From positions 3,410,001 to 3,474,000 of the forward strand of contig OY727093.1 of assembly GCA_963402885.1 (NCBI GenBank): a DNA stretch of 64,000 nt. Reading direction: 5' to 3'. This stretch comes from Antedon bifida (taxonomy: Eukaryota; Echinodermata; Crinoidea; Comatulida; Antedonidae). Under the pieces are notes generated by a model. It ran no database searches, was not told where the DNA came from, and saw only the letters and a list, made by a program, of their open reading frames with translations. Both the position numbers and the translations under genes were made by a program. Shown piece by piece: positions 1 to 64,000 of this stretch; the first letter of the stretch is position 1, and every line of letters begins with the position of its first letter.

Positions 1-594
1 TTTTAGTACCCTTATTACGTACATTAATTCATAATTCAATTAGGCCTAGACCACTTTATATAAACTAATATCAGCATTAAAACCGTATCAAAAACACGAA
101 CGGGTATTGGATGAATTTAAACCAACCAATACTAGGCAGTGTACAGTAATTAGCCTACCGTACAGATTTGAGTAACCAGGTAGGGTGCTACTGCATAGCT
201 AAGCTAACGAATTTTCATCCCGATAAAAGTATACATGAACTATTTTGTTGGTGAAAAATACGTGTATTAAAGTGGTACAGTATTGTAAGTTTAAAAAATG
301 TGATAACATCCTTAAATTATAGTGATATAGTAAATGGGACAATGTGTGTGTATTAGGTACAAATATTTGAGTTTCAAATGTATACAATTCAAAGTTCTTA
401 AAGTTAATAATTTATGGTACATCGGAGAAATGGCTATAATAATTCAGTGAGAAAATATAAAATGGGAGCAGTTTGTGTTTAGGCTTACTAAAAAAGCATT
501 GCCTATTTTCTACCTGAATAGAAAAAATGTAGGCCTATATAAATATAAAACACAGCATTGTCATTTTTTCAGTAATTTGCCTTTGGATTTATAT

Positions 595-632
595 AAAACA
601 ATGTATATACCTATAGGTATATACATTGTTTT
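595..632. repeat. Perfect 38-bp palindrome
   Basis: Two 19-bp arms mirror each other exactly with no spacer, centred between bases 613 and 614. The arm reads AAAACAATGTATATACCTA. It would form a perfect cruciform or RNA hairpin. It may be a bare transposon end pair or a chance AT-rich palindrome. Nothing next to it suggests a function. Confidence 0.85.
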
Positions 633-3600
633 TACATTGTCTGAGTATACAACCTCGATATTGCATTTATTGGCATTTATTATTATAACGAAAGCCGTTC
701 GTGTGGACAACTGGAATGTCTGTATGTGGATTACCTTCCTTACGAATTGCGTGCCACACGTGTAAACGTAGCCTAAGTTTCATTGATATAGGCCTAATAC
801 TTTGTTGTGCAAATCCCGCCAAAGAGAAAACAAACCCTTTACTTTATTTACTCTAGTTAAAACTTACGAAGGTACTTAACATCAAAACCAGGGTACTTTC
901 TCCCAATGTATCTACCCCTCTGGTTGTTTCTTTTATAACGGGTGTTTGAAAAAGTTGAATTCATGTCATAAAAAGCGAGAAGAAATCAAGGGTTTGAATA
1001 CGAGCCTTCAAATCTTTAATTGACAGACATATCGTATTTTCTTATTATACATTCTTTTCAAGAATAATTCTGGCTTACATTTCCAGAATAATCTTGTCCC
1101 CAAGGAAGCGAGGGTAGAGAAACGCGAGTCCTGGATAAGCCACGAGCGATGTAAGACAAAGAGACGCTAGAGTCAGCGCCAGTAAGTGACTCTGAAAGGT
1201 GAACTTTGGATGGGATTGTAGCGTCCTTTTGTGTTTACTTAGCCTAAAGTGAGGTACCTCTTGAAGTGATAGGAAAGGTACATACCCTTTGATAAAACAT
1301 CATAGACATACATTGGCACGCGTGTACACGTGGCATAAGCAAATACTGCCTCTACGACAGGTTAGCGTTAGGTATCAATTTTTTGATGGACAAACTTCTC
1401 GTGGTTATACCTTGTTGATAAGACTCTTTTGATCTCACCGCCTAGCGCTGAAAATCAAAATACGATAAAATCGGTGACACCCAACCTCCCATACATTACA
1501 ACACTGGGCGGAGTTCCGTTTCATTCAGCACGCGCCCGCAATAACGTCGCGGTGGAGAGTTGAACCCCTAAAATGTGGCACACGCCTCTGGTACACTATT
1601 ATACCCGTGATGAGGCACGGTATATTTCTGCAAATGTAGAATGTTAACTATTAATTATTATTATTATTATTAATTTAATCGATATACTTATACTTTGATG
1701 CAGGTATAATGAAACTGAATTGAAATAACACAGAGAACCATTTCAAGTTTCTGCCATTATGGGCCTCTAGAGGGTGTCACAGAGTGACGTAAAAAAAGTG
1801 ACAATTTTGAAATGCTGCTCTCAACATTGTAATAATTGTGCATGTGAAGAATGAGCTCAACAGAGAATTGAACATCGATTTTTCTTATTTTTCAAAACCA
1901 CTTAATATTTTCATATTAAAAATTATATTATTTCCATATTATTTCATTCAAAAAATTTGGGTTGAATTATGTTTGAAATACATACCTACTGTGATATATT
2001 ATTTTTGCAGTGGAGTCTTCCTAAGGAGACAATTTCTCGCAAAATGAAGGACAATATATGTAGGCCTATGACCAACCATTTCAGGGGACACTCCTAATAA
2101 GAGAACACTTTGTTGTGTACAGAGAATCAACCCCTACTGTATTACAATAAATACACTTAAAGCAAACGTGATTTTTATAAAAATAAAATCTTTATTTCAA
2201 AATGTATTTTGTGCCAATTTCAGAAAGTTGTTAATTAGAGTCATTTTCTTTGTGTGGAACTGTTATCAAAATATCTTTATAAAATCGGGAGCTTTTCATA
2301 AAATAATATCTGAAGGTCGAGGTTGACAGGGACGTGCGTCAGTCACCTTAGAAATGACGATGCTTCGGGCTCTGTCATTACTAAACACAGGTTAATTTCA
2401 AAACCATTCGTTTCGACAAATTGATGAGTTTAGCAAATGACAAGTTTAATCGACCGGTACCTCATCATTACATATTAGGCAGCTTAAATCATCTTTTTAG
2501 CGGTTTTTTTTCCTAATAGACAAGAAGCGTAAATAAAATTGTATTCACAAATTTAGTGTGTTGGTAGTAATTGGTCTATATCTAGATATATCCTTTTCAT
2601 TGAAAAACAGGACAGTAAATTGTTTGACATTTTTTTTTTCGGTATTTTTTTACCTTAAAGATTGATTGTATATATTATTTACCCATCAAAATTTTTATAT
2701 ATTTCATAATTACTCACTAGTAATTTATTGAAGTAATAAGTATTTTCTCAAGTAATATATTAACTTTTTAAAAATTGTAGGGCAAAGTTTTCACTTAGCC
2801 TATAATATAAAACTTGTACTATTAAATAAACATGAAAGGATTGGATAATGAAACTGTAAGAAAAAAAAGTAAATAGATTTGTGCACGGTACTATGTCAGA
2901 GGGGCTGTTTTTCGTCTCTAGACGATCGAGAACAGGCCCAGAAATATAGCTGTTAGTGATTACAACGATAACAATCATAATAGGGCACATGTATGTGCTG
3001 GGGTGTTTACTATTATAATATTGCTAATATTAATAATCAAAATATATCCAACTAGCCTACATTTTCTGTAATGTTTCATTTGTTTAAGAGGGTTCATGGG
3101 GGTCATGTACAATGATTTATGTTGAGGGGACATGAACATCATACACTAAAAGCAATTGTTTGGCAATAGGCCTAATCATAATAATAATTTTGACGTAGGC
3201 CTATGGAAGATTATTGAATAATAGATCGTAAGAATATTACCGACCCAGCTGCAGTGTGACAAAGTTTAGCAAGTGAATTAGTCGAAAGTGTTTGTTTTCG
3301 CTAATTAATCACGCTTGTTTTATTCATTTGTTTACGATATTAGGACTCCTTGACGTTTCGTAAGCTCGGTAGCGGATTTGATTTTTGCGTATGGTCTTAT
3401 GTTGCTAGGAGGCCTATTATTATTTATTCTGTTATTCATATTACATCACACAGCAATTGACATTACAATAGAAAAAAAGACAATATCATTTTTTTTCCTT
3501 TAATTAAAGCTCTGGCTACACTATCAAACTAGTTTGGAAAAAAAAGTATGATGTGCTCAAATATGGTAGTGATATTTTTATTTATTTAGCAACATCTTTA

Positions 3601-3674
3601 TACAGGATTACACAATCAGGTAAAAGAAAACTTGTTTTGCATTCTGGTCCTGTCTTGAATAGAAATAAATATTT

Positions 3675-3692
3675 GGGTTAGGGTTAGGGTTA
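3675..3692 (+). repeat. Short telomere-like repeat
   Basis: Three consecutive copies of GGGTTA match the metazoan telomere unit. The run is far too short for a telomere and looks like a small interstitial trace or chance. Confidence 0.6.
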
Positions 3693-4685
3693 TCTAGTTT
3701 TGAATTAAGCAATTGTTCGAGTTGCGAAAGCCTTGTACGTTGTGGATTGTAAGTATAATAGGCAAATACACAAACTGTAGCCCTAATACATGTAAATCGT
3801 TTAAAGCTGACTTACATACTTTTATTATTATTATTTTTATTAATAAGTAGAACAAATTATTGCCAAAAATATTTGCGTTTAGGCCTATCGATGTAGAAAT
3901 AAAATGACCTATTGATGCCTATTGATTTTCTACAAAATTAAAAAAACTATCGACATTAGTTTAAAGAAGTCGACAGGTTGTCGACAAGACGTCACGTCAC
4001 CTACAGGGAGTTTATTTTAGTTATTATAGAAATGTAAACCAGATATATTGATTTAATGTATGATGTGTGAAATGTTTTTAAATTATAGGACAAACTTTTA
4101 CAGCATTATTGATTCATAAAGTTTAGTTTATGACTGTCGTAAATCTGAGCAAGATCTTTCGCAGCTGCCGCCACGCGAGCGATTATCAATTAGTAGAATT
4201 AAGATTAAATATCATTTGTCTTAAATTAATAACCGTTGGGCGTAAATCAAGCATGAAATATGATTTAGTGGGAGGTTCGTTAGATTAACGCTCAACATGT
4301 AATAAAATCGTTTTTGTTTTTATTTTTTAAAAGATTGTGTTACTTTAAATTTGATACATTCATAATTATTCCAAAACCTTCATTTATTTTTCTTGTAGAA
4401 TGTTTCGTCATCATCTTCACACTGAGTTTTATTTTATAGTTAGAGTAGTACCCCTCATAAAAGGGTCACCTTCGGGACCCAACGATGTGACGTCCCTTTA
4501 ATGAGATATCCTGAACTGGGATTGGCTTTAGTGTTAAATCATAAATGCTCTTGTTCATTTTACTGAATAGGAGTCACAGGTTCTCTACCATTGAAATAAG
4601 TATAACATATAAAAAAACTCTAAAAGTCTTTACAATAGTTGTATATTTTCTTATGAAGTAAAAAAATAACAGTGGAAAAAAAATT

Positions 4686-4758
4686 CGATCCTGCCAGGAC
4701 TCGAACCTGGAATCCCCTGATTCGTAGTCAGATGCCTTATCCATTGGGCCACAGGACC
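4686..4758 (-). tRNA. tRNA-Arg(ACG), copy 1
   Basis: The minus strand folds into a full 73-nt cloverleaf. The 7-bp acceptor stem pairs GGTCCTG with CAGGATC and is followed by discriminator G. The anticodon arm has the 7-base loop CTACGAA, giving anticodon ACG (Arg, read as ICG). The T arm carries GGTTCGAGTCC, which doubles as the B box. A run of eight T follows on the transcribed strand and would end Pol III transcription. It is identical in sequence to the five other intact copies in the window. It faces away from copy 2, so the two form a divergent pair. Confidence 0.95.
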
Positions 4759-5146
4759 AGATACATGAAGATGTTGATTATGGGTTTGAAACACTGATTC
4801 ATAATCGGGCAATCGTGTCCAAATCAAAATGCATGAAATTACTGGTAATTAATTAATAATTAATTTCTTTAATACTGTGTAATAAATGGGCATTATAAAC
4901 ATCATTGACTGTGTAAAATAACTGACTATTTCTGCAAGAAAATATGGGGTTTTTTTTCTGGTATATATTTATCCAATTATGTATTTTCGAATTTTTCTTT
5001 TTTTATATGTTTTAACATTCCTTACTTTAATTAATTTTAACACTTTAAACCGTGTAACTGGACCATTTTGAAAAGCAGTACTACGTTACTGAAATGCAAT
5101 CCAGTCAAAAGAAAGAATAAGTAAAGAATAGTACAATGTAATAACA

Positions 5147-5219
5147 GGTCCTGTGGCCCAATGGATAAGGCATCTGACTACGAATCAGGGGATTCCAGGT
5201 TCGAGTCCTGGCAGGATCG
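5147..5219 (+). tRNA. tRNA-Arg(ACG), copy 2
   Basis: This is an intact 73-nt cloverleaf identical to the other copies, with anticodon ACG at positions 34-36. It is preceded by AACA, as in the other plus-strand copies, and followed by a seven-T terminator. It is the right member of the divergent pair with copy 1, about 390 bp away. Confidence 0.95.
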
Positions 5220-5545
5220 ATATTTTTTTCCTGATTAAAGTGCTAATCAAAATGTATTTATTTAAAATAATAATTGTTTTAGTGACATTTTAGGCGCATT
5301 TTTATTTTAATTAACAGGAAAAAAAAAACAAGAGAAACGAAACAATTTTTCAAATATGGAGTGGACAGATAATGTACCATGCTGTTTTTTGTGTGTGGGT
5401 AGGGGGAATGGGGGTGGGTGTTGGTAACACGGTTTAGCAAAGTAAGTGGGGTTCCTTCATATATATAAAAATGCAGTTTGCTTCGGCCGAGTCATAGCTA
5501 TAACATACAACAAAGTTTATTTTGTGAAAAATAAACAAAATTATG

Positions 5546-5618
5546 CGATCCTGTAGGGAATAGAACCCAGAATCCCCCTATTAGTAGTCGGTTGCATTAC
5601 CCATTGAGCCACGGGACC
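5546..5618 (-). pseudogene. Decayed tRNA-Arg copy, left member of pair 2
   Basis: The length matches the intact tRNA exactly and the register is kept, but there are many substitutions. The anticodon loop reads CTACTAA instead of CTACGAA and the T-arm consensus is damaged (GGTTCTATTCC). It lies divergently to the intact copy at 5,770. The changed loop is shared with the decayed copy at 6,123, so that change came before the cassette duplicated. Confidence 0.8.
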
Positions 5619-5769
5619 TGATACGCGTACTGCCTGCTGATAAGTCATGAACTCTATCTTAATCAGACAACGTCTACAAATCACACTTCCATGACATTAC
5701 TGGTAATTAATAATTAATTACTTTAAATACCGTATATTGACATTAAAAAACTCGTTAACGTATACAACA

Positions 5770-5842
5770 GGTCCTGTGGCCCAATGGATAAGGCATCTGA
5801 CTACGAATCAGGGGATTCCAGGTTCGAGTCCTGGCAGGATCG
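5770..5842 (+). tRNA. tRNA-Arg(ACG), copy 3
   Basis: This is an intact cloverleaf with anticodon ACG, identical over all 73 nt to the other copies. It has a T-run terminator directly downstream. It is the right member of the first duplicated cassette. Confidence 0.95.
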
Positions 5843-6122
5843 ATATTTTTTCACTACTTATTCCATGCAAGGAAAATGCATTGGGTAGTACTACAGTTAC
5901 ATGATGGAAAGACAATGGTATTAATTGGGTAGGCAGTGTCTCGCACATCATTTTGGGCTCCATTGAAGTGCAAAAACCGTCTTGCAGTTTCAGCCACAGG
6001 CTACGTAAAAACAGGGTTTAGCAAACTAAGTGGGGTTCCTTCATATATATAAAAGTGTAGTTTGCTTCGGCCGAGTCATAGCTATAACAAAGTTTTTTTT
6101 GTGAAAAAGAAACAAAATTATG

Positions 6123-6195
6123 CGCGCCTGCAAGGAATAGAACCCGGAATCTCCCTATTAGTAGTCGGTTGCATTATCCATTGAGCCACGGGACA
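6123..6195 (-). pseudogene. Decayed tRNA-Arg copy, left member of pair 3
   Basis: This is the sister of the decayed copy at 5,546 and shares its altered anticodon loop CTACTAA. The acceptor 3' strand is further changed to GGCGCGC and no longer pairs with the 5' strand. It lies 152 bp from, and divergent to, the intact copy at 6,347. Confidence 0.75.
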
Positions 6196-6346
6196 TGATA
6201 CACGTACTACCTGCTGATAGGTCATAAACTCTATCTTAATCAGACAACGTCTACAAATCAAACTACCATGACATTACTGGTAATTAATAATTAATTACTT
6301 TAAATAACCTATGTTGACATTACAAACCTCGTTAACGTATACAACA

Positions 6347-6419
6347 GGTCCTGTGGCCCAATGGATAAGGCATCTGACTACGAATCAGGGGATTCCAGGT
6401 TCGAGTCCTGGCAGGATCG
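6347..6419 (+). tRNA. tRNA-Arg(ACG), copy 4
   Basis: This is an intact 73-nt gene with anticodon ACG, identical to the other copies and followed by a T-run. It is the right member of the second duplicated cassette. Confidence 0.95.
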
Positions 6420-6632
6420 AAATTTTTTTCACTAATTATTCCATGCCAATATACTGCATTGGGTAATACTACAGTTACATGATGGAAAGACAATGGTGTG
6501 GATTGGGTAGGCAGGGTACCACACATAATTTTCGGCACCATGCAAGTGCAACAATCTCTGTGAGTCTTCCATGTTTCAGCCATAGGCTTACGTAAACACA
6601 TTTTTAGAAGAAAAAAAAAGGCCAAAATATTG

Positions 6633-6700
6633 CGATCCAGTCAGGACTCAAACCTGGAATTCTATGATTCGTAGTCATGCCTTATTCATTGGGTCAAAAT
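6633..6700 (-). pseudogene. Decayed tRNA-Arg copy, left member of pair 4
   Basis: The minus strand keeps the ACG anticodon loop and most of the T arm. It has lost bases in the anticodon and D arms, and the acceptor 5' strand is unrecognisable. It decayed separately from the two other left members, because its anticodon loop is unchanged. It faces away from the intact copy at 6,848. Confidence 0.7.
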
Positions 6701-6847
6701 ACATCATATATTGATTAGATTATATATGAATGCTGACTGTGTTTCATAATGGTAACAGTTAAAACATTAAAAAATGCGAAATTGGTAAGTGTCGAATTAA
6801 TAATTAATTTGTTTAACAGTAACGTTTGTGTACAGAATGCCACAACA

Positions 6848-6920
6848 GGTCCTGTGGCCCAATGGATAAGGCATCTGACTACGAATCAGGGGATTCCAGG
6901 TTCGAGTCCTGGCAGGATCG
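6848..6920 (+). tRNA. tRNA-Arg(ACG), copy 5
   Basis: This is an intact cloverleaf with anticodon ACG, identical to the other copies and followed by a six-T terminator. It closes the cluster on the right. Confidence 0.95.
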
Positions 6921-8855
6921 ATATTTTTTCTTTCTCTAATTTACTGTTAACAATTTGAATTAATTATGGTGAATCGTATGCTAATGTTACATAACCACTG
7001 AACAATTTTGTTGTCTTTATTTTAAGAACGCACCGTATAATTATGAAAGTATGCCACCGTTGTAAAGGTGTAGCTTCAATACATATTATTATTATCAGGG
7101 AAGAGTTAAATTACAATGTAATTCCTCTTCCCTGTTATTATGAACATTTTTATTCAATTCAAATACACGAATGATAACAATGGTCTGTACAGGCCTCGGT
7201 TTACTTTCACAAACCCTCCGAAGTTAATGCGTCCCAGAAAAATAAACAATGAATACAAAATTATCAATTTCATTGAAACCCCTCTACCCCTCTAAACCCT
7301 CAAAATGGGATTTACATTCCGGAAGTTCCCTCAAATATAAAAACAATGAACGCTTTCTGTCAAAGATACCACTTATACAAAATATTAAAATTCTTTTGCC
7401 TGTGTACAGAGAATAATTACACATATCGTTCATCTCCCTCTTCATGTGGTACTCGTCTCATCATAACTAGGCCTACATATTATTATAAAAGTATTGTTTA
7501 TAACAACATAACAACTTAATCTTCTGAGCGCGTGTTGACTTATTAAAGGTGAAATAATAATACTATAAGTATTAATCTACTTATTGACTTCTGCAGATCT
7601 TTCTCTAAATCTAATCTTTTGACGGTGGATTCTTTGATCAGGCCTGTAGATCATTATCGAAATTATTCATACGTCATCAAAATCCTGTCACGTGTTTTTT
7701 AAATATTATAATGCATTTTATCTTTTTTTTATTAAAATCAATTTATGACAACCATACTTGTAACAACGAACAACATTTAATATAGAGTTAAATACAGTAA
7801 ATTGGTTCTGGTTTAACTGCGTTCAAAAGTGTAATCATAGGTCTATCTCTAAAATCTATCGAAATCGGACAAGTTTTATCGTTAACATGTATTCGTATAC
7901 TATACGGTATACGACGACCGGAACATCAAGTGCTGAAGACACCGATTAGGAGCAGGATTAACACGGTACGGCCTATAAAGATCAGCTTAATGGTTCTAAG
8001 CACGTCGTTTACTCTATAGTACGTGTGGACAAATGTACCGTTCACGACCGGAATATCTAAGCGCGGAAGACACAGATTAAGGGGGCGGCATGGTAATAAA
8101 TACAAGCATAATAGACCTAAATTGAATATATACAAACAATTATGCCCTAGACCTTTGTACTTGTTTGTGTAAATTGAAATTAGTTATGTAAACATAGTTA
8201 TTCTAATAAGGCCTCCCGACCCAGATAACGAAGCCCCTTAAAATGATCCCGAAAGATATACAGTACCTCATCAGAGAGTTGTTAGGCCTACTTTGTGTAC
8301 TATAGACGATGGATAAGAATAGGCCTATAGACACACCCACAATCAACCAAGTCGATTGTATTTTTTATTGTTTAGTGTTTAGTATGTATACCTTAAAAAT
8401 TAACGTTATGAATATCACATGTGATGTCCGTATCATAGGATCACGTGACGTTATATTTATCCTATAACCGTAAAATAATGTATTCAAAAAAATGTGACGT
8501 GTGACGCACATATAACGCTGTATCATGAGGACATACATATACAGTATACGATGCTGAACAAGTATTACAAGTAAAAAGTCAAGTTGATGATGGTGACCCA
8601 ATAATACCCTTTTGTTGTACATGTACATTGTAGGAAAGGTCTACAAATTATCCTCCAATCTAAGTACTAAAATTATAACTATATATTTACTACTACAGCC
8701 AACAATTACAACAAACTGCAAACTGTTGTTGTTGATAACGACCACTTGAGTACGTATAGAAGCATTTTCAGTTTATCACTGTTCGCGTGGCTTCTTGATA
8801 AGCCTGACGCTTTTAGTACAATAGGGCAATATCTAATGGTGTTTGCGAACTGACG
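6921..8855. other. Intergenic; no gene seen
   Basis: This is AT-rich sequence without recognisable exons. A diverged direct repeat of about 55 bp can be seen around 7,913 and 8,043, both starting ACGACCGGAA. No RNA gene was recognised. Confidence 0.4.
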
Positions 8856-9529
8856 ATGCCGACAAAAGACAAACAAAACGCCAAGACGAACAAAGAGAGA
8901 CTAAAAAAGTCAGGTAAAATTATTGATTTAATAATGTTAAACTCTAAATTCCACAAAAGCAGCAGGTAATGTGAAAAACCTCAAATAGGCCTATATATAT
9001 AATTTTTTCTATTTCCCAAAAAAAACCACATGACGTCACACCGTAAATGATGTCGTTATCGTCACCACGCATGATTCACTATCACTGGTTGCGAGAATAA
9101 TGGCCATGTGATTACTTGTACTTGGAAGGGCGGTCCAGGACTTTGACATAGGGTGGGATGAGGTGGAAAGGCATAATGTTTTATCTTTTTAATTCTTAAC
9201 AATCCGCCTATGCTGCATATTGTCACCCTACTTTAGTGTTCCAGGCACCACTTTATAAAGTCTCAGTGGTTCCTCCCCCTTCTCAATCAAAATATTGAAC
9301 GTGTCACATTAATATTAAACAGTTCAACTGTACTTTTTAAATTCCTATGAATTCTCAATTATCTAAAGATATGTGCCGACTTTTTTTATGAATATTCATT
9401 GTTTTCCCAGGTCAACATTATTCCCGAAAAAAGACAGAAAAACGGTATGATCAGAGAGAGCAGTGTAACAAAGGTTTGAGCCTAGCAAAATCCTGGTTCC
9501 GAGGGAACCACGAGTGCATAATATCATAA
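8856..9529 (+). CDS. Possible two-exon small basic protein
   Basis: I do not recognise this gene, and it may be a chance model. Exon 1 (8,856-8,913) starts with ATG in a fair context (A at -3) and ends at a GTAAAA donor. Exon 2 (9,411-9,529) follows a pyrimidine-rich acceptor, TTTTCCCAG. Joining them keeps one frame, split inside a Gly codon, and gives 58 residues. The N-terminal two thirds are rich in Lys, Arg, Gln and Asn (for example KTNKERLKKS and RKKTEKRYDQRE). The end is more mixed (SWFRGNHEC). Both exons share the same highly basic composition, which is the main support beyond the splice sites. The frame is too short to be convincing by length. It could instead be the 5' end of a longer gene or a chance arrangement. 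Confidence 0.28.
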
Positions 9530-11929
9530 ATCGATAAGACTAGAACACCGGAAATAGTACATCAATAGAAGTTGACCTTAACCACTATCATTGACCCCGA
9601 TGAGGACTAATTATGATGTTGTTGAGCGAGTGTTGTGTAAATCGTGCTAATCCGTAGGTTTGTGTTTAAACCATTCAATACGTCGTAAATGTGCTTTAAC
9701 CACGGGTTAATTATATTTGGCACGTGCGGCGCGTTATTTTTGTAAAATCCTATTTAACAGAGGATATAACTGCCTGATTAAACCACCGCCTGTAATTTAA
9801 TCAAATAAATTCATAACGTAGTTTGTTGATTAAATATTTATCAAAATATGCAATACAGAAGATGATCATTTATGATAATTATTGGAACATCATGTCACTA
9901 TTAAATGGTGAAGATCAAACAGGATACTCAAACTATTATTTAAAATGTATTAACGATTAAATAATTTTTATTTTAATTTTATGAGTGACCTGGGAAATTA
10001 TGTTGCAATAATTACAAATCAGTTCCTGAATTATAGTAAATTACTTGAGACATAATTCAACTTATAAAAAATATATATACTTGCGAAATATTTGTCTAAT
10101 ACAACGTCTGAATGTCTATTGTAAATTACAATTACTGTTTTATTCAAGTCAAACAGAAAATCAAATTCCTTTGCAAACCAGTCCCCAAATTAATGTAGGC
10201 CTAATGCACTTGTAATTAATAAAAATATTAATTGCCGTTAATATTTATTATTTGTCTTACATTGGAATTCTTTTTTTTTTTAAACTCTTTATTTCCACCA
10301 TTAGGTTGAGGTATTTCATTCCAGTAAAATCAGTTCTCAAGTTAATTGGTTTGTCTTTTCTTTTATTTATATTTATTGTTTTTAAATTTTTATTTAAAAC
10401 ATATTTATACAGGATAAAAACATATCAGGTATATATGTATCACCTGTTTTCCTGTTTATAGAAAATAAAAGGTTAAAACATGCATACAGAATTCTTTAAA
10501 ACTTGTAAAAACAGAAAAATAACAAATTAAGTAAAAAAAATGACATTTATGATAAAAGGAGTGAAAATACAAAATTACAAATTTGTATTTTTTAATTTTG
10601 TAATTTTCTAATGCATTATATCTGTTTTTGGTAAACTCATTTTTTAACCATTTTCTGTATTTTATTACAGTCGACAATCCTTTGCAAAATAAATCATTCC
10701 TAATTAATGAAAAAAATAAATGGCATAGAGGCCTAATGTTTTTATTCGTCTTATTCCAATATCTCTTTATTTCAAAATTTGGTTGTTTTTTTAGTATTTT
10801 AATTCTGTAAATAAGTTAACTATGCAAAATAAACCACTTTCCAATTTTACTTATAATGCTAAATTAAACAAATATAGCCTATATAGCCTACACTAGGCAT
10901 TTTCAAATTGTTGTGTTTTTTGTTTTTATATCTATAAAATTGATTTTGAGCATTTCTATTTAGGTACACATTTAACATTAAGTTTTTATAAATAATAAAA
11001 AAAAAATACAGGTTTTATATTATTTAAAACCCCACATTTTTACCAATTACGCGTAGGCCTAAGTGTGGTAATTTCCTTACTGGATGTTTCACTTATGTTT
11101 ATCAAAAATTAAACACTAAGAATGAAATAATCTGTATAGGCCTAGGTGTTATAATAATTTAGGCTATATTTATAATTTTATTTTGCAGGCATAGAAATAT
11201 GAATCGTCCATTTAAACTACGATATAAATATATAATTTATAAATAATTGTTTTTCTAAAAATTGAAAAATCATGTTCAGCCATAGTGGTGCTTTTCTTAT
11301 ATTGGTCGCTTAATATCAGTTTGTTGATCAACAAATTTAGCCGCACGCGACATGAATTGTTATAGTAATTCTTCCACGGTTAAACAAGACTAAATAATTG
11401 TTCTATCCTCAAGGTTAACTGGTCCTAAATGCCTGTCTCATCGTTTAAGTCCTAGGTCTCTTGGGACGCGGTTCAAAATTGGGCCTCACCTCTACGCAGA
11501 AAAATCTCTTATCGGTGCTGTATCTTAAAGGTCCGCTGAATCTTATTTTTCTGTATTTGTATATGTGTCCTTGGTAGTTTACTGTTGCGGAGATCCAAAG
11601 ACAAGGTGCTCACAATAGATACATAATCATTATATAATTGGTTTTGATAAAAAAAAAGTGATTGATGTGTCAGGGTAGCCATGTCGGGAAATGATTACGA
11701 AATATGTAATTTGTGTCAAGTTAAAAAATGATGTGGTTATGATAATGATTTTTGTGATAATGACGATGATGATTGAAATATATATTTGTTTGTTTTAAGG
11801 GGTAAAGGAATGATGCAAGCTTATTTATTTTTTATTTATTTGTAAAATTCGTTAAGTGGAAAACAATAGGCCTACAAATGTTAGTGATTGATACACTTCA
11901 TGTTGAGGAATTATGAGAATTATTATAAC
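9530..11929. other. Intergenic, very AT-rich
   Basis: There are long poly-T and poly-A stretches, for example around 10,250-11,030, some of which resemble LINE tails. I see no coding exon or RNA gene. Confidence 0.4.
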
Positions 11930-12233
11930 ATGATGATAATCATAATGATGATGAAGATGGCGAGTACTATTATGATGAGGTTGATGATGTTGTTTATGAG
12001 ATGACGACGATGATGATGACGACGATGATGATGACGATGACAATGATGATGATGACGATGATGATGACGACGATGATGATGACGACGATGATGATGATTA
12101 CAATGATGACGATGATGATGATGATGAAGATGATGATGATGACAATGATGATGACGATGACAATGATGATGACGACAATGATGAAGATGATGATGAGGAC
12201 GACGACGACAACGACGAAAACGACGACGATGAT

Positions 12234-12265
<32 letters not shown>

Positions 12266-12345
12266 CGACGACGACGATGATGATGATGATGATGATGACG
12301 ACGATGACGATGATGAAGACTACGAGTACGACGGTGATGTTGGAG
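11930..12345 (+). repeat. GAT/GAC trinucleotide microsatellite
   Basis: About 400 bp consist almost only of GAT and GAC triplets with a few GAA and CAA units, purest between 12,001 and 12,320. All six frames are open over long parts, giving apparent Met/Thr or Ser/His homopolymer proteins that are artefacts. A similar GAT/GAC/GAA run lies inside the last-but-one coding exon of the CDK4/6 gene. Confidence 0.9.
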
Positions 12346-14809
12346 TGAGTGGCGATGTTGTTTATAATGATGGTGATAATGACGATGATGTTGATGTTAA
12401 TGATAAGTTTTTGTTTTCACATTCACGAGTTTACTATGTTTTTTAAAGGTTTACCCTGAAATGTGGTATGCATTTCTAAAATGCATATTTCTAATTGTCC
12501 TACAAAACAAAACACACGTTTAGTCTTTTATATTTTACAATTAAAAAAAAGTGATGCTCACATTTTAAAATCACGATACGGACATTCACATCTAAGCCAC
12601 AACAAAGGCACTTGTAATCGCGTAGGTGTAGGTTCACTATTTTTACATTACCTATGCCATTGTTATTACTATGTACTAAGCGAGTAACCTAAACATCATT
12701 AAACAAAACTTGGTATTCAAATCGGCACACGTTGATTCGCGTACGATTTCTTTAAATCGGTCTTGATACGTTTGATTCATCTCATTAGTGCAATCAATCG
12801 AGTACCCTTCATTTGTAGAAATTCACACCGTATACCGAGGTGTTATACAGGTGCTATACAGGTATTATAAAATATCTAATTAGGTGTTAATTGTCTATTA
12901 AGACAATTAAAATTAAGAGGATAAAAAAACAAAAAATGGTGATAAGATTTTACGTGGGGAAATTCAAGGGGCAGCTGCGCGTAGAAGTACAATATGACAC
13001 GCGTGTCTTATATTATAATACAGTGCTTAGTACGGTACTTGTAAACTGTATCAAGTGTTTAGGCCAAAGGAACATTTAAACAGTCCGTGAAGCAGTGTGA
13101 ATGCATATACCGCCCTGGAACTCACCGAATATGACAGGGAAAATATGGTTTACGTAATATAACCAAAGCTTCAATGTGAATATCAGGTTTATGATACCAT
13201 CACTACTTTATGATATACCGTCTGATACTAAACGTACCGTTTGGTTTAAAACGCCGCACGAGCTTGACGAATTTGTCATTTTTTTCCAATAGGCATTATC
13301 TCGACAATTAAACAAGCCACTGTAATACACAGTGCTGTTTTGTATTTAGCCTTTGTTTTTCTTACAAAATAGTGGAAACTAATCAATATGCCCCATTGAT
13401 AATTCATACTGTACACCATCTTCCTTTGTAGATTACTTTATTACTTCAACTTCCGTATTGAGAAACTATCAATGGCTTTGCTAATCCGGTGATAACGCAC
13501 CATCCACGCGACTTGATCACTCGCGACCTCCTACAAGAGGCCTACACAACAATCGATATCAAACTCAACAAATAATGATCGATTTAATTGTCCTAAATCT
13601 CGTATTTTAATCCAGTAACCATATTAATGATGATCAGTGTTTTTTCACGTAACCCCGTGTTTTCAGGATTATACGAATTTGATAAAGAAAGGGACGGTCA
13701 CGCACGGGTAAAAAGATCGATTAAAAGGGTTCACAAATCGTCAAAATACCCCCAACTTGAATAAAAACAAATTAAATTTGGACAATAGACTTAGGCCTAC
13801 GGATAAAGGTAAAACAAAAGCCTGTTTTCTATTGCTGTTTCTATTGATTTACCCGTCAAAACTTCTTTATGTTTTTAAAGGCATGAATAAATTAGACTCA
13901 GGTAAAACTAAGTAAGATTTAGGTTAAATACTCATGGTAGAATCTATCATAGCACTGGATAAAGTGCACACAAAAGATACATCGCATTTTGACGTTAGTG
14001 CTATTAATACTGTGTGCAAATAAACTTAATTTGGTATGAGACGCCGCAAGCTTTTCTTAAACAATTCAATCTGCAGTAGAACCAATTGACTTTTTTTTAA
14101 GTGATAGTGAATAGGGGTTGTTCCAACTACCCCATGGCATTGTATTCAAAGATGGCCAAAGACAGATGTAAACGAAAGAAATATTTGAATGGATTACAAG
14201 CGAATAACATAGAAAAAAGAAATCTTGCATATTTTGTTCAATTTGTAAAGGGGTTCTTTAATCTGCGAGTTATTTCGGTAAAACCGTGTAAATACTTAAG
14301 CCGCCTTAAACGGTATTTTCTTTGACTCTGTCCTATATTTTGGTCTTAGGATCAGGAAAACAAGGGAGAACGCGTAATAGATGTTGGGTCTTATTTATAA
14401 GTAGTATTCGATCAAAGAAAATGCATGTCAAGTTGACAACAATGCAGTTGTACTATACGACTTAAAATACACGAGAGGAGGCTCCTCCCACTTTGGAGAT
14501 AACATTAAATTATGAACTACTTTTTATATTTATTTTGGACAGACTATTAATATTTCCGTATATTTTAGCGCTCCCCGTTAAAAAAAAATCCTGGATCTTC
14601 CGCTCTCACGTCATAAGCTATTATTTTATGATAGTTATTTATTATTATAGGCCTATTAGGCCTATACAAGTATTTATACACAAAAAACCCTGAATACAGA
14701 TAACTCGATAATTTCAAATTATGTCACTGGGTTTATTAAAGGGAAGAGTAAAATTGGTTTATTCTAACAAAGTGAGGTGAGGCGTGACTGTAAAGCCTGT
14801 TTTCCTGTC

Positions 14810-14975
14810 GACGTTATTCGACGCTATCGTTAACAATAATCGGCGATCTTCTACGTAAACATTGAAATGTTAACAATTTACAGGAAAAGGTACTCGCTAT
14901 CGTTATTATTTCAACTTGATCGTTTTCAAACGATCGTCGTTGAACTGTTAACGATCAACGACGATAGCTAGTTTA
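14810..14975. repeat. Hairpin-forming element, MITE-like
   Basis: The stretch is dense in CGATCG, AACGAT and ATCGTT words that pair with one another. The clearest hairpin is 14,910-14,944, where TTCAAC-GATCGTTT pairs with AAACGATC-GTTGAA around a tiny loop. Outer arms CTATCGT and ACGATAG flank it. This fits a small non-autonomous DNA transposon, but I could not define clean ends or a target-site duplication. Confidence 0.5.
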
Positions 14976-15007
14976 CACTGAAAGGCAAAATTAATTTTAA
15001 CTTGCAG

Positions 15008-15350
15008 GAAAATAACTATAACTAGTTTTTATTTCTTAATGTAATTGTATATTATTAATACTATATAGTTAAAAACTTTTTTTATTTTTGTTTACTTTGT
15101 AGAAAAAATACGTTAGAGAAAGAAATAATAAAACACAATACATTAAAGCAATTGAGGTGAGACACTGTAAAAAAAGCAACAATTGAGAGAAAAGCAAATA
15201 CATTTATAGCTTGGGGAAAATAATTATATATGTAGTTTAATTTTTTACTGTAATTGTATATTATTAACGGTACTGTTTTGGTAAAACGTTTTCTGTTTAC
15301 TTTAGGGAGAAATACGTTAGACAAAGAAAATAATACTCAAACAGAAATAA
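15008..15350. repeat. Tandem duplication, about 207-bp unit
   Basis: Two diverged direct copies start near 15,008 and 15,215. Both share GGAAAATAA near the start, TGTAATTGTATATTATTAA in the middle, and then a TTTACTTT block followed by AATACGTTAGA. The second copy is partial. Confidence 0.7.
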
Positions 15351-18300
15351 AACCCGCTATTTGAATCTAAAGAATAATTATACAGTAATCTAGGCTGGTA
15401 TTGTACAACGTTGTATAAGTATTTTAGACGCAGACTGTCGCTATTTTATTACCAATACCATGGGACTATGAATATTGATGGGCGCATTATGACATTGGCC
15501 TAACTCGACTGTCTGGCGAAGCTACAATCAATTATACAAAAGCAATAGGTTTTTACACTGTAAACATTTGTTTTTGCCATTTCGGCAAGTTGTAATATTA
15601 AAACACACTCTATTACTATCATTCGTGGTCGCGTGTATTATTCTTTGTAATTAGTTTTTCTTTGACCTTATCAGAGAGGTCAGCAATCATCGGTGATTTC
15701 CAGACGCGAAATATCCGTTATTGGAGTTTATAAATATTTTAATATCATCATAAATATATTACCACGTGATTCAATCATCCATGCGTAACATTTCATATTC
15801 GATGTTTTCAGTAAACCTTTTTGTTTGGTAGAAACAAAGTATTCAATTTTGGAGGGAAAGTTTGGCGCATCTTTATTTCTTAAAACGAATGAAACAAAAT
15901 ATATTTAAACAAAGTAGGCTATAATGTTATCAAATTGAAATGTATAGCTATAGGTGTAAGTTTACAATTTACTCTATGTTTAACTTGGTGAATTAAATTC
16001 ACTTGTCATGTGTATAGAATTAAATTATAAATGGTGGTTAGTAAGAATTTAAATATTTGTTGATAGCACATATTACAAGGCAACGAGAGAAAAAATATTG
16101 AATTATAATATTAACGATATAAAGGACGTTATTTGTTTAAGTTTAAATCGATTTGGAAGGCCTAGAGCGGAATGGTTGTACATAATAAGGTGGCTAGTTG
16201 AGTACCTATATCCTAATCCTACCCAAGTGAGTGTCGACCACTTATTCGTGTATTGAATACCTTGTCGCGTGCCGGCTTTGTTCAAAATGTGTTTGCCAAG
16301 TATACAGAAAAGGCAATTGATGGTTATCAATCGACTTGTCGACTCTGTTAGCGTCGTCGTACCCCTTACTGCAGCATTTTCACGAGGGTTAAAATGGCTC
16401 CACCGCCGCCTCGATATATCTCAATATTCCGATAGTTTGCTTGTTTATGATAGTATCGTAATGGCAACCCTCTAGCTCTATACATACTTAATGCAACATA
16501 ATATCATAGAATACGCGCGTGTAGATACTATCGAAGGTTTTAGCTTCTTAAATTATGTGTAATGCTGCAGATTTGTATTATACTATTGTATTATATACTA
16601 TATAGTTGGTTGTTTTAAACCCTTAAATTATTTTTACGATGGAGAGATAAACATAAGATTAACATGGTTTAGGCTGACGGATCGAGGGTCATCTGGAGGC
16701 CAGGTTAACTTTGCACTCGGACTTTCGGAACAAAGCTCTGAAATCTGCGAAATAAATTAGGGCTAGCTTAAAACGACACGCTAAATAATTATTAATTTTT
16801 AGAAATACAACATAGAAGAAATACTATGAACTATTATGATTGTTAATGCTTAATATAAATTTATTTCAAAATTTACCGGTAAAGATCTTATAACTTATAA
16901 CATAACACGTCCTTACGGGAATCCGCATTAAGGGGATATTTTTCTGTCGAAACGAACGAAGGACAATGTTTTAACACTTACGACCAGGCTCCTATTCCGA
17001 AGGCCAGCCCTATTCAAGAGATACCCGTATCAGGGGATCCATAAAGGGTTGAGCTCTAAAGGTGTCCCCGCAAAACATGAAGATAAATAATAAAAAGACA
17101 ATTTTGCAGTTTTAATAAAGTCAATCACCTCCGTAGAAAAAACCCCGAAAAAAAACCGTTTTACTTATAAAAAGCCAAATGAACGGTTAAATTCAGCCGA
17201 AAACCCATTGACTTCCAGTCAATTTGACTTTTTTTTCCGATCCCATTTTGGGTCAAATTTGTATGCGACATTTTTTTCACGGGGTCAATACATCTTTAAC
17301 TACGATTTCTACTGCCTTCTGTAAAACTATATTAGTATCATTTTACAGAGCAAAACCTTGGAGTATTCACTTCCAACTGCACATATCGATTGAATTACCC
17401 AAATAATAACAATAAAAACAACTTATTATTTACAAATTTGCGGCACAGTTAATGTGGTTTTTATTTTGGTGAATTTGGGAAAGGTGTGATTTTGGAGTCG
17501 GCTAATTCTTTTAAGTTTCCAAGCTCCGTACCTGTCTCCAAGTCGGCATGTAGACAGGGTAGATCTGGCGGTTGGTGGGGCGTACGCTGTTGATATGTCG
17601 ATAAGATATCATCTAATTTCGCCTAATACCCAGACACGACTAATATAAGTCAACTAATCTATAACTTTAAAGAGTCTGAGACCCTTTCATTTCTATAGAA
17701 TGGAAAACATTCACATGGACTTTCGTTATTCTCTATTTTTATTTTTTCTCTCTCTATTTTTATTTTTTTGATATAAAAAATATTTAGGAAAATTGCCAAG
17801 GATAACCATAAGCGAAATCATTCACTATCCTTAAAAGTGGCAATCCTGTTCACAAGACAAACATTACCGTATACACAAGATGTTCTACATATACATACAT
17901 CAGCTCGGACTTTACTACATGATTTCATTCATTGAATTGTTGAGCATCTAATTTGTGATGGAAACCGGCGCAATATAAGATTTCCTTATTATTATTATTA
18001 ACATACATACATACATATTCTTCAATTAAAATACATACAAAGAAAAAAAGAATATCTGGATAAATCGACATTAAAATTAAGTGAACGACTTATTTCCAAA
18101 TAACACATTTTTTGTCGTTTTTGCGACAGTTCATTATGGCTTAACTTAAGGAATCTCTGTTATGACGACTTCTTTATTACAAATTTAACGATAATTTTAG
18201 TTTATTTTATCATTCTGGAAATGTATAGGTTCTCCTATTTTTCGGCATTATATAAAATAAATATTACAGCTACTTTGTAATGACAGGTCTATTTACTACA

Positions 18301-20884
18301 ATCATACCTGCCAAAAAAGTCTAATGCCCTCAGGATAGTCAAAAACCAATCGACTGAGAGGTAACCATCGATACAAAATAATGTCGCGTCCGCTTCTTTT
18401 ATATTAAAAGCCATATACTAAAGATAGATTTTCCAGCAATTGGCTGTGTTGGTATAGAGAAGTTCATTGAGCGTAAACCTAAGGCCAATACATGAATTCA
18501 AGTTAAGTAAACTAACTAAAAGTGCGTAAAATTACAACCACACAAACTATAACGAGTCTTTGTTTTTCGCAAGAGGGCGTACTATTCATTATATGAAACA
18601 TCTCAACCGGAAGATTGTCGTTCTCGAGGTTTAGTTCCGACTGTAAATTAATTATCGTGGGTCTAATAGGCCCACTTAAATTTCTTAGTAGTAATGTATT
18701 TTTATTTAACACTGACTTTGATATTATTATTAATATTTAGTATATAGTTCTTGACATCGAGAATTAAACTGATAATGGTATTATATTTTATTATCTCTAT
18801 AGGGTTCCATAAATTTCACATAATTTGTATTTTCTTCCACTAAAAAGAAAAAAAAGTGTCTAAAAAAAGTTGTCTAATATGGATTTGAAAACCGTATTTA
18901 GAAAAATAACGGTATTGTCTGAATTGGGTCAAAATATCAAGAACCGATAAAATACAATTTTATTTTAAAACCCCCAATTGATTCCGGTGTTCTCGTCAAA
19001 AACGGTTTCTGTGGAGCAACTCGTTATTTTTAAGAAACCCGTCATTTTTGTCAATATAAACAGGTCCTTAGACTATGATTAAGTTGGTATCATTACGCTT
19101 AAAATGAACAAACGTGTTATCGGTATAGTTATTGTATCAATGTTCACTTTTAGAAGAGGTTCCAATACCAATCACGTTGATTTTAACAAATAATTGTGTA
19201 GGCTATTGATAACGAAAGTGGCGATCAAAAGTAATTATGAATCAGTCTATTTTGCAGTTACTAACAACAATTGAATACAGTACGGTACGTTATGATGACT
19301 AAATCGGCGGGTATTATATTAATGATAAGTCACCATGCCTACGTTACTTTTATTGAGTTTGCGACAAAAAAGTTATCATGAATCAATGTATTTTGTGATT
19401 ATTGGTATCAACACGAAAAAAAAAGTAATTCTTATTCAAAGTTTCATAACGTAAAAACTCAGTTTGTTATTATTTCGTATCGTTATAAATAACATCTAGA
19501 CAAACACACACACTCTGGTCCTAGACCAGTCATCTTGAAATAACCGGTTCTATTATCAGCGCTCGCGTGGCCGTCCGATATGTTTTGAAATTCGCGCTAC
19601 CTTCAGCAGCTTGGCGAGACCTAGGGCAGTGATTAGAGGTCTTATAAAAGAATTTGGACCAGGCGGTGCAGATCCGCTTAATTTTAGGCGTAATCAACCG
19701 CAAATCTTTTGGAGTCAGACGATTATGCATTAAGAAACAGTTAAATTTGCTGATAGGCACTTTGTTTACTCTACGTTATATTTACACACAAGACGACTTC
19801 AAAACAATAACAAAATGTATTGATAATATACCGTTTTCCTGTCTGTAGTAAACAGTATCTTGAAAAAATGCTGGTCGTGTGGACATCCCCTCTGATAGCG
19901 CTATTGTTCTTTGGTCGAAAGGGGGAGGAAATTCAACTTTCAATCAATGTCAATTATGGCAATTAAACATTGGACATATCAATCAATCGGTCATAAAACA
20001 AGAAGGGTTGGGTTGATCATTAACTAATGCTTATGCCTACTGCAACATATTTATTTAGGCCTATTCAATTTAAATAGTTAAAATCCAATGAATATAATGA
20101 TAATTTGTAAGATAATGTTGCTGACATTATATTCCCATGGTAACATTAAATGATGATGTGTTTTTGTTAGTAGCAATGTTGAGATTGAACATAATTTATG
20201 TACGATTTATAGAAAACATTCTGATTTCGATTTTAAAACTTTTATAAATTCTGATTTATTTCCTGTGAAATTTGAACATGAAGATAGACCCTGACAATAA
20301 CTTGTTCTAATGACATTACACGTTAAACACCAAGCAACGGCTCAACTACCTTGGGTATGGGAAAATTTGGGACACGGGTGACATTGGTCAGAAGTTCAAA
20401 GTTTTATTTTACTTTCAGTTTTAAATGTTTTAATGATATACGGTAAATCACCGAAATGTATATAACAACCTAAACTATAAATATTATATGTATTAGAGAG
20501 ATAAGTTTATTTCTCCATGGTATCAGTAGGCCTAAGGACAAGTTTGTTAGATGAGGTTATCATACCGAAAATTCAAGTAAAAGTATTTTTCAAAACATAA
20601 ATAAGAAGCTTAACACTGTACTGAATTATTAGTTTTGTTGTAATTTCAATCTTTGATCCTAACTGAATGTTTAGGAAATGTACAAGTATGTCTATTGAAC
20701 ACATTATTCTCTAGCTTCCGATTATCCTTATAGCGCCAGCCACTTAATTATCCATGTAAGCACCTGAGATAAAACACAGGACATTAAAACAATACAATAA
20801 AAGCACATTTACGGACGGATAACACAACGTGTTGTTCTTTTTGCAACTCAAATAATATAATTAAAAAGTTTTTAAATTACTTAA

Positions 20885-21255
20885 CGAAGTGTCCCTAATA
20901 AGGGATGTCCTCGGAATATGGGTTGGTCGTGTTGTTAAACCGTAAGCCCATCATTTGTTTTATAAAAAAAGTGTCCCCCACCCACAGAGGTGTCCCCTTA
21001 ATGGGTTGGCCGTGTTTCTAATATTATAGCCCCTTGTCTGTTTCATAGTGTGCAGTCCCTCTTTAGGATGTCGTCTCGTCCATGGGAAACTGTCCCACAT
21101 TGTGTCCCCCTGATGGTTGGGTTATGTTTCTCGTTTGTTCCACGGCAAAGTTTTCCCCACTTGTGGGTGTCCCTTTAATATATATATGGGTTGGCCGTGT
21201 TGCTATAGCTCCTCGTTTGTTTCACGGGAAAGTGTACCCCCTGAGTGCCCCAAAG
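20885..21255. repeat. Degenerate minisatellite, about 80-bp unit
   Basis: At least four diverged direct copies of a unit are visible. The unit contains GTGTCCC, then TTAATGGGTTGGCCGTGTT, then CTCGTTTGTTTCACGG, then AAAGTGT and a C-run. Spacing varies. Open frames through it come from the repeat and are not evidence of a gene. Confidence 0.75.
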
Positions 21256-21760
21256 GAGGTGCTCTTCAGTGTAAGAAATAAACTGTAGGTCTAGAACTTC
21301 AACATTAGTGGTGGATGTTCACCAGACAGGTAGGCACCGAGTTTTTACACCCGTAACTGTTGCGAATAAAAGAGCCTTAGGCCGGTGAACTAATCCATAA
21401 TTCGCCTATTTCCTGCAAGATTTGCACCCTTTATGACAACAAACCACACTGAGGAAAACCAACACTCATTATTAACATCAAAAGGATTTTTGACCATACA
21501 TAATAAAGTTTTCCCGCCGTAGGGCCAGTACTACCTCCACCCAAGCATAATGTAACAAAAATGTATTCAATTTAGTAATACTTACAAACTTGAATCGGAT
21601 TATCGGGACAACTTAGGCCTTTAAAATATTGGCCTATTGAAAATATCCCCAGGTGATCGAGATGAAGACGTTTTTTCATGAGGGAAATCGCGTCAAAACA
21701 CATCACTGAATTTGAGGTGAAATAAGGTTCGCGAAATAGGATTGGGGTTAGGATTTCGTG

Positions 21761-22230
21761 CTATATTTTGGGGAGTAAATATTGCCGGGGGCATAAATTA
21801 TCAACGTAAGGAATACAATTTGCAGTAAGTTACTATTACATGTTATAACTGCCGTATTACCAATATAGTGCAGTTACTGACACACCCCCTTATTTGCATA
21901 AAGAATAGAATAAGAAAAGTACAAAGTTGACATTCAGTGTAATACCTACAAAATACCGTACTTACTATAACTATAAGTTCTTCACCACAATTTATATTAT
22001 TTGTTAAATTAAATTCGTCTATATTTTGGAGAGTAAATATTACCGGAGGGCATATCAACGTAACGAATAAAATATAGTGACGTATTTGAGGAACTTTATT
22101 ATTTGGTTCCTGCTGTTACTATTACTAACATAGTGCAGTTACTGACACACCCTTTATTTGCATAAAGAATAGAATAAGAAAAGTACACAGTTGACTTTCA
22201 GTATAATTACCTACAACTCAGACATATTCA
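21761..22230. repeat. Tandem duplication, 258-bp unit
   Basis: The block CTATATTTTGG-GAGTAAATATT starts at 21,761 and recurs at 22,019. It is followed in both copies by GTGCAGTTACTGACACACCC and AAGAATAGAATAAGAAAAGT. The copies differ by small indels. No gene was recognised. Confidence 0.8.
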
Positions 22231-22239
22231 ACGGAACTA

Positions 22240-25188
22240 TTTTAAAGCTCATGTTTTTTAATTAAATAAAGATAAATAATACAAGCAAAGCAATAAATAG
22301 AATGTCTCAACAAACGATGAGGGAGATAGTTTAATTACAAGAGGGGTAGTCACCGGAACCGAAGAAAATTTAGACAAATCCCCCCCCCCCCCAGTAAAAT
22401 CGGACAATTGCACCGCACTTTAATAAATTATCACGATACACGATTATAATTTGTATATCAACTAGGCCTACTATGATTTATAGTCATGATCTTTACTAGT
22501 CTTACTTTAAACAACTGGTAATTTTTAGTATTTTAAAGGTTTCTGTTTTTATTTTAAATCGATTGATCGATCGTTATTTATTGATATTTTGAGACGTTTG
22601 GGGAATATAACACACTATACAATGGGTGATGAACATGGGTGTATGCCTAATGTTTTAGTCGCGAAAGTGTACCTTAATGCAAAGTTTAGCTCTATGTATT
22701 ACTGCAGCAAACCGTACCCTTGACGATTTGTCTAAAAAATACCCCATTAGATCTACCCTATAAAATCATCTTATAACTACGCTACTTTAGGACCTGTTAA
22801 GGGGGTGTAAAACTGAAGGCCTAAGGTACTTGAAGAGTCTGTTCTATCCTATACCCGATAAAATATTATAACTATTAACTAAGTATTAACAAAAATATAG
22901 ATCTGTATTATGTAACAATTCCAAGCACTGGTTACGATCGAAGTTAAACTACAGGTGACCTCTCGATAGCCGGTGTGACCAGGTGGTTTCTTGGTACCAG
23001 ATGTTCAGTTCTCTTAGAAATCAACTAAGTTTCCTAAGTCTACCTGAAGAACTGCCAATATCGAATGACTTTTGGCTAAAAAGTCCCACGGAAATCAATC
23101 AACCAGAACCAGGTACATTAAACAACTCGAGAGCGTCCCTAGCAACTTTCTCACGGTCCTAAAACAATCTAAACCATAAAAGCACGCCACCGTTCGCTTG
23201 GGTATAGGACAATAGTATTCTACTTCTGTGTAATGAGGCATATAACGATACAATAATGTTAGTGGCTTCATCACACTATGTTTCTTATGTATAGGAATTA
23301 ATTGTTTCGTGTCGGTTCATTTGTCGCGAACTATAGCGTATTTTCCACCTCTTATTAGGTTAGATGACGACACAGGCAAGAGAGGGAGTCCTTTCCCATG
23401 GCGCTCAGCCAAGTGAGTGGTTGCTTGACAATGGAATCTTTCAGGTGTAAACGCACCTTTGTGATGTCATCGCTAGTGAAAGCAAGCCAGCGCACAATTT
23501 GTGCATCGCTATTCGGATCTGTTCACGCGATTAAAAGGCAACCGCGTCCGCTCATTACCATTCCCACACACTTGTAAAGAACTGAAAGCTAAACAACTTT
23601 TTGACAACTGCACACGAACCGGCGGTGTCATTTTCGTATGACCATCCCACTTCATTATCGATTGTTAGTTTAAGATGACAACAATAATACTTGTATGACA
23701 GATCTGTGTAATAACAAGTCAATACTGAACTTTGATTCAATGTGTCAACGACCGGGCAAAATAAACCCTCACCTTTCATCATATTTTGGAGTTGTAACCC
23801 CCCCCCCCCCCCCCACTCCTATAAGTGACTAACAATTTCTTTTTATTTGAGCGTTTATTTTTATTGAACCATGTTTCATGAGGGTATCCCATCCAGCAAA
23901 GCTGATCATTGGGGCCCTAGACAATACAGTAAAAACAGTACGAAAATACATCATCATAAAAAAATTAATTATAAAAAACTACTATTATAAATATAAAAAT
24001 TGATACAATTTTTGAAAATTCTTTTTTTTTTTGGCAATTAAAAATCATCTAGAGAAATTGACAGATGAATGATGTTCATTGGTTTTGAGTGGGTCTTTTT
24101 AACAAAATGTACATGCTTTGGCGTAGGTTCACGATCCTACTTAACTTGGTATTATTAGGCGTGTATGTATAATATTATAATAGGCATATATAAACGATGA
24201 GCTTGAACACCCCGACATACATACGTAGGCCTAACCATTTATATTGCGCTTTATATATAAAGAAATATCAAGGCGCATTAAACTAAATGTTAAGCAACGT
24301 TATGAAAAAGTGTAATTATAGGAGTTTTTTTAACTTAGGGATTTGACGCCTCACGAATATGCGCACATGGGGACCGACGACATGGAAGGACTGTGTGGGT
24401 GTCCCCCGTACGCCCTTATGCCTAGCTAGGCTAGGCTACATTTATTCATTCATCCCGGTAATGTAAAATTTCACTGAAAAGTGAAAGGTATGTTATATCT
24501 TGTTTATCTTGTCTTGTTTATCTCATAAAGGTAAAATAAAGAAGGATATTTTTTATTCAACATAAAAGCAACACCCTACCGTAGTCCGTCTTGACTGGAG
24601 GTCAACAACGTAAGTATAGCCTACCTCGGACAACCATCACAGCTAGCTAGGCTAGCGAGGATAGCCTAGGTCTAGAGATACTAAATTTCTTCTTGCAAGA
24701 AATGTAACATGGTAAACAGTTCCTCCTTAAAATCCAGTACATTTTAAATAACAGAACTCTACATTCTATATGGAATTTATGATTTGATTTGCGACAGACG
24801 GGGTGTCAAATTTGTCTTCAAATTTACCGGCTTTTTTTCATCTTGAAATCGTCTGTTCGATGTCTAGCGCCCTCAGTATACAATTATAATTTTTTTCCCT
24901 AATTTTTTGATATAAAATCAAAAATTCTTTTTTTTTACTGCTATAAAGAAATTTCCTTCACTGCACTATTATTACCAAAATAATGTACAGTTTTGAAAGT
25001 ATTTATTCTTTATAATTTTAGGCCTACTGGAAAATACATAGGCCTAGGCCTACACTAATTATTAATTTCCGTACATATACAGGTAAAATGGATAAAAAAA
25101 AACCAACTGATTATACGTTAGCGGTGTAAAACATACAGAAACACATAATTTTAAAAAGTTCACAAATGTAAAAAAAAAAAAAAAATAT
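22240..25188. other. Intergenic; LINE-tail-like repeat inside
   Basis: This includes two poly-C tracts (near 22,380 and 23,800). Around 23,830-23,990 is a stretch resembling the antisense 3' end of a LINE: it is T-rich at its left edge and carries TTTCATGAGGGTATCCCATC. A GC-richer patch at 23,340-23,580 has a 59-residue frame without a recognisable domain. Confidence 0.35.
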
Positions 25189-25261
25189 CGATCCTGCCAG
25201 GACTCGAACCTGGAATCCCCTGATTCGTAGTCAGATGCCTTATCCATTGGGCCACAGGACC
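25189..25261 (-). tRNA. tRNA-Arg(ACG), copy 6, solo
   Basis: This is an intact 73-nt cloverleaf on the minus strand with anticodon ACG, identical to the five copies about 18-20 kb to the left. On the transcribed strand it is followed by a long T-run, which appears as the A-run before 25,185 on the plus strand. It has no partner nearby, so it is either a separate copy event or what is left of another pair. Confidence 0.95.
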
Positions 25262-26749
25262 AGTTATGAATCATACGTGGGAAATGGCTACTTAATCACA
25301 TGATCGAAAATCACATAATACATATGATTATAATTTAGGTAATTGTCTCAAAAAAACATTTATATCTACCATATTTAAATACTAAGTTAATGATAATTAT
25401 AATAGAAACCTCTACAATGAAAAAAAGAACGTTAATAATTAATTATAACTTTATCGAAGCATGACGTCATAGATTGTTGGGATAAAACTATAGAGGGGGT
25501 ATATCCAATTTTTGTAAACGCCAGGAGAAGAAGATTCAATGGTGGGAGCATGCAGCTGACACTGAGTACTTACTGTACTGTAGAGTTAGTGCGTACACAG
25601 GTAGTCATCATTTCCACACAAAAACAATCAGCAGTAGTGATGATATAATATTATACAAATTAACTTTCGATTTCTAGGTTCGGTTTTCCAAAATTTAACC
25701 GAAAATTGTGCATTATTCAAAATACATTTAGGCCTACGTTAACAGTGTGCACTCTATTCACCTGATACAATTATTTTTAGCATATACTATATACACCAAC
25801 GATCAATGATAAATCAAAGTAGTCAGCGATAAATTGACCCTTTTACTGACTGACCACCACTGACCACAAACGTGTTGATTTTTTATGATTCTGTATAGTT
25901 CATTCATCCTATATAAAACAATTTAATTTTGCTTTAAACTTTACACAACGCAAAGCAATTTACAATGTCATAGTCAAAATATCCCATTATTTTTATCACG
26001 CTATAAAATCCCACTTAATGTTTGCTTTAAAGGGTTAATTAACTACCGGTAGATCTTAGGCAAAATATTTACAAATGTGTAACGTTAGAATGCCATTACC
26101 CTCTGTATTTAGTTCAAGGACATAGTAATTATTATATTATATTATGACTTCCTCATACCTTGGACCATGGAGAAATCTCCACGCTTGGACGAACCTATGT
26201 TCTTAGCATAACACGCTGCATACGTATATACACGTACTTGTCTAGCTAACACTCTTAATACTAAAAATAAAACCTTCTATGATACACTTTAGTTCAATTC
26301 TATGATAGTAACTGAAGTATTGTGAAAGGAACCCGACAACAAAATGTATATTTTTACTGTATTCTTAAACTTCAACGTTTCATTTTATAAAGTAGGCTCC
26401 TGTAGCAGCACCATAATACCTACATAGATGGTCAAAAATATTAGTGATAATCACGAAGAATTTAATTTCTGATGACTTAATATTTCTTATTCATATTTAT
26501 TTAGTACTCAAACAACAACAAAAACCAGAGATAATCGTAAGTCGGAAATATAAGTGAACTTAATTCTTCATCAATAGTTAATATATACTGAACAATACAA
26601 CCATATAAAATGTATACACACTAGATAATACTATAATATTCGAAGATATGCGAAATAAGTAAAGAAAGATCTACACGCGCTCTGGACAAACAAATACAAC
26701 ATACAGCACAATACAAATGTATTGTTTACTTAAGTCTTCTATATAAACA
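25262..26749. other. Intergenic; no gene seen
   Basis: This is AT-rich unique sequence leading into the promoter-like patch. No exon, RNA gene or clear repeat was seen. Confidence 0.4.
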
Positions 26750-27046
26750 GAGAGGATGCTGATTGGACAAAAGTTTACAAACCGTGAAGCCATTTGGTTG
26801 GTCAACACGTTCACGTGACTATTGTATTGACTCAAGGCCAATCAAATGCCACGAATGAGTTAAAGACCACCTCCCGATCGTCATCAAACACGTGCTTTCA
26901 CTGCCTATCAGCTGGTAAACGGAATTTGTAAGACCACCAGCATTTACACTAAACGGGTCATCAGTTTCGATTTATACAGCATCGTTTATATAGGACTTTG
27001 TTCCCACGACTGATCCCGTGATAAAATACCTTGTACATACTGCCTG
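26750..27046 (+). promoter_or_regulatory. Promoter-like patch with a possible first noncoding exon
   Basis: Within 300 bp there are several elements: an inverted CCAAT box (ATTGG, 26,762), a forward CCAAT (26,838), two perfect CACGTG E-boxes (26,812 and 26,889) and a TATA motif, TTTATATAGG (26,985). About 55 bp after the TATA motif is a strong splice donor, CTG|GTGAGT, at 27,046/27,047. This is the pattern of a Pol II promoter with a short 5'-UTR exon. The next coding start on the same strand is CDK4/6 at 32,792, whose first coding exon is preceded by an acceptor, so a spliced leader is expected. The link to that gene is inference. Confidence 0.4.
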
Positions 27047-30000
27047 GTGAGTGACGCAGGGCCTAGCTAGGCCATGCTTTATTGTTCTCTAGGCTAGCGT
27101 TAATATTCATTTCTCCACTCATCATATCCATGTTTCAGCTTGGTTTTTGTGTATGATGCAGGTTTGTACACAACAAGCTGTCGGTGGGCCCACAAGAACA
27201 ATCAATATTTTATTTTTTTTATTTTTTTTAAATAATTTTTTTATTTTTATAGACAAATTTTAATAATTAGGTTTAGGCCTAGACTTGAGTAATATTTTGA
27301 TCTTACGTATATCAAACAGTTACAGTACTCCTGTAAATATGTTCAATATTATTATTGTAATTAATGTACAGTACCACCCAAAGACGTCCGTGCGCACGCC
27401 GCACGTGTGTTGCACAATCAATGCTCTGACAATAGACAAACATTTATACTATTACTAGGCTTGGCATATGTCTGTATTTGGGGGAAAAGAAATAGAATAT
27501 CATTATTTAGACACTAAATTGAAATTAATTGTAGGTTCCTCAATTCAATAAATGAAATAATAATAATATATATATATAGGCATATGGTTTCGGAACCGTT
27601 TTTTTTGGTTTAATTAATAATAAAATGAGGTGAGTTTCATCATCATTTTCTTTATGGGACAGGCTCTCAGTCTCAGGTTAGGAAATATGTCTAAATGTCC
27701 AGAAATATGGTAATATATCCAGGGAGTTGTTCTTGGGCGCCATACTCTTTGATGTTTTTTGTTAATGGACTATTATTATTAATTTATAATTATGTTAGTG
27801 CTTTCCTGTTTTTGGAATCCTGGACGGTAACAAAATAATACTCTGAAAAAAGTGTGTTGCATTTTATATTATACTGTACAATAAATTATTGTAATTATAC
27901 TTTATAGTATAAGTACTTTTAAGTGGCATACTTTTAAATACATGTATGAACAGCAGCTTTAGTTTATTTTCTGTCAGTTTTCTTAAAAAAGTGTTTGAAT
28001 AAGATATAAACATGAGGATTTGTGTTGGTTGCCTTTTGGTAGGGTAGAAAGGTTCTAAAATAAATCAACAGGTCTAAGATATTAGATTGGTTACCCCACC
28101 CATATTATGCCCAGTATTATAATGGTAAATATCTCTAGTAATTAGTAATGATTAGTTATAATAGGCTTAGGAACCAACTTTTCTATTGACTGTCAGCCCA
28201 TGTCGCTTTCATTATTACTAAAGCAGCTTTTTATTAGGCAAGCATTTCAAGTAGTTGTGTTTGCATTTAATGAATGGGATCTTATTATAGAAGGCCCAGC
28301 TTTTATCAATGTATTGGGCTTGACATACAGTACTTAACCAATTGCTGTACCTTTATTATGGAGATCAGTTCTCCATAAAGCCTTTGAAAGTTTTCTTAAG
28401 AGATCAGGGAATTGTAGTTTGTAGAGTTGAGTTATTTCTTCCATGCATACCTCCATTTTGGAACTTTCAATTTCATTTTTACAGAATACTGTACATAGAC
28501 CTGATTACCTTATCAATTGTTGTTATCATTATCAAAACTACTTTTACCTTTACTGGGAACCACCAGAAAACTGAAATAAACACACAAGAGATATAAATAT
28601 TATTAATGTTTAACATTTTTTTTAAATCCCTGAACTACAAGTGTACTGATTAAAATCATGATTTATTTCATTCAGGCCAACATCCAATTTTATTTCGCCT
28701 CATTAGACCTCCACACAACAATATAATCAACAGAGAGTAGATTTTTTTGTGTAATTAAATATAAATTAAATATTGAATAACTGCTGCATTAAATGAAGAT
28801 ATTTTTGTAGTTTTAAACAGAATAATTTTCACTGTATAAAATACTGTATAGTGTTTTTTTTTTAATTGAATTGTATCAAGTTTGTTACAGTGGGTGGATT
28901 ATAAAATCAACTGGTAAATATGAGGGCATATTACTTATTACTGTAGGTGGGATAATTTTTAATTTACAAGACTAACCAACCTTCAATCATTTTCTTCATA
29001 TTTCAAAATAACTTAAAAAAGCATTAATAATAAAAAAAAATTAGAAGAAGTCCAACTTCTGACCAGCTTAACTATATTGTTGTTGTTGATGATTTCATTA
29101 AATTATAATTATTTATTTATTAATATTATTGGAGGTTGATTAGGATTTGCTGTAATATTTTTGCACAATTTTAAATATTAAAATTTCTGTTTTTTCATAA
29201 TAGTTTTTTTAGTAAAATATTAAATTCCACAGGAAATTTACAATTAAAACAGAATGTAAATTACAGGCCGAAGCTGGTATTGGTAAAGAACTAAATCAAG
29301 CGAATATAACAGCCCTAGTATCAGATGCAATGAGAACTCTGCCTTAAGCAGGTTTCCACAAATACTCACAATTTTTTAAATGCATTGCAGTATGAATAAA
29401 GTACAAAACTTAACACAATAACACAACAGATTGGTATGGGGGATTATTAATTTTAACAAAAGAACAATGATTTTTGTCAAAAATAATAAGAAAAAACTTT
29501 TACCCATGCTCAGGATCAACAAACTTATAAAATGTAATGTTTTTCCACATGTTGGCTCTGTCGCTTCACCTGAATCCCATCCCAAGCTTTATTATGAGGT
29601 GCATCAACACACCAAGAGTCGTCCAAAAACTATTCTTCCAAAAATGTATACCTCTATTTTTGTTGAAATTGAGTTATTTTACCCAATGTACAGTATCTTA
29701 TTTTTGCTGAAATTAAGTTGTTGTTCCCAATGTATATGGTGACATTTTTAGTTGCAATTACAAAGAAATTGCTAAACCACTGAGTTATATTGGCTTTTGT
29801 TTTTCCTGACCCGTTATTTTTGTTTTTTATTTGGTCAAATAATATGGTAAATAAAGAGAAATCAGCCAATCAGAAAGCAGAAAATGTTAAGTTTATTTTT
29901 TACCATAAACCTATTTTTTACGTATTACATTATACAAGACTTTTTATTTTTATCCTACATACAAGAATTCTGGAAAAACCTTGTATTATTGTCATGTTTT

Positions 30001-32791
30001 TAGTGTAAAATAATAACATCATTTTCATAAAAGACAAAACGATGTTGCCCTCATGAAAACTTTGGGAGAAACAAGGTTTTGAAAGAATAGACAATACTGT
30101 AGGTGAATTTGTTGTGAATATTTGTTGCTTCTACTGTACCAATCAACTATCTGAGAAATTAACCAAATGTAAACACTCCAGAAACCAGAATTTCCAAAAC
30201 TGTTTTATTATTAATATTTACAATTTATGAACACCCAGTCGTTTGAATAAGCCCAATGATTTTGGTTTGGAGAGTATACTTTTTCATGATTAACAACACT
30301 TATATTTAAATATAAACAAGTATTATCGGCCAAACAAAATAACAAATTTAAGATGTAAAGCTACAGTTCTGTCAAATAACATAAAGATAAAAGAACAAAA
30401 ATTAACTTGTTGCTCTGCTGAAGACTAACAACACATTGTAACAGATATTTAAAAACCAATCTAAATGACAATAACAGAGTTGAACCCCAGACCTGGTGGA
30501 TTGGGAAGTGTGCACTTTGCTGATAAACCACAATAAGTGCTGATGTAAAACCTACTCTACTTTAAAAAGATCTAGATTATATAACTGATTAGAGTCAGAG
30601 ATGAATCCCCAGACTTTGGTATTGGGAGGCTTGCACTTTGCTGATATACCATACTAATGTAAAAATCTACTGTACTACAGTAGTTAGTTAGTAGGCCTAC
30701 AGTTTAATCGTGGAGGAGTAAGTTACTCCATGGTTTAATACAACACATGTTCCTCTTAAAATTAGCACAATATGATTTTTCTTGTTGTTTTAATGATGAT
30801 TTATTGCTCAATTAGTTAGTTTGGTTTTACAGATCTTAAGTAGGTTCCACAAATTATTCACAATGTTCCTCCAGAGAAACATTCAAACAAAGAGAATATT
30901 TTAAAATCAGGAAGTTGGCAGTAAAACTTATCCAAACAAAGAAACACATTACAGTTGGTATACTTTCATCATGAGGTTCTTTTAGGGGTTTTTTTTGTCT
31001 TCTTTTCCAAAAAACAATTTTTGAATACTATACTTTATTTTTATAATAAATAAGATGCTAACTGTATGACAGAGTTTAGTCTACAAAAGTTGGCAAAAAT
31101 TATTTTACTGGGATTTACCAAATGTGTTTGTATGATAATAGCAAGCTTTTAAAACAAGTGGCGCAGTGCAGCGTGTACGACGACGTGCAATCTAGTATGT
31201 AATTTACAGGTGCATGGGGATACAAAAAACTTCAATGTACAGTTGCATGGAGGGAGTCAACGCAAGGCAGTTTGTGTAGGTACTTTTGACCATGTGATAA
31301 AGACAATCGCGTCTTGTACAGCTTCTAATTCGAGGCGCAGAAGTCATCCAACAGCATTCATTCATGGTTGATTGACTTCTCACCTCGCTGCAGTCGCTAC
31401 TTTGAAAGCTCTGTAAAATAATTTGATCTAGATCTAAAATTTAACCAGATATCGCTACTGAAAGACTTTTTTAGTTGTAAAATGAGCTCAATTTTGTAAA
31501 CTTTTCTGCCTGTGCTCTTTCTGTCACTAAATAAACTCTAAATAGAGATGTCAATAATACAGATTTGATATTTTAGAATGGGCTTCAAAGGTGGATCAAA
31601 GATTTTTTGTTAGGAGCCCTATCTATAATCTAATAATAGTGTGTAAAAGTTATCTAAAAGTTGTCATTTTAGCTGTCAAAAATGGGGAGGCCCAAGGTAT
31701 TCTTCTACTGTATAACCCAAAAAACTGTGAAATAATAATACTTAGTTCTGGTTAATGTTCTTTAATCTGGACTGAAAATTCACATCAAACAAAAAAATGT
31801 AGGCTTGGCCCAACTTTGACTATAATTCTTGTCCATGGTTTGGACAAATTGGAGAGCTGTCCATCTACAAATTATGACCCTTAGAAAAACCAAATTCATT
31901 CCAGTTCATAAACAATCTAGTTTGTAACCTTTTATCCTCTGGAAAAGGGAGTGCCAAAATACCTAATTATCTACACTGTTAAAATGATTGGATGTTGCTT
32001 TCATCTTTCAAATACTATCAAACATTCTATCAGAGAATACCAATTTGCAAACTGACAGTTTTATCAGCAGAAAAATTGTAAGAATTTATGCCAAATATTT
32101 GTATAATCATTTAATAATATTGTAAACTAACCATCTCCAATGTTTTGCTTTAGACTCTGAAGGTTAGAAGGCATCAGAATGTAAGGAGAAAATTGAAACC
32201 ACATGTTGAACTATCTTCAGGTCCCACACACACTTGTCTGTGAAGTCTATGCTTAAATTTTGTTGAAGTTGACTGGCCTAACTGCATTCTATATTGTTCG
32301 TGAGATCTGATCAGTAATTACTAATTATTTAAGTAAGTAATTAGCGCTCTCTTTGTTTAGAAGATATATCTAAAAAGGTTTTTGTTAAAATATTTTCAAT
32401 TAGCAAAAATCATTAAAACAACAACAATACATCTTTAATAAATTTATTAATTTAACCAAGGAAATCTAACAACATGATGTTGAGCTTCGGAGATCAAAAA
32501 GTTTATCTGTGGCTGCGACACGATCAGTTCTACGCCCTTAACGGGCACAGCACGTCGAGGATATGTCCATACTGTTGGTATTTGTTGCAGGCAGACATAA
32601 GATCAAAGGACTGTTAGGAGTTCCTATCTTGGCAAGTCTAACTCAGTGTCCTGTTAGATTGCCTTGATTTAACTAGTTAAACAAATTGTGTTATTTATTC
32701 AAAGAGGCGTGTAAAAATATCTAACTTTTTTTTTAAAGGCACTTGGCTTTACCATGTTGTGTTTGTGATATGTTTGGCCTGCTATGGGACA
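27047..32791 (+). other. Probable 5' intron of the CDK4/6 gene
   Basis: The stretch is AT-rich and ends at a pyrimidine-run acceptor (TTTTTTTTTAAAG) about 50 bp before the CDK4/6 start codon. Between that acceptor and the start lies a four-codon upstream frame (ATG at 32,754). A GC-richer island lies at 32,474-32,620. No other coding exon was recognised. Confidence 0.4.
30470..30665. repeat. Tandem duplication, about 115 bp
   Basis: Two diverged direct copies share ATTGGGA, then TTGCACTTTGCTGAT, then ACCA, and a block near TAAAA-CTACT. Each begins with a stretch like GAACCCCAGAC, reminiscent of a tRNA-type B box, so the unit may derive from a SINE. Confidence 0.55.
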
Positions 32792-42475
<9,684 letters not shown>

Positions 42476-45400
42476 TCTTTCTGGAACAAAATTAGAAAAT
42501 ATATATTTTTTATTAATAGTTTGTTTTTTTGGTTGCTACCAATAAGAGAAAGAATATTATGTTTTCATTTGATGAGCCTCAGGAAGGATGATGTTAATTT
42601 AAATACAGTTACAGGTGTTTTCAAGATTTTAGTATGCAAAATATTTGTACCAGATGTTTCAAATGGTTACTAAGTCACATCTTTACACACTTAATGCGAG
42701 TATAAAAATTAGTTTGAAAAAGGGACCAAAATACTGGACTGATAGATTGGGGTACATTGCCTAAAGGCCAACTCAGACAACATTGTACGACGAAGCCCGA
42801 TGAACCGTCTCATTGGGAGAAAATTAAATGTTTGAAGTTCTCCTGATGACCTAAAAACTATGCCCAAAGCTATTTTGACTCGTCTTGTCGGGATTAAACT
42901 CAGTTTTGTCGGCCCTCGTCGTACGATGCTGTCTGAGTTGGCCTTTATTCTGTATAAATAAATGGTTTGTTTGCAGTTTGAACATGTATTTAAAATCTAT
43001 ATTTCACCTCTTTCTTTAGGTACGCAGACAAAACACCATTTCTACTAAAATGTTACATGTGCAGTATTTATTTACTTACTGACACATTTCAATGGCTAGC
43101 GCTTACATTGAGGAAACTACCGAGTAATTATAACATACTTTGCATTAATACTACATACCATGTATGAGACTCCAGACTGCCCAGTGATAGTAATACTGAA
43201 ATAAATAAGGTGTATAAATAGTTAGGATAGGAAATCTGTAAGAGAATGAAAATATACATAGTAGAATATCTAGGCAGTATTGATCTAGCAGAGCCGTAGC
43301 CAGCATGAGGCAGACGAGGCGCTTTTCAATGTTTACTACCCACCACCCCAATTCCCCAGCAAAGATCGTCATATTTTAAAGCCTCTTTGTTTCGCCTGTT
43401 TTTTAACCTCTCGCTACGGCCTTGTCTAGGATTTGTGTTTACTATGATCCGACAAGTAACATGGTAGGGCCTAAGAGTTAGTCCTAAGAGAGTACATAGC
43501 TAGTTATAATCTCTCTGTTCAATTGTCAATTAAAAGACATTCCTATCACAATTTCTATTTATGCAACATTCTTTTTTAAGTCGCCAAACCCTTTCAGCTT
43601 TAAGTATGTTATGAAATTTCAAGTTAATCTGCAACAGCCAACAAGCAGCAATAAATTGTTAGTAAATTCTAAATACACAGTATCATATACATAGCTTAAA
43701 TGCAATTTTAACAGTAAGATTTTTCCAAAATACTCACCAAATCATGTGCTGTATCACTATTACAACTAGAGAACTAGGAAGGTCTCTGAAGTTGCGGCTT
43801 GAAGGCCAGGCTCTGTAATGCAGTCCCGAGATTTCCTCAAAACAGACCAGTCAGATAAGCCTAATTTCAGCCACTTAATAATCTCATGGTTGGATTCTTC
43901 TAGTTCTAACTATGCTAGTCTTTAAACATTTCATGTAACCAGTAATATAACAATATTTGACAGGTGCTTTCAGCATTTTATTTCATATAAAAATTTAAAT
44001 ATTATTAATTACATTAATCAGCTTGACTGTACTTAGGAATTTCTTATTTGTTGTATAATAAAATCAGGGTACAGTATTAACAAATTTGAATACAATACAT
44101 TTACAACTATTGTAATAAAAAGTAATAAAATTTAACTTAATACAGTAACCATCTACAAAATTATGAAAGTAATTGTCATTGTAAACTAATCAAAATTGGA
44201 ATAATTGTTTGTAAATATTATTTTAATATTTGGATATTACAAATGCCATCTGGCAGCATTCAACATTCAAATAATATACTCTTATCATGCGTTGTAAATT
44301 TCATAACAAATTCAGACATTGATATTCTGTTTCCATTGCTAATAATTGAAAACCATTCAGTGTTCTCCCAATATAGAAATCAATTTCATTGATTCTATAA
44401 GCTGTAACTACTCTACTAAATACAAAAAACTCAAATAATGTGATAATGTACTAGGCCTATCCGATTGACTAAATATAGCCTTCGATTTCTCTTGGTCTAT
44501 GTTTTTAATGGCTAGGTCTAACCAACCGCCACTAGATAAGTGTGTATTTTATGTATACAGTAATTTTCTTACACCATTTTAAATACCGGTTGGAGCCAGT
44601 TTAATCCGGCAAATCTTGCTGGAAAAACCTGCTTTGGGAGAACACTGATTCAATAATAGTTCAATGCATTTAGGAATCCTTGTATAGAATATAATAGTGT
44701 TAGTTTGATCATGTTTTGAATGTAGTCTGCTAGTGTAGTAGTGGATGCTGTAAAGACAGGAACTCAGAGGTTCAAATTTAATCATGAAAAAGCGCCACAA
44801 ATCACATACATCATGCATAACAACAAAATAAAACCATGGGTCTTTTAAAAGGTTTATTTTGGTCATTTTAAAATTATTCTTTATTTTCTACAGAATGAAA
44901 AAAGCTTTGTTTTCTTGTGTGCTGTGAGTTGTATACTGCCATAGATTTTTATAATACCTAGTATTTCAGGGTGCCGATTTTAGGGGTAAAAGAGGTAAAT
45001 GCCCCATGTTTATTTAAAAAAGGTTGAATACATTTTAAGAAAAGTAATGTTTATATTCTAAATTTTAATTGTATGGCCCTTTGTTTGACAAATTTTGGGC
45101 CAGTTGGTACTACAGTATAAATAGAGTTATCTTTGTATTAATTGTGGGGCTGAAGTTTACCCCTGGAATGGAGTATAATTTTGTGAGTTAGTAGTAGTAT
45201 TCAGAATATATTGAATTTCGTGAATGTTGATACATACAATGCAAGTACTGTATACATAACAGTAGAAAAGTAATATTTGTTGTTGTTACTCTTTTGATTG
45301 TGAAAATATTTTTGCTTAGTATTTTTAAGCAAATTGTTTGTTAAATAATTATAACAAGTGACAATTTTTGAGACAATAAATTGTTGGAATTATTTTGCTA

Positions 45401-46133
45401 GATAACCTATGTGTGATTGTCTTTTTTCTGCTGTGTATTTTAGTTTATTAGCATGTGTAGGTTAGTGACACCCCGGGGAACACGCTCTGACTTTTGAAGA
45501 AATAGAGTCTATGGCCGCCGATCACACTCCTTAAAAAACATAAATATTAGATTATTATTATAAATTATTATCATTTAAAAAGTAACTCTGTATTTTGACT
45601 AAAAATATTTGACTACGAGCAAAAATATATCATTTAAACACTACAAAATAAAGAGGAAGTCAATACAACACATCTATGTGTTCATTGATGGCGATTATAG
45701 ATATCTCTTTATCTGATGCTTTCAATAATACAGTACTTCTGTAATTAAATTTCATACAGTACTATAATCCAAATATTTGCAGCCTAACTATTATAAAATA
45801 TATTATTTATTTTTATATTATATATAAGTATTTACGAATTTGCAGGCATACAGCTAAAACACCCAGTGATATAATGGTTTTAAATAACCGACATAATCTA
45901 TTATAATGTTATTTTAATTTTATACCATATTTATTCAAATAAATGCCTCCCTCAAATATCCACAGCATTAATTTTTTTAACCATTAATCTGCATTGAATC
46001 TGTGCTTATATATATATCTTTGTGCTGAAGTAATTTGAACAAGTCTGAAACACACAAAAGAATGGATGAATATTTAAAATCAACTGACTATATTGCTCTT
46101 TATATTTGATTTGGTCACTGCTTCAAAAGAGTC
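42476..46133. other. CDK4/6 3' UTR and intergenic region
   Basis: The stop at 42,475 is followed by AT-rich sequence with several AATAAA-like words. Apart from the inverted-repeat element at 42,766 I see no gene. The two facing genes end here tail to tail. Confidence 0.4.
42766..42943. mobile_element. MITE-like element C with 28-bp inverted ends
   Basis: The left end GGCCAACTCAGACAACATTG continues into TACGACGA. The right end mirrors it as TCGTCGTACGATGCTGTCTG, then AGTTGGCC, with two or three mismatches. Flanking AAA and TTT extend the symmetry. At 178 bp it is non-autonomous. It sits about 290 bp past the CDK4/6 stop, so it may lie in the 3' UTR. Confidence 0.8.
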
Positions 46134-47785
46134 TCAATCGATAATCTCTCCGTATCTGACGGTATAGATGTTGCGATACATTCTTGCATACAGGAAGGTT
46201 AAGAACGCCCACTTCCAGCTCATGAATACCCATATAGAGGCCAGATAATACCCGCACGGGTTACAGTTTAAAGTCGTCAAATCTAAACAGCAAAAATAAA
46301 ATATTGTAAAAGAATATTTATAAGTATTTTGAAATGAAGCAGAAACTGGACAAATTTCAAATGACAAGTTAAACTGACTAAAAAAAGTTAAAAACATCAA
46401 TTCTCTTGGAGTTAGAAGTGTCTATAAGAACTGACTATAGCTGTACAATATTAAGCTGCAGTGGGTTTTTTATTGACCACTGTTGTCTATGATGTCAACT
46501 ACCATAATAGTGACTGTTCGATTGACCATCCAACAGAATAAACAGAAATGCGGTTGGTATATAAATCATATTGCAAACAAAAGTTTGCTAATGTAGACTT
46601 CTGCAACTTATTTTCTGCAGTTTAATAATATTTGTTCTTATATAGCGCTTATTGCACAACACTTCTAAACGCTTCACATTATTACCCCGGTCATTTTTTG
46701 GGATCAAACACGTATGAAAACATACCCCATAATGCAGCTAGTAATCAGCGCAAAGTTGTGTCTTGACCTTACGAGGTACCTATTATATACACCTGGTTTT
46801 TCAACTGGTCTACATAAGCAAAATTTTGAAAAACTCAGAGTTCTTGAATTTGCAAGTAGGAGTTTCATTGTGAGGACTGAAGACAATTTTTTTTTTATTT
46901 TGTTGGAACTTGCTGGAAAATATTTAGGAAAAATCCTGGAAACAACATGAGAAGTTATAATGTTTTACAGTACCTTGTCCTTGTTCGACTGCCATTACAA
47001 TATACGTGAAGAACGCCACAATACATCCCATCTGTGTTACAAGTCCTATGATCAGTAGGATTGATAAGACAGGGATGTACCGTTCTTTGCTATTGTCTTT
47101 ATTGTGTTGAAGATGAAGAAATAGACACACCATTGCAAATAAAGCTGTAAAAACATTCAAATTATCAGTATCATTAAACTTTATCTTTGAATTTATATTG
47201 ATTGATAAAAAATAAATAATTATTAAAAATAATATATAGATAAGAGAATTGAAAATATACTATCGGTCTGTAAGACGTTTATTATCAATTCATGCGTTGT
47301 TTAATTAATTGAAATTATAATAAAATAATTTGCCACGCTCGACATACTGATGTTTACTAATAGATGGCAATATCTTTAGATTTTTCATAAAGCCAATTAT
47401 GATTTTATTTTATGAATGTAATAGCTACCTCAACAGTTTGGATATGATTTCTGAAAACCTCCCAATATTTTAGTTTTCCATGTTGGGGGTCTGAGATTAA
47501 AAACCCATGAACAATATTTCTCATAGAGATTTAAAGGGTTCTACCGACCTAATCTTAACCAGCTTCATTTAGATGAAATTTGAACAAAAGAATTCTAAAT
47601 ATCTTTTTTAGAACTGTACAAGATTTTGACTTACAACTGAATCCTCCCCAACAGGCGACATGATAATTACGAAACTTCTCATCAGCTAAAAAGACGATTA
47701 AAACCAGCAAACCTAAAGAAGTTCCGGTAACTGCATAACCAATTCGAAGCCTTATTCTCGAGAGTGATGATGCACTTCTCTCCAT
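46134..47785 (-). CDS. Four-helix membrane protein, family not recognised
   Basis: Three coding exons on the minus strand, 47785-47635, 47144-46974 and 46282-46134, have GT/AG borders and matching phases. They join into 156 residues ending in TGA. The protein begins MERSASSLSRIRLR and has four hydrophobic spans at about 14-34, 48-63, 73-101 and 118-140. A Cys pair, CNPC, lies just before the last span and a basic-aromatic stretch, ARMYRNIYT, just after it. Both ends are predicted on the same side, as in four-pass families. There is loose resemblance to TMEM179-type proteins at the last helix, but not enough to name it. The start follows an acceptor (TATTTCAG) 11 bases upstream, so a noncoding 5' exon probably exists at higher coordinates. 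Confidence 0.8.
46621..46830. repeat. Interspersed repeat in intron 2 of the membrane-protein gene
   Basis: The stretch begins TTCTTATATAGCGCTTATTG and continues with ACGCTTCACATTATTACCCC. This is a combination I know as a widespread dispersed repeat of marine invertebrate genomes. Only one copy is clear here. A weaker related piece may lie near 24,240. Confidence 0.5.
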
Positions 47786-48690
47786 TTTTTCAGTTTCTGA
47801 AATACAATAGTTTTCAATATTGGTCTAAAAAATTAATTTCACTATAAATAAAACATAAAAAAAATATTTTTTTAGATGATCCAGGTAGGCTAGATCGGCC
47901 TAATGCACAATGATTTGATGTAACCTTTAAGACACTAGACCTGAAATTTTTGATATTTTGTAAAAATAATGCATATACAGTATATAACTTTAAAAACATT
48001 AACCAGGTCATTTCTTGTCTTAAATTAATTGTGCAAATTGGGCAAGACCTGGTATTTTAGCTGAAAATTTACAGTTCTTTTGTTTGTTTACCCTTTCACA
48101 TGATCGATTGAAGTGGGTGCATCACATCAAATATAAAAATATCAATCCGCGCGCGATGCACGTTGCGATTTATAGCGGGCCACTAAAATTATTAGAATCA
48201 ACCAATAAAATGTAGTGTGTGACCTTAAATTAGGTCAAAAATCGTAGGTCGTGTCTTTAAGTTAAAGGAACATGAATGATAAATATTTGGCTTTGGTGGT
48301 GAACCATGGTCCATGGATGTTGTCATTTATACGCGGCAGCCTTTTTTACATTCATTTCATTAACACATGGAATTCTTTATCTTACCAGTGCCACATTCTT
48401 TGAAATCCAACATTTTTAAACAAACATGACTTGCAAAATCTATATGAGAGGAGATTTTAATAAATACCTATACAAGTTTATTATTTTATTACTCCTTCTT
48501 TTTTGCCTCCTTATCTTTTTTATTAGGCCTATTCTTATAATAAATTATTGCGGTGTATTCTTATTTCACTTTTAATTGGTAAAAATTAAGCATCACTTAA
48601 AAAGGATTAGGAAAGTACTGTAGCTGTACCCTTTTATAAAAGGGAAGCCGCTAAAATTAAAAAGGCAGGCCCAAACGACCATTTGAAGGG
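47786..48690. other. Upstream of the membrane-protein gene; no gene seen
   Basis: A possible tiny noncoding exon with donor CACTG|GTAAGA lies near 48,386 on the minus strand. No coding exon was seen. Confidence 0.3.
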
Positions 48691-49279
48691 CATATAGGAT
48701 CAGGTGCCGTTTTCGGCCACCTCGACTTGTATGGACTATACCATTATAAAAAGATGGGAAAATAGGGGTGTCCTATTTATTAATTGAGTGTGTTAATGTG
48801 TTAAAATACTGCTGCTTTTGTTCTTTTGTTTAGTGCATTATGTTTCACCAACAAAGGGAAAACAACTACGCCCTGCATGCTGTAGAATTAAATTCAAGTT
48901 TTCAAGTTAATACAGTATATTATGGCTCTTTATTTCTTAGGTATCCTTCCCTAATATATTAGGTGGATTCCCTAAGGTGGATATTGAATAATTTTTACGG
49001 ATTTATAGACACAGAAAATATATAAAGAAAGTTTTTATTCCAGTTACAAATAAAAAATAAGATCTATCACATAAAACAAATAAACATTATAATTTTGTCA
49101 ATAAATCTGTACCATTTTGTTCCCAGAAAACACAGCGTTTGACATTGCGTGTTTTTAGGTTTGGTTTTTCTAAAACGTTTTAAACACGTTTTTAAACGTT
49201 TCTGTGTAGAAATACATGTTCTAATTGAACAACGTTTGCATCAAAACGTTATAATAGCGAATGCAAACCGGAGCTGATA

Positions 49280-49840
49280 ATGTCGCCATGAAGAGGATGA
49301 TTGGTGTCTTCCAATATAGCATAGAATACATCGGCAAGCCGTTCGCTGTCAGAACTAGTCAAGCATTTGCATAGACAAACCAATTACTTTCCCCGCTTTA
49401 CTCAGCACCTTCTCAATTCGGTCTTTATCTCCCTTACTGATATTCCTAGCCCAATATACAATATGCCCAAATAGAACATCACTGATTAGTAAAACATAAA
49501 CATTCTATAGTACAAATATCCTGCTTTACCCCAAAGAACCGAGTTTCCTCAAGCAGTACAGCCTTGTTATTAACTTCTTAACTACGATCAACATGTCCAC
49601 CCATTTAAGCTTTAGTCAAACACTACTGCCAGATACTTATATTGTTAACAATCTCTACTTCCTTTACTTTAATTAATGTATACTGTCAGATCAATTATGT
49701 TCTTATCCTTATTTCTTTCGTTTTATTTATGTTGAGTTCAAGAAAATTGTAGCCATAATCGGTAAATCGAATAATATCAGATACAGAGAATAATCGTTGT
49801 TTTAAGTCCAACTATAGCCGAGTCGTCGTAAAATAAAAAT
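49280..49840 (-). mobile_element. Decayed LINE reverse transcriptase fragment
   Basis: Read on the minus strand, broken frames give YDDSAIVG (49,830-49,807), a form of the catalytic YADD box. These are followed by LELNINKTKEI, a conserved LINE motif, then by a long stretch with the usual order of the RT thumb region (a FFGVK-type segment). Several stops and frame changes show an old dead copy. The clade is uncertain, with CR1/L2-like the best guess. Confidence 0.6.
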
Positions 49841-50359
49841 ACATATAATTAATCTGTTACCATTTTGTTTCTGTATCTACAATCGTTTCGTTTCTGTCAA
49901 TGAATCTTCAATTGTGCTTGTCTACTGATTCCAGGTTCTTGGGTTTAAATCCATGTTGTTGGGATTTATTCCTTGCAAATAAAAAATATGATTTATCTAC
50001 CGATAGGATTGGGCCGATTAGAATGCATTTGCCAACATTCTTTTACATATTTTACAACATTATAGAGTGTAGGTAATTTAACCGATTGTAATGTAGTATT
50101 TAGGATATTTTAATATCGATTGTACTGTAGTATTTAGGATGTTTTAATTCCGATTGTACTGTAGTAACATGTTTTAATTCCGATTGTATTGTAGTATTTA
50201 AGATTTTCTAATTTCGAATCCGATTGTACTAAAATTTAAAGTGTCTAAATCCAGATAGGAAAACATAGGCCTAGTATTTAATTAATATGCTTTAATTTTG
50301 ATTATACTGTAGTGTTTAGTTTAGTTTTTATATATAATAAGTAAGTATACCTACTTATA

Positions 50360-50960
50360 TAGTTTTTATTTATTTATTTATTCATAGGAATCACCTTTAT
50401 ATCAGTGTCACACATTTATCAGTTAATGGTGCATCCAATTTACAGACAAAATTCTAAATACTAATACATAACATAAAAAAAAAATGTGAACAAATATTGT
50501 ACAATATATATAACTACAAAAATAAAAACAGAACAAAAATACAGCAGAATAGGCCTAATAAATAAATAAAACTTACAGATACATCCTCATAGAGATGTCT
50601 TTAGCTTGTTTACTATAATTATTAATCAATTAGTTGAGAGGAGTAATGCTGATAAAATTGTAGATCTAGTAACCCATGCTCATGAAATATTTTTTACAAT
50701 AAAAATCAAAGATTTCTCCTAATGTTTCATTTTCAGTGAATAAATTGTCTAGCATAAAGTGGTGTTTTAATTCCTTAGATCCACAATTAAAATTATCCCA
50801 GTACATACTTAAATTATTGTCTATGAGGTTGTTCTTAGGATCCAAGTATACATCATTTCTAACAGAGTTTAATGAAGGACATTTAAATAAAAAATGGTTT
50901 ACTGTTTCTTTTTCGTTATTAATAACATCTTACATAATCCTGTTGTTTTGCATTGGGCCT
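50360..50960 (-). mobile_element. Decayed LINE 3' part
   Basis: The minus strand keeps a frame of about 85 codons with ETVNHFLFKCPSLNSVR, the typical C-terminal Cys-containing motif of LINE reverse transcriptase proteins. It is followed by a possible 3' UTR and an A-rich tail at about 50,360. The order of parts shows it is a different insertion from the fragment at 49.3-49.8 kb. The upstream part is missing. Confidence 0.6.
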
Positions 50961-51339
50961 TTGAAAACCACTCGTTATGATCAACTTGTTTATTATTTTT
51001 CCTAAATGGCTTTATCCAGTTAGTAGATGGTTCTTAATTAAATTTGTCTATAAAATTATTAGTAATAATTAGTAATATTGTTACAAAATCTTGGCATTCC
51101 CTAACACAGTACCTAATAATAACATGCCTTATAAAAAGTACATGCATTGCTAGTTTTTGATGTTTTGTATTGTTCCTTGTAGTTTGTACTGTAGGTTACA
51201 TAACAGAACAATTGTATTGTCTTCCCATTCAATAGACACCCTTCTCTACATAAAACATAATACACCATACCCCTATCATAATAATGGTATAGTCCATATA
51301 AGTCGAGGTGGCCGAAAACGGCACCTGATCCGGCATATA

Positions 51340-51600
51340 GACTAGGAGTACGTGCTAGAGCCTAAAGTTCTGGCTTAGGCTATGTTACTGGTGGTGGCGG
51401 TACTCACTCTAGCTAGGCCTACCTAGTAGGTAGTGGGGACTAGACCACACTAGGCCGGCCTAGTCTAGGCTAGCTACTTACACTGTAGTTGTACTAAAGG
51501 CCTAACTACTACTACCACCCTACTACTTACTAGAAGCCTAGCTATAGCTAGTATGGCTTTCACTATATATAGCAACTAGGCCTAGTTAGCAGCAGTAAAG
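51340..51600. repeat. CTAG-rich patch
   Basis: CTAG occurs well over ten times in about 260 bp, often as CTAGGCCTAG or GCTAGC. This is far above the background of the window. There is no open frame of note. It is an unusual composition patch of unknown role. Confidence 0.6.
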
Positions 51601-52412
51601 TGTGCGTTAGAATTAGATAAAACAGATGTTCTCTGATACATTAAAATAAAGTTTACCCTACTGCAAGTTTCAGATGTTTGGCGATGTCGATGTCATGTGT
51701 GTCAACAAAAACAAGACTTTCTTGCTGTGTCGTCACAGATCGAGTACGACGAGTGGTTATATAGAGGGCTCAAATCCAAAAACAAATTAATAATAATTTT
51801 AGAGAATCTGATTGACGTCAGTGAGAGAAATTACCGATAAAGCCGCGTGTTAAAAAACCAACACACGCCCTCACAAATTAACACCTGAGCGACTGTAAAA
51901 ACTAATACTTAACATTTTATTCTAAATTATTATAAATACAGTAATTACGTTTTGTCGACTACCGAACCAAACTCGCAGGTTTTCTTTTACCATTATACAT
52001 ACAATAATACAAAACAATAAACACATTTAACTTTATATAACACATTTAAACCATATATTTATAAATGGATTGTGGGGGGAGGGGTTTATTATTTATATTG
52101 AAGTGTGCCTTAATATTTTACTTGAACTTTTGTAATTCCCCATACCAGAGGAACTTTGACATCCACATTTTAACACGCTTGAAAGCATTTGGAGCTTTCA
52201 TCAAAACAAGCTTTTATTTGTGTTTACCGTTACTACTGGATGAATTAATTCCAGTGTAATAAAGGATTTTCTATACTTTACATTCTATACAATATGTTAA
52301 GCAAACAAGTGGGCGTTTATTGCAAATAGATTCAATAGGGAGACAGAATAACAGATTCGCGTTCGTTGATCTGCTTTGTCATTCATATATAATATAGTTC
52401 CTTTTCAGTGAC
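51601..52412. other. Intergenic and 3' UTR of the IFIT-like gene
   Basis: From about 52,080 upward the sequence matches 58,560-58,900 closely, so the duplication of the IFIT-like gene included its 3' UTR. The part from 51,601 to 52,060 is AT-rich with nothing recognised. Confidence 0.5.
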
Positions 52413-55167
52413 TCAATACCATTTGTACATTTCGTCAAGTATTCCTTCAATATTAGAGCACATATCTCTGACTACAGTTATTGTTTTCTCCGAGTTTTCC
52501 AGTGCGCATTCATGTTTGTCTTTGTTGTTATAATCACTGAAGTATTTGAGCCATTCAAACTTACTATTAGTTGCGGGTTGAATCTAAAAGAATAACAACA
52601 AATGTAAAGTTGTATTATTTACATATAAGTTTAATACAATTATTAACCATGATAAATATTTGAGATTTAGCTACTTCTAAATGATACCCAATTTTGCAGC
52701 TATCACTTAAATGTTAACTAACTATCGCAAGTCATCTAGATATAAGTCTGTACATAGTGACAGTTGTAGGATCGAATGTAAATGACAATAATAGAATATG
52801 TATAAGAAAGAATCATAATACACTTACCGATACAAAGTAATCAAAAAGAAGTTTGAATTTAGTTTCAAAACCTGTCCAATTAAATCGTTTTAGTTTATCT
52901 CGCATCTGTCTGACGACAGATTTATGATCTGTGTTCCGAATAATAATGAAATCTAAAGATTTGAATCTAGGTATTTTGGGCTTGGTACTAGAGTCTGTCG
53001 GCTCTACGGGATAACCATGTTTGTTTCCAAATTTCTGCATAGCATGGTTTAGAATATTTCGTCCCTTCTGCAGCACAGTGGAGATATAATCAACTACATC
53101 GTCATCATCCATTAGAATACTGTATTCCATTTCAAGTTGGCATTTTCTTAATGCTTTTAATTCCTCACCCATCAAAGATCCATCATCAGAAGAAGGCAAC
53201 AGTTCTGCAAGTTCCTGTTTCAGATTAATCTCTTTAGTCCACTTTTTGTTACCTTTAGCGACAGAAGCAATACTTTTCAAAGCAGACATTCTCAATTCAG
53301 TGTCGTCCGTCTTTTTCGTTTCTTCTAATAATCGTTTTGCACCAATTAAACTTTCCATTTTTGTTGACTGCGTAAACTTTTCTATCGCTTTACGTTTATC
53401 TCCTGATTCTGCTGCTTTCTCTCCTTCTGCTACAAGTAAGTCCATTATAACTTGTTGACGAAGATCTTCTTGCTTTTTCGTACAACTCACGCTTCTAATT
53501 CTGTCTAGCATCTTTCTACAATCATCAAGATTACCAATCTCCAGATTTACCTTGGCGATCTTCAAACGTATCTTTGTCAACAGCTCCTGGTCCTGGTTTG
53601 TATGAGTTTTTCTAAACTCCTTCAAAGCGTCTAAAGCGTCTTCGTAGTAAGAACAAGCCTTTTCAAAGTCACCTATATCTTCATGTAACTGTGCATTTTC
53701 CATAGTCGGTTGAACTTTATCTCGACCTTTCGAATCCCGAATTTCAAAATCAAAATGTTTTTTTAAATAGGTAATTACTTTAGCAACATTGCTCTGCTGT
53801 TCATCGATAAATTCAATCGGTCCAGGAGAGTTTTTTACAAATGACTCAAGAGCAATCCTCAAACACTCTTGGTTTCTGAAAATTGCCTGATCATATTGTT
53901 GTTTTATCGATATAAAAAAACGTGCATAGTTTTGGTTTACGTCAAACTTGACAAATGGATCGTCTTTAAAATCAGATAATAGATTATCATATACGGCACT
54001 CGCATCCTCATGTTTTCCCAGAGAGAGTAAGGCCTTTGCTTTTTGCATTTTGGCTCCGACGTCAGATGGTTGCAGTCTGATGGCATTTTCAAGACACTCC
54101 AGTTGTTTGTATGTTTCATTCTTTTCTCGGTAAAGAATTGCCTCTTGAACAAAGATACACGCTGCTTCACTAAAAATTTCTTTTGCATATTCTATAATTT
54201 CATGAGCTTTTCTGAAGTATACTGAATCGTACTTTGGATCACTGCACTCCTTGTCATTTCCTTTTATTCGTTTACATATACAATCACCCATTGGGATATA
54301 GCATTGAGCTATGAGACTCAATATCTTTGGCCTAGAAGCCCCCTCCTTTGCTTCTTTGAGTAGCTTCATTATTGCGATTATACGAGGATCCTCCACGTTT
54401 TTGAATATCAGACTGTGGCCAAAATCTTGGTTAAATACTGTAATGCTCGGCGAATGTCGCTCATATTTTCGTCTGTATATATCAGCTAAGATCGCCTTGG
54501 CGTATGCATGATCTGCATCTACCTCCAAGACCTCATTCATGATTTTCTTAGTTCGCTTAAGTTCATCAGACCACTCAAACTTGTTTATATTTGTGTATCT
54601 TCGCCATGTTATGAGTCCAAGCATAAACTTCCACTCGACATTGTCTGGACATATCTCTGTTGCTTTCTCTAGCTCAGTCTCGCTTTCCTTGTACCGACAA
54701 TATTTCAACCTTGACAGCGCAAACCCTTTGGTTGCATGGACACTCGCTTGAAACTTTCTTTTATCCTCTTCTACGGAACCTTGATATTCTGTAAGAAGGA
54801 TTTTGAGATCCCTGTAATGTTCTTTCCTTTCGCGTTGGTTAGTTGTGAGCCAACACTTCAATGCCAAATATATTGATTTATACCCATCTTTGATTGGTTT
54901 AGGTATTTTATCAGGTAATTCTGATATGGCACGAAATGCTTCCTCGTTTATTTCTTTTGCTTTCGCAATATCCTTCTCATCGTTTCCTTTAAAATCTGAC
55001 ATGTATAAGTAGCTTTCGAATAAAAGCAGCTCGATAGTAAACGATTTTGTATCTTCCTGGTGTTCGGTAATTGACTGTTTCAACGATTTGAATGACTTGC
55101 TTGTATTTTCAAGTTTCCAATTAGCATGAAAGTCAACATTTTGTAAATCAATATCTTCCGATTCCAT
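52413..55167 (-). CDS. IFIT-like tetratricopeptide-repeat protein, 836 residues
   Basis: Two coding exons, 55167-52828 and 52583-52413, join in phase 0 (FDYFVS|IQPATN) and end in TGA. The ATG at 55,167 has a strong context (ACACCATGG) and lies just after an acceptor, TTTTCAG, so a longer upstream frame is not used. TPR-type helix pairs are visible at about 144-177 (ATKGFALSRL...), 210-235, 335-367, 369-400, 411-443 and 489-520. Their order and spacing, and NYARF near 413, resemble IFIT proteins, which bind foreign RNA ends in vertebrates. IFITs are about 470-490 residues. This protein has some 350 more, including a helical C-terminal part (about 690-836) that I cannot assign. RNA binding is not shown by the sequence. 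Nearby are one pseudogene copy and two fragments of the same gene. Confidence 0.88.
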
Positions 55168-55738
55168 GGTGTAGGCATATACTGAAAACAGAAAATTAGA
55201 TGATTTAACTAGGAAGATTAGAATAACTTTGTAGACTAATGGCATAGAAATATTGCAATGTTGACACTGGATTGTTATCGTTCTTAAGAGACTAAATCCA
55301 CTCAAATACGATACGAACTGGTTTCAATACCATTCATTATTTTGTTTGTCCCTTTTTTTACTCCTTGGCACAATTAAGCAATTTGTTATTGTTTGTACTT
55401 ATGTTTACCGAAATCAATAATTGATAAAATAATTATTGGGGCCCATAACATTCCAACTTTTGTAGAATTTTGGAAATATGAATTTGTATGAAAGTGACAC
55501 TTAGTGTTAAAACCCACATTTGTTAAAGGGCCAACTGAGACAATTACTTCCAGGATGGTTTTCATTTTTATGCTTAGTATTATTTGTATGGGATTTTTAG
55601 AAATAAATGTTTGTTGAATTGAATTGACTTTAGAGATGTGTGTATATTATGCCTATACTGTTCGTCGAAAATAGAGAGAAATAGAGACATATTGCGTAAT
55701 TCAATAAATCAAACGTTATGGATATTCAGCTTACTTAC

Positions 55739-55830
55739 AAATGCGTGCTAATAGACTTTTGTAAACCTTATGACTCTCTCTATAAATTACACATTTATTT
55801 AAGCCACTAACCTCCTTTTCTTGTGTAACT
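55739..55830 (-). promoter_or_regulatory. Possible 5'-UTR exon of the IFIT-like gene
   Basis: On the minus strand a strong donor, ATTT|GTAAGTAAG, lies at 55,739/55,738, about 570 bp before the acceptor that precedes the start codon. The left border given is the donor. The right border, where transcription would begin, is a guess. AT-rich motifs upstream could serve as a TATA box. No clear interferon-response-type element was found. Confidence 0.3.
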
Positions 55831-55943
55831 GTAATGAAATGTCCGAACTAACTGCAAATTCGAAAAAAAACAAACTTCAAGCAATAAAACAGGCCTGACA
55901 CGTAATCGTTGTAGAATTCAATAAAATCACGTAATCATCAGAA

Positions 55944-56529
55944 ATTAACATTATAAATGCCAAAATATTGACTGCTATTACCATGGTATTCGTTCAGATA
56001 TTATACATGTATTATACTTCCAAATTGTCCTGGAAATTCCCCGCATTATACGCATGGGTGATTAACATTATAAATGCCAAAATATTGACTGCTATTACCA
56101 TGGTATTCGTTCAGATATTATACATGTATTATACTTCCAAATTGTCCTGGAAATTCACCACATTATACGCATGGGTGATTAACATTATAAATGCCAAAAT
56201 ATTGACTGCTATTACCATGGTATTCGTTCAGATATTATACATGTATTATACTTCCAAATTGTCCTGGAAATTCACCACATTATACGCATGGGTGATTTAC
56301 ATTATAAATGCCAAAATATTGACTGCTATTACCATGGTATTCGTTCAGATATTATACATGTATTAATACTTCCAAATTGTCCTGGAAATTCACCACATTA
56401 TACGCATGGGTGATTAACATTATAAATGCCAAAATATTGACTGCTATTACCATGGTATTCGTTCAGATATTATACATGTATTATACTTCCAAATTGTCCT
56501 GGAAATTCACCACATTATACGCATGGGTG
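55944..56529. repeat. Five-copy 117-bp tandem repeat
   Basis: Five near-identical units run head to tail with a 117-bp period (one unit has one extra base). Each starts ATTAACATTATAAATGCC and ends ACGCATGGGTG. Because 117 is divisible by three, a 132-codon frame stays open across it and gives a repeating hydrophobic peptide of 39 residues. This is most likely an artefact. It lies just upstream of the IFIT-like gene's possible first exon. Confidence 0.95.
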
Positions 56530-57499
56530 ACTGTATAGACAACTTGTTTAAACATGTAGTGAATCGTAAGAAAGTATTCATTCATATGATAATATAAACT
56601 AGACCATCTAGGTCGTGCCCACAGATGGTTCTCGAATACATAGTCATTTAAGCGTAAAAAAACTGGCGATTTCAAATGTACGTACCGCAGGACTATAATA
56701 CATTGTCGTTTACAGAAACGAATAAATAGACAATGATTTATGTACTCAACTGAAATTAGCACCCTTGGAATTTCTTCCGAAAGGGAAACATGTCACAAAA
56801 CTTTGTCATTTAAACAAACCCAATTTGTAACATTAGGGGTGAGGAATGGGGAAGAGGATGGGTAGGCCTACAAAGAGGAACAATTTTTAAATATATTGTT
56901 TATCCACTCAGTAACCAAATATTTGTTTCATGTTTTATAGGCCTATAAATAATATACCTATCACTAAATACAGTAAAACATTTGCAATTTAATACTATGT
57001 TAAAACTGTCACTGTCATAGTCGATTAAAATAGTAAATGTAACAATACACCACTACGACGTTTATATTTTTTGATAATTATTAATTAATACAAACGTTGA
57101 GAAGCAACTGTCAGTAATAAAGTTTATTTGTATATTATGTGTTTATAATCTAACAGGGCCTACCCACACTCACAGTAATAAAGTAAAGTTTATATATCTA
57201 ACAGTACTCACACTCACAGTAAAAAATTTGCGATTTAAATGGCGACCAAAACTGGTTAATACGAATTTAGGCCTACAGTATTGTCATACTATATCTAAAT
57301 GTTTTAAGTTTATTCTTTAAGCCCATAAATGTACCTACTTGTGTTAAACCAAATAATTATAGGGAGACTATAAGAGGTTGGAATGTTCCATTCGTCGCAA
57401 ATCAATACATTTGTATAAACGTATATTAAATCTATCAAAATAGTATTTTATTCTTCAACATTATGATGCTGTACTCGAGCTGTTCAACCAATTTCCTTT
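56530..57499. other. Intergenic; no gene seen
   Basis: AT-rich sequence with a small duplicated block around CTAACAG-CTCACACTCACAGTAA at 57,150-57,220. No exon was recognised. Confidence 0.4.
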
Positions 57500-57509
57500 G
57501 ACTCATCTA

Positions 57510-57670
57510 CATCTACACTCACACATTTGGATAAAGCAGTTAGCTATGAGACTCAAAACTCTTGGTCTAGTAGCATTTTCTTTTGCTTCGTTGAGAAGAT
57601 TCATTATTTGTACTATAGGAGGATCATTCACATTTTCGAATACAAGACTATATGAACAACACTTCGCACG
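57510..57670 (-). pseudogene. IFIT-like gene fragment
   Basis: On the plus strand AGCTATGAGACTCAA is followed by blocks like TTGCTTCGTTGAGAAG and GAGGATCATTCAC. These align with the part of the intact gene at about 54,280-54,430, which encodes residues near 250-300. The match is ragged and ends on both sides. It is more diverged than the copy at 58.9-60.4 kb, so it came from an older duplication or decayed longer. Confidence 0.65.
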
Positions 57671-57699
57671 GATGCATTTTTCTTTTTTTCGATCCAGTT

Positions 57700-58559
57700 T
57701 TTGGTCAAAGTGGATAACTATTAGGCCTATGTGACATTAAAATAGCATATTCAACAACAATTTTGTTACAAATTATTTTTTCAGAGGGACAATACATCTT
57801 TCGTTTCGTTTCGTTTATTTTTCCACTCACTTATATATATATATAATTTGAACAAACATGAGTATACATATATTAAATGTAGGTGGATGGAGGTCACAGT
57901 AAGTTCACTGAACTTTAGGTCGTGACCCCCGTAGGCCTATAATTGTAGTAACAATTCTACGGAGTAGACTAAAAAAAAATATATAAAAGTGAAGGTACAT
58001 AAAATAAAAAATAAAAAAAATTAAATTATAGAGGTTAAGATAAACCAGGCAGTTATATAATATAATGGTAAAAGGGATAATGATAACAATTAGAGTATAA
58101 TATGAAATATAATTAAGTAAAGTATAATAACAAGTATAACGATGCAATGTAGCGGAGATTATTGAATACCAGGGTGAAGGATTTAATGCCATGTATCACC
58201 ACCAAATAAATAAGGATAAAAGATCGGCGAAAAATTATGTAGCATATTCTGACACCATTTTGTCAAAAAGATTTTAAAATGGTAGCAAAGATATTTAAAT
58301 AGAAACATTTGTGCATAATATATACAGAAATACAGAGGATTAAAACAGTTCATATTTACATTCCATAGAAAAGGAAAATATTCAAATACAGACGTCATCA
58401 ATTACATTACATGGTTAGAAACGTCATAACATTATGGAGTTAGAAACATAAATTACATTATTGCGGGGTTAGAAAAACGTTATAAGTTACATTACTGGGT
58501 TAGAAATTTATAAATGGAATGTGGGTGGGGGGGTTGGGGGTAGGGGGGAGTTGGGTGAG
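57700..58559. other. AT-rich stretch, possible LINE-tail-like repeat
   Basis: It contains a short TTTCG repeat at 57,800, then an A-rich minus-strand-type tail and low-complexity sequence. No gene was recognised. Confidence 0.3.
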
Positions 58560-58895
58560 ATTTTAATATTTATATTGAAATGTGCCTTAATATTTTACTT
58601 GAACTTTTTGTAATTCCCCATACCAGAGGAACTTTGACATCCACATTTTAACACGCTTGAAAGCATTTGGAGCTTTCATCAAAAATCAAAACAAGCTTTT
58701 ATTTGTGTTTACCGTTACTACTGGATGAATTATTCCAGTATAATAAAGGATTTTCTATACTTTACATTCTATACAAAATGTTAAGCAAACAAGTGGGTGT
58801 TTATTGCAAATAGATTCAATAGGGAAACTGAATAACAGATTCGCGTTAGTTGATCAGCTTTGTCATTCATATATAATAGAGTTCCTTTTCAGGAC

Positions 58896-60445
58896 TCAAT
58901 ACCATTTGTACATTTCGTCAAGTATTCCTTCAATATTAGAGCACATATCTCTTGCAACAGAAATTGTTTTTTCCGAGTTCTCCAAAGGAAGTTCATGTTT
59001 GTCTTTGTTGTTAAAATCACTGAAGTCTTTGAGCCATTCAAACTTGCTATTAGTTGCGGGTTGAATCTAAAAGAAAAAGTAAAGTTGTATTATTTACTAT
59101 GCTGGTAATAACAACAATAATTTAAAACACTTCAAATACAATGATTAGCCATGATCAATATAGTACATATTAACTGACTATCGCAACTGAGTCATCTAGA
59201 TAGGAGTAATAGTGACAGCTGTAGAATCGAATGTAAATATTTATTTATAAATAATATAATAGAATATGTATAAGAAAGAATTATAATACACTTACCGACA
59301 CAAAGTAATCAAAAAGAGGTTTGAATTTAGTTTCAAAATCTGTCCAATGAAATCGTTTTAGTCTATCTTGTATTTTGTCTGACAACAGATGTACAATCTC
59401 CGTTCCGAATAATAATGAAATCTAAAGATTTTATGAATCTACGTTTTTTAGGCTTGGAACGGGAGTCTGCCGGCTCTACGGGATAACCATATTTCTTTCC
59501 AAATTTCTGCATAGCATGGTTTAGTATATTTCGGCCTTTCTGCAGCACAATAGAGATGTTAGCAACTATAGCATCATCACCCATTAGAATGCTGTATTCC
59601 ATTTCAAGTTGGCATTCTCTTAATTCTTTTAATTCCTCACCCATCAAAGATCCATCATCAGAAGAAGGCAACAGTTCTGCAAGTACTTGTTTCAGATTAA
59701 ACTGAAAAAATGGATCGTCTTTAAAATCAGATAATAGATTATCATATACGGCACTCGCATCCTTATGTTTTCCCAGAGAGAGTAAGGCCTTTGCTTTTTG
59801 CATTTTGGCTCCGACGTCAGATGGTTGCAGTCTGATGGCATTTTCAAGACACTCCAATTGTTTCTCTGTGTCATTCTTCTTTCGGTAAAGAATTGCCTCT
59901 TGAACAAAGATACACGCTGCTTCACTAAAATTTTCTTTTGCATATTCTATAATTTCATGAGCTTTTCTGAAGTATACTGAATCGTACTTTGGATCACTGC
60001 CTGTCATTTCCTTTTACTCGTTTACGTATACAATCACCCATTCGGATATAGCATTGAGCTATGAGACTATATATATCCTTGGCCTAGAAGCCCCCTCCTT
60101 TGCTTCTTTGAGTAGCTTCATTATTGCGATTATACGAGGATCCTCCAGGTTTTTGAATATCAGACTGTGGCCAACATCTTGGTTAAATGCTGTAATGCTC
60201 ATAGAATGTTGCTCATATTTTCGTCTGAATATATCAGCTAAGATCGTCTTAGCGTATGCATGATCTGCATCTACTTCCAAGACCTCATTCATGATTTTCT
60301 TAGCTCGCTTAACTTCATCAGACCACTCAAACTTGTTTATATTTGTGTATCTTCTCCATGTTATGAGTCCAAGCATAAACGTCCACTCGACATTGTCTGG
60401 ACATTTCTCTGTTGCTTGTTTTAGCTGAGTCTCGCTTTCCTTGTG
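58896..60445 (-). pseudogene. IFIT-like pseudogene, partial copy of the neighbouring gene
   Basis: The last exon (59066-58896) is intact and 171 bp long, like its parent, with the same acceptor. The large exon ends at the same donor (59296). It is broken in several ways. Compared with the parent, about 715 bp (residues near 410-646) are missing, joining DDPFFQFN directly to LKQVLAELLP. One extra base near 59,380 shifts the frame before the donor. Small indels near 60,000 and 60,070 shift it again. The 5' part is lost beyond about 60,445, where LINE sequence begins. Similarity to the parent is high, and continues through the intron and the 3' UTR (down to about 58,560), so this was a DNA-level duplication and not a retrocopy. 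Confidence 0.85.
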
Positions 60446-61060
60446 CTGTGAAGATAAAAGTGTATTATGGCATGTGTCATTAGCGTCCTCTTGTATGGAG
60501 CTGAATCATGGACAACCTATGCTAGACAAGAAAAGAAACTAAATGTCTTTCACCTCCGCTGTCTCCGGACTATCTTAAATATCAGATGGCAGGACAGGGT
60601 AACAAACAACAGTATCCTTGATAGATGTGGCATTCCTTCGATATTTACATTAATTAGACAGCGAAGACTACGATGGCTTGGTCATGTCAGAAGAATGGAC
60701 GATACAAGAACTCCAAAGCTTATGTTGTACGGTGAGCTAGCGAATTGTAAAATATCCAAAGGACGTCCACTTTTGCGTTTCAAAGATGCATGTAAAAGAG
60801 ATTTGAAGGCAATGGACATCAATGTTAACACCTGGGAAAAAAAGGCTGATGACCGAAAATCATGGAAAGATTGTATTAAGGCAGGACTTGTACACAGTGA
60901 AGAAAGATATCGTATGGAAAATGAAGAGAGGTATCTGAAAAGAAAATCTAGATCAGCCACTGGAACTCACACAGACTCACTGGAAAACGGATGAAAATCT
61001 CTCCAATGTCGTCTCCATAGTCAATCTTGACTGAAGGATGCCTGATGACTCAACAACTCG
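60446..61060 (+). mobile_element. LINE 3' fragment (reverse transcriptase C-terminus)
   Basis: An open frame at 60,467-60,994 (175 residues) begins inside the usual LINE segment SVLLYGAESW. It contains LRCLRTIL, IRWQDRVTN, RRLRWLGHVRRMDD and GRPLLRFKDACKRDLKAMD. These are landmarks of the region after the polymerase domain of non-LTR elements. The 5' part is missing, as usual for LINE insertions. It lies opposite in direction to the IFIT-like pseudogene and exactly at that copy's 5' break. Confidence 0.9.
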
Positions 61061-61509
61061 GCTATCGGGGTTTCACTCGATTTCAAACAAAAAGGTCTCC
61101 CGATGTATCCCAACAATATACTCCGATGCTTTATGAATATATTAAATTTGATCTTTATTTTTTTATTTTTCTAACTACTGTACCTTCACACGCGCGGTCC
61201 GAAAATAAACAAGAGGCCTACGTTTCGCGGTACATCTGGGATAGATGATGTAGGTATTCAAGGCGGAGATTTGTCCCAACGTTTTGCCATTGTGCTTGCC
61301 TATGTCAGAATTAAGCATAATTTATATAGATGCTGTAACTTTCCGAGAATGCCGCTATTCAAATCAACACGCTATTTCCATATTCCCATTCTTTACTTAT
61401 AGAGAATGAGAACACGGAAAATATAAAATCCATCCACTAATTAGAAATGCAAACACCCCGTCATAGCACTGGTAAAAATATTATTGAGTACAGTACAGTC
61501 TGACATTTC

Positions 61510-61637
61510 ACATAGTGATAAAGACCACGCCTGATACATTGTAAAACATATCCACAATATCGATCGGAGATGTTTGTCCTTGTTGTTGAGACATGTCTTC
61601 TAGTCATTGAAACTTAGCATTTTGTTGCAGGTCGAAT
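61510..61637 (-). pseudogene. Relic of an IFIT-like terminal exon
   Basis: On the minus strand GTTAG|ATTCGACCTGCAACA matches the acceptor and first codons of the last exon in the intact gene (IQPAT). Later words match too, such as AACAACAAGGACAAACAT. The frame is broken, and the Trp codon in the parent's FEWLK has become a stop. It lies 175 bp below the end of the DED/TRADD-N gene and marks a third IFIT-like copy in the cluster. Confidence 0.65.
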
Positions 61638-61811
61638 CTAACAAGAGACAAATGTAATTACAAATTTGTATAATATTATGTATCTTTTTTATTTATCTTT
61701 TTGAAATGTTGATTTATAGGCCTATCTCATTTCTCCAAGCTTTTACAAAATCTTTCTTTTAAAATCTGACAGAAATTATGACATTTCTTTTAACCTGGCG
61801 GTATTCAGGAG

Positions 61812-63577
61812 TTAGAAAAGGCCGTATCCAGTTTGAGAAAGGGAAAGGCCAATACCTTGTAAGAACACCTCCCCAACAAAACATTTTTCTTCTTTGTTTT
61901 CATCTTTCAAATCAAGAGGGGCATGCCGAATATACCCAAGATCCAAATAATTTAGGTCTACGTGTATTTCCGCTTTTGTAATTAGCTCGAGCATCTTGTT
62001 TATCGTCGTAAAAATGTTCTGTGGAAACAAAGTAGAAAAAAGTACAGTATATAAAAGAAGATACAACTATTCAGGTTACAGATGAAAACACAAAAGCATT
62101 TAATTGATTTCGATTCAATACAAATGGTCATTAGATTAAAGTAAATACTTTTTTTCTGGTGACAAAAGACGTCTATAGTGACAACAAAACAAAAATGGGT
62201 TAGGTACTAAGAAAAATAATACAGTAATTACCACATCTTACACATTATGTGAGCCTTAACGTGGCTACTAGATATTTCAACAAGCCGCCAAAAAATACAA
62301 ACATAATACATGCTTTTAAATACTTTTAATGTTATGTATACCTCATTGTGAGATGTGTCTACTGCATTTCTATGCTTGCTGTTACTAATCGTGCGACCTA
62401 TATAGAAACAAACGAACATGGTATCAATCATCATCAACTTTGTCAAAACATTATTCACCAAGCTTAATGTAACATTTAAATTAAATTAATGTGAGACTAC
62501 AAGTTTAATTATAATCTTACCTTCTCTGTTTAGCTTATCAAGAGCCTCTTTGTATACCTGTTGATCAAACTGTGTCTCCCAATTCTGTTCAAATTCCTGT
62601 CGATGTTTATCTGTACACAGTATTTCGGCTATGTCTTTCAGAAGTTGCCCATTTTGATGCAGTTTCCATATTTTTGTAAGGGCTCTCGGATCAACTAAAG
62701 ATACATAGAATACTACAGATCCTGTTGTTAAATCTATAACTTCACAGCAACCAAGGTATGAAAGGTAAGATTCAATTTCTTGCAGTTTGTCATAACATAA
62801 TGCTAAAACCTCATTTGGAGATGGTTGATCTTCCGGATCCTCAGTTTTTCGTTTTCCTATAGGTATGGGTACTTTGACGACTTAAACAAAACAGATACCG
62901 GTAGTTATACATATACACTCAAAATCGTACTAAATGCGTTGTAGTAAAAACACATGGAAAATGTTTTATATTTAAAATTATATATTTTAGAATTTAGCAT
63001 TAACCAGCTACTTGTTTTAAATAATTTTGTAACAAAACAGAAAACACATACTAATGCCAAGTAGATGGTTTCTTGCCTTTTTGTTAAGACGATCTGCAAA
63101 CCTCTGTATTTTTTCTGGATTATCTTGTAGAAGTTCTTGTTTCTCCAGATAAAATACTACATCCCAGGTAGTTTCAAATTCACATTTCAAATGATAGTGA
63201 GAAATAATTCCTTTTTTTTCATCTAACCCAACGTTTCGTAATGCCTCAAACAGCCTTTTCCGATAGTCTGACAGGTGCTTTCGTCTGGCTGTATTTTGAC
63301 CTCCATCTGACATATACTGAGTTATAAGACGTTTGGCTTTTTTCAGACATGACAGATTAGCGACTTCTGATAAAAGATGAACATCATCAGATGCAATAGC
63401 CCCAATGTCCTCAAGGAAATTTAGTAAATCATTTCCTGAATCTGCCTTGGTGAGATCCTCCAAGGGTAGATTGTCAAAAAAGCAGAATCTCAACCATTTG
63501 TATTTGTGGAATGTATAGAATTCACTGAAGTCAGATTTCAAGGTCATGAATTTTGTCTCAGTTTCATTGTTTGCCAT
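61812..63577 (-). CDS. Tandem death-effector-like plus TRADD-N-like adaptor, four exons
   Basis: I assembled four minus-strand exons: 63577-63052, 62880-62521, 62397-62342 and 62018-61812. All have GT/AG borders and matching phases, giving 382 residues and a TAA stop. Residues about 12-92 look like a death effector domain (DLLNFLEDIGAIASDDVHLL). About 103-173 look like a second one (WDVVFYLEKQELL). Neither has a clean RxDL motif. Exon 2 (about 200-295) has the pattern of TRADD N-terminal domains: a strand, GSVVFYVSLVD, followed by ALTKIWKLHQNGQL. The last 87 residues are unassigned, and exons 3 and 4 are the least certain. DED pairs occur in caspase-8 and FLIP, and TRADD-N in death-receptor adaptors, so a role in assembling a cell-death or immune complex in the cytoplasm is inferred. 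The start is the only ATG ahead of the domain. Confidence 0.75.
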
Positions 63578-64000
63578 TTTTTTTTAAAAAAAAGTTAAAA
63601 TTGTAAAAAATCGGTTGAAAATATTTAGTTTTGTATACAAATTTAAAATTCAAACTGGGAGAGAAAACCTGTCTTACAGTGTATCTTGAATTCTGACCAA
63701 TATTGAAAAATGTCGGTTGAGAATTGTAGGTACAGAGATGACGCAGGTCAGCGAGTTAGTATTAGACATGACCGGCTTGATCTTTCGTAGCATTGTTCAT
63801 GTGACATTTTGTTCTGTAAAAGCAAAATACATTGGTCTATGCAAAAACACCTTTGACTTCATTAGCTCATAACTGTACAATTTTTGTAATGCTATTTCTG
63901 AGCCTGGGAGCTGAGCTGTTATTATCGACCAGACAATTGCAGTATAGCATGAACATAAAGCTGTAACACAATGGTACGAATGATGTAATATCACACAATG
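63578..64000. other. Upstream of the DED/TRADD-N gene
   Basis: There is an A/T homopolymer run directly before the start codon, then AT-rich sequence to the window edge. No exon or clear promoter element was recognised. A 5'-UTR exon could lie beyond the window. Confidence 0.35.

Follow-up and report, generated by a model that had tools for sequence, protein, structure and literature searches.

A candidate adaptor gene with tandem death effector domains and a TRADD-N-like domain in the crinoid Antedon bifida

We describe a minus-strand gene from the crinoid Antedon bifida that encodes two death effector domains (DED1 and DED2), a reading of gene and domains together in which we have high confidence, followed by a TRADD-N-like domain. 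The best explanation overall, and one that we favor with some reserve, is a small adaptor in which tandem DEDs precede a DEDD-type TRADD-N and which acts as a bridge. The DNA analyzed (the window) comprised 64,000 nucleotides of contig OY727093.1 (GenBank assembly GCA_963402885.1, positions 3,410,001 to 3,474,000); all coordinates below are positions in the window.

The four-exon minus-strand model of a preliminary description of this DNA was reproduced exactly (382 amino acids plus stop; three GT-AG introns of 171, 123, and 323 nt, with the exons joined in phases 1, 1, and 0). Around the start codon, position −3 is A and position +4 is G. Exon 1 (63052..63577) holds the start codon and both DEDs (residues 1 to 175 plus one base of codon 176), and exon 2 (62521..62880) holds the TRADD-N-like domain of DEDD type (residues 176 to 296). 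A protein search (3090 candidates scored; database of 5.77 billion) returned a sole relative at E values up to 0.01, P0001, an uncharacterized protein (isoform X2, 366 aa) of Antedon mediterranea (E value, 2.4e-91; 54% identity at 78% query coverage). Because of this relative, exons 1 and 2 are, as judged from sequence, a real gene, and the same match rules out a chance open frame for them. The similarity extends from the initial methionine through all of exon 2 and, in the protein-level alignment, is gapless over junction 1, with 56% identity in exon 1. P0001 has the same two DEDs and TRADD-N as the A. bifida protein (identical residues: DED1, 52/84; DED2, 38/76; TRADD-N, 68/120), and its tail differs (14 of 61 aligned residues identical).

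Proposed exons 3 (62342..62397) and 4 (61812..62018, with the stop), both on the minus strand, form an unsupported tail. Exon 3 offers an open phase only and does not clearly resemble the tail of P0001, and exon 4 offers an open phase and a pyrimidine-rich acceptor. The coding signal of both is weak, and neither has a clear relative; on codon scores trained on one TPR frame, exon 4 was equalled by 8.7% of 552 stop-free background windows (exon 2, 2.5%), and no Pfam family matched exon 4 at an E value of 0.01. Since 42 of the 100 AG sites within 2 kb past the exon 2 donor would give at least 15 open codons, an open phase alone carries little weight for the tail exons. Given these sites, the low tail identity, the lack of a family, and the weak codon scores, the C-terminal tail stays a proposal only; of the four exons with agreeing phases, the first two are borne out by P0001 and the last two are not. 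Left unspliced, the exon 2 frame reaches a stop 11 codons on. A candidate polyadenylation signal (AATAAA, 61688..61693, minus strand) lies downstream of the proposed stop.

Alternatively, the gene may belong to the larger DED-TRADD-N expansions and be truncated or wrongly modelled, its real C-terminal sensor or effector lost or lying in missed exons. In favor of this are the unsupported tail exons and the variable C-terminal or flanking domains described as frequent in such relatives (PMC8195603). We consider this quite improbable, as P0001 likewise ends 63 residues beyond its aligned TRADD-N part, with no further Pfam match there at E values below 0.05, although this is one isoform (X2).

There is support for two death-fold domains, from sequence for DED1 and from structure plus one sequence test for DED2, in agreement with the earlier reading of two death-effector-like domains. 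DED1 (63302..63562, minus strand; residues about 6 to 92) was matched by Pfam DED (PF01335) over residues 29 to 72 (E value, 1.1e-4), as was P0001 (E value, 1.1e-5), both below the gathering score. We call both domains DEDs despite Pfam scores under the cut-off because the gathering score is a curator's threshold and not a feature of the fold. The two-species DED1 alignment matched a six-member DED alignment at an E value of 2.6e-4, a score reached by none of 200 column shuffles, a modest control that keeps composition only. By the same control, DED1 was matched or exceeded in 0/200 shuffles against first-type DEDs, 0/200 against second-type DEDs, and 2/200 against the DED of DEDD alone. In the predicted structure, DED1 had pLDDT values of 29 to 45 per block, too low to show its fold.

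DED2 (63053..63280, minus strand; residues 100 to 175) had no Pfam DED match (PF01335) in either species. Modelled alone, it reached a pLDDT of 90.1, and DSSP assigned it five helices at least 4 residues long. DEDs were its best fold matches, ahead of DD, PYD, and CARD, and on this comparison we rejected a CARD, PYD, or Death domain. In a post hoc sequence test against second-type DEDs (caspase-8, cFLIP, and caspase-10), 0/200 shuffles reached the score of DED2, compared with 14/200 against a mixed DED profile; by fold, second DEDs and other DEDs tied. The protein therefore shares a tandem DED with the caspase-8 prodomain and cFLIP, and its DED2 resembles their second DED by sequence and DEDs generally by fold. 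It differs from them in having a TRADD-N and no caspase-type domain that we could find; Pfam detected neither a protease nor any other catalytic domain in the two species.

The third domain is the least firm of the domain assignments. We regard it as probably a TRADD-N, and our confidence goes no higher because the Pfam match is weak and missing from the full-length protein: PF20694 matched only the cut-out piece (E value, 0.073) and matched P0001 twice (E values, 0.068 and 0.019), in each case below the cut-off. Against a DEDD TRADD-N profile, the domain scored an E value of 0.0018 (probability, 14.7%; 0/200 shuffles). It is this comparison, made with DEDD only, that weakly points to the DEDD type. 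For the TRADD-N-like domain of the preliminary description, the sequence evidence agrees, weakly in Pfam and better by profile comparison, and the model no more than suggests an ACT-like alpha-beta TRADD-N fold.

When P0001 was compared with a DEDD sequence by plain BLASTP, the best score fell on a mismatched region (E value, 0.003), and the in-register TRADD-N scored an E value of 0.023. A profile search with this DEDD sequence added was swamped by DEDD and returned 481 proteins among 7995 scored candidates; the best 120 of the 481 were listed, and invertebrate intermediates may be among the other 361. The profile search with the two-species alignment found nothing besides P0001 at E values up to 10 among 5345 candidates, and a PDB sequence search with the protein gave no match up to an E value of 10. 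Several weak matches were set aside. UBR5 and EvgA, the only PDB matches of the two-species alignment (E value, 0.23 or worse), were judged chance, and matches of P0001 to the NCBIfam EvgA model (E value, 0.099) and to PADLOC JukA (E value, 0.023) were not credible. Other weak Pfam matches in A. bifida (GAAD, 0.038; Connexin43, 0.064; DUF4781, 0.016; EB1, 0.099; DUF3142, 0.084) and in P0001 (Rap_GAP, 0.086; Spectrin_Anc-1_2, 0.1; DUF832, 0.16) were judged chance because none was listed for both species.

Among known proteins, DEDD and DEDD2 (FLAME-3) likewise combine an N-terminal DED with a C-terminal TRADD-like_N, and the TRADD-N profiles match. DEDD contains a single DED followed by a long linker, which bears basic stretches, where the A. 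bifida protein has its second DED. With two DEDs against a single one, we consider the protein DEDD-related but not a DEDD orthologue in architecture. A nuclear DEDD/DEDD2-like regulator, working on chromatin or in the nucleolus as cells undergo apoptosis, would fit the DEDD type of the TRADD-N and the basic stretches KRK and KRHR that we read by eye after the DEDs of P0001. The second DED in place of that linker speaks against such a role, as does the retention of only KRK in A. bifida, and we think it unlikely. TRADD is also an adaptor with a TRADD-N and a death-fold domain, in the reverse order: it carries a C-terminal Death domain, for which Pfam gave no match in either species. According to PMC8195603, the classic TRADD clade occurs in vertebrates only.

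The preliminary description knew of no protein with this exact order, a statement that is mostly wrong. DEDD2 and NCOA6 are both clades of TRADD-N, DED-TRADD-N units are described in cnidarians, bivalves, amphioxus, and others, and echinoderms are given 18 to 23 DEDD2-clade copies (PMC8195603). Proteins of the sponge Amphimedon begin with one to three death-fold domains ahead of a TRADD-N of the NCOA6 clade (PMC8195603); several death folds ahead of TRADD-N occur in that account of the sponge NCOA6 clade and are absent from the account of the DEDD2 clade in the same source. Like the A. bifida protein, the members of these invertebrate expansions have one or more death-fold domains and then TRADD-N, and, unlike this compact protein, many add variable flanking domains. 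The protein looks like a compact member of this already described invertebrate DED-TRADD-N kind. Its blend of tandem DED and DEDD-type TRADD-N is absent from the clade accounts in PMC8195603, and we do not claim that it is new. In the open-licence literature, we found no report of a tandem DED with TRADD-N and none of a crinoid death effector domain.

For the favored adaptor, we tentatively propose a bridging mechanism, at somewhat less than even confidence in its filaments, partners, and outcome. The two DEDs would enter DED filaments, or nucleate them, together with FADD-, caspase-8-, or cFLIP-like partners, and the TRADD-N would bind a second partner, much as vertebrate TRADD-N recruits TRAF2 (PMC8195603). 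The protein would thereby link caspase recruitment with a further arm of death or immune signaling. A narrower version, in which a complete caspase-8/cFLIP-type tandem DED is joined to a DEDD-type TRADD-N in one chain, is possible but doubtful, since the structural comparison of second DEDs with other DEDs ended in a tie and the sequence test favoring second DEDs was run post hoc. In vertebrates, DEDD2 and cFLIP are two distinct proteins for which an interaction is reported (PMC8195603), and crinoids may therefore show the link between caspase-8-type filaments and TRADD-N in one polypeptide.

A tandem DED without a caspase could instead be a decoy of the short cFLIP type, which would cap or alter caspase-8-type filaments while the TRADD-N set only location or stability. 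The sequence likeness of DED2 to the second DEDs of caspase-8, cFLIP, and caspase-10 and the lack of any detected protease or other catalytic domain are in keeping with this; we nonetheless rate it as rather unlikely, as the TRADD-N is conserved between the two species about as well as the DEDs, which suggests a role of its own. If the bridging adaptor is the right reading, this compact natural protein offers an easy way to ask whether DED filaments are the route by which TRADD-N proteins act. It also places in crinoids a member of the invertebrate DED-TRADD-N kind that apparently lacks a large variable effector part. The gene does not amount to a new type of immune system.

The preliminary description had further joined the gene to an expanding IFIT-like family nearby. 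An intact TPR gene (52816..55167, minus strand; an open 784-codon frame), the "IFIT-like" gene of that description, does lie on the same strand within 7 kb, at 6.6 kb from the adaptor gene. In place of an expanding family, the window holds this gene, one decayed second copy (59284..60448, minus strand; without residues 1 to 157 and 421 to 645, and with an in-frame stop and a frame change), and a third copy that is a 55-residue fragment (57491..57655, minus strand). The intact protein matches TPR families, and no IFIT chain was among its 10 PDB matches up to an E value of 10; in one pairwise comparison with human IFIT1, its best E value was 0.029 over 84 columns. IFIT is reported as a jawed-vertebrate family whose origin is tied to jawed animals, the sea urchin has no identifiable IFIT gene, and similar TPR proteins of the acorn worm and lancelet fall outside the family (PMC3688568). 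We found no report of IFIT with an echinoderm or other invertebrate in the open-licence literature.

That the adaptor is the signaling half of an interferon-independent system with IFIT-like neighbors, as had been suggested, has the shared strand and the 6.6-kb distance from the intact TPR gene in its favor. Lying on one strand within 7 kb does not show common function, the intervening TPR copies are decayed, the TPR protein gave no close match to IFIT, and IFIT is assigned to jawed animals in PMC3688568. The module comes down to proximity alone, and we regard it as highly improbable.

Beside the TPR genes, a 117-bp tandem repeat of five copies (98% matches; 55944-56530) lies about 0.8 kb upstream of the intact frame. 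A 178-codon frame on the plus strand (60458-60994) starts some 10 bp from position 60448, where the decayed copy is truncated; read by eye, it resembles the end of a LINE-type reverse-transcriptase protein, and no Pfam family matched it at an E value of 0.01. DEDD2-clade genes are described as linked with retrotransposons (PMC8195603).

Elsewhere in the window are six tRNA-Arg(ACG) genes with the same Rfam score, five within 2.3 kb (4685-6920; one on the opposite strand to the others) and one 18 kb away (25188-25262); the RNA family scan found nothing besides tRNAs. A plus-strand exon (32681-33043) gave a protein-kinase match (E value, 1.1e-12) and, by eye, resembles the opening part of a CDK4/6-type kinase. 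At 11930-12320, a long trinucleotide array of the ATG/GAT type leaves several frames open.
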